Positions 1 to 64,000 of a stretch of 64,000 nt of DNA are shown piece by piece; position 1 is the first letter of the stretch; each line of letters begins with the position of its first letter. The notes beneath the pieces were generated by a model that saw only the letters and a list, made by a program, of their open reading frames with translations, searched no databases and had not been told where the DNA came from. The position numbers and the translations under genes were made by a program. The DNA comes from Picochlorum sp. 'celeri' (Eukaryota > Chlorophyta > Trebouxiophyceae), in contig JAACMV010000007.1 in the NCBI GenBank assembly GCA_010909725.1, positions 806,001 through 870,000 of the forward strand, read 5' to 3'.

Positions 1-1
1 C

Positions 2-3000
2 TCGTCAGACATGACCAGATATATCACACAGCCTATCAAAACGATAGAGATCCACAGCTACGGAATAGTATCAGACCATAAGCCAGTCATCATGAGCATC
101 ATCGGGAAATTGCCCCATAAAGATGCTGCACCCGTGCAGAAAGAATACATGAAAAAGATTAAAACCGCAGCCAAATGCCACCCACTTGCAATGAAGGAGG
201 CGAGGAACGCATTCGAGGCTTTCCTCTCCTCATTCCAAGGTGGTGTTTGGCTCTCGGAGGAAACCCAAGGGTCTCTGCCGGAAACTGACAGACATCGGAT
301 GAGACTCGAGCAGTATCCACATATTAAACGCCAACTGGGGAAAATATGGAATCAGGCCTCGAACCAAGCAATTGAAGCACTGAAGCTGGCTTTACATCAA
401 GCCGAGGAACAGGGCATTGACCGACACATCAAAGATTGCAAACGACAGCTCCAGCAAGGGCAACAGGCAAATCGATCGGACTCACACACGTGTATCCCAA
501 ATGACGCAATGGACCAACTCTCTTATCAGCTGCTGATGAGACCCAAGGGGAGCAACTGCATTGGAAGCTTGACTGACCCAAAGTCACAGTATACGTACAC
601 CAGTCCCAAAGGCATCGCAAATTGCCTGGCCAACACGATTGCAGAGGTATCAAAGCCTCCGCAAACAAATCAGGAAGCCCAGCAGGAACTGATCGATTTG
701 ATCGCGGAGGAAGATCGCACTGTCTTCCCGACCTTTTGTGACCCCTCAGAGACAATCAGCTCACAGGAAGTCGCCAAAGCCATCAGGAAAATCCGCAACT
801 CCTGTCCTGGAGATGATGGGTTGCAGATTATTCACTACAGAAAGTTTAGCAAATGGATGTGTCCGATCTTGGCCACCCTATTTTCCGCCATCATCGCAAG
901 GAACGAGATGCCAGCCAAATTTCATCATGGCACGATCAGAGCCATTGAAAAGGGAGGAACCCTAACAGATCCCACCAATTATAGACCCATCACCCTACTC
1001 AATGTGGACTACAGAATCTTCGGGTTTATCCTGAAGGAGAGAATGACTTTGAGCCTCCAGAACTTGATTCCAGCAACGCAGACAGCCTTCCTGCCTGGAA
1101 GACAGTCAGCAGAAAACATATGGGCAGTACAGACCATCCCCCACCTCCTACACAGTGACAACAGAGAAGCATTGATCGCCCTATGCGACTTTCGCAAAGC
1201 CTATGACACGATTGATAGAAGCTTTCTGTTTCAGATATGCCATACACTCCAGATGCCAGACTACCTGGTGAGATGGATTCAACTCATGCTCTGGGAGACA
1301 ACCAGTAAAGTATATGCAAACCATTGCTTTTCAGACTACAGACAGTTTCATGCAGGGCTGAGACAGGGATGCCCAGCGTCCCCGCTACTCTACCTGTTAA
1401 TTGGATTTATGCTAGCTCGCCTGGTACAACACTCAGAACTGGGCATAACAATACCATGTCCACTCCAGACAGACCCAACACAGTCAGATACAGCCTTGAA
1501 GCTATGCCTTTTCCAGTTTGCTGACGACAGCAAACTCATTCTCGAAGAAGATCAGATCCCGAGGTTTAAACAGATCATGGCGCTGTTCGCTGAGGCAACA
1601 GGGCAGCACTTGAACAAGGAGAAGACAAAACTCTTGCCCATAGGCGCCCTCAAGACCCTGCACCAAAAGCAACAGATTGATGACTTCAAGGTCACAACAG
1701 AAGCAAAAATCCTAGGTGTGACACTACACTGCGGAATTGAAGCTCCGACATACCAATGGCAAAGCAAAATGTCCCAACTCCAGCAGCTCACGGATAAAAT
1801 CAAGCGTATGACAGGACTGTCCATCTTTGCAAAATTTGACCTCTTCAACAAATTTGTCACCTCCAAAGTACTCTATGCTGCAGAATTTATCTATACTCCG
1901 CCATCCATAGTCGAGGGCATTCACAAGATGGCGAGGAAGCTTTTACCACCAGATGCACCATGCTGGAAAAACGAAGCAATACAGTCGAGAGCCGATCTTG
2001 GCGGCCTGGGCATGCTCCCCTTTCGGGAACATATCAAGGCCCGTCAATATAAATGGCTCATCAAGCTTCTCGTGTTAGGCACCACCACCGTCTGGTCTAC
2101 GCTGGTATGGAATGCCACAGCACACCACAGAAGAACCAACAGGCCAACAAAGGTCATGGCTCTCAGGCTCCTCACCCAGCCGTGTGAGTTACCGGGAGTC
2201 CACCCGGCTCTCATGGAATACAGCGAGGACAACGAGATCTCATTGCACTCGCTGATCAACTCAGTATTCAGGAAGCCAACAGAAGAACGACAGTGGAACT
2301 ACTGCTGGCATCGCTACAAGGGAAACCTGTTGCCACTCCACAAGTATACGGTGAAAGATGGCACTCGCCTGATCACCATTAACTCGCCAGACCCGGTCAA
2401 ATGGCAGCAAGCGACCAACAATCAGATTGCTTGGATACACACTGTGAGCGAGATACGGCCCAGGTTCGGAAAGATGCTGGGAAACATTAGGAAATGGTGG
2501 AGAGCACGGGTGCCCAACCCGTGGAAGGAGATCATATGGCATATAAACTCAGGAGGGCTCCTCGTGAGTCATCTCCCAGCGGAGAGGCGCAAGGACTGTG
2601 CATGTGGACATTCGAAGGCATCAATGGACCATTATGCCCGAGAATGCCCTATTGCCAAACATGTCTACAGCCTCCTCAAACCAGAAAGCATGCTTGCTGG
2701 AACAAACAGCCATTTCCAACTCCTCCTTCACAACATATGGAGCAACACATCTCCAAAGGATGTGGACGATGCCATATGGACAGAGATCAGTATTATTACC
2801 ATCAATGCTTTGGATGTGGGCCGTAAAACAGCCTACAGACTCCTCCACCACTCCACCACAGAACATCCACCACAGCCACAGGATATCATCAGGAAGGCCA
2901 GTCACACAGCAGAGCAGTACTTCTGGGAACTGCTGAAACAACGAAAGTCAAGCTTCCCTCCACCATCGCCAACAATGAAAGAGTTGCCATTCCTGAAATG

Positions 3001-3085
3001 GCAACCTGCTAACAGACGTTGGGTGTTGCAGAAACCCCTGGTATGGACTCTGACTAGGAACAGAACAGCTACACTCGAACAGTGA
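2..3085 (+). mobile_element. Non-LTR (LINE) retrotransposon ORF2, 5' truncated by window edge
   Basis: The frame is open from base 2 to the TGA at 3083-3085 (over 1020 codons), so the start lies outside the window. The first residues carry SDHKPV, the last motif of an APE-type endonuclease. A reverse transcriptase follows, with the YRPITLLNVDYRI block near residue 320, the ALCDFRKAYDTI block near 395, LRQGCPASPLL near 450 and the catalytic FADDS near 500. The C-terminus has a CxC-x7-H-x4-C knuckle (CACGHSKASMDHYAREC) like the zf-RVT domain. The order endonuclease-RT-zinc knuckle is that of L1/Tx1-type LINEs. No stop or frameshift interrupts it, so it may be a young, possibly active copy. The clade is not resolved. 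Confidence 0.93.
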
Positions 3086-3734
3086 ACAAGGAAGCGCTTG
3101 TCACTTCCTACATAGACCTTAGCATTAAAGAGAGACTAAAGTCAGATTTGCCCGAAGTATGATGGCCCAACTGCTCCTGTACGGTTTAGTGGTACCCATG
3201 GTAAAAATTTCACAACCTGGAGCAGTCGTCATACGGACGGTCGAGGAAATCTGTTTCATTCACTATGCTACACTGGCTCCAACAAAACACTACAGAGAAG
3301 TATGTCCAATGGACAATGTACAGGTCAGGAGGTTTTGTATCCCTTGATAAATTTCTCAACATTTTATTTAGGGATTTCCTCCTGTGGGGCTTGTATGATT
3401 TGGAGGAAATTCGTCATATTTTTCGACTGTGTAATAATCCCCTATAAAAAAAATAAAAACGATTTGATGCAAATAAAATGATGACATGCTGTTCATCCCC
3501 CCCTGTGCAGGCCATGGGTAGTAATTTGTTCTTAAACATCATCCTGATTGTGTCATTCTTGGCAATTCTGTCAGCCGCGCTTGGCTATTTGTAGTAAAAT
3601 AGGATTGGTGTTTCATTCAAAGCAACGAAGAAGCAAGGGCAATCATCTGTTTTTTATGCTCGCAATGCCCATCTAGAGCAATAATATATTAATTTTGTAT
3701 GTATTAAAAAAGAACACCGTTATCGTCGTGATTT
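3086..3734. other. LINE 3' flank and intergenic DNA
   Basis: No credible gene. The first part is probably the 3' UTR of the retrotransposon. An A-rich stretch at 3444-3461 (eight A then AAAAC) could be the remains of its poly(A) end. The rest is AT-rich and serves as upstream DNA for the glutaredoxin gene. Confidence 0.4.
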
Positions 3735-4091
3735 ATGGGTATTGGTTTGTCTAAAACAACCGAAGAAGACATGGCATCAGCAAAAGCGATTGTCGACGCA
3801 GCTATTGCGGAGAATGCGGTGATGGTATTCAGCAAATCATATTGTCCATTTTGTATGAAAGCAAAGAGGGCGTTAGAGAGTGTATTGCCCAAAGAGAAGA
3901 TCTGTGTTATGGAATTGGAAATGCGATCAGATTGTGCTGCGATTCAGGATTATTTGTTGGAGATTACTGGGGCACGATCTGTTCCAAGGGTTTTTATTGC
4001 TGGTGAATGTATTGGGGGAGGGGATGAGACGGATGCTATGGTTCGTAGTGGGAAGATGAAAGAGTTGCTTGAAGCAAAGAATATTTTGTAA
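3735..4091 (+). CDS. Glutaredoxin (dithiol, CPFC type), possibly N-myristoylated
   Basis: This 118-residue single-exon protein is a class I glutaredoxin, which reduces disulfides and glutathionylated proteins using glutathione. The active site CPFC lies near residue 37 in the context SKSYCPFCMKAK. The conserved cis-proline is in RSVPRVFI and the glutathione-binding GGGDET follows near residue 97. Family members are about 100-120 residues. The N-terminus MGIGLSK has Gly2 and Ser6, the classic myristoylation pattern, so it may be tethered to a membrane; that is an inference. The stop is only 21 nt from the stop of the convergent XRN1 gene. Confidence 0.95.
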   Translation: MGIGLSKTTEEDMASAKAIVDAAIAENAVMVFSKSYCPFCMKAKRALESVLPKEKICVMELEMRSDCAAIQDYLLEITGARSVPRVFIAGECIGGGDETDAMVRSGKMKELLEAKNIL

Positions 4092-4112
4092 TGGTTGGTC
4101 TTACATGTAACA

Positions 4113-7100
4113 TTAATTGCTCTTCTTACCTCCTAGAAGTTTCCATATGGCATCTGCTGTCTGTGCGTTCTTGTCGTTGTTGGCAGCAGGTTGGGGTTGG
4201 ATGAGTTTGGATGATGGCATGGGTGGGGGTGGGGGGTTTGGCGCTGTGGCCTGCCTCATCTTGGACAAGAGGTCTTGTCCTGACAAGGTCTGAGGGCTAG
4301 GTGCATGTACTTGCTTGGGCAACACTCCCCGTCCGCGGCCCATACCAAAGCCTTTTGCATGTGGGTTGTCTGGTATCTTGGGAACTCTTTTTGGTGATGG
4401 CTCGGCTGCTGCTGATTTTCTAATGGTTGCTGATTCTCCTGATATTGCATGTGGGCGGGTAAGGTTGATCAGAGCGAATGGTGCAACGACTGCACCGTGG
4501 TGGCCATTGCATCTGCCTCCAAGATCAGTGCCACCTTCAAATGGGGTGTCAAACAACACCTCCAGAAACTTGTCATGGACACCAATCACTGTCCCACGAA
4601 TTCCAAATGGAGGAATTCCAGTGGCACCTGCTGAGACGACTCTGTCACCAAGGGCAAAGGATCCACCTGAGAATGCAGCCATAAGTCCTCCTGGTTCTAT
4701 AGGCGGAAGGAGGAGGGCTGGGGATACTGATTCCATTTCAACAGTTGTTGGCGTAGTTCCGTGTTTTGGCAGCGATGCTTGGAATATTCTGATTCCATCT
4801 TCTGATGCCACGAGGGCAGATGCTTTTACCAATTTGCGCTTGGCTGATGGTAAGCTTGAAAGCCATGATTTGATGGCTGTCAATTCCTTCAATGCAGCCT
4901 CTCGCTCCATCCCTGGGAAGAGGTTTTCCAAGGTTACTTTATCCTCTTCAAGCATCGCCCAGACGTTTGGATATTTTGTCTTGTATGATTTCAGTACAGA
5001 TATGAGTGCATTGCTGTATGCCCATGTAGCTTTTCTGTTTGGGTCTGATGATTCTACTGATGTACTGAAATCTGGCACAACCAGGCTGTTCTTACCATCC
5101 TTCACATACAGACCGATATCGATTGATTCATTTCTTCCTGAACCTGTTCGTACCCAAAAATTGCCAGTGATTCTTCCCAACGCTTTTGGTGAGACGCCGA
5201 GAATCCTGCTGACTTTGAATGCAGGTATGTACTGGGTCTGCATGGATGGGAGCAGTCTTTTTGCCGAGGCTTGGATAGCAGCTGATGTCTCTGGCATAGT
5301 CTCCAGTATGATTCGGTATCTAGACTTATTTATATCTTTTGTCTTGTCTGATAATGGTTTTCCAGAGCCATTCTTTCCAAATGGACCTGAGTGAGTGATT
5401 GTTGCTGTGCATCCATAGTAGGCCTTGCCTAGGAATAACGCTTTTGATCCCACCTTGAAGTCATACCATGCAACGCTGTCATCTTTGGATAAAAGCTTTG
5501 GATCAAATCGGGGATCTGGAGAAGGGTTTTTCCGCAGAGTCATTTGTAACGGGTAGACATGCGTGTCTTTTGAAAACCTCTTCTCTATAGACCCATCAAC
5601 TTGTCGAATGAGACCTTCCACAGGCCTCACATGGACCAGTAAATGTATCTTTCCAAGATCAACTCCATACTTGGTCAGGTATTCGTTCTGTAAATTAGCC
5701 GTCTCTATGTCCCATTTGTTTGATGTGCTCTTGTTTCCTGATGCAGATATACATTCAAGCGGGTCTGAGACCTTTTCGACGATAGATTCTTTGACGTAGG
5801 GCCATCCAACCCACGCTCTTTGCTTCAGCACGGCTTTCGAAATGCCTTGGGCTGTTAAGAGATCTTCACTAATACCTTGGGTCAGATTTTTGAACTTTAG
5901 AATCAGGGACTCTTTCCTTGATCTCATGCCAAATACATCGACACCAGCCTTCTCAAGTCGTCCATAGACAGCAAGAGTTTTTAGAGTAGGGAACCCAGCA
6001 ATCGTTGATATGCCTACCTTTGTCCCTTGGACCAATGCAGGTTGGAACCCTTTCTCTCCTTTGGGCAGTGGAGGTGGTGCTGGTCTGGCCTTTGCTGAAC
6101 TGTTGCATCTCACAACATCCGGAAGATGGCTCGGCAAGGTCGAGGTGCAAAATGTTTTTTCGCCTGCCTTTGGACTATGTGAAAATACAATGATGCTTCC
6201 TGCACTATTTCTTTTCCTTTCTGCTGGAGTCAGCGCCCCAGTTGGCACGCTCTGTATTGCTCGCAAAAGCCTGTCCTGGTCAATGAATGGTACTTGAACC
6301 ACACCTTCCCATTCAGCCCTTTTTCCTTCTGTATCGACATGGAAATCCACCGGATAAAAGTCGACAATTGGAGAGTTTGGATCTTTCATGAGGTGTCTGT
6401 AGGGCTCGGGAAGAAGATTGCAACTTGATGCAGGCTGCACAGCCATCAGCTGCTCAAATGGCAAGAATGGCCTTCCAGCTACAAATTTCACTTCTATTTC
6501 TCCTAGATTGACACAGTCGGAAACCATTGGCGCATAGTGATAGCTGTAAAACCACTCCCAGGATGCCACACCCCTGTAGTAATACTCCAAAACCCAATGA
6601 ATTCCTTCCAGGAAAGCAGCAACTACTTTCCTCCGGTCATCCGACGTAGGGCACTTTAGTTTCTCGCGATAGTAGCGCTCTTTCCAGGCTAACAGTCCCT
6701 GCTCCTTGTCACCTTGTTCGAAAAATGCTCTGGCCTCCTTGCTCATCATGGTTGGCTCAACATCTTTGGGCTTTTTCTCATCAACTTCTGCAGCACTATC
6801 TGATTCAGCTGCTAGAATCTCTAACTCGTGCCCTTCTAGAGAAAGAGCCGAAAAATCCTCTGGAACCTCACTATCTACTGCGCTGTCACCGAAAGCTTCG
6901 TCAATTTCTTGGGGCTTGTTCTTATTCATCCTCCTTTCCTTCTTTGATTCGTATTCCTCCGCATCATTTGCTCTTTGTTCCAAAGTTTCAGCTTCAAATG
7001 TTGCCAGCTCGCTCAAGAACAATTCAAAGCGACCTCTATGCAAACTTCCAGCATGGGTGAGATACCCACCCATCTTTGGCAAAAGCTTCTTGTATGTTGT

Positions 7101-8259
7101 AAACATCAAGTCAAGAGACCCCTCATTTATATCACATGTTGGAAGGGGTGGAAGGAAATCATTACCCACCAACATGCAGAACAACACAAAGTCATCGATG
7201 ATTCTTTCAATATCAAAACCAAACTTCAATGACTTGGCATACGGCTCAAACTCGAGCTGAATATAGTCCCTCAACAACCTGCATGGATACACAATAGTGA
7301 TTGGATATGCCATCAAACAACACTCGATTCGGCTCGAATCAAATATACACACATACCCTATCTGAAATAGGACGAAATGCTCTTCGCTTGGATTTTCAAG
7401 AGCCTCCCGAATAGGCTGCCCCTTATTCTTATAACTCACAACTTCTCGTAGTAAGCAAAAGTGAGGCTCGTGGGTCACCAATGAAAGCATAATCAAGTCA
7501 GCATCCAAACCATAAAGACAATGCCTCAAATTAGGCTCATACTCTGGGCTTTTCTTTGCCCATCGGATGTATTCCATTACTTTATGCTCACCCTCCCCTG
7601 GCACATCATGGCCCGAGAATACAATCGTGGGTACTTGCCACAAAGGATCTTCAGAAATTTTATGTCGAATGAAGAATCTGAGATGCTCTGCCAACCGCTC
7701 CATAAACGGTGTCCCAGGTGTGATGCAATTGGAATCAAAAGGCTCTGCCATGGCCCCTGCCTCTTCGCCACGTTCCTTACTCTCGGCCGCTCTCTGCGCC
7801 GCTTCACGAGCCGTCTTGAATCTTCTGGCTCTTTGTTGGTTCATTTTCGCTCGCGGTGCGACCCCATCAATTGCCATGAACATCAACTTCTGAGGCTTGA
7901 CAATATGAAACAATTTATCAAGGTACATGAAAATCTTCTTTATCATCTCCTCCTCCGTCAATTTCGTATCTGGATCATTCCCATGTGTGCAATTGTGTAC
8001 AATGCCATTCATATCGAGGTAAAAGTTATCAATAACAGGGACAACAGTGGCCCCGCCAGGCTGGTTCACCAAGGGATATCGCTCACTGAGCCATCTGTAG
8101 AATTTTGGAATCCCTGCAGCACATGTATATCAATATTAAACAGTACTTCATGGCATCTCAGGCTATACCAGGCTAAACACAGTGCCCGTGACACCGAGCA
8201 GTCCATCTTCCGATACTCAGGGCCAGATCACAGTCTATCAATCGATGAACCGTACCCAT
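4113..8259 (-). CDS. XRN1: XRN1-type 5'-3' exoribonuclease
   Basis: Degrades decapped or cleaved RNA in the 5'-3' direction, normally in the cytoplasm. Proposed exons: 8259-8256, 8113-7357 and 7278-4113, giving 1308 residues. Exon 1 holds only ATG plus G; splicing yields MGIPKFYRWLSERYP, the universal XRN N-terminus. The second intron (7279-7356, 78 nt) has no stop and would add 26 residues in the middle of the conserved FVLFQIG-LLRDYIQLEF block, so it is removed. Catalytic motifs present: YLDMNGIVHNC, DGVAPRAKMNQQRARRF, GEGEHKVMEYIR, GLDADLIML and VGNDFLPP. The long C-terminal part with an SH3-like GDRVVSAG segment and a Pro-rich tail points to XRN1 rather than XRN2. ATG at 8259 is chosen because of the MG-IPKF match. 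Confidence 0.93.
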
Positions 8260-8705
8260 AATGTAATTATGTGATAATTTACTGCTTGAAAATACCGAGG
8301 ACTGCCGTTCTTAAAATGTCTGTTTCGAATCTCACGTGAATGAAAGTTTCAAATATCTAGGCTCGATATCATGCGATACTATACATCATAGAGGTATATG
8401 TATGTGAAATTTAACTATTTGGACTTTATCAGGGTGCATCAGGGTGGACGGTTCTTGTTTTGGTCCCATGGTGAGCATGAGCAGCCAGAGGTCGGTCTGC
8501 TTCATTCCCTGCCTTGAGCCAATGGCAACTGCAATACCAACTGGTATTGTTGCTTTAGCATGTGTGGTGTGCGAGACTGTCCATACATATGGTCTTACTA
8601 TGAATGATACTACATGTGACTAGAAATATCTATGAGGGAATAAATAGAGATATCGCGCGTGGGCCATCTAGTCCTGAGTTGAATTTCTCAGGATTGGTCT
8701 GCCTG
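8260..8705. other. Intergenic: XRN1 upstream region and 3' flank of SUMO protease
   Basis: About 450 nt between two minus-strand genes. It should contain the XRN1 promoter. I see no RNA gene, and the short open frames show no motif. Confidence 0.4.
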
Positions 8706-11324
8706 TCAGCCAGGTAGTCTAGCAATTCCTTTGCGGAGTTTGTTTCTGATGGGTTTACTAATTTCAGCTAATTTCTTCGCATTTGGGAACCTCTTTGTCT
8801 TCTTCCGAGCAAAAACATTCTTTGGTTTTGACTTCTTGGGGCTCTCAGCAATTTCAATAGCATCGTCATCTGGAGTTGATACTGACACTAAGGACACATC
8901 TGGCGTGTTTCTCAGTTGCCTCTTTCTTTTCAAATCCTTTAGAACATGGCTGGAGCGAAAGATTGGTGTTGTGGTTTCCTTCTTCTCTACATGGATCTTG
9001 TCCTCTGTGAGGTCAGAGTGATGAATGATATCGAGCTCCTGGTCATCATCAGACATGATGACGTTTTTATTTTTTGTTCGAACTGTGGGAACGTTTTGGT
9101 CATCGGACATCGAAGGCGATTCTTCGATTGCATCTTCACTGCTCAAGGTTTTGGCTGGACTGGCCTTCTCTGAGGTCTTCTCGAGACAGATTTCAACATC
9201 ATCACTCTCTTCTTCTGATGCTTCAGGGAGATCCTCCCATGATGGAGGATTGTAGTGGCCTTCATGTTTGAGATTCTCCAGCTTGTTCATCAAAAATGTT
9301 GCTTTGTGAGTATCATCCGTGGACAGGTTTTCAAACTTCCACCTCCCATGATCATCCATAACCCCTGCATTGACTGCCATTGCCTTGAGAACCATTCTTG
9401 CGAGATGATGCCTTAGATCACTCGCATTTTCACTTTGAAACCAGTTTTTGGATAAGAATGTTGGCATCTTTGCATAAATTGGTTTCCTGGATCCTTTAAA
9501 TAAATCTCTTCCTCTTCCTGTCGGCACCATTTGTGCATTGATCTTTGCAGGCAAATGTGCCAAGAAGTGGTCAGCGAAAGCACAAACAAAGCAGCCACAG
9601 TCGTAATAATTATCCTGCATAGGGAGCGCTGGTCTTCGGACTTTCATGGACAAAAAGTTCCTCGGTGTATCAGGGTTTTTCTCTGTCCAAGCCTTTGGTA
9701 CATTATCTCCTTCCTGCTTGAGTTTTGCTGTCCACTCGTTCTGAAGGTATCGCTTAATGAGCTTTGCTATTTTATCACTTCCATGTCCACCTGGAGGCCT
9801 TAGAGAATCTAAATGAATCATGAATGCTTCCTCGTGCTTTTTAACCTCTTTAACATTGCATGTGGGCATTTTTATTTGTGCCCCAGGATGACACACAATA
9901 ATCAATGACCAATGCAATTGGTCATGAATGGGAATGAAGAGGAAATCTTTGGAAAACATGTCAAACTTTTTGGTCCAGCTCTTTGTCACATCATAGCAAC
10001 GAAGAGCTTGAAGGGAAAGCTTATCCAAACCCTCTACTGAACCAACAAGGGCTTGCGTCTCATCAGAAATTGCTGTTTCAGATGATGTATCCGACAGCTT
10101 CTTGTAAAAGAACGAATTGAAAAAGTAGCAGCGCTTTGCATCTTCTGGATTTTCGTCCTGGAGTTTCTGCTCCAAATACTTCATATAGTAATCGATGCAG
10201 GAATCATTTAAAAATTCCTCTGGACCCAAACGGAAGTAATCTCGAAGCACAAACGAAACTGACCCATGGCCACCAGCGGGTGGCATCGAGCATTTCAGCT
10301 CGTCCAAAATGGGATCTGTTTCTACTTTGCTAGACTGCCGTGTTTTCCGTTGATTCTGACTCACAACTGCCCTTGTGAAAGCAGCACCTTTCTTTTGTTT
10401 ATCATCTGCTTCCTCGTCCTCACTGCTGAGAAGAATGGGATCCGCCTCTGTTCCAATTCCTTTGGCTGATACTTCAGCCTTACTATCAGATTTGGGTATC
10501 TCTGGCTTTTTAGTCGAAGCAGCAAAATTCATGACTGCCAGATCACCCCTGCTCATCTTCAGAACAATCTGGTCCTTCTTATCAATATGCTGATTATCCA
10601 AGGTTTTCTCACCAGTTGCATGTGAGTTCGCAAACTTCATACATTTTCTACAGATCTTCATTCTCTTTCCACCAATATCTAAAATGAAATTCGTCCTTCT
10701 AACCTTTCCATCCTCCTTGTACGTCGTTGTCTCTCCACAACGAGAGCAGAGGTCTTTCTTTGCCTTCTGTTTTCTAGGAGCCTTCGCGACAGTTTGAACA
10801 TGCGGCAAAGACTGCTGCTGACCCATAAATTTATCCACCGTCACTTTCGGCAACCGTCTGCGTGTGTCGTCATCTTGAACGGCAGCAGCTCTACTGTTCT
10901 CTTTTGCTATCTTCAACCATGATGACGAGATTGCCTTGAGGCTCTCTGTCTGCTCATCCACAGTCTCTTTCTTTTTCACCGCTTCTATTTGCTCTCTTTC
11001 CTTTTGTTCTCGCTGTTTTCGGCGCGATTGCCTGACAAAAATCAAAACTTGTGCATACTGTGATGCCAGTACTTCAAGCTTTCTCCATTGACCCTCCATA
11101 TTGGGAAGCACACGCAAACGTTCTCCTGTTGCTCTCCTCCTTACCAGAAAATTGTCTAAATAGGATAAAGCCAACTCTGGTTGCCACGTTTTCAGCTCTG
11201 TTTCGAGTTCCTCAGGGGACATGGCCTCTGCCTTCCTCAACTCCATGGAATACAGACTCGTGTTCCAAAGATTGATTCGCCGAGGAGGCTCCGTTGGGTC
11301 ATCTAAAAACGATAAATCTTCCAT
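8706..11324 (-). CDS. SUMO-specific protease, ULP2/SENP6-7-like (peptidase C48)
   Basis: An 872-residue protein with a Ulp1-type cysteine protease domain, which removes SUMO from proteins, often in the nucleus. The triad is visible: His in LHWSLIIV near residue 466, Asp in MIHLDSLRPPG near 510 and Gln/Cys in MQDNYYDCGCFVC near 570. The entry block FRLGPEEFLNDSCIDYYMKYL lies before it. An insertion between the His and Asp blocks and long flanking regions fit the ULP2 branch. Near residues 195-235 are CSRC and CRKC pairs that could form a zinc ribbon, unusual for the family. The C-terminus is acidic, then basic and Lys/Arg-rich, suggesting a nuclear protein. Single exon; ATG at 11324. Confidence 0.92.
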   Translation of the reverse strand: MEDLSFLDDPTEPPRRINLWNTSLYSMELRKAEAMSPEELETELKTWQPELALSYLDNFLVRRRATGERLRVLPNMEGQWRKLEVLASQYAQVLIFVRQSRRKQREQKEREQIEAVKKKETVDEQTESLKAISSSWLKIAKENSRAAAVQDDDTRRRLPKVTVDKFMGQQQSLPHVQTVAKAPRKQKAKKDLCSRCGETTTYKEDGKVRRTNFILDIGGKRMKICRKCMKFANSHATGEKTLDNQHIDKKDQIVLKMSRGDLAVMNFAASTKKPEIPKSDSKAEVSAKGIGTEADPILLSSEDEEADDKQKKGAAFTRAVVSQNQRKTRQSSKVETDPILDELKCSMPPAGGHGSVSFVLRDYFRLGPEEFLNDSCIDYYMKYLEQKLQDENPEDAKRCYFFNSFFYKKLSDTSSETAISDETQALVGSVEGLDKLSLQALRCYDVTKSWTKKFDMFSKDFLFIPIHDQLHWSLIIVCHPGAQIKMPTCNVKEVKKHEEAFMIHLDSLRPPGGHGSDKIAKLIKRYLQNEWTAKLKQEGDNVPKAWTEKNPDTPRNFLSMKVRRPALPMQDNYYDCGCFVCAFADHFLAHLPAKINAQMVPTGRGRDLFKGSRKPIYAKMPTFLSKNWFQSENASDLRHHLARMVLKAMAVNAGVMDDHGRWKFENLSTDDTHKATFLMNKLENLKHEGHYNPPSWEDLPEASEEESDDVEICLEKTSEKASPAKTLSSEDAIEESPSMSDDQNVPTVRTKNKNVIMSDDDQELDIIHHSDLTEDKIHVEKKETTTPIFRSSHVLKDLKRKRQLRNTPDVSLVSVSTPDDDAIEIAESPKKSKPKNVFARKKTKRFPNAKKLAEISKPIRNKLRKGIARLPG

Positions 11325-11848
11325 GTTCCAATGTAGGGATGGCGCTCCTCTGCAGAAACAAGTACCAATCCAGGGACCACACCTTCTTGCTGTTCAAACT
11401 AGGCGCCGTTGAGCAACAAGAGCATGGGCCGCGTTCAGCAGGTCTTCTGATTCCTTGCAATACTTTTATATACTCTAGGGGCTCAGCATACTGCTCAAAG
11501 CCTCCATGGACCGCTGTTGTTCCCAGTCGTTGTTGTTATTGTTGGGCCTGTTCAAAACTCATAGGGAGCATATCCGCCCCTGTTCCCACACATATCCGTT
11601 ATCTTTCAGACTTTTCCACCAAATAATAAAACGCGAGCGTTTTCTGAGTTACTGGTCCTTTGGTGGCGATGAAGAGACCCGCTCCGTTCGGAAGGAACTC
11701 TCCGTAATATGAATGTGCTTTCATGGACCTAGAAGAATCAATTCACGCACGGATCATGCCCATGAACTGATTTAATTGACTCAAAAAGGAAGATTCATCC
11801 ATTGCTGTGGATAGAAACGCAGTAAACCTGTTGCAACAACTAAACCAC
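11325..11848. promoter_or_regulatory. Divergent intergenic region (SUMO protease / SDR)
   Basis: A 524-nt spacer between two divergent genes, so both promoters must lie here. No clear TATA box or RNA gene was seen. An open frame continues upstream of the SDR ATG to 11807 but has no ATG. Confidence 0.35.
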
Positions 11849-12718
11849 ATGTCAGCAAGTGCTAGAGTCGTTTTCATCACAGGTGCTGCTCGGGGCATTG
11901 GGTATGCTACCGCAAGGTACTTTGTGGAAAGAGGAGACTGGGTCATGATGGCCGATATCGAAGCAGAGGGCTTGGAGCAAGCATGTTTGAAACTTGAGGA
12001 GGAGATTGAAGAGCAAGGAGCTCTCAAGGGGCGCGTTGCTCATGTCTTCTGTGATGTCACTCGTCAGGAAAGTGTTGAACACGCTATTGAAGAAACTATT
12101 CAGACCTTTGGGCGAGGGTTGAATGTGTGCGTGGCAAATGCTGCAGTGGTGAAATCTGCACCATTTTTAGAACTGACAGAGGAAGACTTCACAGCAGTCA
12201 TCGATGTGAATTTGAAAGGGGTCTTTCTAACATGCCAAGCTGCTGCGCGAGCAATGGTGAGAGATTCAGGGGATGACAAGGACGCTGTGAGATCCATTGT
12301 CACAATGAGCTCTGCAAACGCTGTAACAGCAATACCTGCCATTACTGGGTACAATGCTGCAAAAGGCGGTGTCAATAATCTGACAAGGAATATGGCCTTG
12401 TCCTTGGCACCACATGGCATCAGAGTCAACGCTGTTGCACCGGGCTCAATCATGACGGAGATGCTATCAAAAGTGGCCAGTGATGAATCCGTTATGAAAG
12501 GAATTCTCATGCGCACCCCATTGTCGAGAGTAGGTGACCCCTCAGAAGTTGCATCAGTGATTGATTTCCTTGGAAGTAAGGCATCGAGCTACATGACGGG
12601 CCAAATACTGTATTGTGATGGAGGGAGAAATGCTCTCAACTATGTTGTAGATGTCTCGCAGGAAAGACTCGAAGCGGCAACCAAAGCAGCCGATGCATTT
12701 CGAATAGGTACTACATAA
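11849..12718 (+). CDS. Classical short-chain dehydrogenase/reductase
   Basis: A 289-residue NAD(P)H-dependent oxidoreductase of the classical SDR family. The cofactor motif TGAARGIG is at residues 11-18, the NAA(V) version of the NNAG motif near 94, the catalytic Ser in VTMSSANA and the YNAAK pair near 170. A VAPGSIMTEM segment follows and the C-terminal GQILYCDGG block is typical of glucose dehydrogenase/ketoacyl reductase relatives. The acidic residue after strand beta-2 (MADIE) suggests NAD(H) preference. Substrate is not predictable. ATG at 11849 sits directly before the Rossmann fold; the open frame further upstream begins without an ATG. Confidence 0.88.
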   Translation: MSASARVVFITGAARGIGYATARYFVERGDWVMMADIEAEGLEQACLKLEEEIEEQGALKGRVAHVFCDVTRQESVEHAIEETIQTFGRGLNVCVANAAVVKSAPFLELTEEDFTAVIDVNLKGVFLTCQAAARAMVRDSGDDKDAVRSIVTMSSANAVTAIPAITGYNAAKGGVNNLTRNMALSLAPHGIRVNAVAPGSIMTEMLSKVASDESVMKGILMRTPLSRVGDPSEVASVIDFLGSKASSYMTGQILYCDGGRNALNYVVDVSQERLEAATKAADAFRIGTT

Positions 12719-12924
12719 AGTAAGAAGGTATAATGGAATACTGTACTTACACAAAATGCCATTATGTAACGTATGCATGTGATTGTCCAAATGAAAGAAA
12801 ACATTCTGTGCATGCATTCATATTCTACCCGTTAAGCGCAAACCATATCATAAAATTAGAAAATAAGACTATTGTCACCAGTACATCTGCATCGTGAGTC
12901 GAAGCAAAACCAAAGCAGAGCCGG

Positions 12925-13146
12925 TCAGTGCTCTGCACCAGACACACCACGAGCAGCAAAGCTGCCCTTTGTTTCCACCGGTGAGTGTGCTGCCACTACA
13001 GCCACGTTCTCTTGTTTGCCTTCCTCCTGCTGATCCTGGGCAACGTTGAGAGCCATCATCCCTACGCCAGAGCCAATGGCAACTCCGGCACCGACAATGC
13101 CACAGAGACCAAGCAAAGAGAGGGACACGTTCACGTACTGGTTCAT
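12925..13146 (-). CDS. Small predicted single-pass membrane protein
   Basis: A 73-residue reading frame with one hydrophobic Gly-rich helix near residues 7-35 (LGLCGIVGAGVAIGSGVG) followed by a polar tail with acidic and Gln residues. The helix resembles the Gly-rich packing of ATP synthase subunit c, but only one helix is present. I do not recognise the family. It fills the gap between two genes and has an ATG at 13146; codon use looks normal. It may be a real microprotein or chance. Confidence 0.4.
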   Translation of the reverse strand: MNQYVNVSLSLLGLCGIVGAGVAIGSGVGMMALNVAQDQQEEGKQENVAVVAAHSPVETKGSFAARGVSGAEH

Positions 13147-13358
13147 GCTTATATGAATCAAATAAAAATAATAGCAATGGCTTGTTGCGGAGCAGTTTAA
13201 TTAAAACAGTATGCGTTGGTGTTGGAGAACCTGCTGCGGGTATGGGTATACCCACGCGAGGCTGATGACGAGGGTTGATACTGTTTTAATGTTTTATTTA
13301 CAGACTCTAGGGTGCAGCATAGTATATATGACTGGTATGATTCGGTAGTATGTCATCA

Positions 13359-14252
13359 TCATGCTACGCTGACAAGAATACTGCCCAATGTTGCGACAAT
13401 CATTCCTGATACCATGGTGGCAGAGGAGGTTTGTGGCACAGTTCCATCTTCCTCTCCTTTGGTGATTCCTCCATTATCACCGGACGTTGGAGCAGGCGAG
13501 GCATCTGGCGTCGTATCTGTGCTTGGCACGACTGGTGTGGTGTCTGTGCTTGGCACGACGGGTGTGGTGTCTGTGCTTGGCACGACGGGTGTGGTGTCTG
13601 TGCTTGGCACGACGGGTGTGGTGTCTGTGGCTGGAGGGGTCAGGCCACATGTGTCAGCTGGGAGGATGGCAGACAGTGGGTCAATCAGTGCTGGACATTC
13701 TTTCTGCAACATCTCGTAGAAGCTGGTGCACTCGGTAGTACAAATATCATCATCATTGATAGACGAGACACACGCGTCGATCTGTGGAGTCAGCTGTGTC
13801 CAGTTGCAGCTCAATGCACCATTCACCACCTGACCAATGTCCAGGTCATCCAGCCCATCAATGCCAAGATCTCCGAGGTCAACCTCGTCCAAAATTTGAC
13901 TAATATTAAGGTTCAATCCCTGAAGAAGATCTCCTAATCCTCCATCCAAGATATTTGTGAAGTTGAGCCCGAGACCGCCCAGGATATCCTGCAAGCCATC
14001 ACCAAGGGTTTCAAGAGTCTCTGTGATGTTGACATTGCCCAAATCACCACTTGTCAGTCCCTCAATGATACCATCAATATCGGTAGCATTAATAAGTGCA
14101 GTGAGTTCCTCTAGCAAGGGCCCAACGAACTGTTCCAACGAGCCGAGGGGATCACTTGTAGTATCCTGCGCCATGACGACTGGACTGTTTGACGACCCAA
14201 AGGCCACAAGAGCCAACACCAGCAGCAGCGACGAAGAAACGCGACCCTTCAT
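13359..14252 (-). CDS. Secreted, probably GPI-anchored glycoprotein with Thr/Pro repeats
   Basis: A 297-residue surface-type protein. Residues 1-28 form a signal peptide (KGRVSSSLLLVLALVAF). The middle is rich in Leu, Gly and Asp with several NxT/S sites and a Cys cluster (SCNWTQ ... CVSSINDDDICTTECTSF). It is followed by four tandem TDTTPVVPS repeats, a likely O-glycosylated stalk. The last 20 residues are hydrophobic after a small-residue stretch, as in a GPI-attachment signal. No known family is recognised. ATG at 14252 is used because the frame upstream starts without an ATG and the signal peptide begins there. It is divergent from the metallothionein gene. Confidence 0.75.
   Translation of the reverse strand: MKGRVSSSLLLVLALVAFGSSNSPVVMAQDTTSDPLGSLEQFVGPLLEELTALINATDIDGIIEGLTSGDLGNVNITETLETLGDGLQDILGGLGLNFTNILDGGLGDLLQGLNLNISQILDEVDLGDLGIDGLDDLDIGQVVNGALSCNWTQLTPQIDACVSSINDDDICTTECTSFYEMLQKECPALIDPLSAILPADTCGLTPPATDTTPVVPSTDTTPVVPSTDTTPVVPSTDTTPVVPSTDTTPDASPAPTSGDNGGITKGEEDGTVPQTSSATMVSGMIVATLGSILVSVA
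13513..13620 (-). repeat. 27-bp tandem repeat, four copies
   Basis: Four near-identical 27-bp units, followed by a partial fifth, encode TDTTPVVPS repeats in the GPI-type glycoprotein. The unit is a multiple of three so copy number can change without breaking the frame. The first unit differs at two sites, the others are identical by eye. Confidence 0.95.
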
Positions 14253-14771
14253 TGTTTCCAATAGACCTGAACAATACAATAAATGGATACGTCAATATAA
14301 GATATGGGGAGACGTCACCAAGTCGCCATACTGTGTGCGACTCTTCACAACAAACAGGACAACAGGAAAAGACGAAACGCGTCAACAGCCCATCAGGACA
14401 CACACCAGAGTAAAGGTACCCTCTTTACGTACAGTTTGAACTATAATATCTATTAAAATGCAAAGTTGTCTTTACTAGCAAGGATCCTGGAGTGCGTTCA
14501 AAGGTTGAGTCTCAGACACGTGTTCATTTTCGCAGTACCATATCGGCGGAGATATTTTGGTACTGCAAATCATGGTCGCAAGACGTGCCTCGCCACCATG
14601 TTTATCATCGAATACCCCCTCGACATGATTAAACCAATTCTATTTAAAATTAGTTTACCGAAGAAAGCGACCAAGGTACGTTGGATACACGTGGGACGTG
14701 AAACCCGAAGGCTGTGTTAACACGAGCGAATGATGTTGTCCAGAAATACATACGAGAGGTTTTGAAGCAAT
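14253..14771. promoter_or_regulatory. Divergent intergenic region (GPI glycoprotein / metallothionein)
   Basis: About 520 nt between divergent genes, expected to carry both promoters. The open frames here show no motif. No RNA gene seen. I could not identify a convincing metal-response element. Confidence 0.35.
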
Positions 14772-14948
14772 ATGGCGTGTCCATTATGCAAAGATTCATG
14801 TAAATGCGATCCAAACAACTGCCCATGTGGCAAGGACTGCACTTGCTGCGCTGCCAAGTTGGGTTGCGCTGGCTGCGACAGGTGTAAAGACGGCTGTACA
14901 TGTGGATCCAATTGCCAGTGCGGCCATGGGTGCTGTGGAAAGGCTTAA
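14772..14948 (+). CDS. Metallothionein-like Cys-rich protein
   Basis: A 58-residue protein with 18 cysteines, nearly one third of its residues, and no aromatic residues. Cysteines come as CxC, CC and CxxC groups (KCDPNNCPCGKDCTCC and CTCGSNCQCGHGCC), the pattern of metallothioneins that chelate Zn, Cd or Cu. It begins MACPLCKDSCKC and has one His in the last cluster. Single exon with ATG at 14772 and TAA at 14946-14948. It is shorter than the length cutoff of many gene finders. The two halves are separated by a short AAKLG spacer, suggesting two metal clusters. Confidence 0.88.
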   Translation: MACPLCKDSCKCDPNNCPCGKDCTCCAAKLGCAGCDRCKDGCTCGSNCQCGHGCCGKA

Positions 14949-15516
14949 TGTCAAGATGATGATATGAACAGTTGCTCCTCTCATCCATAGATGATGAGCA
15001 AGCGGTACTATGTTTGTTTTTTCCCTTTTCTACCATGTAAACATGTATGTTAAGACATATTTTCTTACCCTTTTTTCGATGGTGTCGTCAAAATAATAAA
15101 ATACGCCCCTCAGAGAATTTTGGGATTTAAGGAGGCCACCATCCTTTCTGTAAGTGATAAATGTCGTGGCAATCTTGAAAGTGGTTGCAAGGCATGCATG
15201 AGATTTCATGCATCAGTCATAATGCTCCAATTTCACCCATACTTGCCATTAATTTACATTTAATTTTACTTTTATTTCCCAGAACTGAGGTAGGAGAAGG
15301 TTTTCTCACCACATTGGGCATTGTCGGGAGGAAGCTGGGCATTTCGACTCGCTTCGTACGACCAACTGTGTTCTCATTGGTAGTGGGTATATAAGAAGCA
15401 TTGTACACGCGATATAGATTTATTTGATTTTTAGATATTTTTTGATCCCAACAGCTGTCGATTTGACGCTGCAACCGTTTGGAAGTCGTCGATACAGCAG
15501 GTGGTGTACTGTCATC
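14949..15516. other. Intergenic region
   Basis: About 570 nt holding the 3' flank of the metallothionein gene and the promoter of the TMEM242-like gene. An AATAAAATA run near 15094-15104 could serve in 3' end formation. No gene is supported. Confidence 0.35.
15388..15395 (+). promoter_or_regulatory. Candidate TATA box (TATATAAG)
   Basis: TATATAAG lies about 120 nt before the ATG at 15517, with an inverted CCAAT (CATTGG) about 10 nt upstream. Position and spacing fit a core promoter with a short 5' UTR. Confidence 0.4.
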
Positions 15517-16263
15517 ATGTCCGTGTTTGGAGGCCTTCTGAGGGCCAGGGAGGGCATGTTTGCCCAAGAGTTAGAACGTCAGGCACTGATGGAGAGGTTG
15601 GAAGAGATGGTCAAGTGCGGCAAGGTGGATGCCTCGGTGTTGGAGTCTGCCAAGGGTAAACAGTCAGGTAGTCAGTTTGGATTGCCACGGATTACAAAGA
15701 AAGATGTACAGATTTTTGAGTACATCAAAGGGGTAACTCCTGTTCCAAGGAGTATGAAGAGTGGTGAAATGCATGGGACCGGCCTTGGAACTCGGGTCAG
15801 TATGGGGAGAATGAGATGGGTTAGCGAAGGTGTCAGCATATTCTCTGTTGCAGATGGGAAGAAAATGGCCAATACGCAGCCTAAAGCACTAAACCATTAT
15901 GATTCGATACGAATGAACAAAATTCAAAAGGCTGCATTGGAAACGCCGACAGTTTTTGGCGGGCTAAGAGTGCTGCCTGAGATGACCCCAGGGAGGGCGC
16001 TCATGTGGGGGACAATAGTTGCGCTTTGGGGTACGGGCGCAGTGGTGGCGTCGACAGCGAAATATTTGGAGATTGAAAGTATGCGAGATGTTCCTGGGAG
16101 GATGAAAGAGGTACTGACTCCCCTTGGGGAGGGGTTGAAATCTCAATTTTTGTATTGGTTCTCTGGGGGAGACATGGCAGGCATTCATGAACACAGTGGG
16201 TTGACTGATGATAGTATGGTGATGATGTTTGCGTCCAAGCTGAAAATGAGTTTCGAAAAGTAA
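15517..16263 (+). CDS. TMEM242: TMEM242-like membrane protein
   Basis: A 248-residue protein. Near residues 165-190 is a hydrophobic segment, RALMWGTIVALWGTGAVVAS, followed by KYLEIESMRDVPGRMKEVL. This matches the second helix and following motif of TMEM242 (ALxWGxxxAxxGxG ... K-x-L-xxxSMxD), a mitochondrial inner-membrane factor for ATP synthase c-ring assembly. The N-terminal half is polar, carries a helical ELERQALMERLEEM stretch and is not recognised; it is longer than in animal TMEM242. The match is by eye, so the call is moderate. ATG at 15517 is the first in frame. Its stop is 37 nt from the stop of the convergent protease gene. Confidence 0.55.
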   Translation: MSVFGGLLRAREGMFAQELERQALMERLEEMVKCGKVDASVLESAKGKQSGSQFGLPRITKKDVQIFEYIKGVTPVPRSMKSGEMHGTGLGTRVSMGRMRWVSEGVSIFSVADGKKMANTQPKALNHYDSIRMNKIQKAALETPTVFGGLRVLPEMTPGRALMWGTIVALWGTGAVVASTAKYLEIESMRDVPGRMKEVLTPLGEGLKSQFLYWFSGGDMAGIHEHSGLTDDSMVMMFASKLKMSFEK

Positions 16264-16300
16264 ACGCGTCAGGTAGATATATACATGTGTAAAGAAGAAT

Positions 16301-17533
16301 TCATGCAATGTTCACTTTTTCCAGCTCGAAAAGTAGAGTTTTTCTGGATTGTGATGATGACACATCCGATGGTCTGCACTTCTCACCAGCAGACAGATAC
16401 TGTCCTGTGCTGGAGGAACGTAAAGCAAACACGTTCGCCCCCTTTGATTTCTGAATAGTCCATGATTCGTTTATAGGTCCTAATACTGTATTTCCGTTTC
16501 TGCCTTGTGACAAAAAGCTGTCAATGCATGTGGCCATGGCAACAGACTGCAGATACACAGTGCCATCACTCTTTGTGATGATTTTCCAATAGGCTGTTGT
16601 CGTTCTTGCAACCTTGGATCGATAATATAGGTTGACAGACGCATCTAAACAGTCATTTTTGAGACTAGGTGCCAAGAACATGTACTCGCACATCTCGGAT
16701 ACGACTTTAAGCCTGTACGTTCCCTTTGGTATTGGGTAGGTGCCCTCAGCAGGGCTTTGTGATGGCCCCGAGGCAATCTCACCCTCCAGCTGCGAATCAA
16801 TCCACGCGGCGTACTTGGGAAGGTACAGAAATCCATCTAAATCTTTAAATGAGTCACAGGCATCGGTGCCAAACACTACTATTGCGGCTATTTTCTCGCC
16901 GTCAGGTGTGGTAACCAAAGGGCCACCAGAATCACCATTGCATGCTCCCTTGACGTCTGATAATGTGGTCAGTAGTGATCCATCTATAAAATCAATGGTT
17001 TGTTCCACATAACGCAGCGTATTAGGGCTATCTCCATCCATTCCGCCGACCTCAGTCTCACCAAAACCTGGTATAGTGCCATGTTCACCAACTTTGGCCT
17101 CCTCAGCCACCTCAATGGGAGTGATCGATTCGACTGTATCACTGAGCTCTAGGATAGCAAGATCTGCACTAAATGAGCCAACCTCACCATCCCACATCGG
17201 ATGGATGATTGCTCGGCGTATCCGCCGTTGAACACATGCATCTGAGAGAGGTTCATCCTGTCGATAACATCCAATCCGGATCAAGTAGTCATCTAATGGA
17301 TATTTCACCGGCTCGCCGAATATATCTTTCCCCGAAATGCAGTGGGCAGCAGTTATGACCATGTTGGTAGATACGAGTGCTCCCCCGCAATAGTGCTTCC
17401 CGTATCGCTTAATGCTCGAAAAATATGGAAATTGTCCAGGCTTTGCCTGCCTACCATTGAAAATTCGTCCCTCGCCATTCGCTGCTACCGTATTGGATAG
17501 CAGCATCAAAAATAGAATTCCAATATGCATCAT
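16301..17533 (-). CDS. Secreted S1-family serine protease with C-terminal beta-trefoil-like domain
   Basis: A 410-residue preproprotein. A signal peptide (MMHIGILFLMLLSNTVAA) leads to a short pro-segment and the activation site RIFNG. The triad is present: His in ITAAHC, Asp in SADLAILEL and Ser in CNGDSGGPLV. Counting back from the Ser, the residue at chymotrypsin position 189 is Gly (KGACNGDSGG), so trypsin-like Lys/Arg specificity is unlikely. From about residue 265 a second domain with repeated hydrophobic-Gly patterns (SDGTVYLQSVA, ANVFALRSSSTGQYLSA) resembles a fascin/ricin-type beta-trefoil and may bind sugar or matrix. Start is one of two adjacent ATGs at 17533/17530. Confidence 0.87.
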   Translation of the reverse strand: MMHIGILFLMLLSNTVAANGEGRIFNGRQAKPGQFPYFSSIKRYGKHYCGGALVSTNMVITAAHCISGKDIFGEPVKYPLDDYLIRIGCYRQDEPLSDACVQRRIRRAIIHPMWDGEVGSFSADLAILELSDTVESITPIEVAEEAKVGEHGTIPGFGETEVGGMDGDSPNTLRYVEQTIDFIDGSLLTTLSDVKGACNGDSGGPLVTTPDGEKIAAIVVFGTDACDSFKDLDGFLYLPKYAAWIDSQLEGEIASGPSQSPAEGTYPIPKGTYRLKVVSEMCEYMFLAPSLKNDCLDASVNLYYRSKVARTTTAYWKIITKSDGTVYLQSVAMATCIDSFLSQGRNGNTVLGPINESWTIQKSKGANVFALRSSSTGQYLSAGEKCRPSDVSSSQSRKTLLFELEKVNIA

Positions 17534-17888
17534 CTTTTGAGTAGTCAAATCTCTTGAACAAGGCTCACGGACTACCCCCAAAAGAACATAAAGCTCTTAC
17601 GTCCCCTTTCTCGGCACACAAGAACCCACGGTATGCGGGTACCTGCTTAATGGGTCGGGACTTCAACCCAACAGCAACCTACTGTTTTATTTATTTGAAA
17701 TATTTTGGCTACATTTACGGAGGAAAGATCCGTTCTTGTCCCGGACGTGTGGATGGAGCGATCCACCGGGCTGTTGGAATTTGCCGGCATCTGTCATTCA
17801 ATCACAGACCAACATTGGTATTGTGATGCGTAGTAGACTCGACCTGGAAATCAGGAATCACAAGGAGAGCGATGACATGTCTTACATA
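17534..17888. other. Intergenic region
   Basis: About 355 nt between two minus-strand genes: upstream DNA of the protease and 3' flank of FIGNL1. No gene or RNA seen. Confidence 0.35.
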
Positions 17889-19951
17889 CTACCAATCATC
17901 ATCTTCATGCATGGAATCAAGCGTATCCTCTACAGTTTTTGCTCCGTGCTTTTCATTGTACTCTTCGTACCTGACAATCTCTGCGGGCTCGGTAGAAGCT
18001 CGCTGTGCCTTTGCTGCAACTGCAAAATCTCGTATCACTACCGGTCGGAGATCTTTCTCTCTCAGAGTTGACACTTGTGCACCTGCATTCCTGACAGCTT
18101 CGCGTATAGGCCCTTGACATGCCTCCTGAATGAGATTCTTCATGTCTGAGCCAGAATATCCCCGAGTTTTTGTCACAATTTTGTCTACATCAGATTCTGA
18201 CAGTTGGGCAGCTATGGTTCCTCCTGGGCCCAATGTACGCAATATCATCTCTTTTCTGGCCTTTTCACAGGGAAGAGGAATATACATTTGCTTTGGCATA
18301 CGCCTTCGAGCCGCTTCATCTAATTCCTCTGGCCTATTTGTAGCGCCAACAAGCAATACTTTTCGAGTGGCAGAGGCAGGATCGCATCCCTCCATTTGAA
18401 CTAAAATTTCAGTCTTCAGTCTTCTGCTCGATTCATGCTCACCTTCTGATTTTCTTGCAGATAAAAGAGAGTCAATCTCATCGATAAAAATGACAGAGGG
18501 AGCCATCCAGCCAGCAACTGCAAACAATGCTTTCACCATCTTCTCCCCATCTCCAATCCATTTAGATGTTAAAGAAGATGCCGAAATCGCGAAGAAGGAT
18601 GCTTCTATATTTGATGCAATAGCCTTACCCAATAATGTTTTACCTGCACCCTCAGATGCCCAGTGTGAGGTCAGTCAAGTGAGCAACCCATGCAAACATT
18701 GAACACGTACCTGTTCCTGGCGGTCCAAACAGCAAAATTCCTTTTGGAGGAGCCCGCGCGCCCTTAAAAATGTCAGGATTCATCATTGGCCACACAACTA
18801 CTTCTTGAATGAGTCTCTTGGCTGCCTCTTGTCCAGCAATGTCATCCCACGCCACAGCTGCACTGCTATCAATCACCTCATTACAAACCTGTTCAATCAT
18901 GGCAGGGTCGATTTTAGATAACTCATCTGGAAGAGGCTCCCCGGGAGTCAACTGCAGTAAATCATATGTTCGTATACTCATTGGGCCTTCATCTTGCTCA
19001 TTTTTACCCTGCGCTTTCCCTGACGAGACATCACCATTCATTCCCTGAATCGCCTTGCGCACATGTGGTGGCACAAACTTGTGCTCAGTAGAAGGTGCTG
19101 CTGCCTTCTTCTTCTGCTGGGACCCAAACGATTTTGGAGGCTTTTTCCCTTCCTTTTGAAGATGTCTCATGTATCCCGTTTTCGCACTTTCAAACCCAGA
19201 GGGCTTGCCATCGGCTGCACACAGGTTTTCTTTTGTGTCCTCATGTGCTTTCTGCCCCTGGTTCTTCAGGGATTGTTCCGGCACCCGTGGGGCCCATGCA
19301 GAAGTCTTCACCGCATGCTCCACAACGCGGCTTTTCTGAACACCATTCCATTGATCGCTTTGATCCATGGTTAGATCAACTGTGTGCAGCTCTTCCTGAG
19401 GATCACGCGCCTCAGGATATGCATCCATCTTCTTCTCAGGAGGTCCACTCACATTCATAGAAAAATCCGGAGCTCTCTGGATGTGTACACGCTCGCTGAA
19501 CACTCGACTCCTCTCATGTCCGCCCATGATCAATGACCCATTGCCCCTCTCTTGACACCATGCCTCGGCCTTTTGAAACCGTTGCCTACAACGTTCCTTC
19601 TTCTCCGCACTCCATCTCCTACACACAAAGCCAATCAGCCAAGTAAGAAAAAAAAAACACGTATAAACCACCAATCAAGCAAACACACCTTTCCAGTGCT
19701 GCCTGTCGCAGCTCTAAAGCCACACGGCTGTGCTCTAACCGAGTTGGTTCAGAATGACACCATTCCATGCCATTCCCTTGAGCCTCATCCACTCCATACT
19801 TTCCTACTATATATTTAAAATGTAATAAACGCGTGTATACCTCCTTTTCGATGGCCTCTGTCGACTGACCTTGGTCTCTGTTGGACGTCCATTTTGAAAT
19901 CGCATCGTCCAAACGGAGAAAAATATCCTCAATCGCCGGAGATTGGTCCAT
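17889..19951 (-). CDS. FIGNL1: Fidgetin-like 1 AAA ATPase
   Basis: A meiotic-clade AAA ATPase. In animals and plants FIGNL1 removes RAD51 filaments and limits crossovers. Proposed exons: 19951-19689, 19618-18711 and 18643-17889, giving 641 residues (human about 674). Introns are 70 and 67 nt. The AAA domain starts at VAWDDIAGQEAAKRLIQEVV. The Walker A GPPGTGKT is split by the second intron. Walker B is IFIDEIDSLL, then SEGEHESSRRLKTE, GATNRPEELDEAARRR and the C-terminal Vps4-type helix. ISASSLTSKWIGDGEK is close to the FIGNL1 signature. The N-terminal half is low-complexity and basic, with helical residues 1-100. The third exon alone would look like a separate gene if the intron were missed. 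Confidence 0.93.
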
Positions 19952-20023
19952 TATTATTCACCAAAATAAAAAAATACATAATATAATGGATTAAATGCGA
20001 ATGACACGACTGCTATGGTTCAT

Positions 20024-20806
20024 TTACCATCTCTTGACAAGCGAGATGAGGAGAGAAATGAATTCAAACGGATTGCCTCGTTTATTCTGCCTCTGTTTCA
20101 ACTGCTCTTTCGCCGATAGAGTTGATTCCAACGGATCAGCAATCCACTTGGCGTATGCGCTTCTCCATCCTATTAAAAACACCCCTGTCACTGCCATACT
20201 GATCATCACAAAGGTTGTCTCTGGGAAGTATCCACGTGCTACACTTCTCACCAGCAATCCTGCAGGGATTCCAGTCACCCACGCAGAAGCGGCTGTCTTC
20301 AATGGCGTACGAAGTGCAGATGCTCCATACCCTCCAAGAAGGGTCGATGAGCCAGCCCAACCAATAATAAAGGGCAGCGCGGTGCCAAACGAGTCCATGA
20401 CTGACAGAGCTTCACCATGACTGACACGACCAATCGTGGCAAAAATCATCAATGCTGCGACATCTCCGCCAGCCAAAATCACAGCATCTTTCCATCGCAC
20501 CCCAGTCTCGCCTCTATCTACGTTGGCAACGCCAGCCCAAGCATCCTTGTCAAGACGCTCAACCCGTTCAAGCTTCATACCTTGCACAGGCAAGGGAGGA
20601 GGTCTATTGATTCTACGAGCCTGCTCTGATGGGACCTTTTCTTCAGATCCTTCCGTCGATGATGCATTCTGCTCATCCGAGGCAGATGCTGCAACCCTAT
20701 TGAGACGGTGTCCGACTCTGAGGACGGACAGGCTATTAGACTGGCATAGCAATCGGCCCCTCGTGCCGATGCCGCTCATGATCTGATGGGATGCTGAAGC
20801 CATCAT
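20024..20806 (-). CDS. DUF3054 family membrane protein, probably plastid-targeted
   Basis: A 260-residue protein. The first 45 residues are Ser/Arg/Leu-rich with few acids, like a chloroplast transit peptide (RGRLLCQSNSLSVLRVGHRL). A Pro/Lys/Arg linker leads to the DUF3054 domain: WKDAVILAGGDVAALMIFATIGR, then three more hydrophobic segments ending near FLIGWRSAYAKW, four in all. The family occurs in bacteria, plants and algae; its function is unknown. Start is at tandem ATGs 20806/20803. It is divergent from RPS9 over about 300 nt. Confidence 0.82.
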   Translation of the reverse strand: MMASASHQIMSGIGTRGRLLCQSNSLSVLRVGHRLNRVAASASDEQNASSTEGSEEKVPSEQARRINRPPPLPVQGMKLERVERLDKDAWAGVANVDRGETGVRWKDAVILAGGDVAALMIFATIGRVSHGEALSVMDSFGTALPFIIGWAGSSTLLGGYGASALRTPLKTAASAWVTGIPAGLLVRSVARGYFPETTFVMISMAVTGVFLIGWRSAYAKWIADPLESTLSAKEQLKQRQNKRGNPFEFISLLISLVKRW

Positions 20807-20853
20807 GGTGTTGTATTTTATGTACCACAAATTTTCAAATATGTTTCATGGAG

Positions 20854-20887
20854 CACGTGCCAATGGATTTTTTTTTTTTGGCACGTG
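20854..20887. promoter_or_regulatory. Inverted pair of CACGTG (G-box/E-box) sites
   Basis: CACGTGCC at 20854-20861 and GGCACGTG at 20880-20887 are exact inverted copies around an AATGG-T-rich centre. CACGTG is the core site for bHLH and bZIP factors in plants and other eukaryotes. Position fits a shared regulatory element for the two flanking genes. Confidence 0.5.
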
Positions 20888-20935
20888 AACCATCCATCCA
20901 TCGCTATGAAACAGTGCCCATGAAAGCTGGGCTGT

Positions 20936-20971
20936 GATGGGTTGATATGACATTGGTGGATATCACCCATC
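20936..20971. repeat. Imperfect 12-bp inverted repeat (potential hairpin)
   Basis: GATGGGTTGATAT at 20936-20948 pairs with ATATCACCCATC at 20960-20971 with one bulged T and an 11-nt loop. It lies between the divergent DUF3054 and RPS9 genes. Confidence 0.7.
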
Positions 20972-21109
20972 CACCATCGACGTTGATAGGGACCACTCAT
21001 AGTCATCATAGAGAGAGCAAGGCAGTCATCGAGCCACGCAGAAAGACTCGGCACATCAGCATCAGGCCCGTATTGAATTACTTACTTAGATATAGTTATA
21101 TAATTCAAG

Positions 21110-22150
21110 ATGCCTTCTATCGCATACTACCGTAACTGTACGTATTTGGTGCCCTGGTGGGAATGGCTGCTCCATCGTCCATTCCACACGCACAGAGATG
21201 AGAGATTTCTTTCCGTTGCTGCTGGTATTGTTTTTTGATATTTAAAAAGTGTACTTGTGTTATATCTGGGCATCAACGGCAGTGAAAGAGGGGGATACCT
21301 GGGCAAACTCGGCTGCCGCCGCACCGTTCAAGAACCAACCCAGCGGCGTGGCAGGGGCCATGATCAGCCATGTTGCGATGCTGATACAGTGATTTGTATT
21401 TTGTGGGGTTGAATGTGGTGTTTATCGGGGAGGGTTGGGATGCGCCTTGGCGAGACCTGATTTGGCCGCCGTGGCGATACTCGTGGTATCAAACGAGTTG
21501 CAGCAGGACGGAAAGAAATCGACTGTATCATTGAAATTAAAGTAGATGGATCTAGTTCTATTAAATAACACTCGTGATTCTATCATATCTGATGTGCAGA
21601 CGGAAAGACCTTCAAGAAGCCAAGGCGTCCTTTCGAGAAGGAACGTCTCGATTCTGAGTTGAAGATAGTTGGAGAATTCGGACTCCGCAATAAGCGTGAA
21701 TTATGGAGAGTGCAGATGGTTCTGTCAAAGATGCGCTCTCGTGCTCGTGAGTTGCTCACTCTTGATGAGAAGGACCCACGTCGTCTTTTCGAGGGAGAGG
21801 CCCTGTTGAGAAGAATGTTCAAGTACGGATTCTTGTCCGAGGACCAGAACAAATTGGATTATGTGTTGGCTTTGACACCACAGGATGTGTTGGAGCGTCG
21901 TCTTCAGACCCTCGTCTTCAAGCTTGGATTGGCAAAGAGCATCCATCATGCCCGTGTTCTTATCCGCCAGAGACACATTCGCGTCGGAAAGCAGATTGTA
22001 AATGTACCATCTTTCCTCGTCCAGGTCGACTCTCAGAAGCATATTGACTTTGCCTTGAACTCTCCATTCGGTGGAGGACGCCCAGGACGTGTCAAGCGTA
22101 GAAACATGGAGAGAAATGGAGGAGGTGAGGAAGAGGAGGAGGACGAGTAG
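21110..22150 (+). CDS. RPS9: 40S ribosomal protein S9 (uS4)
   Basis: A core small-subunit ribosomal protein. Exon 1 (21110-21137) encodes MPSIAYYRN plus one base; exon 2 (21600-22150) continues with [18 protein letters not shown], the conserved N-terminus. Total 192 residues, as usual for RPS9. The S4 RNA-binding fold is clear ([33 protein letters not shown]) and the C-terminus is the usual Gly/Glu-rich tail. The intron of 462 nt after codon 9 is much longer than others in the window, as is common for 5' introns in ribosomal protein genes. Confidence 0.97.
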
Positions 22151-22445
22151 ATGCACCCCAAGCCTTTATAAACATAATTATTGATATAGTAAGAATATCA
22201 CACTCATATATCTACATCTACGTCATCATCATAGTTCTTCTACTGTACCATGACCAAATAATAAAGTAGTACATGCCAATGTGATGGTATTTCATTTTGT
22301 TGTGGCCAAACAAAGACTGCATGCAACACAGGGGCCATGCAAATATCACTAGTGACCCGATCCTGAATGTTTCACACATCAAATAATAGGCATTTATATT
22401 TGTTATTATTCTTCATATTGTATATGAATATTCATAACAACAATC

Positions 22446-22712
22446 ATGGGCGTTGGGGCTGTTGGGGTGTTTTCAATTCTTCTTGCCGTGATTCCCTTGT
22501 GGACGTTTTCACAGATACGCAAGGGAGTATTTGATAGCATTCTTACAGTACTATTAGGTGATAGAAGTATAGATGAGTACCGCATTGTGATTGGTGGTAT
22601 CGTGGGGATTGTTTTGGTACAACTCGTGCTCTTTCTGTTTGTCTTGTATGCTTTTGTGTTGGAAAAGCACCCTTCTGCACACGGAGATGAAGCTCGTAAG
22701 AAGGATGAGTGA
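22446..22712 (+). CDS. VMA21: VMA21-like V-ATPase assembly factor
   Basis: An 88-residue protein with two membrane helices (VGVFSILLAVIPLWTFSQI and GGIVGIVLVQLVLFLFVLY) separated by a short polar loop. Size and topology match VMA21, the ER chaperone for assembly of the V-ATPase Vo sector. The C-terminus KKDE fits a dilysine KKxx ER-retrieval signal, as in yeast Vma21. Sequence similarity is weak, as is usual for this family. The next gene on the same strand begins 71 nt after its stop. Confidence 0.65.
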   Translation: MGVGAVGVFSILLAVIPLWTFSQIRKGVFDSILTVLLGDRSIDEYRIVIGGIVGIVLVQLVLFLFVLYAFVLEKHPSAHGDEARKKDE

Positions 22713-22783
22713 TCCCTACGGGTCATTTATCGTATCGAGGTGTGTGTATTCAGCATGCTGGGCTGCTGACCTCTGGCAGAAAC

Positions 22784-23455
22784 ATGTGTGTGCGAGCCAA
22801 GACTCGACTGGAGGTGGAGGCTGACAATCTGGTTGCCATTGATGTTGAATTTATGCATATCTGTGTGATACGGACAGACGGTGATGAGGAAGGAAGAGAG
22901 GTGGTCCAGAAGTTTCAATTGCCAGCTGAGGTGTGTGTGCTTGCCTCATCAGGAGATTCAAAGCTTGTTCACACAAAGATTGACTCTGTAACAGAGGCGA
23001 AAAAGCAGCATGAGATATTTCAATATGAATATATCCTGGAACATGACGGGGGCATTGGGTTGGATGATATCAAGGGTATGCCTTTGCTGTCAGCTGTGCG
23101 GGAGGATGTAGCTCTGGCAGTGCGGGGGCGACTTGTTGTAGGTCATAATTTGGCCAAGGACTTGGTGTCTTTGGGTATTACAGAAAGGCATATTCCAATG
23201 AAATATCGTAGGGATACGATGCGGTATCCAGCGTTGCAAAATGATAAGGGGCATGGGAGATCGCTGGCAGAATTATCCCTGGTCAAACTTGGTCGAGAAA
23301 TTCAGCAAACTGTACCTCATGATCCATGTGAAGACGCACAGGCGACTTTGGACTTGTACATCAAGTACTGTCACTATGATGAATCTTTGATGGGATATGA
23401 CGACCTTGTCGAATATTACATGTCGCAAATGTTACAGAATACTACCTCAGATTGA
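22784..23455 (+). CDS. DEDDh 3'-5' exonuclease, REX4/ISG20-like
   Basis: A 223-residue protein with the ExoIII/DEDD fold of REX4, ISG20 and related RNA exonucleases. Motif I is AIDVEF (D-x-E), motif II is in VVGHNLAKDLVSLGI and motif III is HDPCEDAQATLDLYIKYC, giving the four acidic residues and the His. RRDTMRYPALQ is also typical. Family roles include rRNA processing and RNA decay. ATG at 22784 is the first in frame. Its stop codon lies inside the 3' end of the convergent SDR gene: the two coding regions overlap by 14 nt. Confidence 0.85.
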   Translation: MCVRAKTRLEVEADNLVAIDVEFMHICVIRTDGDEEGREVVQKFQLPAEVCVLASSGDSKLVHTKIDSVTEAKKQHEIFQYEYILEHDGGIGLDDIKGMPLLSAVREDVALAVRGRLVVGHNLAKDLVSLGITERHIPMKYRRDTMRYPALQNDKGHGRSLAELSLVKLGREIQQTVPHDPCEDAQATLDLYIKYCHYDESLMGYDDLVEYYMSQMLQNTTSD

Positions 23456-24416
23456 CCAGTTCTGAGGAGACTTCCCACAGTTTTTGTTGCTTTTCTGCAT
23501 CGTATGATTCTTTACTGCTCGTCTTGGGCTTGGATGAATCAAAATATTTTCCACTGACGCCTGTAATGTCGGGAGAAGAGGCCAAGAAGATGCTTGTTTG
23601 GGCTCCTTGCTCTGGTGTCAGAAGAAATGATTTGGCTACTGACAGGAGTGGCTTGCTCCACCATGGAATTTCTTCTTCATTGGTGGGCATAGAAGGGAAT
23701 AGATAGCGTCCTAATTCAGTTGCTACGACACCAGGATGCAAGGCGTTCACTGTGAGATCCAATCCTGCTGGTACACGCTTTGCAAGTTCATATGAGAACA
23801 TGACATTTGCCAACTTTGACTGGGAGTATGCTCCCCACTTACTGTATTCCTTTTGCTGCCATTGAAGGTCGTCAAAATCAATTGTTCCAGGATAATGAGC
23901 AGAAGAAGCTACGTTGATGATTCGTGCATCGCCTGACTGTCGTGCAGCAGTTTCAACCAGGGGTTGAAGTTTGCGTGTCAAGAGGAAATGTCCCAGATGG
24001 TTCACTCCAAATTGATACTCGAAATTATCATTCGTGCGCATCTCCGGGCACGCCATTACTCCAGCATTATTCAATAGAATATCAATTGGTCTGCCTTCAT
24101 CGAGAATCCGTTTGGAGTAATCCCTTACTGAGGAAAGCCGTGCCAAATCAAAGACACCAACCTCACATGTGCCTGGATGGCCAGGAGCCTCAACTTCATC
24201 AAGTCTTTTCTTTGCTGCTTGTCCTTTTGATTCATCTCGGCATCCAATGATGACGTTATAACCTTGATTGAGTAAGCTCTTTGCCGTCTCAAACCCTATT
24301 CCGGTGTTTGCACCGGAGATGAGGGCGGTTTTTCGTCTAGTCGTGTCTCTGGCTTGAGCAGGACCACTCGACTGGGCCCGGACAATGTGCCTAGTATTTA
24401 CCATGGAAGGCTTCAT
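23442..24416 (-). CDS. SDR of the retinol dehydrogenase / TIC32-like group
   Basis: A 324-residue NADP(H)-dependent oxidoreductase. Motifs are SGANTGIG, NNAGVMACP, the catalytic INVASSAHY and YSQSKLAN, followed by a VNALHPGVVATELGRY block. This pattern belongs to the RDH11-14, WWOX and plant TIC32 group. The first 25 residues (MVNTRHIVRAQSSGPAQAR) are basic and Ser-rich like a plastid transit peptide, which fits a TIC32-type envelope protein, but this is inference. ATG at 24416. Its last codons overlap the end of the exonuclease gene on the other strand. Confidence 0.87.
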   Translation of the reverse strand: MKPSMVNTRHIVRAQSSGPAQARDTTRRKTALISGANTGIGFETAKSLLNQGYNVIIGCRDESKGQAAKKRLDEVEAPGHPGTCEVGVFDLARLSSVRDYSKRILDEGRPIDILLNNAGVMACPEMRTNDNFEYQFGVNHLGHFLLTRKLQPLVETAARQSGDARIINVASSAHYPGTIDFDDLQWQQKEYSKWGAYSQSKLANVMFSYELAKRVPAGLDLTVNALHPGVVATELGRYLFPSMPTNEEEIPWWSKPLLSVAKSFLLTPEQGAQTSIFLASSPDITGVSGKYFDSSKPKTSSKESYDAEKQQKLWEVSSELVNLR

Positions 24417-24737
24417 AATGAATTAAATAATCTGTATGGATACTTATATGGTATGAATTGTGGAATGTAATGAAATTTGTAGCGTGTGTGGATACGAATG
24501 GTGAAGTTGTCCTTGTCTGTTCAGCAGTGCAATAGGACAATGCTTCTCTCTGATGACACGATATTCAGACTTGAGCGCTGTTAAAAGATGTTATATTAAA
24601 ATTAAAATACAATGCACTATATGTGGGATGCTCATACACATGGATGATTGGGTTGAAATGGTGTTCGCATGTGTCAAGGAATGAATGGGGGGGAAAATGC
24701 AGCCCATGGCTACTGCTGCTCCGACCTGGTTCATACA
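24417..24737. other. Intergenic region
   Basis: About 320 nt: upstream DNA of the SDR and 3' flank of the receptor kinase. No feature is supported. Confidence 0.35.
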
Positions 24738-26859
24738 TCAATTCCCAGACTTATGAAGCGATGATAATATGTCCAAGGCCGATTTGAGAGGAATCCTCAG
24801 ATGCTTTTCTTGCTTCCAACACTCGGTCATGAGGTTTGAGTACTTTTCAAAAGACTGCTCACTGCAAAGGTTTGGATCATGGACAGCCTTCAAACGCTCT
24901 CCGGATTTCACTTTACCAACGATAATCCAAGGGTTTTGATTTCCCCATGGGACTTCGAGGGTAATCAGCTCCCACAGAATTACTCCAAATGAGAACACAT
25001 CACAAGTTATTGATGGTTTCTCTCCATCAAACAACTCGGGTGCCAACCATCTTGGATTCATGGCAGCAACTGAACTGAGATTCATGGATCCATCAATGAT
25101 TCTGGACAAGTTGAAGTCTGAAATCTTTGCGACGTTTTGCTCGTTCAGAAGAATATTTGGGCTTTTGAGGTCTCTATGTACCACAGATCGCATATGCAAG
25201 TACTGGAGTCCTTCTCCAATGTCGAGTGCCTGCAGGTATTCCATTCACAATATGTCAGAGTCAAAGGCAACCCTCTATCATATAGTATTAATATCTCACG
25301 TACAATGCTCAATCTTTCTTTCCAAGTGAAAGGGGTGCCTGTCTCCAAAGTCTTGGCTAGTTTCTGTGCCAAGTTTCCTCTGGGGCAAAGCTCTGTCATG
25401 ATACAAGGAGGAATCTTACTGTAGCCAAGATATTTGACAATATTTGGGTGATCGAGTGCTGCCATAATCTTGACTTCTTTCTCCATCTTCTCGACAATAC
25501 CCTTGGAAGCAGCTGTCATTCCTTCTAAACTGTTCTCCCGGATGGTTTCCTGTTCCAAAAATATCTTGAGAGCAACATCCTTGCCCTTATAGTTCCCTTC
25601 GTATACCTGCACAAAAACAAATGGTATTACTATATATAGCATGTGGATCAAATATCTTTGCAAAAGTACCGCACGTACTCGTCCAAAAGAGCCCTCTCCA
25701 ATCGGCCCTCCAAGTTGGACTTGATGGAAGTCAAATTCGTTTTGACTCAGCTTGCCCTTCTGACCAGCTTGCTTCAGAAGAGAATCGATATGTGATTTGT
25801 ATGGATCAAAGCCGTTCTTTGTGTAGGCACTGTCAAGCACTGCGTTCGGTTGGGAACTGACAGATTTTGAGGCATACCCACCCGATGGTTTTGTGTCCAT
25901 GTCCGAGTTCTTCTTCTTCTTTCGGAGGTGCATCCACACAAAGAGTCCGGCAATGAGTACCAGTGCAACAATGCCGCCCACAACACCACCAACGATAGCC
26001 GCAATATTCGATCCACCGCTCCCACTATCTTCTGTTGTCTCAAATGGATCACCAGTCGACAGATCGCCATTGAATACAATAGAAGTCTCGGGCTCGACCC
26101 ACTTTGTGGAAATGCCATACGGAATGTATGGTTGACAGGTTTCAGAGACATATCCGCCGTTTAAGTTCATTGGAAGCTTTAACGTTCCATCACATGGAAT
26201 ACCATTCGTAGAAGTTGGGTCATTCCGATCCATCGTGCAATCAATGACGTTATACGGTGGATATGGCTCTGTGCAAAAAAGAACATGTTTCAAAATTTTC
26301 TCATCAGGATCACATTCTATCCATGCTTTCTTCCCAGATTCCGCATTGATGAAATCTAAAAATTCATCTCGATCGACTTCGGTCTTTGTTAGTGCAGTCC
26401 CATTGTAGATGCCGAAATCGTATGCAATTTTGTTGAGATTCAAACTTGTGTACAACTTCACAATCAAGTCAAAGTAGTCTGAAACGGACATTCCACTACA
26501 ACTTCCCCTACCAACGTACAAAGTTCTCCATAAGTCTTCGTCATCTCCTGCTGAATTCTGATATATACACTTTAAAGCTTCGAGCGTTCCTCTTGAAACC
26601 TCGTTTCCAACGATCAAACTGGTAGCTTCATAGGAACTCTTGTCCCAGCATCTGTCATTCTTTTTATCCCTGTCGAGTAGTTTGGGATTAATCTCGCTCA
26701 CAGTGAATGCATTCAATACCCTATCGTCTGAGCACACGGAGTCTTTGTAGCATGACGATGGATTCCAGTCCATTTCGAAATTAAATTTCTCAAGTTGTGC
26801 AGGCTGTGGGTCTGGCACTGGCACTGGCTCTGGTTCTGGCACTGGCTCTGGTTCTGGTA

Positions 26860-26935
<76 letters not shown>

Positions 26936-27475
26936 CTCTGGCTCCGGATCGTCAGCACAGCTACCACAGGTAAATGAATGAGTAGCCGATTTACCTACAC
27001 TAGCAGGATGCATCAGTCAAGGCTCCCAAGTATCATCAGAGTAAGCATTCATGTTACATATCCAACTAGGTCACGTACCACCTGGATTGAATCCATTAAT
27101 TGATATCTCTCCGTCCTGAAAATAGTAGCCATCAATTAAAGATGATCACAGTTATCCAAATACAAGCAAAGCAATGACGCGTACTTTCAAGCCCCAAGTG
27201 CAATCATATATGTAATCATCAGATTCAGCTTCGTATGAATAGTAATACGACTTGCCTGCACCCAAGAATCCTGTGCACAAGCTTGAGCACAAGGTGAATG
27301 AACCACTCTCATATGGCCCCAAAATCAGCGTTCCACTCTCATCGCCATACACGTAAACACGTATTCCTCTACGACAATCATTGTTAAAATTAATCCAAAC
27401 ACCATATGCTGCGAGCACTTGTCCAATCTGGCCAAGCAAAAAAGCAACAAGTAAAGTCGTCACGGTGGCCCTCAT
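24738..27475 (-). CDS. Receptor-like kinase with degenerate RNase T2-like ectodomain
   Basis: Proposed exons: 27475-27185, 27115-27079, 26994-25679, 25606-25304 and 25229-24738, joining in frame to 812 residues; introns are 69, 84, 72 and 74 nt. Order: signal peptide ([18 protein letters not shown]), a small Cys-containing domain, a Glu-Pro stalk at about 122-172, an RNase T2-like domain at about 178-360, a membrane helix near 440-462 with KKKK stop-transfer, and a kinase from about 536. The T2 likeness lies in [40 protein letters not shown] and [14 protein letters not shown], but the catalytic His, Glu and His are all replaced. The kinase has [14 protein letters not shown] and [11 protein letters not shown], yet DFG reads DFN. 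It is probably TKL-type. The 72-nt intron has no stop and could be mistaken for coding DNA. Confidence 0.85.
26811..26949 (-). repeat. Hexanucleotide repeat encoding a Glu-Pro stalk
   Basis: About 140 nt of imperfect 6-bp units (GAACCA-like on the minus strand) encoding alternating Glu-Pro with Val-Pro variants. It forms an extended linker in the receptor kinase, between the N-terminal domain and the RNase T2-like domain. Likely length-variable. Confidence 0.92.
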
Positions 27476-28502
27476 GTCTCTCTGTACGACTAGAGATTGA
27501 GTATCTCACAAAGACACTATTCCGAGAGAATATATTCCAATATTGAATCTTTGAGAATAATTGTCCGTGTTCGTTTCGTGTATCGTTGTTCCCAGCAAAT
27601 CGGACATTCCCGTACAACCGTCCACATTTATCGGGGTGAGAGGCGCCGTGATTGTGTCCGTCAAAAAATCCACATCCTTGGGAAGACGGGCTCATCCCAT
27701 GGAACCAGACCTTCTCAGGGACGTTGATCATGCCTTTCTTCGACCCGGGAGCAATGGCATTTGTGGCCGAATTTCATACATCCATTGTCCTCATGTTCCA
27801 CCAAGCTACTCTCACTAAAAATTCCAACATGTACGCGGACTAGCACGCCAATGCCTAGGTGCATCCGTCGATGCTTGCAAGCATTGCAATCGTTTCCACA
27901 AGATGCCCCCCTCGTGTGCCGTTCTGGTCCAACGAGTCTTCGGTTTGATCTCCACCATACGTGTGGTGTGTTGCGTGGACAAGACATCAAATGTTCAGTT
28001 CATATGGGGCGATCGACGTGTCATTGGTCAGAAGAGTAGGCTTGGCAGCTCTTAGAGAGAAAGCAGGTTCTGCTTGGCAGGTAGCCAAGGCAGGAAAATG
28101 CCAGTGGTGGTCTTACTTTATGTAAACAACATTGTACCGGATCATGAACAGTCTTCTTCTGGACATATGATATCCGGAAAGACGCAAAGTGGTTTATCGA
28201 GTCCTCTAGGAAGCAGAGAAGAAGGACAGATTGGAATGAAGCATGTACATCAGATGACCCAAAATGCAGCATGCATCCAATGACCGCCAAAAATCACGAA
28301 ACAGGGAAATGGGTCTTATTCATATTTTGAAGTATGATTCGTCGGTAAAGAAACCCGTCAAATTCGTATCGCGAGGTGTCTACTACTTGTAAATTGTTGT
28401 CGAGCATCCCACGTTCGACGTTCCTTTACTTTCCGCACACGTAGTTGCGTAGAACAGGTGACTTAATTCAAATTCCTGCGATATTTGGATCAAAATAGAG
28501 CA
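27476..28502. promoter_or_regulatory. Long divergent intergenic region (receptor kinase / POLD4)
   Basis: Just over 1 kb, the longest gene-free stretch after the LINE. It separates the divergent receptor kinase and POLD4. Several short open frames on both strands show no motif and begin mostly without ATG. No tRNA or other RNA recognised. Confidence 0.4.
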
Positions 28503-28853
28503 ATGTCGATGACAACCCGAGAGTCCAAGCTGAGTGGACTGTTTCCTTCCAAGTCTAGATCGAAGGATCAAGGGAAATCCTCAGTATTAGAATCGAATAA
28601 AAGTATCCCACGTGGTCTGAAAGGCGATGATCAAGGTTCATTGGACAACGTGGATGACGCAGAGCAACAGTTGCGTCGTTTTTTTGATATGGATACAAAA
28701 TATGGCCCTTGCTCTGGGCTGACAAGGTTGGAACGATTCCATCGCGCGGAGAAATTGGGTTTGGACCCACCATCATGGGTCGAAAGAGTCATAACAGAGA
28801 ATGGTGTAGAGAGTGATTTGAATCAGCATGTGTTTTCACCTGGAAAAGTATAA
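28503..28853 (+). CDS. POLD4: DNA polymerase delta small subunit p12 (POLD4)
   Basis: A 116-residue protein. The C-terminal half has the family signature: AEQQLRRFF ... DTKYGPCSGLTRLERFHRAEKLGLDPP, matching the YGPCxGxxRLxRWxRAxxxGLxPP block of POLD4/Cdm1. This subunit stabilises replicative DNA polymerase delta. The N-terminus is basic and Ser/Lys-rich, as expected for the PCNA-binding, disordered part. The frame extends slightly upstream without ATG; 28503 is the first ATG. Its stop is 18 nt from the stop of the convergent TSP1 gene. Confidence 0.88.
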   Translation: MSMTTRESKLSGLFPSKSRSKDQGKSSVLESNKSIPRGLKGDDQGSLDNVDDAEQQLRRFFDMDTKYGPCSGLTRLERFHRAEKLGLDPPSWVERVITENGVESDLNQHVFSPGKV

Positions 28854-28871
28854 AGAATGTAAGAACAATGC

Positions 28872-31800
28872 CTAGTGCCAGGGTGGTCTGCCATCAACCT
28901 GATCTTCGATTTCTTTGTGATACTGTTGAGCATCGAAGCGGCTTCTCGAGATTTTAGCTGGGCTAGAATTTTCAGAATGCTGGAGAGCTCCATCTACCGC
29001 CTCTAAAACTCTGTTGAAACTGCTGTCAGACTTTGTCACTGGGTGCATGTCTTGCTGACGAGCAAACCTGGGAGGAGTTAATGCCTTTTTGATGGTTGAG
29101 AAGAATGATTTCATCGGGGTTATATTTTTTGTCGTCTTTTTATCTACTTGGTTCCCCATAGTTGCATCTGGTTTGGCGGTTGCTGCATTTCTTCCATTCT
29201 CCATGGAGGATTTGGCACTCTGCTCCGAAGGGGCTCTACTCTCTAAAGATCTTACCGCTGCCCGCAGCGCATCGAGCCGCAGTCGTCGTTCCTCTAAATC
29301 ATCTCCTGTATTTACTTTGACAATGGGCGTTTGCTCCCTGTCTCCAGCCTTTCCCCCTGCAGTGTCATCATCCTGGACATGGAGACTGAATGCTGGGTTG
29401 TATACCATTCGAGACTCTGAGTTCAAAGGCGCTGCTGCTTCTGAGTCATACACATGGTTGGTTTCGTTCTGTTCAACACTCTGTGGAGATTCCAAACCCA
29501 GCGACTGAGCACCAGAGTCTGTGTTGCCCATGGCATCATTGCTAGGCCCTCCATTGCTGGGGTCTCTTTGTACACTCGGGGGACCAGACTTGATAAGGTC
29601 GTTGTTGTCTCTATATTCATATGGGTTCTGCTCTTGAATAAACTTAAGGTGTTGCTGGGGGCTCTGCTTTTGCATCTTAATGTACAAGTTCTCCTGGAAA
29701 CCAGAGTTCTGATCACTAGAATTCATGGTGACATCTCCATGCATGTAGCTAACTCGGGCTGAAACTGGTCTGTCGAGTACATTATGATGTCCACTTTGTT
29801 CAGGAATTATAGCATCTTCAAAATTTGTCGCATATTCCTGCGCTTCATGTTGGTCAAAGACAGGGTTGCTGTTCCTGAATGCTCCCTCTGGCTGACAGCC
29901 ATCATAATTGCTTGTCCGGATTCGATCTGTTTTGTCAGAATCGTAGCCAAAACTATATGTGGACATGCCATATTTCTTTCGAAGTCCAAACTCATCAGAG
30001 TCATCCGCTTCGAATGCATGGTTGTTAGATGTCGTAAACTGAGGAGTGGTTTTTGAAGTCGTCCACTGCAAACGCCTTCGAATACAGACAAACAACAAAA
30101 CCAAAAGCGCTGCGCCAGCAATTGATCCAATTACTGCTCCAACAATTACTCCAGCAGAAGTACCACCTGAACTTCCAGAGACCAATGCCTGACCTTCCTC
30201 ACCAAGTACAGTTGGCGACACCAAGCCTTGCTCTGTGACACTTGGGACACACAATTCCGCAGAAAGGCTTCTCAAATAACCGATGCGACAATCTTGGCAG
30301 GATTCCCCCTCGTATCCAGAGGGGCATGAACAGACCCCTGATGCAGGCAAGCACTGTCCCTTGCCACAACCTCCTGGGCAGGGCTTTGATGGCAATCCAC
30401 AGTCCTGAGGGCATGAGCCAGCAGAGACTCCAATTATCTCCCTTTCCCCAACCTCACATATACCATTGCCACACAACCCAATGGTTGAAGACGTCAGGAC
30501 GCTATCAACCTGGAAGTTTTTACTTCCATATTGAGAGGCTGCTTCTGGCAACACTGCTGCATAGTATGCCGAAGAAAATGGCACATCAGAGACTTGGGTA
30601 TCGTCTGGAGCTATTTCAACCTCAACAACAACTGTGGCCGAGTTGATATCCTGTAAAAGGAGCCTGTGATGATACAGCATGCGCCTTTTATTGCTATTTG
30701 GAGCCATTGTGATGCTCCCAATAGATATTCTGGATTGATCAATAGCTGACACGTTTGCCACCTGTTTGAGGTACTCATATATTGATTCATCCTGGATCTC
30801 GTTGCCAGAGATGATATCACCGGGCACTTGCATTTTCACTCCGAGCACAGCAGTGCATGAATTGCCCACACCATTGCAAACACCACATTCATCAATCAAA
30901 CCCGATTCGCAGCAAACGCCATTTGCATCAATGTACTCACAACATGATCCTTGGATATCGATGTATGCAGCCCGTCCTCCACAGACTCCACATGCATCAA
31001 CTGTGGCATTGCAGCAGGATCCGTTTCCATCCAGTGTGGAGCCTTCAGGACAACATGATCCACTCGAGTCTACTACTCCAGACGCACAGCACGCCAACAT
31101 ATTATCCACTATTCCAGTGGCACAGGATACAGGCAGCTCGCAGTTTACGCCACCATATCCATCGTTACATTGGCATTGTCCACCTGTGCATAAACCTCTT
31201 CCTAGACACACCGTTGATTCACAAAACTCGCAAGGCTCGGAATTGCATCCCCGACTGTTCGATGGCCTTGAATTTTGGATACAATCTGTTTCAGGCACTT
31301 GAGTTCCACTCTCGTCGACGCACGACACCTGTCGAGATTGGGTCCCACCTCCACAAGATGCTGAACATTCACTCCATGGGGAGACCATCCACGAATACAC
31401 TTCACAAGGAATTGTATTACATTCTCGCACCAAGGGCTCTTTCTCATCATCTGAACATGCCTGAGAGCCATCGGAGACGCAAAGTGCATCCCTTTCTGAC
31501 ACCCCTGTTCCACACCTTTCACTGCAGGTTTGCCATGGTCCATACCTCCAGTATGGTCCATCACAGGAAACACTACAAAAAATATCGCAAGCACAGCATT
31601 TACGACAGGGAATAATACGATTATAAAACAGACAGGACATACCTGCAAGATTTCGACGAGACGGCCTCCAAGCCACCTGGACATTCTCGTAGCGGAAGCA
31701 AGGAACCCTCCCCATTGGTGCATGTGACTGTCCTTGTGCTCACCCCTTTCCCGCACGTTGCAGAACAATCAGACCACTCACCATACTCCAATCTGTTTTC

Positions 31801-32694
31801 TGAAGAGCCTTCAACGTTGAGAGCACCCGTCTGGCTGGGGTACGGCGTCAATGGTTTCATTGGTGGTGGTGGTGGAGGTGGAGGAGGGAAGAACCCAAAC
31901 CCAATAGCTGGCCCAGCGGAGGCATCAACAACTGAAAAAATAAGCTTATTTTTGCCAAAGCTACTCAGACCAAGTTCTACGGCATCTTTAACCCTAGTAG
32001 AAGTAAGTTCCTCAACAAACATGTCTGCTGCCTGCTCAGTTGGTGCACTCAGAGTCAAGTCAAATGACATGCATCCATCAATAGATGCCTCTACACCCTC
32101 TTGATTTGCTTCCAGACGACACTGTGCTACACAAGCCCCACTGTTCACCATTTCCTTCAGATCTGTTCCGTACTGCTTGACCATGTCACACACTAACAAA
32201 TTGACATCCTCGCCCTCACATCGCTCCTCCGCAACAGCCTCATACACATCACGAGTCACTACAACAGATGGATCATTGTCCATAGCCCCAGAGTCCTTGC
32301 ATACATAGACAGGCTGTGAGCAAGGCAACGCGGCAGTGCCACTGGGACAAGGCACTCCTTCAGCCAATCCAATCTGACATTCTGCCAACAACAACTGTCG
32401 TCTCAATGTCCTTAGTAAACCATCATTGATAAAAATATCTCCCGCCGGAACGTTTTGCAGTGTAATAGTCGATGTCACCTGAAAGTACCTCGCCTCGTTG
32501 TACAAAAATCCGCAACCTCCAAATTCGCCAGTGCTCGATTCAGTCTCCGGCTCCGTAATAGAACCACCAACAAATATCGGAGAGGCATTTTGAAGTGGTT
32601 GCAGTAGGAGTATGATGAAGATAATCGATACTATCCAGCCCAACGACCTCTCAACCAACGACCCAGACTGAGGTGTCTTGAAGACACAGATCAT
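28872..32694 (-). CDS. TSP1/EGF-repeat type I membrane protein
   Basis: Proposed exons 32694-31643 and 31572-28872 (70-nt intron), 1250 residues. A hydrophobic leader near residues 18-37 precedes a Cys-containing N-domain, a run of nine prolines near 280 and three thrombospondin type 1 repeats (YGEWSDCSATCGKGVSTR, YGPWQTCSERCGTGVSER, VSPWSECSASCGGGTQSR). Then come an EGF domain (CNDGYGGVNCE), a CC-rich series with DACGVCGG and DECGVCNGVGNSC, a second EGF-like module (CSCPSGYEGESCQDC), a membrane helix (GVIVGAVIGSIAGAALLVLL) and a cytoplasmic tail of about 400 polar residues. It looks like an adhesion or sensor protein. No enzyme domain seen. The intron splits the first TSP1 repeat. Confidence 0.88.
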
Positions 32695-32929
32695 CTCGAC
32701 TCATTCACAATTCCAATGAAACTATTTTTTAAGAAATAAATTTAGTATCTATAGAGAGAGACCTGCTCTCATGAATGAGACATGCAGTCACCATGTTGAC
32801 CGCATGGTTGCTTTAATGTTCGAATCAGGGAATGAATCCTTCCAACTGCCCTGAAACCTTGCTATTGGTGCCCCTTTTACATTTTATTATTGAACATTCA
32901 TTCGAGTTCCTTATATCATTATTCATGAT

Positions 32930-35216
32930 TCATGTAGAAGTTGTTGTTCTCCTTGTAATAGTCAAAGTAGGTATCAATAGTACTGCGGAAGAGAAAGAGT
33001 ATGGCTCCTGTGGCTTGGAAGAGGGTGCCTGAGTCCACGATGCTGTAAATTGAGATGCCAATGTTTTGACAGAGTCGGCGTCTCTTTTTGCGAGCCTGTG
33101 AAGCAAAGTTAGAGCTGTTGAATTTGCTGCTATTGTCCTGTGCACTGATTCATAGATATCTTTTGGCATGAGTTCTTTGAAGCTGGAGAGAAATGATGAG
33201 CATGTGTTGATCTGTGTGAGGGCTTGCTGGAGCAGTGCTAATCCCATCTCAGGAAGTGGCACAGGCTCTTCTTCTACGTTCCCTGTGTCGATTGGTATTC
33301 CCAGCAGATTGTATTCATATTCTACAAAGTGTTCGTACCGTAGATATTCTGGTATCACCAGGGTGCTCATTGACTCGAATCTCTGCACATACTGCTCTCC
33401 CCGTGTGTTGAAAGGATGCTTCATCTCTGGGATGAGGCCACAGTGTTTCAGGGCGAGTGAGATTCTCGAAATGGAGCCAAACACCAGACCATAAAATGCG
33501 CACAGACGTCTGCGCATCCAAGAATCTCGAAGTGGGCCTTTTGGAGGCTCTGCTTGCAATTGAGCCAAATCTACTCCCTTGATATGTTTGTGCTGGGCTG
33601 GCAATCGTAGGCTCACCAACGCCAATGCATCATATTCTCGTCCTAAATGATTCATATAATCGATCAAATATGATGCATACCAGTATATGGATGTCATTTC
33701 TTCTGATTGATACAGGTCTAGCGGTCCTCCCTTGAGTAGGTAATCGATGCATGTCCAACACGCTTCCTGAACAACCCAGCATGTCAGGGGTGCTACGCGT
33801 GCGGCATTCACCTCCATGCTGGGGTCATACTGCGTATCCCATCGAAATCCCTGGTCTTTGATCCATTGTGCGCCATCTGTAGAGTTCTCTGCGGTATACG
33901 CGTGATCAATCATATTTTTCCAGTCCTGAATGTTGTGCTTCAACCTCCGACGCTGTCGACATTTGTTCAAACACTTTGTGTGACACCAGCCTCGAACAGC
34001 GATAGCACATTGGTCGAAAAACATTTCAATCTCTCCCACAGATGAAATATTTTTGTAAAATGTTTCGCCAGGTACTCGGAGGCAGATATCCTCAATGAGC
34101 ATGGCATGGTCTGGACGCCACGGTGCTCGTGCTTTTGGTACACTTGGAACCAAGGCATTGTACGTCATCGAGCGTACAAAGGCCCCATTATCACAGCCTG
34201 CAAATGTATCTAGACAAGAACGAAGATCTTTCCACGTCTGAACACCTGAAATCCAATGGCACGTGTTGCTGAGAGCCTCAAGGACACTCATCCATTGTTC
34301 GGATGCTTCCCTCACTGATCGGAGTACAAGCTTTCGCATTGGCGCCGGCCCTATGGCTGCAAAATGCAAGGTAGGAGCAAAACCTATTGATTGATTCGCT
34401 TCGTCATCACTGCAATACTTCTGTGTGGCGAGAATATCCTTTGCTCGATTGCATATTTCAATCACATCATGCAAAGCATCCACCGTCACAGCATCCTCCA
34501 TGCCTGAGAGAATGTGCAGAAGACATTTTCTAAACTCTAATCTCGATACAATTTCTCTCATTGAATCGTCTTTGTCCTCCTTATATTGATCGATCGCATC
34601 ATCCAAATTCTTTATCACATCTCGCATATCATCTACTGTCACCTTGTCCAAATGAATTCCAAATGTTACCACAGAGGCGTCTTCATCATAACACACTTGA
34701 GCCCGATAAATCAATTCGTATAAATAGGAGCATGTCACATGTACTGAACGGCAATATGCGTATAAAATTCGATGGCTCGAAATTCTGCATAGAAATGGAC
34801 ATGGTCAGATGGCAACAACACACCTAGGACAAGATGCAAATATCAACAACCCACCGTTCCATATCCATCATATACAAACACGTATACACAGTCTGTGATA
34901 GCATATAATGGTCATGCCATCCTATCTCTAGCTGCAAGAGGCGATCCATGATCGCCAGCACGTCTACAGTGTTGTCAAAGTGTACTGGTGCCTCTCCACT
35001 TGCTATCCTTTCAGACAATGTCTTTTGATCATACCGATGCATTCCAGGGTCCATCTTCGGATCCCCAATTTCCATTGCTGTCATTGCATTGGTAAGGTCG
35101 AACGCAGGACTGGCGAAAAGCTCTCCAACATCGAGGTCAAGACGAATCCTTTCTAATACTGCCTCCACATCAAAGTGCACTACAGCACCCTTTTCAGGGT
35201 CTTGTTCCCTCTCCAT
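32930..35216 (-). CDS. NAA35: NatC N-acetyltransferase auxiliary subunit NAA35 (Mak10)
   Basis: Non-catalytic subunit of NatC, which acetylates Met-hydrophobic N-termini on ribosomes. Proposed exons 35216-34855 and 34784-32930 (70-nt intron), 738 residues; human NAA35 is about 725. The signature NAMTAMEIGDPKMDPGM is near residue 40. After the splice the frame gives ILYAYCRSVHVTCSYLYELI, matching the second conserved block of the family. The rest is alpha-helical. The donor is GTGGGT. ATG at 35216 is the first in frame. The gene is divergent from CDK5RAP3 with only 188 nt between start codons. Confidence 0.92.
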
Positions 35217-35404
35217 CCTCACGAAATACGCTATAAAGTTAATTTTATACCGCCCAGGAGCGGTGAAATCGAGAGTATGTGCCTGATCTGCGCATGTGGA
35301 CTTTCATCCTTCCCAATTAAGATAGATTTTGTACACAGTGTTGCACTGAAAACAGTCCTCAGCACTGATGAGAACGTACATGTAATTTATTTCTAATTGC
35401 AAGG
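35217..35404. promoter_or_regulatory. Short bidirectional promoter region (NAA35 / CDK5RAP3)
   Basis: Only 188 nt separate the two start codons, so 5' UTRs and promoters of both genes must fit here. No clear TATA pair or CCAAT box was identified. Confidence 0.5.
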
Positions 35405-37228
35405 ATGTTTGCCAAGCTTGTTGGAGAGGGCTTTGACAAGCCTGATGGTGAGCAGGAGTTGCCAATTGACATCAACTATGCAAAATTAGTAGAATGGGTG
35501 GTACGTTGCTAGAATTCCATTCTTACGCCATATGACGGTTTGTTTTGGTGAATTTATGGTTATGTGTTTGGCATTCTGTAGGTGGATAGGAAAGTTGTTC
35601 CGCAGGATTGGAAATCAAAGCTAGAGATTATTCAGAAGAAGGCAGAGGCAGAGGCAAAAGGTTTGCCTCCTGGATTCTTGGCTCAATTCACTGGTATGTG
35701 TTGATACAATTGGCTTTTTGGGTCTACAGGTATAGATATGTGATGCGATGTATACCAATGGTTGCGATTCAGGTGCTCAAGAAGGGTCTATGAATTATTT
35801 TCGCTGTGCTGAGATTTTGAACAAGATGAAGGAGACTGCTGAACGTGGTATGCTGGGATCGCTGAAAGGGGATGCAGGGAAATGGGAGAAGATTGTCAAA
35901 GCATACGAGTCTAATAGTACGTTGATACTGCAGATATTTTGAGTTTGTCTTGCATCAACTGTAACCGTTTCTGCACTGCAGTGATTCATGTTGCGGAGGG
36001 GGGCTTGATCATGGCACGGAATGTTGATTATGAAATTCCGTACCTGAGGAAGCAGACTGCTAGAAATCAGCAGCAAATCGAGGACTTGGAGAGAAAATCG
36101 GCAGAGTTGGTGACGAGTGCTGCCGTAAGTAAAGAGCAGTTTGCACAGGAATGCGAGCGGATTGGTATTCCAACGCTGGCTGTGCTGCATGCAGACGCCT
36201 TGGATGCGCAGCTATTGCTTTCCGCGGAAGGACTACCTCGTAATGTATCCGAAGCGTGTGATTTCATCAAGTCAAATGAAATCAAGTCAATAATCGAATA
36301 TTACCAGAGGTTTGTTGCGCAACAGACCAGTTCTGAGTCTGTTTTGTTGACTGTCCTTGGGGATGTTGTGAACGGGTGCACGGATGGTGTTAGTGATGCA
36401 ATGGTGCAGGAATGGGCGGATATTCCTAAAACACAAGAGCATGAAGCGATTGTGTTTGATACTAATGATGTAGAAGAGAATTCTGGCAATGCTATAGAAG
36501 TGTCCTGGGATGGACTTGATATGGGTTTGGATTTGCCAGAAGCAGATGCTGAGCCATCATCAGAACAGCCCTTGGATATATCATGGGACATTGATGTCAG
36601 CGGTGTCGGTGAAGCATGTGAATCAACAGAAGACCATGGTGATCATGCCGGGGCCGATAGCCAATCTAATGCATACGCCACGAGAGATTCTGCTGTGTCA
36701 AACCTTATTGCCTCATTGGAAGCTTGTGATACAACCACCAAGAGGCTCACCGTTGACACTGCGTACCGAAACCAATTGTTAGACGATCTTTTAGAACTAA
36801 AAGCATTCATTTCTCAGCGTTATAGGGAGAGTAAGAGTCAAAGTGCCTCTATGGCGGGCCTTGATGTATCTGTTGATGCCCCAACCCTGGAAAAGATGCT
36901 CCAAGATTTGGACAAGGCCATCAACCTCCTGACCGCAGAGGACTTGGCACATCATGTTTCCATAGTAACAAATGCTCTATATCGTGAGAGACTGGCGAAG
37001 AATTTGGTCAAGTTGTCACAGAAAGAGGCCAAACAGATTGCTGCCTCCAAAGAAGCAGACATGAAAAAGGAGGATGTGCGCACCCAGCTCATGTCAGATT
37101 CTGCCAAAATATCTGCGCTCGTGCGAGACACGAAGCAAATAAAAGAGGCTGTAGAAATATCATTGGGAAATAAATTAAAACGAAGAATCAACATTCAGGG
37201 TGCCATTCATAATGTCTTGAAACAATAG
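35405..37228 (+). CDS. CDK5RAP3: CDK5RAP3 / C53, UFMylation and ER-phagy receptor
   Basis: C53 works with the UFM1 E3 ligase UFL1-DDRGK1 at the ER and acts as an autophagy receptor for stalled ribosomes. Proposed exons: 35405-35500, 35582-35693, 35773-35916 and 35982-37228, 532 residues (human 506); introns 81, 79 and 65 nt. The protein begins with DINYAKLVEWVVDRKVVPQDW, then NYFRCAEILNKM, WEKIVKAYES and the hallmark NVDYEIPYLRKQ. The central acidic linker carries SWDGLD and SWDID, degenerate forms of the IDWG-type shuffled ATG8/UFM1-binding motifs. The C-terminal part is helical (RNQLLDDLLELKAFISQR). Stop is 3 nt from the DOHH stop on the other strand. Confidence 0.93.
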
Positions 37229-37231
37229 ATT

Positions 37232-38377
37232 TCATTTGGAACAATATTCGAATTCACCAGACTGCTCATGTTTGAGCATATCGAGAGCGACAATGCAGCT
37301 ATCAGCAACAATAGAATCCTCATCTTTTGAATACTGCGTCAAACAACAATACAGTAAACAACATATGTTGGCTCTAGTACAATACAATGCACGGCATCAG
37401 ATACACATCTTTCAGCTCAGCGGCCCCTTTTGTAGGCCATCGGCGTTGGATTGTAAATAGTTCATCGTATGCCATAATATCTATAATGTACAAACACATA
37501 CCTGTTCCAACAAGGCCAAACTCTCTGGAGAAGCAATAGACCCCAGGGCCTCAGCAGCCTCATGCCTGACCATTGGGTTTTCTGCTTTATTCTCCAGTAC
37601 CTTTTTCAATTTCTCTGTCGCATGAGAATCCTGCATCTGTCCCAAAACATACGCAACTTCATGCTTCAATAAAGCGCTCGAGGACGTTTCAAAAGACTCT
37701 GTCAAGGCAGCAACAGCATCTGCCCCCCCTCTATTGCGCAGGGCAAACATGGCTCTGTATCGATCGAAAATCTTTTCGTTCTCATCCAACAAACACTCTC
37801 GAAGCCGTTCAATAGAAATCGACTGATCCGCCGGGGGAGTTGGGTCAACTGATCTGTATGGAGATGCATCTACCAGTCGCTGCCCCTCCTCTGACTCGAA
37901 AAACTCAATTCGCTGAAGAGCCAGCTGACACGTCTGTGCTACTTCCAAGCACGAATCAGTCTGATGATCTTTAAGAGGCCTTAAACAGTCCTCCTCGCCG
38001 ATAGCCCCCAATGCCTCTCCAGCCTCGTGCCGAACCATTGGGTGCTCCTTCTGGTCATACAAAATATCCGTCAAGGCCTTGATTGCGGCAGGGTCTTGCC
38101 TCTGACCCAAACAATATGCAACTTCATGTCTATATAAATCGGAAGAATCTTTCAGACCTACATGTGGCAACCCCTACGTGTGAAAGACTGTTTGACAACG
38201 GAAACATGATGCATGCCTGACCACACCTTTCAACATGGCCCTATGAGCCTCATGTCCAGATATATTTCTCAAAGAAAATAAAATGCGATATTTATCAGAC
38301 AATGGCGTCGATTGCTGGACCAGAGCCTGTTCCAACTTTTCAACCACAGATGGGTCTACCGTCTGCAAAGACACCAT
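37232..38377 (-). CDS. DOHH: Deoxyhypusine hydroxylase
   Basis: Iron-dependent HEAT-repeat enzyme that completes hypusine on eIF5A. Proposed exons: 38377-38227, 38157-37502 and 37333-37232, giving 302 residues, the same as human DOHH; introns 69 and 168 nt. The four iron-binding His-Glu pairs are present: RHEVAYCLGQ, VRHEAGEALGAIG, KHEVAYVLGQ and VRHEAAEALGSI. The third exon supplies ADSCIVALDM, the matching end of the last repeat. For intron 1 the 69-nt version was chosen over a 51-nt one because it preserves the family spacing AMLKG-LKDSSDLYRHE. The last exon is easily missed. Confidence 0.94.
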
Positions 38378-38596
38378 ACTTCCACAGGAACCCACGATGT
38401 CAAAAATAAAGAGAAATTCGTATATAGATGTAACTTAATGGCATCACAAACATGTCCCAAGTCATACGGGGCCAGCTTGATCAGATCTCTAGTAGATGGT
38501 CAGATCTGACCATGTTTCCTTGGCAGATTTGTAGATTTTTGCTGGGTCTCGTCGAGAATAAACCAAATTTCATTCGATGAATCAAAAAATTCAATT

Positions 38597-40177
38597 ATGA
38601 TTGTTGGTGGCTCGATCCATGCGTCAAAGCAGCTTTTGACGCCACGAACTTTTTCAGTGGTAGTAGGAAGAAAGTCGAACAAACCATTCTCGCGTCCTCA
38701 TTTTACTGTAACATCGGCATCGGCAGATGATATTATGGAGACTTTGAAAAGTTTTCTTGCTCCAAGGGAGACGAAGAAGGATTCGAGGACCAGAGCAGTG
38801 TCAGTGGAAGATACAGAGGCTTTTCTGCAGATTGACAATGCACCAACATGGGATGCATTGTCCAGTATTGCAGCAGAGCAAGCGAAAGAGAAGGGTTTCA
38901 CGTTGCCTCAGGAGGAGGATTATGAAAATGGGCCTCCTAATCCAGTGGCATTGAGGCGCACGTTTGGAAAGCCTGATCAGGAGCCACAGATCAAGCTCTA
39001 CCGTGATCACGCAGCGTGGTGTCCCTATTGCCACAAGGTCGTCTTGCAGCTTGAAGAGAAAAAGATTCCATACGTTATAGAGAAGATAAATATGCGGTGT
39101 TATGGTGATAAACCTAGAGAGTTTTTGGAAAAGGTTCCATCTGGTTTGTTGCCAGTCTTGGAGGTGAATGGGCAGGTTATCACTGAATCAGCTGTGATTC
39201 AGCAGCTTTTGGAAGAGTGGTTTCCTCACCCTGCCTTGCTTCCTCCGGAAGGAACGAGCGAAAAGGCGAGAGCACTGGAATTGATGCGTTTGGAGAGACA
39301 GCTTTTTGGTGACTGGCTGCAGTATTTGTGTAATGGATGGGGTGGTGATGCGAACAGACAGCGCTTTGAAAAGACAATGGATGAGGTAGAAAAGGCACTT
39401 GGAGTTGAAGAAGGACCATACTTTCTCTCATCCTTCTCTCTGGTGGACATCATTTTTGCCCCATTTTTAGAAAGGATTGTTGCAAGTATTCCATACTATA
39501 AAGGTGTGGTTGTGAGGGGATCAGGGAGATGGCAAAACTTGGAGAGATGGTTTGACGCAATGGAAACTCGACCAGCATACATGGCTTTTAAGAGCGATTT
39601 CTACACGCATTGCCATGACTTGCCACCTCAGCTTGGCGGATGTGCGTCTACACCAGAAGCAAAAGAATTCCAGGAGAAGATTGATGGTCTGGATGGAAAG
39701 AGCTGGTCACTTCCTCTTGAACCAATCACGAATTCTTCGCTGGAGCCTTTGTCCACAGGGGATGATTCAATGCATGCACGGTTTGTAGCCGCATCCAAAC
39801 TGATCCACAATCATAGCGCCATTGTGCGTTTTGCTCTGCGAGGTGTCGGGTCACCTGGTCCGAGACCTGTGACTGCCCCTCTTGCTGACCCAACTGCTAT
39901 TCCCAACATGGAGTATGAGGAGCAAGTGGACGCAGCGCTGCGTCACGTGGCGCACGTCATGTTGACTGGTATGGTTGAACAGGGACAGCATGATGGGACA
40001 GGAATTTCGACAATGCCCTCTGGCAAAGGCGTTGTAGACGCTCGGGGTGTTCCACCTAGCTTGGCGTACCTGAGAGATCGTGTTGGGGTGCCGAGAGATA
40101 TGCCATTGCCAGCTGCTAGGCAGTTGAGGGCACACCTGAACTGGATGATTGACCATGTTCAAACTACATCTACATGA
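38597..40177 (+). CDS. Chloroplast-type glutathione S-transferase family protein
   Basis: A 526-residue protein. The first 45 residues look like a transit peptide. The N-terminal thioredoxin fold has YRDHAAWCPYCHKVVLQLEEKK near residue 135, with a CPYC redox motif, then VPSGLLPVLEVNG and the GST glutathione-binding ESAVI. The GST C-terminal helical domain follows (LERQLFGDWLQYLC, ALGVEEGPYFL, DIIFAPFLERI). DFYTHCHDLPPQLGGC is a block I know from plant and algal homologues of this group. About 150 extra C-terminal residues may dimerise or dock. Single exon, ATG 38597. Function is probably glutathione-dependent redox or glutathionyl reduction in the plastid; substrate unknown. Confidence 0.85.
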   Translation: MIVGGSIHASKQLLTPRTFSVVVGRKSNKPFSRPHFTVTSASADDIMETLKSFLAPRETKKDSRTRAVSVEDTEAFLQIDNAPTWDALSSIAAEQAKEKGFTLPQEEDYENGPPNPVALRRTFGKPDQEPQIKLYRDHAAWCPYCHKVVLQLEEKKIPYVIEKINMRCYGDKPREFLEKVPSGLLPVLEVNGQVITESAVIQQLLEEWFPHPALLPPEGTSEKARALELMRLERQLFGDWLQYLCNGWGGDANRQRFEKTMDEVEKALGVEEGPYFLSSFSLVDIIFAPFLERIVASIPYYKGVVVRGSGRWQNLERWFDAMETRPAYMAFKSDFYTHCHDLPPQLGGCASTPEAKEFQEKIDGLDGKSWSLPLEPITNSSLEPLSTGDDSMHARFVAASKLIHNHSAIVRFALRGVGSPGPRPVTAPLADPTAIPNMEYEEQVDAALRHVAHVMLTGMVEQGQHDGTGISTMPSGKGVVDARGVPPSLAYLRDRVGVPRDMPLPAARQLRAHLNWMIDHVQTTST

Positions 40178-40816
40178 CCTTGAGTGATATGAAAACGTAT
40201 ACAATTCCATTCTAATTGTGATTTCTTGCTTTGTAAGCATGATGAGAATCGTCGTACCAAGAATATTCCTGGAAAGAAGGTGTTTCTCTGGACACAGGAT
40301 TTGAGGATTCGTCAGGATAGTCTCAACTACCACCGGCCCCGGGGCTGACGGGGGCCGCGGTGGTCCACGACCGGTCGGAGGCCTCCTGTCCTAGGACCCC
40401 GTAGCCGTGCAAGAATCTTGCGGGCAAACCCATCCCTCCTCCCAAGGGGTTCTACTCATGTGGGCAAACAATTCACCCATTTGAAGGTACTCTTTTCCAA
40501 GATTGATACTTTACTATTTATTTGGATCATACTAGCATAGTAGAACTCTCAGTTGTGCAAAAGAGAGTCAGATACTATACAAGCTCTTGGAATCAGACGT
40601 GTCTTTTCCACCATCTATCGAACTGCTTGAGCGTATATACTATAACAAGGCCGAATTATAGCCTCATAAGAACTAAGTAATATACTAAACAACATTTTGG
40701 GGACTGTATACTATGGCAGCTGACGGCAGATAGTTGCTGGCGTGAAGAGGCCCGCACGAGTTGTTTTGAAGTTCAGCACAGATTGTTTGAGCGTTTACGG
40801 TAGAGGGAGATTTCTG
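40178..40816. other. Intergenic region containing a GC-rich palindromic island
   Basis: About 640 nt. The first 145 and last 300 nt have the usual AT-rich composition; between them is the GC-rich island listed separately. No protein gene is supported. Confidence 0.5.
40331..40480. other. GC-rich island with serial palindromes, identity unknown
   Basis: Composition changes sharply. A hairpin pairs ACCACCGGCCCC with GGGGCCGCGGTGGT (2-nt bulge, about 40329-40364). Three exact palindromes follow nearly back to back: GACCGGTC (40369-40376), GGAGGCCTCC (40377-40386) and GTCCTAGGAC (40388-40397). Next come a GCAAGA-A-TCTTGC hairpin and two copies of GGGCAAAC. It could be the 5' end of a retroelement, a structured RNA or an insertion scar. 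I cannot name it. Confidence 0.6.
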
Positions 40817-41815
40817 ATGAGTGATACTGTTTCATTCTGGATACTATCCAGCGATGAGGTACGTGATACGACGCGCATCGACACCAATGCCCCACTGGGG
40901 CATATATCCAGAGAATCTTGTGCAGACATATCTCCAAAGATACAGATTGATTCGATGCAATTCCACGTGCAGATTCCTGGCAGGTTTGAGGTCCCTGTTC
41001 AGATGGACAGTGATATCGTGATGCCCTGCGACTCCTCGCAGCGCTGGAATTGGGACAGTGTGCAGGACAAGAAGCAACCCAATGCATCGGAGCAGAAAGC
41101 CGGTACTACATCCAAAGAATATCAGGCACACAGCCCGGTCGATACCCTTGATGAGCTATCATTTCGAACATTGAGCACATCCACAGCACCAGAGTCGTTA
41201 TCTGCAAGAAGCATGGAATCCGACAGCATGAAGATTGCTAGTCGACAGTCCAGTGCAACGGATTTAGGGCAAAAGTTACATTTGCGTCTCAAATCCTGTG
41301 ACGCTGTCCCTGAGAATCTAGAGTGTGTTTCTGACAGATCATATGAATCTGATATATCGACAGTGCTGGAGGAATGCTTCACAGATATCCGAGAATTCGA
41401 CACTGCCATCTGCAGCAAGCTTTCTGGGATACTGCTGCAAAAGCGTTCACTGATGAGAGCAGAAAGTTTTGATTGGCCTACTGCCCCGCATAAAGAAGAT
41501 CATAATACAAACGGTTTTTTCCAACAGTACATGGGCAATGCTTCAGAGGATACAGGGACCAGACCTTTGCGAAAAGCAAAATCACTGGATAAGCCCCCTC
41601 TGGACCTCGGCAACATGATTGCTCACTTCAAGATGAGCTCCTCCAAAACTCATACGTGCGTATCTGATGATCATCATGACAATAAAAAGAATCATGGAAA
41701 TACTACACTCGAGAAATCCGGTGTTCAAGGAGATGTGTGCTCTGATGTGGTCCCAGCAAGAAGAAACCAGAACAACAGGGAACCAGTGGACTCTGTTGTC
41801 ATGATTCCTCGATGA
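40817..41815 (+). CDS. Unrecognised, mostly disordered protein
   Basis: A 332-residue open frame beginning at the first in-frame ATG. Residues 1-80 contain an ordered-looking beta-rich patch (MQFHVQIPGRFEVPVQMD). The rest is rich in Ser, Asp and Glu with short repeated-looking cores (SLMRAESFDWP and PLRKAKSLDKPP), a pattern seen around phosphorylation or 14-3-3 sites. No domain recognised. Length, start and lack of competing frames make it a likely gene, perhaps with an unplaced 5' exon. Confidence 0.6.
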   Translation: MSDTVSFWILSSDEVRDTTRIDTNAPLGHISRESCADISPKIQIDSMQFHVQIPGRFEVPVQMDSDIVMPCDSSQRWNWDSVQDKKQPNASEQKAGTTSKEYQAHSPVDTLDELSFRTLSTSTAPESLSARSMESDSMKIASRQSSATDLGQKLHLRLKSCDAVPENLECVSDRSYESDISTVLEECFTDIREFDTAICSKLSGILLQKRSLMRAESFDWPTAPHKEDHNTNGFFQQYMGNASEDTGTRPLRKAKSLDKPPLDLGNMIAHFKMSSSKTHTCVSDDHHDNKKNHGNTTLEKSGVQGDVCSDVVPARRNQNNREPVDSVVMIPR

Positions 41816-42338
41816 TACCGCAAAAGCGCGTTTCAGATCGTATTTGATGAACTGAACTTTCACACAGGTAAAAGTCTGATCTATATACTACTATACACGA
41901 AGAAAGATGATCACTGCACTGCATATTTACAGCATTGAAGTAGAAGAAGAAAAAAACAAGACTCCTCTAGAGCATGAATGCTGGCACATTATCCAGGAAG
42001 AGGATTCAACTATTTTATACATGTCAATACTGAAGAAGAAACCCATGTATGTAACCATCAAGCATCTGAAAGACACATATCTCTATCGGTTGATGCAGCA
42101 AATAGTTGAAAAGACTTGAAAAAAATGCAGCAAGTTGATTGCTCCAGATGCCCATCATATCCATTGCCTCCTTTTTTCTTCTGCACTCGATCAATTCATA
42201 CTTTAAACAATATTGCTGAAATACACATCTTTTAGGGCTGCATCGATCAATCAATTCATGGCGTAGATAGAAACCCAAGCAGTTGGTGGTGTCGACAATT
42301 TTGCACAAATTCCTTTGAAACACTAATTCCATACAATC
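41816..42338. other. Intergenic region
   Basis: About 520 nt upstream of the arrestin gene. A 70-codon open frame with ATG at 41907 is charged and shows no motif; I do not call it a gene. No RNA gene seen. Confidence 0.35.
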
Positions 42339-43460
42339 ATGGGTCAAGGGTTTTCAAAGGGAAATAATGTCATACTACGCACCGAAAAGCAACTCTATGC
42401 GACAGGAGATGTCTTACAGGGTGCTGTTGCGTTGAATGTGATTGAACCCATGGATGTGGACCAAATAGGAGTCACATTCAAAGGCAAAGAATTAGCTTGG
42501 GTTCAAAGGACGCAGAGCAATGGAACAACAACAACGACCTATACAGAGAGAAAGCGATATACATTCTATACTGTCGACATACCTCTCGTATCTGACACAA
42601 GGACTCTGGAGCCAGGCCAGCATCAGTTCAATTTCTCAGTACAGATACCAGACTCTGTGCCTCCGACATTTCGGGAGGGTGGGTCCTCAGGTGGCGCCGT
42701 GTATTATACGCTCAAGGCAACGGTTAAGCGAAGAGGAAGGTTTGCGAGCAATATGACCTCCAAGGCACCTGTGCTTGTCTATGATGGAGGGAGGTTGCTC
42801 AATCCTCAACCAGAGGAGGACGAAGTGCACCAAGAAATCATGAACTGCTGCTTTTTTAAATCTGGTGATGCTGTATTAAAGGTTGGCGTGGATTCGAATA
42901 CCATTCGAGGGGGTGATTGTTTAGATATACGCCTCAAAAGCTCCAGCAACAGCACAGCATCCTTCAAACGGATGAAAATACGCTTGAGAGGAATCCTTGC
43001 CATATCCACTCGTGGAGATCCAGTGAAGAAATCTGCAAGGACCAGAAAATGGACTGTTGCCAAAGAAGAGAAGGACTTTCAGCTGGACTTGGGACAAGCC
43101 AAGGAACGCACTGTGCAGCTGCCTATACCAGCAGCACCAGCAGTGAATTTGGTACCGACATATAGGGGGCACCTGCTGAATGCGTATTACCTGCTCGAGG
43201 TCGAGGTATTGACAGCTCGATGTATTAAGAACCTCAAAGTCATCCTCCCCATCGTATGCGTACCAGCACCGATTCACGCTGGAACACCAACAAGACCTCC
43301 CATCCAGGTTGAGCCAGTGCCCTCTGTAGAACCAGTCGTCCTGCCACCTGATGATGCACCGGTTGTGGAGGAATGGAAACCGACCCACGTGTATACACCA
43401 AAAGAAGTTGCCGCTATGAACAATGCCAACACATCTGGTCCAGTCTGGAGAAGGCGATGA
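42339..43460 (+). CDS. Alpha-arrestin family protein, possibly N-myristoylated
   Basis: A 373-residue arrestin-domain protein, a class of adaptors that link membrane cargo to ubiquitin ligases or trafficking. The N-domain has LYATGDVLQGAVALNV, GVTFKGKELAW and the LEPGQHQFNFSVQIPDSVPPTF block typical of arrestin_N. VYYTLKATVKRRG is the conserved strand before the hinge. The C-domain follows after a CCFF segment. The Pro-rich tail lacks an evident PPxY motif. MGQGFSK at the N-terminus fits N-myristoylation (Gly2, Ser6). Single exon. Two hairpins lie just after the stop. Confidence 0.88.
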   Translation: MGQGFSKGNNVILRTEKQLYATGDVLQGAVALNVIEPMDVDQIGVTFKGKELAWVQRTQSNGTTTTTYTERKRYTFYTVDIPLVSDTRTLEPGQHQFNFSVQIPDSVPPTFREGGSSGGAVYYTLKATVKRRGRFASNMTSKAPVLVYDGGRLLNPQPEEDEVHQEIMNCCFFKSGDAVLKVGVDSNTIRGGDCLDIRLKSSSNSTASFKRMKIRLRGILAISTRGDPVKKSARTRKWTVAKEEKDFQLDLGQAKERTVQLPIPAAPAVNLVPTYRGHLLNAYYLLEVEVLTARCIKNLKVILPIVCVPAPIHAGTPTRPPIQVEPVPSVEPVVLPPDDAPVVEEWKPTHVYTPKEVAAMNNANTSGPVWRRR

Positions 43461-43480
43461 TGATTCTAATGCCAACAGCA

Positions 43481-43528
43481 TTTGGGAGACAACTCTCCCA
43501 AATATGGGAGACTGACCAATGGTCAGTC
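43481..43528. repeat. Two adjacent inverted repeats in arrestin 3' flank
   Basis: TTTGGGAG (43481-43488) pairs with CTCCCAAA (43495-43502), and GACTGACC (43510-43517) pairs with GGTCAGTC (43521-43528). Both stems are perfect 8-mers with short loops. They start 20 nt after the arrestin stop and could be 3' UTR structure or part of RNA 3' end formation. Confidence 0.7.
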
Positions 43529-43614
43529 AAATGGCATGGCTTGTTACCGAATAGATTCACCTGCCGCTGTAGTATGTTTCAAATAATAAATATTATAAAT
43601 GTTGTCTTTATAAA

Positions 43615-44023
43615 ATGGAGGAGAAATCAGAACCAACAACGGTGGTACCTCCGGGGAAAGTGAAACTCATTAGTGGGGACGATTTTGTTTTTATAGTCGA
43701 CGAGGATGCTGCTCGTGTTAGTACAACAATTCGAGGAATGTTGGATTCAGAAGGTATGTATGTACCGAGGGAATAGAATAGTACCATGACGGCGTCCTCA
43801 TACGCACACGAGTTTGGTGGTGAGTGCAGGTGATTTTCAGGAAACCAAATCTAGAGTGGTCCATCTCAGGGATATTTCAGCACGAGCCTTGGAAAAGTGC
43901 TGCGACTACTTTTACTACAAGTTGAGGTATTCGAATGTACCATCGAAAAGTATTCCACAGTTTGAGGTGCCTCCAGAGCTGGCATTGGAATTACTCATGG
44001 CATCCAACTATTTGGATATGTGA
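43615..44023 (+). CDS. ELOC: Elongin C
   Basis: BTB/Skp1-fold adaptor of Cullin-2/5 ubiquitin ligases and of the elongin complex. Exons 43615-43753 and 43830-44023 (76-nt intron) give 110 residues, close to the human 112. KVKLISGDDFVFIVDEDAAR is the first strand region, followed by TTIRGMLDSEGDF, RDISARALEKCCDYFYYKLRY and the ending PQFEVPPELALELLMASNYLDM, a near-exact family C-terminus. Start ATG is within 155 nt of the arrestin stop. Stop is 66 nt from the convergent BCD1 stop. Confidence 0.95.
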
Positions 44024-44089
44024 GTAGCATCTCGTCTACTTCTCTTCTGGAATCCATGCACGGATTGTGTTTCTTGCTTTTTTTTTATG

Positions 44090-44900
44090 TTACTTGTCGG
44101 GTATATTCTTCGTAATACATAGTAAAACAGGGTACTCTATGATGACTTTTCCCTTCAAAAATGCACCCAGCGTGGATGACATGTCAACAGGAAGGAGTGC
44201 TGCCTCATTCGCTGGCAACCCCTCCTGGCGCATGTAGACCTCACATGGAGGCGTTTCTCCTTGAAAAAGATGATGTAGATGTTCATCGAGGATTGTTTGA
44301 AGGATGGTCTGTTCATGCACACGGCTATTATGCCTCACTACAGTGTCCCCTTGCTGTTGTGACACATGTGTTTGAAATCTCCACTCGATTCTCCAACTCA
44401 GCGTTTGAGATCGACCATCATACCGTGTCGTATTATCTTTCCTCTTCTTCATACCTGGCGCGACAAGTCGCAGATCTACTCCCCGACACGTGGCTTGGTA
44501 GACGAGGGATTTCAAATATGCTGGCAACTGTCTCCTCGGTACAGGTGGCTGAGACCTCTTGGCAACGTCGTCAATGCGCTCCACCTCTTCCAACAATTTA
44601 TAATCAGATATCAAAGTTTTGTGCGAGAGATCCTCTCGCTTGACAAACGACGTCCTGTCCCTCTTCCCTGTACATGAATACTGCTTCTTGTGCTCTGCAA
44701 CAGATGCCATCATCTTCCTGAGTCTACATGACATCATCTCGCACAACTCTAGATAAAAACACACACATACCTTGTACACATTCAAGGCTACACGTTTTCC
44801 TCTCACACCCTGGGCACGTGTATTTTGGCACCTTTTCCTTACACACCTGACAGAGAGCACCAGTCCCTGTGGCAGTCTCCTTTTCAGCATGTTCTTTCAT
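44090..44900 (-). CDS. ZNHIT6: BCD1 / ZNHIT6, box C/D snoRNP assembly factor
   Basis: HIT zinc-finger protein that helps load box C/D snoRNPs. Exons 44900-44771 and 44694-44090 (76-nt intron), 244 residues. The zinc finger is CQVCKEKVPKYTCPGCERKT then CSLECVQEHKKQYSCTGKRD, and the intron splits it after CVQ. The BCD1 extension follows: FVKREDLSHKTLISDYKLLEEVERI and a C-terminal TILDEHLHHLF domain. The tail HxCx block of the finger (EHKKQYSC) only appears after splicing. ATG at 44900. Confidence 0.9.
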
Positions 44901-44950
44901 GGGAAACCAAACATGGGACCTGGGTACCTTGAAGAGAAAGAGAATAGGCA

Positions 44951-45133
44951 CTACTCGTGCTCTTGTAACGAGTCGCGGGAACTACCACCCCGAATCAATC
45001 TCGTGTATCCCCAGTATCCGGTTCCAAGGACCAAACACCCCGTGACTGCCCACGCTATACCAGCAACGGACTTGTAATGCTGCAAAAGCGACTTTTGAGT
45101 CGGTTTCCAAGGATCGTATGACGGAATATTCAT
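44951..45133 (-). CDS. Small predicted membrane protein (60 residues)
   Basis: A 60-residue frame with an N-terminal aromatic/Pro segment (MNIPSYDPWKPTQKSLLQHY), one membrane helix (GIAWAVTGCLVLGTGYWGYT) and a charged tail. It is compact and ordered looking, like many mitochondrial or plastid microproteins. I do not recognise it. The stop is 51 nt upstream of the BCD1 start on the same strand. Confidence 0.5.
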   Translation of the reverse strand: MNIPSYDPWKPTQKSLLQHYKSVAGIAWAVTGCLVLGTGYWGYTRLIRGGSSRDSLQEHE

Positions 45134-45293
45134 GTACTGAATGAAAATTAAGAAAACCAGGGGCTCTTGTTTTCCGAAAATGCAAAGGAAGACAATCAAG
45201 CAGACGTATTTTTATTATTTGTTACAACAGCATACATTGATCCTTCATATACGTGAATATAATAATAATATTTCCCCTCAAATTGCACTACTA

Positions 45294-47060
45294 CTACATG
45301 TATTTGCGTTCAGCGTCGTCGTCTGAATCTAATGACAACGACGAGATCGATGACGGTATGCTTGGGTTTCTCGACAAGGCTGCCAGGTCATTTCCAATGG
45401 ATCTCGCAAAGGATCTCACTCTCTTACCAAAGCCCGTCTCACCAGCCATTGCAACTAAATCCTTATTCGTAGGTACATGCCGAATCCTGCCGCTGTTTGT
45501 AAAGCCTGTATTGCCAAAGATAAAGTCAAAGACATTTAGATACTTGCCAGCAAACACATCCCGGCGCTTCCATTGTGATCACTGTAGCAGTGGCAAATCG
45601 CTGCCGTGGCGATTGAGAATAATAAAACATCTATGCGAGGAAGATTTTTGCTCTTTGGTACATAGCCCCACTCCACGAGACTCATGGAGAATGATTCCAA
45701 TGCCCTGGCCAGTGCATACACAGCAAGTTCCATCCTTCTGCTCTTCTTCTCAGCCAATAATGCCACCCCAGCTACCCAACATGACGATGCAATAATAGTT
45801 CCTGTGCTTTTTCCAGTCGTCTGAAAGCCTACGCAGACGCCTCTCCATGCAAGCGTGCAATATAGACTGAGGAATAAGCTGCTGCGCAGACATCCTTTCA
45901 CAATCTTGGGCCAAATCCTGGCTGCATTCCCTTTCTGAAGCAATTTCTGTCTATGAATCAATAAAGCAGGTACAATATACACAGGAATATATACTGGGAG
46001 AGCACGGAGATAGGCTCTTGGAAAAAACGTGAGTGCATGACCTGAGCAGCTCTGCCCAGGATGGACAATGTCACATGGCATCCTGCGTGTTCTTCTGCTA
46101 CAAACATCTCGAATACCCTCCAGAACGAGGGGACTCTTGCCACCATGCGTATTTAAAAATTTAATATACGATCCTGGGAGCGTCGATGGGAGAATAACCC
46201 AGCTATACCCCAACTGCGCTGTTGCAAGGCACATCAACACCACATCCCCATATGCAAACCTGGTTGGGGTGAGAAGCCAATAGATCCACGCCCTCCGTAC
46301 TTTTGGCTTTTTGATTCCAGCAGCAGCATCATCACGCTTTCCACCATTCATACTCCTTTTCTGAGACACAACACAAGAACCCGCCTCCTGTCCTACCACA
46401 GGATGCTGCTCCTTCATAGAATCACTCCGCCGAGCCTCGATGGAATATGTTGTTGCAGGCGGTGGTGCCAATCTTCCAGAGTCATCCTCTTCCAATGGAA
46501 TGTTACCACAACGAACCAGTAGCATAATACCTCTCAATACCAAATAAATAGCAAGACTTGTGTGTCTATCATTCGTGCCATCCCGAAAAACACCAGTCAA
46601 CATGAGCGAAGGGCCAGACAAGAATCCAGAGAGCAGGGCCCTCCACGCCCTTGTCCTCTCTCTTCCAAAAACATACGCTATTCCCTCGTCCAGCATGACA
46701 AAGCTGGCACTAAATGTTCCCAAGAAGAGTCCATGTGCCGCAGTATCCCTCAAAATCTTCTTGACAGTGGCTTGAAACCCAGACTCGCGACCGTTTCGTA
46801 TCATCAACCCTCGTCGTTGCCTTCTTCTCACCGCAACGCTCGACACGAGACGAAGCGCATACGAGGCGACGTGCAACCCCCCGCGAAGCCCCTGAATACA
46901 TCATCATCTATTTTCAAAAGGAATTCTCGCATCAATAATAATTCCAGGAGCGTACCATACCGACAGAAGCCCCACGAGTCGCTGCATGGGATACGCGCGT
47001 AAGCACCCTATGATACTCTCGCTCATTCTCCCCATCAGTACCCTCTTCAGTATCTACCAT
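45294..47060 (-). CDS. TMEM135: TMEM135-like multi-pass membrane protein, with apparent frameshift
   Basis: TMEM135-family proteins sit in peroxisomes and mitochondria and carry Tim17-like helices. Exon 1 (47060-46956) and exon 2 (46891 onward) join over a 64-nt intron to give SHAATRGASVGM-GLRGGLHVASYALR. Conserved blocks: RAWRALLSGFLSGPSL, DIVHPGQSCSGHALTFFPRA, LRALPVYIPVY, LRSSLFLSLYCTLAWRGV and DVLLFSIATAAICHCYSDHNG. Directly after DHNG the frame shifts and the expected tail RRDVFAGKYLNVFDFIFGN continues in another frame to the stop at 45294. The break is near 45568-45573 and needs one extra base. It may be an assembly error, a broken allele or a real frameshift. Residue total about 570. 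Confidence 0.75.
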
Positions 47061-47436
47061 AGTTTCAAATACTGTTTATTGCAGTTGTGTCACAATTAGA
47101 TCACATCCCATGCGTTCAGAACGACAACCAGATCACCGTAATAAAAACTTTAAAATAGACGCGCCAGTTTTTTCAAAATACCGCATCGCTTGGTTCTTGG
47201 ATGCATTCAACCAGTCGCCTTGGCATATGAATATAAAATTTACTTTTACGTACTCTACCAAGATAGAGTATGGGATACTAGCAAAACCATCGTGACGACC
47301 TTGCAATCGGTCTCAACGACAATTCAACAACGGTCCGTATCATTCTTCGACGCAGCGACGACATCAATCACTCGTCTTTTTTATCATTTGAATTATTTAT
47401 ATTGGATTGTTTTATGCAGTCGGTGTCAGATATAGC
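47061..47436. promoter_or_regulatory. Divergent intergenic region (TMEM135-like / coiled-coil gene)
   Basis: About 375 nt between divergent genes. AT-rich with no recognised element. Confidence 0.35.
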
Positions 47437-50400
47437 ATGGAACGGATGAATTCACGGTTGGGAGGCCGGGAGGCCGGCAAGGACCAGGGGTGGAGTCCAA
47501 ATGGTGTAGAGACTGGGTGGTCCGATAATGATCCAGTGATGATGGCATGGTTGGAGACTCAGGAGAATGCATCTCCTCTGCGTCGCGGGGGAGAGGAGAA
47601 TATGCACGTATTGGCAAATCAGGGGACACCAAAGGGTTCCTGGCGAGGTGCTTTGGCAGGCTCTGTGTCGACTCCTGGAAGTGCGGCGACGACTAGGAGT
47701 GGTTTGTCCTGCGTCGTGTATGATAGAGATAACGCCATTGAGGCGATTCAACTCCTGTTTGAAGGAGCATATGGTGATTCTGCCGATAGTGGGCTGAGTC
47801 ACACTGAAGCGCGAGGGATTGTGAAGATGCTCAAGAAGTACATCGAGTATGCCGACGTGCAGCGACAGGGGATGGTGGAGAGGGAGGCGACATTGAGCAC
47901 TGAACTCTCTCAGAAACAGCAAGAGGTGGCCTCCATGAAGAGAGGGTATGAGGATGGGCGGGAGGAGAATAAGGCTTTGAAGAGGAATATCAAGCGGCTG
48001 ATGGAGCAAGAAGAAGAGATGAAAGTCGAAATGAGAAATTTAAGGAGTGCGTTGGAATTTTCCAAACAGAAGGAGGATGCTGCCCTGGAGGCGTGCAGGA
48101 AGGCTGGTGAGCAAGTGGAGGAGGTGAAGAGAACCGCTGCTATGAAGATTGATGGAGCTCACAAAAGACTCCAAGAGCTCGAGGTCCAGATGCATCTAGC
48201 AGGATGTCCATCGTCTCATAATGCAAAGGTCGAGGAGGATGTTCATGATGATGCCATGTCGGATGAAACACTGCATGAAGCATCGAGAGTCGTGAATGAG
48301 CGCCGCCAAGCAAGCATGATGGCCTTTTCCCGCAGCGAAAAGGAACAAATTGTTGTGCCACCTGTACGTGAAACTGGTACAGATTATGATAAATTATACA
48401 GGTCCGAAATGGCAGTGCTGCAGCGTAAGATGGACAAGTCCAATACACTGTTGAATAAAACAACCATTGCTGCACAAAAGCTCCAAGAAAAGCTGTCCCA
48501 AGAACGAAGCAAGGTTGCTGCCTTGCAAGAGGAGAAGAGCCAGCTACAAGCACACTTGCTCAAGTTGCAGCAAAAGCCCCAGGGTATGGATCACAAAGAG
48601 GCTGGTCGTTTGATTCACAACCTTGCAGCTGCTCGCTCAAAGGTGGAGCGGCTGAATGAAGACCGACAAGTTCTTAGCCAGAAATTGGCCTCACTCCAGA
48701 GTGAGATGAGCCATACGTCTGAAGAACAGCGGCAGGCTCTTGTTAGAGCAGAGGACAGTGCCAAACAGGCAGTGCTTCAGGAACAAGCAAAATGTGAGTC
48801 TTTGCAGGCTGAGGTGTCTAGCCTACTTGAGAAGCTTGGTGAGGCTAACAATGCACTTAATGATCTCCATACAACAAGGCAGTCATTGGAGGAATCCCAA
48901 AATCGGTGTGCTGAACTTGCTGGTGCACTGGAAGAAGAGCAACAGTCATCGTATGAGAGGGCCATGGAGGTGGACAGGCTTGCCAAGGCTGCGCAGGCGT
49001 GTGCCAATGAGCTCATGGAGATTAGAGAAAAGCTTCATGAGGAGAAACTCAGAGCTCAGCGCCTAGAAAACGAGAATGCAGGGCTGCAAGGACGATTGGA
49101 TGCTTTCTCAGAAGCCTTGTCTGCACAAGAACATAGTTCAGAAGTGCTAGAATCCCTTGTAGAGGGTCGAGCGCTGGTTCAATCCCGCCTGAAGCAAGCC
49201 GAGTCAGAAAGAGGCGAGCTCAAGGAACAGAACGCTAGCCTGGAAAGCAAGATTGCCAGCATGGAGGGTTACATCCAAGAACTTGAGGAGATGTTGGATT
49301 CGTTGCATGAAGATTTGGCGAAATCTGAGGCGGCAAAATCAAAGCTCGAAGCAGATTTGCAAAGCAATCATGTCGAACTACAGACATCGTGCAGAAGAAA
49401 TGGTGAATTGGAGGGTCTCCTGGAGAGTTCCAAGAAGAGGTGTGAGGAGGCAGAGGAGGCAATTCAAGCTCTGAAGAAGCAAGTGGATGATAAAACCAAT
49501 GCTATAGATCAAGTTCATAATGATGTGCTCGCGTTAAAGAAAGAACTGTTCGATTCGGAGCAGAAACTCGTGATTGTTTCCAATGAGAAATGTGCATTAG
49601 CAAAAGAGAATGAAAATCTGCAAACTCATATGGATGAATTGAGGCGGGCAATGACACGATTCGAGCAGACTGTGGAAGAAAGCAAAACTAAAAATCTGAA
49701 TCTTGAAAGCAGTCTCAGAGCAGCAGAAGCACAGTGTGATGCTTTGAGGAGCGCACATTCAGAAGCACAGAAGGATTCCTTGTGCATGGTCGACAGCATG
49801 TGTGAGATGACAAGCTTGGTTGATGCTGTCACTTCTTTGCAGGCAAGAGTGCACGATCTTCAATCTCAGTTGACAGTTTCTCAAAGTCAAGTTTCAAAGC
49901 TTGAAGATGAGAAGAAGGTTTTGGTGAAGGAAGTTGAAGTGTGCGAAAGCCACCTAGCAAAGTCCCAAGAGACCATGGCAGACCTGCGCAGTATAAGTGA
50001 AGAAGATAAAGCCGAATACATGCAATCAGTGCGGCAACTCGATGCACTATCATTGCAACTAGAGACTACAAATAAAGAGCTGGAGCATGTGGCTGCAGAG
50101 AATTGCGAAAAGCAATCTCAAATTGTCGAACTGTTGGCAGTTGATGCATCAAATACTGAGGAGATTAAAGGTCTGAAGAAGCGTATCAAAGAGCTTAAAA
50201 AGTCTTTATCGGCATCTAAGGATCAAATACAGTCTCTGGAATCCGAAGTGGATGCAAAGACAAGCACTTGCAATGAGCTTTTGGAGGTAAAGGCAGAGTT
50301 AGAGGCATCTCTAAAAACCACAAAAGATTCTCTTGAAAGTTCAGAGAGTAAACTTGCTGCGGCAGTGAATCGAATTGAGAAATTAGAGGTATGTGATGTG

Positions 50401-52803
50401 TTGAGTAAGTAGGAACTTAATGAATGAGGACTCATGCAGCAAATTTAATTGCAGGAAGCAACAAAACATATCAATGCTCTGGCAACAGAGTTTGAAAAGC
50501 TGAGGAAAAAACACGCAAACCTGCTCAAAGAGCAAGCTCAGGACAGAGATATGTATGATAAACTGTCCTCCAAATATGACGAAGCTGTACAGAGGATCGA
50601 GAAGGACTCTGTTACTCTTGAGGGCAAAGATGCTCATATTCAGGAACTGCTGGCAAATATTGACAAAAGTCACCGTGATATCGAAAATCTGAAAACACTT
50701 GCTGATGAATTACAAGATGAAGTCTCTCGTTTGTCTGTTTTAGAGCCACAAATTGAATTATTGAAGGAGCACATTGCAGAGGGTGGTTCGTGGTGCGAAG
50801 CCGCAGCATCAACTTTGACTGCAAGGGCCAATGAGCTTCAGTCTGCACTTTCCGAGGCTGGGGAAGCTAGAAGGAATGCAATGTCGCTTTCAGAGCAACT
50901 CTCTGCAGCTCAGGAGAGAGCTGCAGTCGCAGAAGCATCACTGAAAAAATTCGAAGAAACCTTCACGCACTCAGAAATGGAGAAAGATGCTGCCTTGCAG
51001 GCGCTTGATACCATGAAACACGAAATTTTCGTCCTTTCTTCCCAGCATAAGGAAATGATGGATGTCGCAGAAGCTGTGAAGGAATCTGAGCAAGAGACTG
51101 CGACCAAATACGCAGAAGCTTGTTCGCAGATTTCAAACCTGCAGGCATCAATGGAGACTATGCGGGATGAAATTCAAGCACATCGGTTGAAGAACACTGA
51201 AATGGTTATCAAAGTCGAGCATCTCGAGCATGCAAAAGACCTTCAAGATGAGGAAATCGTAGCACTTAAAACATCTGCAGATACGCTCACGAAAACATTG
51301 GAAGCTAAGGAATCAGAGCTCCGAGAATATGAAAAGGAGCTCCACAAGATGCAAAACATTTGCAGCCAGCTAGAAACTTCCTTGCAGGAAACTTCGCTTA
51401 ATTTGATTGATAGAGAATCTGAAGTCGAATCGTTGAAAGTGGAACTGAACGACAATAAAGCAGCCATTGCCACGGAAAAGAAGGCATCAGAAATTCTCAA
51501 AGATCAATGTGGCAGCCTAGAAAAGGAAATCAGTTTCCTACAGAGCTCGCTTCTAAACGACTCTGTCACATCAGGGCAGCTAGAAGAGGTCGTCAAGTAC
51601 GTCGGTGAAGAGAGATCGCAGCTGCGCGCTGACATGGCTGCTCTGAATAAACTTGTTGATGGCCTGAGGGATGAACTGAACATCTCCCGGGCAGATGTCC
51701 GGAGTTCACAGTCGGCTCGAGATGAGGCAGAGAAGAAGATTACGAATGCACTTGAAGAAAATAAAAAGCTGATGGATAGAATATCTTGTCTAGAGAAGGA
51801 TCTTGCAGTTTTGGAGGTGGTCAAAGACCAGCTCGAGAGGGAGATTGTTGTTGAGAGAGACGAGGCAACCAGATCAAAATTATACTGCAAGGAGGCAGAG
51901 CGCGAAGTGGCCAAACTAAAAGTTGACTACGAAATCTTCAATCAAGCAATCGAAGGGCGTCTTTCGGCTTTTGAGCCTATTTTGGAAGGAATTGAGAAAT
52001 CTCTGAGTGAGTACACTGTTGTTGAGAATGCTGAGCAACAACCTCTTATTGATGTTCCAGGCATTGCTGACCAAGGTGATAAGGTACTGAAATCCTTGCA
52101 AAGAATTGATCGATGTGTGTCGAGCGTGATTGGAAGTCTCGATGACCATATCAAGCAGGAGGCTAGTCACCAAGAAGTAGTCAAATCATGGGCAGCACAG
52201 CAAAGAGCTTTCAAACTTGTAACCAGGCTTGCACTTGCTCTTGCTGCAGATCACATATCAGGAACAGATGAGGCAACTTTGCTGTACAATAAGTTAAAAG
52301 TAGATGTGAGATTTGAGTCAGTGTTGCAGCCATCTGGATTGGCTAGTGTTTGGGAATCTCTCACAAGATTAGTGGAGTCTCAATCAGGATTGAAAACGGC
52401 CAAGAAAATTGACGACTTGATGTCAGAGTTGGACAAGGCGACAAAATCGCTCGAGAAATTCAAGAAATCATTCTCTGAAGAGCAGAAATTGTCTTCACGG
52501 TTAGAATCTGCTCTGAAAGATGCCTGCAAAACTGTGTCTTGTATATCTAAATCAATTGGAGAAGCCTCAGGGGATACCATGAGAGAGACACCATTCATTG
52601 ATGGTAGTAGCCCGATTGAAGAGCTCAATGTGTCGATTGATCTATTGAAAACCTCTGTCAATATCATGATTCGCCGCTATAGGTCAATGGCAAGAAGCGT
52701 TCGATCGGTGAAATCTATAAAGGACGATGGAGCCCCATCACCAAAGGTCAAACGTAATCTTTCCAACACTAGTGGTGAGAGAATTCCAGCAGTAAAGATA
52801 TAA
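47437..52803 (+). CDS. Large coiled-coil protein (1766 residues)
   Basis: Exons 47437-50388 and 50455-52803 (66-nt intron). Residues 1-130 are Gly/Ser-rich and unstructured except for DNAIEAIQLLFEGAY and a helical region. From about residue 150 to 1400 the protein is almost continuous heptad coiled coil rich in Glu, Lys, Leu and Ala. A globular helical segment near 1500-1650 (WAAQQRAFKLVTRLALALAAD) and a basic tail (RRYRSMARSVRSVKSIK) end it. The build resembles golgins, centrosomal or flagellar-root proteins and kinesin-interacting tails, but no motor or GRIP domain is seen. Function is not assignable. Confidence 0.85.
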
Positions 52804-52827
52804 ACACATATATTGCATGTAATGTAG

Positions 52828-54444
52828 TTACGTAATACGAACATCACCATCTATTTCATCACCTCGTCCGATAATTTTCAGACTCTCATTTGAATGTCCA
52901 AAAAGAAACTTCTTAGACAGGTGGCTGCAACCCCACAGGATTAGGGTCCCCAACACTGTACACTCGTCACACAAATACCCCAGAGCTTCCTCAGATATGA
53001 GTCGACACCAGCTTACGTCCAATGACTCGAGGCTTTTCTTTCGGTACGCGACCAGAGCGTCGATAGCTGCACCGGTGAGGTGCTTCACCCCATTGAGATT
53101 TAATTTTTGAATTTCACAATGCTGGGCAAGTTGGGCAACCGCATCATCATGGACCAAGGCACACCGTTTCAACGAGACCGACACAAGGTTGGGACAATTC
53201 TTTCCCATTTCAATCACACCTTTCGAAGAAATACTGCAATGGTCCAACACAATAGTATCCAACTTTGGGTGGTGCAGCGAAATGCGCTCGAGGCCAACAT
53301 CAGAAAGTCCAGTACAATGGGCTACAGAGAGGCGTTTCAATCCTTTCAATCCATCCAGCGCCCCACTTATCACCAGATCATCATTGAAATCTATAATGCC
53401 ATCTAACGAAATCGATTCCAACTGATCCAAACGCTTGCATGCAGCCGAAAGGCAATTCCTTGGGATACCACAGCACCATGATATGTCTAAGGAGTGTATC
53501 TTCGGAGCTACCTCTGGCAGCATCTCGACAACTCTGCCTTCTATTCTTGAACACTTTGGTATTCCAAAAATCTGCAACTCATGTGCCTTCTCGAGAAGCA
53601 TGAGACACCCTGCATCTGTCAACCTATAGGCTCCTCCCAAAACAAGATGGGTTAGCCTTGACAGGTTTGCCTCCTCTGTCAAAGATTTCGCAACTGCATC
53701 CGTCATCCCTCGACCACATAATCCCATATGAATTGTTTCTAAAGATGGAGACTCAAGTGCTTGCAACAGGCCCTCCAAAAGAACGTCCTCTTCAATTCCC
53801 GAGCAATCAGGCACAGACAGCCATGAATTGACATGTTTTGTAAACAGCCTAAATGCATCGGGCGACATGCATCGACGCTTGCAGACCTCATCTGCCAATT
53901 GAGACCTAACATCGTCAGGTATCCCCCATAATGACTCAACATACTCAATTAGTCGGGTCACGAGACCCAGACTAACATCCTTGAGTTTCTCTACACAGTC
54001 TCCATGACGAGGCCCTGACAATGGATCCCTCGACGGCTTCCATCCTTCATATGCATAGGTACTTTTCTTCTTATTATCTCGACCAGAGTTCATTATTTTT
54101 TCTTCCCTCTTTGCTTTTGCTTCAGAACGAGCATCCGCCAACTGAACTGCAGTTGACCAAGGCCCCAGACTCCGTGCATGCTCCCCACCAACATGCACAT
54201 CATTTTCCATATTTCCTCCGTCACCCTCTCCGCCAGTGTCAAATGTGGCAAAGTGAGCAGCTCGTCTCCGCGCCACCTCCGCCATACTATCCTTCATTCG
54301 CTGCCGACGATCCTGAAGCTCTGCAGCTATTTGCTGGCCCTCATCATGATGTCTACGCTTCGTCCTCCCGCCATTCCCATTCCCTGGACCAGTCGAAGGT
54401 CCTGGGATATCTTCTCCTTCTTCTTCTCTGATGTGCTGTCCCAT
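52828..54444 (-). CDS. RAD7/AMN1-like leucine-rich repeat protein
   Basis: A 538-residue protein. Residues 1-140 are charged and disordered. A helical region (SLWGIPDDVRSQLADEVCKR) precedes a ladder of Cys-containing leucine-rich repeats such as LTHLVLGGAYRLTDAGC, LKRLSVAHCTGLSDVGL, LDTIVLDHCSISSKGV and LESLDVSWCRLISEEAL. The layout is that of yeast Rad7 (nucleotide excision repair) and the related AMN1/F-box LRR proteins. No F-box is evident. ATG at 54444 is the first in frame. Stop is 24 nt from the convergent coiled-coil gene stop. Confidence 0.75.
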   Translation of the reverse strand: MGQHIREEEGEDIPGPSTGPGNGNGGRTKRRHHDEGQQIAAELQDRRQRMKDSMAEVARRRAAHFATFDTGGEGDGGNMENDVHVGGEHARSLGPWSTAVQLADARSEAKAKREEKIMNSGRDNKKKSTYAYEGWKPSRDPLSGPRHGDCVEKLKDVSLGLVTRLIEYVESLWGIPDDVRSQLADEVCKRRCMSPDAFRLFTKHVNSWLSVPDCSGIEEDVLLEGLLQALESPSLETIHMGLCGRGMTDAVAKSLTEEANLSRLTHLVLGGAYRLTDAGCLMLLEKAHELQIFGIPKCSRIEGRVVEMLPEVAPKIHSLDISWCCGIPRNCLSAACKRLDQLESISLDGIIDFNDDLVISGALDGLKGLKRLSVAHCTGLSDVGLERISLHHPKLDTIVLDHCSISSKGVIEMGKNCPNLVSVSLKRCALVHDDAVAQLAQHCEIQKLNLNGVKHLTGAAIDALVAYRKKSLESLDVSWCRLISEEALGYLCDECTVLGTLILWGCSHLSKKFLFGHSNESLKIIGRGDEIDGDVRIT

Positions 54445-54736
54445 GCCTATGGCCAAGTGACATAAAAAGAGTCTTGAGAGGACGTGGGTGGGTATGCGCC
54501 CAAATCACTCAAGATTGACAGCAAATCAACTGCTACACACTGTAACCCTCTCCGTTTCTGTTAAAAAATAGGATGAAGAACAATTCGACGCATGGTATCA
54601 CCAGCATGTGGTCCATGTTTTTCAAAACCTTCCGTATTTAAGTTCATCTTACATTCGGACTTTCTTTTTGACGTATCACCCCAGCAAGACGTGCTGATCC
54701 TGCGTCTCGGAGACTGAAGTATCAAATTTGTCAAAA

Positions 54737-56207
54737 ATGGATCTGGAAAGGGTTTTTGTATACCTCTGTGGCATTCTTGCCATTTCCTGGGCAGGAGGGG
54801 TGCAGGCATTGTATGATCCCTCTGGACCTGTGACCGATCTGACTCCGACGACGTTTGATTCAAAGATCAAACAGGGTGTCTGGATGGTTGAATTTTATGC
54901 CCCTTGGTACGATGCCTGGTAACTCTGTTTGATAATGTGACTGCGTGCGGGATTTCTCAAGACGCTTCTGTGTCTCCACAGGTGTGGTCACTGTCAGCAG
55001 CTCAAGCCTGAATACGTAAAATTGGCCAAGGCACTTTCCGGAGTTGTCAAGGTGGGCGCTGTAAACGCTGATGAGCATGGCGAGCTTGCTCAGCGATACC
55101 AAATTAAAGGGTTCCCGACGATCAAACTCATGTACAGTGATGCATCTGGAAAGATCAAGGCAGTTGACTACACTGGAGGTAGGACAGCATCTGATATGGC
55201 ATCTTGGGCTATGAGTCAGGCGAATAAAATTGTTTTGGGACGTTTGGGACAAAAGAGTTCTTCCTCCTCTTCTCGATCGGGAGGTAGTACGAGCGGATTT
55301 TATGCCGGAAGTGATGTGATTGATTTGACAGACTCAAACTTCCATTCTCTCGTCACTAAAGGGGATGACATGTGGTTTGTTGAATTCTACGCCCCATGGT
55401 GTGGACATTGCAAAAATCTCAAGCCACATTGGGTTGGATTGGCAGGGTCTGTCAGAGGGAAAGTAAAGGTTGGTGCAGTGGACTGTACGCAGCATCAGCA
55501 AACATGTTCAGAGTATGGTGTGCAAGGATTCCCTACCATCAAGTTCTTTGGATCGAACAAGGATCGCCCAGAGGATTATAATGGTCCACGCGAGGAAGGT
55601 GATTTGGTGAATTTTGCCAACGATAAATGGTCTAGAAATCAGCCTCCTCCAGAGGTTCGTGAGCTGACAGATGCCAATGTGTGGGTGGATCATTGCCTGG
55701 GTGATGGCCAGGACGCTGCGCCGAAGCAGATTTGTCTCGTAGCGTTCCTTCCACATATTTTAGATTCTAAAGCAGATGGAAGGAATAGATATATCTCAAT
55801 GTTGAAGGAGATTTCCCTTTCATACAAGGAGCGACCATTTTCATGGTTCTGGGTGCAGGGAGCAGCCCAGAGCAACCTTGAAGAGGCCCTCGGCGTCGGG
55901 TACGTTGTCATACCATTGCATTACGTTTTGATTACGATTTTGAGTGTCAACATGTGTTCATTGCAGGGGATACGGATATCCAGCATTTGTTGCATTAAAC
56001 CCGACAAAGGAAAAGTATGCATCACTGAAGAGTGGGTTTGAGAAGGAGCATGTCAAAGAGTTTATGGACAATGTGCGAAGAGGACAAGAGCCAGTAGTGT
56101 CAACATCGGGTGATATTAAAGAAATAAAGACGATTGATGCATGGAATGGGCAAGATGAAGAAGAAATTATGGAGGAAGAGTTTAGCCTTGAGGATCTTGG
56201 CTTGTGA
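54737..56207 (+). CDS. PDIA6: Protein disulfide isomerase A6 (P5-type)
   Basis: ER thiol oxidoreductase. Exons 54737-54906, 54982-55899 and 55967-56207 (introns 75 and 67 nt), 442 residues; human PDIA6 is 440. A signal peptide (VYLCGILAISWAGGVQA) precedes two thioredoxin domains, each with APWCGHC; the first intron cuts the Trp codon of the first active site. GFPTIK follows in both. A Ser-rich linker lies between, and the third, redox-inactive domain has FSWFWVQGAAQ and LGVGGYGYPAFVALN as in PDIA6. The acidic C-terminus ends EDLGL with no KDEL-type signal. Confidence 0.95.
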
Positions 56208-56325
56208 TTGCGTCTTGCATGCTGCATATCGTTGTTCTTGCATCTTGTAAATTCAATTTACAGACTAATATAATATAATAAGGCGTCAAAAATCCCGTGG
56301 AGTTTGACTGACAACTATGAAGCAT

Positions 56326-57023
56326 TTAGAAAAGGCCCTTCTTCTTCTTTGGAGCAGCCTTTTTCCCAGCAGCGGTCTTTGGCACATCTCCGCTTCCACC
56401 GTAGAATGGAGTATCTTTCAAGGCAGTCTCATATCCAGCATAACCACGGGAGTCCTTGGCAGATGCTTCGGCCATGAACTCAGAGAATCCTGGGTCGATG
56501 GCATTCAATGCAAAGTATCCTCCAACAACTGCAGCAACTGATACTGGGAGGGCAAGCACCTTGATATCAAAGGCATCTGGGTCACCAGCGTTCTGGTTTT
56601 TGCGTGGCGCCTTTGTTGCAGAGGATGAAGTCTTCGCAGCAGGGGCTGGTTCAGTTCCCTTGACAAAGTTCTTCACATCTGGTTGCTGAAGGACGACTTT
56701 GGCCTCTGCGGCTGGAGCAGATACCAAAAGAGTGGCGGCAGCAAATCCAGACAGGAGAGTTTTCGTGACGGTAATCGCGGCGTTTTCCTCTGCAAATGCA
56801 CCAGACGACATTACAACTTGTGGATAATGTGCTCATCTCAGTGAAGCGCAATGCGCCACAATGCTGGGACGATCAACCCCGATCAGCGACCAACATATAA
56901 AAATCAGATTGAAAATAGCATATACGCACTTTGGGCGGAAGCAACAACGGATACTCGTCCGCGCTGTGGTCCAGCAACCCTCTGTGGGGCAGCAACAAAG
57001 GACTTTTGGATAGTAAGCTGCAT
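56326..57023 (-). CDS. Plastid thylakoid-targeted small membrane protein
   Basis: Exons 57023-56930 and 56816-56326 (113-nt intron), 194 residues. Exon 1 encodes a transit peptide (MQLTIQKSFVAAPQRVAGPQ then RGRVSVVASAQ). It is followed by a thylakoid-type signal (KTLLSGFAAATLLVSAPAAEA) with an AxA-like cleavage site. The mature part has a Pro/Ala/Lys linker, one membrane helix (VLALPVSVAAVVGGYFAL) and ends with GYETALKDTPFYGGSGDVP and a Lys-rich tail. I recall similar proteins only in photosynthetic algae and cannot name it. The two-part leader is a strong sign of a plastid. Confidence 0.75.
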
Positions 57024-57290
57024 TTTAACGATGATCCCGAAAATTACAGTAATAAGACTATATAATTGTTGATTGACGGGCAAGATGGCCTGAATCATGG
57101 TTGTACGTGGTTCTCGCGATGTTGGTTTCGATGCGTCGTCGCCAGCGAAAGATGCTCACACCCACCGTCAGGCAGTGTCTTTGACTGGGCCGTATGACCG
57201 GCTCTCTCACCCATCTTGGTGCTCTCAGTATGGCTTGTTCATATCCCATCGCCGGATCGATCAGTGGCTTTCCAGTGGCCATACACTGGA

Positions 57291-58988
57291 TTACGTGGTT
57301 GAAGATGGTACCCATATACAATGGACAAGACCGGCGGCATTTCCATACGCAAGCCACTGCCCTTTTGCCTGAGAGCGACTAGCTGGTCGTTTGGAAAACT
57401 TGAGGCACAATATCGCCTGCGCTATGTCAGTCATCTCGCCCATCGTCTGCTTCATTGCCTCCTTCCTATCGCCTGCCCTTCCGCTCGAAAGACCCCCGAA
57501 AGGCTTCCATTCCATCAGATCTTTCGTGCTTTTGATACAGAATGTGTTCTTCCCTTCACACCATAACCCAACCAGAGGCATGTGCGGAGTATCCTGTCGA
57601 CGTTTTGATGCATATATATATTTTGAATCATGCATGATACCTACAACGCCATCCTCCCCTGCATACGCTATCGTTTCATTCTTTTCCGACGTCAACACCG
57701 ATGGCTCTGATGCATCAATTGCCCACATTGCCCCTGGAAGGTTCCCTCTCCATGTAATCAAACTAATCGGTCGACCAGACTTTAATTGGCGTTTCATCGC
57801 CTCTGGTTCCATCAAAAATCCTCTCACAGTACCATCTTCCAGCGCCATCATGATTCCCAAAGGATGACACGTCCAACACATGTCTTGGATGGTAAACGAC
57901 GTCCCTGTCTTCACGGAGACGCGCGGGTGGTATTCATGTCTCGAATCCCAAATATTCAAAACACTTTCATCACCAACTGTTGCAAACGCATATCTCTCTA
58001 TCCCTTCTCCTTCACACGCAGCATCGCGATGACTCGAGGCCGTGTTGCTACACGATGGAAACCACAAAGCTGCTGACAGCGGCAACACATCGGATGGGAA
58101 ATATTGAATTACCTTCATGCTGATTCCCTTCATACCACCCTCCTGTTCATCTATAATCTTTATAATAGACACACATCCATCCTGATACCCAACCAAGAGG
58201 AGATCATAGGGCGCATGAGGCAGCCAATCCACCGTGCATGGAAGGCTCCCATCCACATGACCAGCTGGCACCTCTGCAATCGGATCCACAGCATACATGG
58301 ACGGAGCACACTCCTCACCAATCCTTGTATTCTTCGGAACATCCCATATACAAACCCTTCCATCCCCCAAAACAGCAGCAAGCAACCCTATTCGCCCATC
58401 CACCATACTCTCTACCGCTGGACACCAGCACACTGACCATGTCACACCACCCTCATGCATAATAGCCATCTCCACCTCTGGAACAGTACGTGTATTTTTG
58501 ATACTCTCATCCTTCACCCTCCACACCTGAATCGACGCTTCCCCATGATACGCCCGACCAAACTCATGCACATGCTGTCCTCTGGGATGGCACCCCACAG
58601 CCAAACATGTCATCTCCTCATCATACGGAGACCAGTCCATTGTCCACACCATCCCACCACAGTCCATCAAATATGACGGCACCTTATTCTTCTTACATGT
58701 GATCATACCACCGTGAACAGATGCCAAGGGCTCCAGCTCAACCGTCGAACTAGGACCCACCCGAACAGTCTTTGTAGTATTCTCCTCTCCATCTATATCC
58801 TCATCCAATCTATCCCTACAGACAAAAAATTCAAATACAACATCTGATCACGATGGAAGAGAGGTATCGTTGTGTCTTGTATTCAGTGTCAATTTAAAAC
58901 ACGAAACCCACCTCTTCAGCAAAGACACTCGACAGGCCTCCCACGTATCATACCCCCGAGGCAGAAACAAAGAATTCTCAGTACTCAT
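57291..58988 (-). CDS. GTF3C2: TFIIIC WD40 subunit, GTF3C2-like
   Basis: Exons 58988-58912 and 58815-57291 (96-nt intron), 533 residues. The protein forms a WD40 propeller opening with CGGMVWTMDWSPYDEEMTCL and VGCHPRGQHVHEFGRAYHG, then IQVWRV, GGVTWSVCWCPA, GDGRVCIWDV and VLNIWDS. The GG-VW-x-DW-x-P and CL-AVG-HP blocks resemble GTF3C2, the RNA polymerase III factor subunit, and plant relatives. Blade motifs are clear but the paralogue choice is moderate. Divergent from the mTERF gene with 227 nt between ATGs. Confidence 0.75.
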
Positions 58989-59215
58989 ATTAATTCTAAT
59001 ATATAGTATTATTATTTGAGCATGCCATGCTACTCCTTGGGGCAAACACTTGTCACCGTGGTATTCAAATTCCATTGCATTTTATTTCCGTACCCGGCCA
59101 TTTAGTACAAACATATGGGCCCCATGCATGGGGTCTTTTGAATTCAACACGCTGTTCTTCAAAATTAATATCCATACTAGTAGTGGTAGTAAAGGAGACG
59201 AGAAAGATCAGGACG

Positions 59216-60021
59216 ATGGCCTTCTCGTGGGCGGCATGCCATGCTGCCTTGAGACCTCACAGAGCAGCAATACACGTCTATGCCGAGTCCAAATCTGATA
59301 GAAAAAGCACTGGACTATTACGATCAGGTTTGTTTCCTTGCTAGTATATTCAAACGCAATTCAAGAAAGAACCATGGCTATTATTATGTCGAATACCATG
59401 CAGCTCTGAAAGGATCCCCAAAGGGCTCAAATTTGACAGCCATATCCTTGGCGAATCGACTAAAGGACCTCGGTATTACACAGGAACCAGAAATTAGGAG
59501 AATTGTGGACATTATGACAAATCCAAACTCTCTCTATGGCACTAAAAGTGGTCGGCAACCAGTCAATCCATATGTATGTGGTTGAATAATACAAACCTTT
59601 CATCATCATCATTGATTAATCTGTATGAAAGAATAATAATCCAAGACACAACAATGATTCATTCTTTTTTTGATAAAAGTTTCATTCATGTGTGTAGGCT
59701 AGGAATGTGAGTGTGAATGAAGTAGACCAGGTTGTTGGATACTTAACAGAAGAGGTGGGGTTTTCAAACACGAGTGTGCAGCAACTTGTGCAATCCTTCC
59801 CACAGATTCTGTGCTATTCAGTCGATGAGAGGCTCCGCCTCTTGGTAGACTATCTGGTCGAGTCTGTTGGTATTCCTCAGGATGATGTTCGAGCAATTCT
59901 TCTGAAACGACCCACTCTGTTTGGTCTTCAAAAGGGACAGTTGGAGCAAATGTTGGGATTCCTGCTGAACAATGGAACACCAATGGAAGATATTATAGCC
60001 ATGCTGGAGACAAGTCTGTAA
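59216..60021 (+). CDS. mTERF-repeat protein, organelle-targeted
   Basis: mTERF proteins bind nucleic acid in plastids and mitochondria and control organelle gene expression. Exons 59216-59327, 59404-59573 and 59698-60021 (introns 76 and 124 nt), 201 residues, short for the family. Exon 1 encodes a transit-like leader (MAFSWAACHAALRPHRAAIH). The repeats read EVGFSNTSVQQLVQSFPQIL and SVGIPQDDVRAILLKRPTLFG, with the mTERF proline spacing. A downstream ATG at 59280 opens the same later frame, but only the 59216 start gives a 76-nt intron of standard size and a leader. The 3' end of this gene is duplicated at 62.1-62.5 kb. Confidence 0.8.
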
Positions 60022-60130
60022 GGATATCAGTAGTAGTGGTCATAGTAGCGTCAATCCTTTGTGTCTCAATGATGAGATATCACACCATGATGCACTGCAA
60101 CGACAGTGCCGTGAGGGTCATCGTCGTTGC

Positions 60131-60148
60131 CATGCTTAATTAAGCATG
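60131..60148. repeat. 18-nt perfect palindrome after mTERF
   Basis: CATGCTTAATTAAGCATG is its own reverse complement. The duplicate copy at 62426-62443 has one change (CATGCTTCATTAAGCATG), so only the copy next to the intact gene is perfect. Confidence 0.9.
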
Positions 60149-60221
60149 ATTTATAAACCATAGATAGTATTCCAAGTAGATGATATCACCTATTGTCAAA
60201 TTGTTAAAAGAAGATCAGTGA

Positions 60222-60514
60222 ATATCGCAGCTAGGACCCGACCATCCACACCCACACACACACACAGCCTCTCCAGCCTCGTCCGCACTACAACGCCCAT
60301 TCGGCAAACATGCAGACGTATCACATCCAGCAACCCCTCGAAGAACCACGTGGCCCAAAAACTTGTAGACATTCAACCCATCAATATCCGGACGAATTTC
60401 CGATTCATACGGAGCATCGAGCGTGATGTTAAACCGGGTAATATTCACAACCACTTCATTCCCACTGTATGACACCTCTACAGGACTGGTACTCACACTG
60501 GTCCAACAGAAGCA
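60222..60514 (-). pseudogene. Inverted partial copy of the EGF-repeat gene at 62.6-64 kb
   Basis: On the minus strand this segment matches 63196-63485 of the EGF gene with about seven substitutions by eye. It encodes the end of the N-domain (SPVEVSYSGNEVVVNITRFN) and the first EGF module (CLPNGRCSADEAGEAVC), and is open through the match. It begins exactly where similarity to the mTERF 3' flank ends (60224/60225) and has no exon signals of its own. A small deletion near 60505 marks the other end. Most substitutions are silent. Confidence 0.85.
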
Positions 60515-60967
60515 GACAAAGAGTTCAGAGTCATGTGAGCAGGTGCGAAAGACGAACCGATATCATCAATCACGACCAGCGCGGATGAAAAGGGATGCGA
60601 TTGCTCATGAACACGATGTGGAGGAGAGTGAGTGAAAGGATGATGCAACTGGGGAGGATCTGCATTGCATGCTCTGGCTGGGGTGCAATGCGGATCTCAG
60701 CCACGTGGCTGCTGCCCTGGCGGAAGATGAAACGCTGCTTTAGATATTGATGATACCCGTGTGTTGTTCTAGTGCAATGATACGTTTGATTTGCGGTGTG
60801 ACATGTGTCGCGCCTATTTTTTTACCTGTATTTTATACAGGTCTATAATATAGAATTTTTTTCTGGAGTTTCAAGACTTGCTGCTGATGCTTTGCCGGGG
60901 TGATACGATGTTGATTGGTCTGATACGTTGTGAAGGAATTGTTTCCTTTTTTACATTGCTGAAATAA
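60515..60967. other. Intergenic region
   Basis: About 450 nt without a gene. A perfect inverted repeat, ACCTGTAT-TTT-ATACAGGT, is at 60824-60842. It lies after the stop of the Cys-rich gene on the minus strand. Confidence 0.35.
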
Positions 60968-61807
60968 TTATACTTGGCATGATGCCATCATGTGATGTGG
61001 AAGTATGGCGAGCCAAATCATGACTAATGACGTAAAAATCATGGAACCAGGCAATACTACACTTGATGATGATGATGGTGGAGCTGATGGCTCTGTGGTC
61101 GCGTTTAACGCATCTGCTGAAAAAGCCGACGACGAAGACGTTAATTTCTTGCACATATCACTGCCGACGAGTTTGTAGCCTGGCTGGCAGGAAAAACCAT
61201 CGTCAAAACAAGAGGATACCCCCACAGGGCACATTGTACATACTCCATCTTTCGAGCCATAGAAGCGATAGTTTCCATCCGTATCGTACTTGTTACTTTG
61301 ACATTCATACCGTGGACATTTGGAAGCATTACCATCACATTTAACGCAGGTATCCTGAGAGCATTTCTGACACTTTTGCTGTACAAGTCCATACCCAACA
61401 CTGCACTCCTGGCAAGAGGTGCTATTGCATACATCGCAGTTTCGGACAGGGCACTTAATGCATCGCTTTCTATCATTACTGAGTCTGTATCCAAGCTCGC
61501 AATCAAAGCATGTATCAGGATGGTCCTTGATAGCACAGTTTTCAATATTTATGTAGTATCGGTTGCATTTGTTCACATTGTCGTTGCATTCACCACATTT
61601 TGGATCCTTGCATTTCCCACATTTTGTATCGTTTTGTAAAAGGCCATATCCAATCTCACATCTTGTCAGGCATATTCCATTAAGGTCGAAGCAGCAGAAC
61701 TCTACGGCACGATCTCCAGTATTATAGCAGTCAGTGGCCAAGGCACGATGCGCATGTGCTATAAATATTAAAATCAGAATATTAAGGATGCAGCCTCCCG
61801 AGTACAT
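60968..61807 (-). CDS. Cys-rich furin-like-repeat surface protein, probably GPI-anchored
   Basis: A 279-residue protein. Signal peptide (CILNILILIFIAHAHRALA), then about 190 residues of CxxC-rich repeats such as CGKCKDPKCGECNDNVNKC, CIKCPVRNCDVCNSTSCQEC and CQKCSQDTCVKC, like furin-type or variant-surface-protein modules of protists. A Ser/Ala stalk (SSSSSV) and a hydrophobic C-terminus fit a GPI signal. Several N-glycosylation sites occur. ATG at 61807 is the first in frame and starts the signal peptide region. The gene lies between the two copies of the mTERF tail. Confidence 0.78.
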   Translation of the reverse strand: MYSGGCILNILILIFIAHAHRALATDCYNTGDRAVEFCCFDLNGICLTRCEIGYGLLQNDTKCGKCKDPKCGECNDNVNKCNRYYINIENCAIKDHPDTCFDCELGYRLSNDRKRCIKCPVRNCDVCNSTSCQECSVGYGLVQQKCQKCSQDTCVKCDGNASKCPRYECQSNKYDTDGNYRFYGSKDGVCTMCPVGVSSCFDDGFSCQPGYKLVGSDMCKKLTSSSSAFSADALNATTEPSAPPSSSSSVVLPGSMIFTSLVMIWLAILPHHMMASCQV

Positions 61808-62104
61808 GGCACTATAGCGAACACGATGCTGCCGTGTATTTGATACTCGAACGCTGGACACAGACGAATCGTCAAGGGTTTATACAGTGAAGTGCTGTTT
61901 AATCATGAAAGAGATGATCTTTCATTCGATTGGATTTGTTTCGGGATACGTGTGGCGCGAATACGCAAAGCGCCATTTGATATGCCGCGGCATGCATGAC
62001 GTCATGCACGTCGAAGTTGTGATCAGGCTGTGCCCACATCTGGGCTGGACAGCACATAGATACCTGTCTGGCCTGGGCCAGTTTAAAGCGAAGAACACGT
62101 ATCG

Positions 62105-62520
62105 GCATATATATGTGGTTGAATACAAACCTTTCATCATTGATTATTATCCTCAGGATGATGTTCGAGCAATTCTTCTGAAACGACCCACTCTGTTTGG
62201 TCTTCAAAAGGGACAGTTGGAGCAAATGTTGGGATTCCTGCTGAACAATGGAACACCAATGGAAGATATTATAGCCATGCTGGAGACAAGTCTGTAATGT
62301 ACTCTGAGGATATCAGTAGTAGTAGTAGTAGTAGTCATAGTAGCGTCAATCCTTTGTGTCTCAATGATGAGATATCACACCATGATGCACTGCAACGACA
62401 GTGCCATGATGGTCATCGTCGTTGCCATGCTTCATTAAGCATGATTGATAAACCATAGATAGTATTCCAAGTAGATGATATCACCTATTGTCAAATTGTT
62501 AAAAGAAGATCAGTGAATAT
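62105..62520 (+). pseudogene. Duplicated mTERF 3' end with internal deletion
   Basis: 62113-62147 matches the start of intron 2 of the mTERF gene (GTGGTTGAATA ... CTTTCATCAT). It then jumps to the middle of exon 3: 62149-62297 repeats the last about 50 codons, with no difference seen, and 62298-62520 repeats its 3' flank with small indels. About 258 nt (roughly 59618-59875) are missing. The longer open frame from 61887 through this copy is a chance fusion. Confidence 0.88.
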
Positions 62521-62614
62521 ATAGTGGTTGTACCGGTCGCGTGACCACGGCGTGGTACTTTTGGACCGCGTGTTTTTTATTTGAATGGAGACTATGCTTC
62601 GTGATTTTTAAGCA

Positions 62615-64000
62615 ATGGGGTTATTTCATACTTTCATTTTAATCTTTTATACCATAGTACTAGTTCAGAATGCTGCTGGGCAGGTGACACAGACAGCTCA
62701 GGGGACGTGTCTCGTCTCTTTTACTGTTGACGAGGCCCAGTCAGATATTGCCCTCTCGAGCAATGTGATCAGGCCTCTTCCGATCACATTTGAGATGTCA
62801 AATGCTGAATATGTAGCGCAAGGGATGCGCGGTAGTCTGGTGGCGGAGATACCAGGGCAGTGCCCCCAGTCAGGGGAGGAGTTGGCTGGGGCTTTGTCAA
62901 CGGCCATGTTGAGCACCGGGGATGGAGGTTCTCTAGAGTATTATCCATCAAACGTCACGGTACGATTGTTGATTTGATGATACGCAAGGGTGTTTCGTTG
63001 GTGGTGTGTGACGCAAAAAAAGATGATGATAATGATGTGTAGTTTGTGGCGACAAATTTTGGGACAGAGACACAGCTGATTGATTTTGGGTTTGAAGCGT
63101 CTGTAGATGTATCCAAGATGGTGATGAATGCCATAGTGTCTAGTGGATATGCTTTTAGTAAAAGTATTCTCGTTCCAGAGGGAGAAGATTTGACTGCTGT
63201 TGGACTGACAAGTGTGAGTACCAGTCCTGTAGAGGTGTCATACAGTGGGAATGAAGTGGTTGTGAATATTACCAGGTTTAACATCACGCTCGATGCTCCG
63301 TATGAATCCGAAATTCGTCCGGATATTGATGGGTTGAATGTATACAAGTTTTTGGGCCATGTGGTTCTTCGAGCGGTTGCTGGATGTGATACGTCTGCAT
63401 GTTTGCCGAATGGGCGTTGTAGTGCAGACGAGGCTGGAGAGGCTGTGTGTGAGTGTGGGTGTGGATGGTCGGGTCCTAGCTGCGCTGTGCCAAGTGGTTT
63501 TTGTTCCGAATTTGGCGGTATTACTCTATCTGGGGCTAGTAGCTGTCCAGCACAGGACACAAATGTACCATCACCACCAGCAGCAGCTGAGAGCAGTACA
63601 GATGCATGTAATTCACAGTTTGAAATAGAAGATGAAGAGACTGGTGAATGTGTATGTAAAGAAGGGTGGGAGGGCCCCAGGTGCGAAGCGTGTAAGACTG
63701 ATGGTGCATGCTCTGCATTGTTTGACGCTGAGGCTGAGTGTGGCACGTCCATTGTATATTCTGCGGATACGGTATTAAAATCGTATACGTGTTCTTTGGA
63801 AGATACTGGACTAGAAGATACGATTGTTCCGGGGACGTTTTATGTGACATGCAATACAACGTCTCCAGGGGAGGATGGAAAACTGTTTGATGGAAGTTAC
63901 TGCAAGGTGAATTTTGCCATGTTGGAGTATCCTGACAATCCCATCACATGCCAAGCGTCTCTCTGCGCATTCAAAGTGAATGAATCTGCTGTGAATTGTG
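62615..64000 (+). CDS. EGF-module ectodomain protein, 3' truncated by window edge
   Basis: Exons 62615-62959 and 63043 onward (83-nt intron); open to the last base. A signal peptide (LFHTFILIFYTIVLVQNAAG) leads to a domain with SFTVDEAQSDIALSSN, then two EGF-like modules (CLPNGRCSADEAGEAVC ... CGWSGPSC and CVCKEGWEGPRCEACKTDG). The following Cys pattern (GTFYVTCNTTSPGEDG, SYCKVNFAMLE, ITCQASLCAF) recalls the EGF-bearing ectodomain of Adp1-type ABCG transporters, so an ABC transporter may follow outside the window. That part is inference; a plain adhesion protein is possible. Confidence 0.75.

Follow-up and report, generated by a model that had tools for sequence, protein, structure and literature searches.

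A receptor-like kinase in the green alga Picochlorum with a catalytically stripped RNase T2 fold as its probable recognition module

The tiny marine green alga Picochlorum encodes a single-pass receptor-like kinase that probably uses a catalytically stripped RNase T2 fold as its extracellular recognition module. The gene lies within the 64,000-nucleotide stretch of DNA that was analysed (the window), where the splice model and its translation give five exons and one protein of 812 amino acids (Table 1). From the N-terminus, the protein consists of a signal peptide, a Cys-rich module, a Glu-Pro stalk, the RNase T2 domain, a membrane helix and a TKL-type kinase. This is the layout of a receptor-like kinase, with a signal peptide, an ectodomain, a single membrane helix and a predicted cytoplasmic kinase, the topology being read from hydrophobicity. 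Judged by sequence comparison and structure modelling, the single gene, the T2 fold, the loss of catalytic residues, the constraint on the protein and the sharing of its module with lipase and PLA2-like proteins can be regarded as established.

Table 1. Positions of the receptor gene and its parts in the window.
Feature	Residues	Position	Strand	Remarks
Whole gene	1-812	24738..27475	-	ATG at 27475, stop ends at 24738; exons 27475-27185, 27115-27079, 26994-25679, 25606-25304, 25229-24738
Introns		27184-27116, 27078-26995, 25678-25607, 25303-25230	-	69, 84, 72 and 74 nt
Signal peptide	1-22	27410..27475	-	by eye; hydrophobic peak 3-28 in Kyte-Doolittle scan
N-terminal Cys-rich module	~23-124	26951..27409	-	spans introns 1 and 2; own-genome paralog on lipase, E 4.1e-11
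Glu-Pro stalk	~125-174	26801..26950	-	array of 6-bp-unit repeats
RNase T2 domain	179-352	26267..26788	-	Pfam PF00445; conserved part reaches about 400
Emptied block I	206-213	26684..26707	-	alignment
Emptied block II	267-275	26498..26524	-	alignment
Family-specific loop	360-379	26186..26245	-	between two conserved Cys; alignment
Transmembrane helix	~440-463	25934..26005	-	hydrophobicity peak 436-468 at 2.75
Protein kinase domain	536-799	24780..25717	-	exons 3-5; Pfam PF07714, E 7.9e-52

The phased diploid genome reported for Picochlorum celeri has two scaffold sets, each of 15, with a total length of 27.43 Mb and 46% G+C (PMC7225527). The assembly searched here holds 27,412,692 bases in 30 contigs, with matches mostly paired on paired contigs, and the G+C content of the window runs from 43 to 49% in 2-kb steps. 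All four introns of the receptor gene have GT..AG borders, and the copy on the second haplotype (L048, contig C24) has the identical set of four introns and an intact frame of 806 residues. For introns 1 and 2, support comes from a relative in the protein database, P0001, which runs intronless through both junctions, and for introns 3 and 4 from the kinase domain of the paralog L024, which is open across both and aligns through them. Exon 3 alone carries the stalk, the T2 domain, the membrane helix, the juxtamembrane part and the kinase P-loop in one open frame, and the continuity from T2 domain to P-loop within one open exon is found in the window, its allele and the relatives P0001 and P0013. 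Since the T2 domain, membrane helix and P-loop lie within one uninterrupted exon, the ectodomain and kinase, as read from the genomic DNA, cannot be separate genes. A sequence-only reading of the window had already spliced five exons into one protein with a T2-like ectodomain and a kinase; its coordinates were exact, the allele and homologs agree with it, and the alternative it had named, two separate genes, is countered by this shared exon.

Near the receptor, also on the minus strand, an open reading frame of 955 residues (28872-31739) contains thrombospondin type 1 domains in two stretches (TSP1_ADAMTS, 65.1 bits), along with weak EGF-like and membrane-helix matches below the cut-off. It is likely, from its predicted domains, to encode another surface protein beside the receptor.

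The assignment of the ectodomain rests on both profile and structure. Pfam PF00445 matches the receptor with 52.2 bits (E 1.1e-13), above the cut-off of 26, while no glycoside hydrolase is listed by Pfam in the receptor at E up to 1. AlphaFold predicted the structure of the T2 domain with a pTM of 0.81, and the significant PDB matches of this model are T2 family proteins without exception, the nucleotide-bound structures 1v9h, 1vd1 and 1vcz being among the best. The proposal of an RNase T2-like ectodomain is upheld by the profile score, the predicted fold and the PDB matches; a fold unrelated to RNase T2, which had been named as the outcome that would count against it, was returned by neither the structure prediction nor the PDB comparison.

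We compared 17 family rows (the window, its allele, the paralogs on C19 and C7 (L008), and P0001-P0013) with L001, the alga's own live RNase T2, which retains the blocks FTIHGLWP and HEWSKHGTC. In the receptor, block I reads FTVSEINP, with the His replaced by Ser209, and block II (HEWxKHGTC) reads TLYVGRGSC, with His replaced by Thr267, Glu by Leu268, Lys by Gly271 and His by Arg272. The exchange of catalytic His, Glu and His for Ser, Leu and Arg, claimed from the sequence at the outset, is confirmed at positions 209, 268 and 272. Block II as then given was correctly described as emptied, but it started one residue early and left the first His of the block unlisted. Across the family, the CAS I His and the CAS II His, Glu and His are kept in 0 of 17 rows of the alignment, the CAS I Trp is lost in all 17, and the CAS II Lys survives in only two; CAS II is also more hydrophobic than in the live enzyme. 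The Cys positions had been said to be kept, and this holds for eight of the ten Cys of L001, which align exactly in every row, but the other two are displaced by a few columns. From these alignments, we strongly predict that the T2 domain of the receptor is unable to cut RNA.

The stripped domain has features of its own. Forty-four alignment columns do not vary among the 17 rows, and the live enzyme departs from 22 of them, by a different residue or by a gap. The charged residues Asp317, Arg318, Asp361 and Asp368 are invariant in the dead family and differ from the live paralog. Three of the 22 columns fall in the loop between two Cys, which reads identically in nine of the 17 rows and deviates most in L008; at the DNA level, the 64-kb window contains the pattern of this loop a single time. 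Comparison of the window allele with the L048 allele (dN and dS by NG86) gave a dN of 0.0051 and dS of 0.0916 for the T2 domain (13 synonymous codon changes) and 0.0023 and 0.0541 for the kinase (9 changes). The low dN relative to dS in these two domains indicates that both halves of the receptor are maintained, and by this measure the T2 domain and kinase are under strong constraint. The signal peptide and N-terminal module together have a dN of 0 and dS of 0.0496 (4 changes). Synonymous changes are few in the membrane and juxtamembrane part (dN 0.0200, dS 0.0264; 2 changes) and in the stalk (dN 0.2903, dS 0.4500; 3 changes), and the claim of constraint therefore excludes both.

The signal peptide (by eye), Glu-Pro stalk, membrane helix and kinase of the sequence-only reading could each be located on the protein. 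Overlooked there was the N-terminal Cys-rich module, a separate unit of ~100 residues that is also carried by L012, a class 3 lipase encoded in this genome, and by lipase-T2 proteins. In profile searches, this module matched nothing in the PDB and nothing of use in Pfam; the P0001 copy was modelled as a seven-strand beta structure with moderate local confidence, the model as a whole being poor. The stalk differs by haplotype, acidic and Glu-Pro in the window versus more basic and rich in Pro, Lys and Ser in L048, with 35 nucleotide differences in 44 codons between almost identical flanking domains; in P0001, it is made of Pro, Ser, Lys and Arg. Directly after the membrane helix follows a basic stop-transfer sequence, LRKKKK.

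The kinase is TKL-like and has all of its catalytic residues: the Gly loop (GEGSFG, from 542), Lys562, Glu592, the HRD Asp (667-669, Asp669) and the DFG Asp (Asp687). The DFG motif itself reads DFN, a variant shared by the paralogs L024, L027 and L029; L031 does not have it. The nearest kinase paralog is L024 (contig C4; allele L023 on C30), which shares 45% identity with the receptor kinase in the genome search and 42% over 274 residues in the alignment. It differs in its ectodomain, which is leucine-rich-repeat-like, with LRR Pfam scores below the cut-off; L024 and its allele thus are an example of a green-algal receptor kinase that contains leucine-rich-repeat-like sequence. Another receptor kinase, L027 (C7, match at 1095412-1096335), has a weak match to a galactose-binding (F5/8 type C-like) ectodomain, again below the cut-off.

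T2 sequences occur at ten places in the assembly, in pairs on paired contigs: the live RNase T2 (C14/C18), a separate degenerate soluble T2 (C21/C1), the receptor (C7/C24), a second dead-family pair with no kinase in its open frame (L008/L007, also C7/C24) and a third dead-family pair (C19/C11). The degenerate homolog (L006 on C21, with its C1 copy) has 251 residues and has lost block II; no membrane helix was found in L006 by eye. On C19, a gene for a PLA2-like domain with dead T2 is open (L050), and the C11 copy (L049) is missing ~1.15 kb that holds the PLA2-like exon, with an overlap of ~5 bp at the junction, and is also frameshifted in T2, a difference from C19 that could be an assembly error.

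Of 705 candidates from the protein database, 13 matched the T2 domain of the window, and later searches added two more (P0001-P0015); all but P0014 carry dead T2. Among these 14, the dead T2 runs into a kinase P-loop in two (P0001 and P0013), is joined to a class 3 lipase in two (P0007 and P0011; Pfam 69.0 and 67.7 bits), to a Cys-rich domain with a PLA2-like HD motif in nine (P0002-P0006, P0008-P0010 and P0012) and to another Cys-rich domain in one (P0015). The name PLA2-like reflects motif resemblance: PF00068 matched two of five pieces, at best with E 0.032, under the cut-off, and a PDB profile search of the domain gave no match. P0003 is a hypothetical protein of Picochlorum sp. BPE23, and the sequences of P0006 and P0008 begin inside the PLA2-like domain. 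Hydrophobic tails, judged by eye, suggest that the lipase and PLA2-like forms are surface-anchored. P0001 is an orthologous receptor reading frame with the full ectodomain (52% identity over 549 residues), while P0013 is a more distant one that keeps T2 and has no N-terminal module; both stop shortly past the P-loop, apparently at an intron, and cover only the start of the kinase. The lipase protein P0007 and the PLA2-like protein P0008 differ in their partner domain but hardly in T2, which suggests that partners of the dead T2 were recently exchanged, unless the short 2.3-kb contig of P0008 is misassembled and its T2/PLA2-like pairing is an assembly join. P0014, a receptor-type reading frame whose ectodomain looks like FAS1, matches P0013 in the membrane and juxtamembrane part but not in the ectodomain, pointing to ectodomain swapping in this kinase lineage.

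Several other readings have to be weighed against a recognition module. The dead T2 domain could be a structural spacer or dimerisation module without a ligand of its own, in which case the N-terminal module or crowding would drive signalling. The stalk that precedes the domain is hypervariable from one haplotype to the other, and the domain occurs with several unrelated partners; both would fit such a role. However, the 44 invariant columns, half of them unlike the live enzyme and some within the Cys-Cys loop, exceed the needs of a spacer, and P0013 keeps T2 though the N-terminal module is missing; we consider this reading unlikely. It is extremely improbable that the gene model is an artefact, or the gene decaying, with an ectodomain and kinase that do not form one working protein. 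While the splice model rests on genomic sequence, the continuous exon, the intact allele with the same introns, the constraint on both parts and the orthologous reading frame of P0001 argue against this.

Two further readings keep the T2 cleft in use. In the first, put forward in the sequence-only reading, the retired cleft would sense RNA or nucleotides outside the cell; this draws on the nuclease fold and on the nucleotide-bound structures among its best matches, but is improbable. Phosphate-binding catalytic residues are gone, which disfavours RNA sensing through the old cleft; four catalytic residues are lost in every family row, along with the CAS I Trp and nearly always the CAS II Lys, CAS II has become more hydrophobic, and fusion to lipases does not suggest RNA. 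This part of the earlier proposal is left unsupported. It is quite improbable that RNase activity gave way to some other enzymatic activity of the domain: the four invariant charged residues unlike the live paralog would be compatible with such a change, but no known catalytic arrangement was recognised.

Kinase and ribonuclease-type domains also occur together in IRE1 and RNase L, where the RNase is an active cytosolic KEN domain, unrelated to T2. With the RNase T2 family (PF00445; RNase NW, LE, MC1 and human RNASET2), the receptor shares the fold and most Cys, but it is without the catalytic residues, has a new conserved loop and is part of a larger surface protein. To our knowledge, few receptor kinases have a retired enzyme on the outside. 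Tobacco CHRK1 is described as a receptor-like kinase whose chitinase-like ectodomain is missing a glutamic acid residue and shows no chitinase activity (PMC10573068; also PMC4707873). Both are thus receptor-like kinases with an enzyme-fold ectodomain missing one or more catalytic residues, and the general kind, a receptor kinase with a dead enzyme as its ectodomain, is therefore already known. The CHRK1 ectodomain is a chitinase rather than an RNase T2, CHRK1 comes from a land plant, and lipase-fused copies, present for the dead T2, are not mentioned for it in the available text; without a class V chitinase ectodomain, the Picochlorum receptor stands outside the CHRK1 family proper. A T2 relative from Calystegia sepium, CalsepRRP (PDB 1jy5), lacks the canonical His and apparently has a role in storage (PMC5598434). 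It has no kinase, and in the alignment only the His is missing from its block I, while Glu, Lys and the second His of block II, all lost in the receptor, are still present. Among titles and abstract openings, from a literature in which few subscription journals were covered, searches for T2 receptor kinases and for Picochlorum receptor-like kinases brought up no receptor with a T2 ectodomain. The earlier statement that no receptor of this design had been described therefore stands for the T2 version, which appears new in these sources, but not for the general kind, already known through CHRK1.

The preferred reading remains a receptor with a recognition module. The presence of the same dead module on lipid-cutting enzymes suggests a recognition device, although module sharing is by itself no proof of binding. 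The dead T2 domain, together with the N-terminal module, would bind an extracellular target that is also addressed by the lipolytic relatives; the lipase fusions lead us to hypothesise that this shared target is a surface lipid, glycan or protein. Binding may then cluster or reorient the receptor, and the TKL-type kinase would relay the signal by phosphorylation. In LysM and lectin receptor kinases, a module of secreted proteins doubles as the receptor ectodomain. The scheme proposed here resembles theirs in that a module is shared between secreted proteins and an ectodomain. Gene editing already exists in P. celeri, as the titles of two papers show (PMC10808502, PMC12301381), and the question is therefore directly testable. 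We tentatively extend the proposal to the RNase T2 fold as a general extracellular recognition module in Picochlorum, serving as receptor sensor and as targeting part of surface-anchored lipase and PLA2-like proteins in a paired sensor/effector system of this unicellular alga, possibly against microbes or for lipid cues. The dead T2 domain with its kinase, lipase or PLA2-like partners would be a natural experiment in how an enzyme fold can turn into a module for binding.
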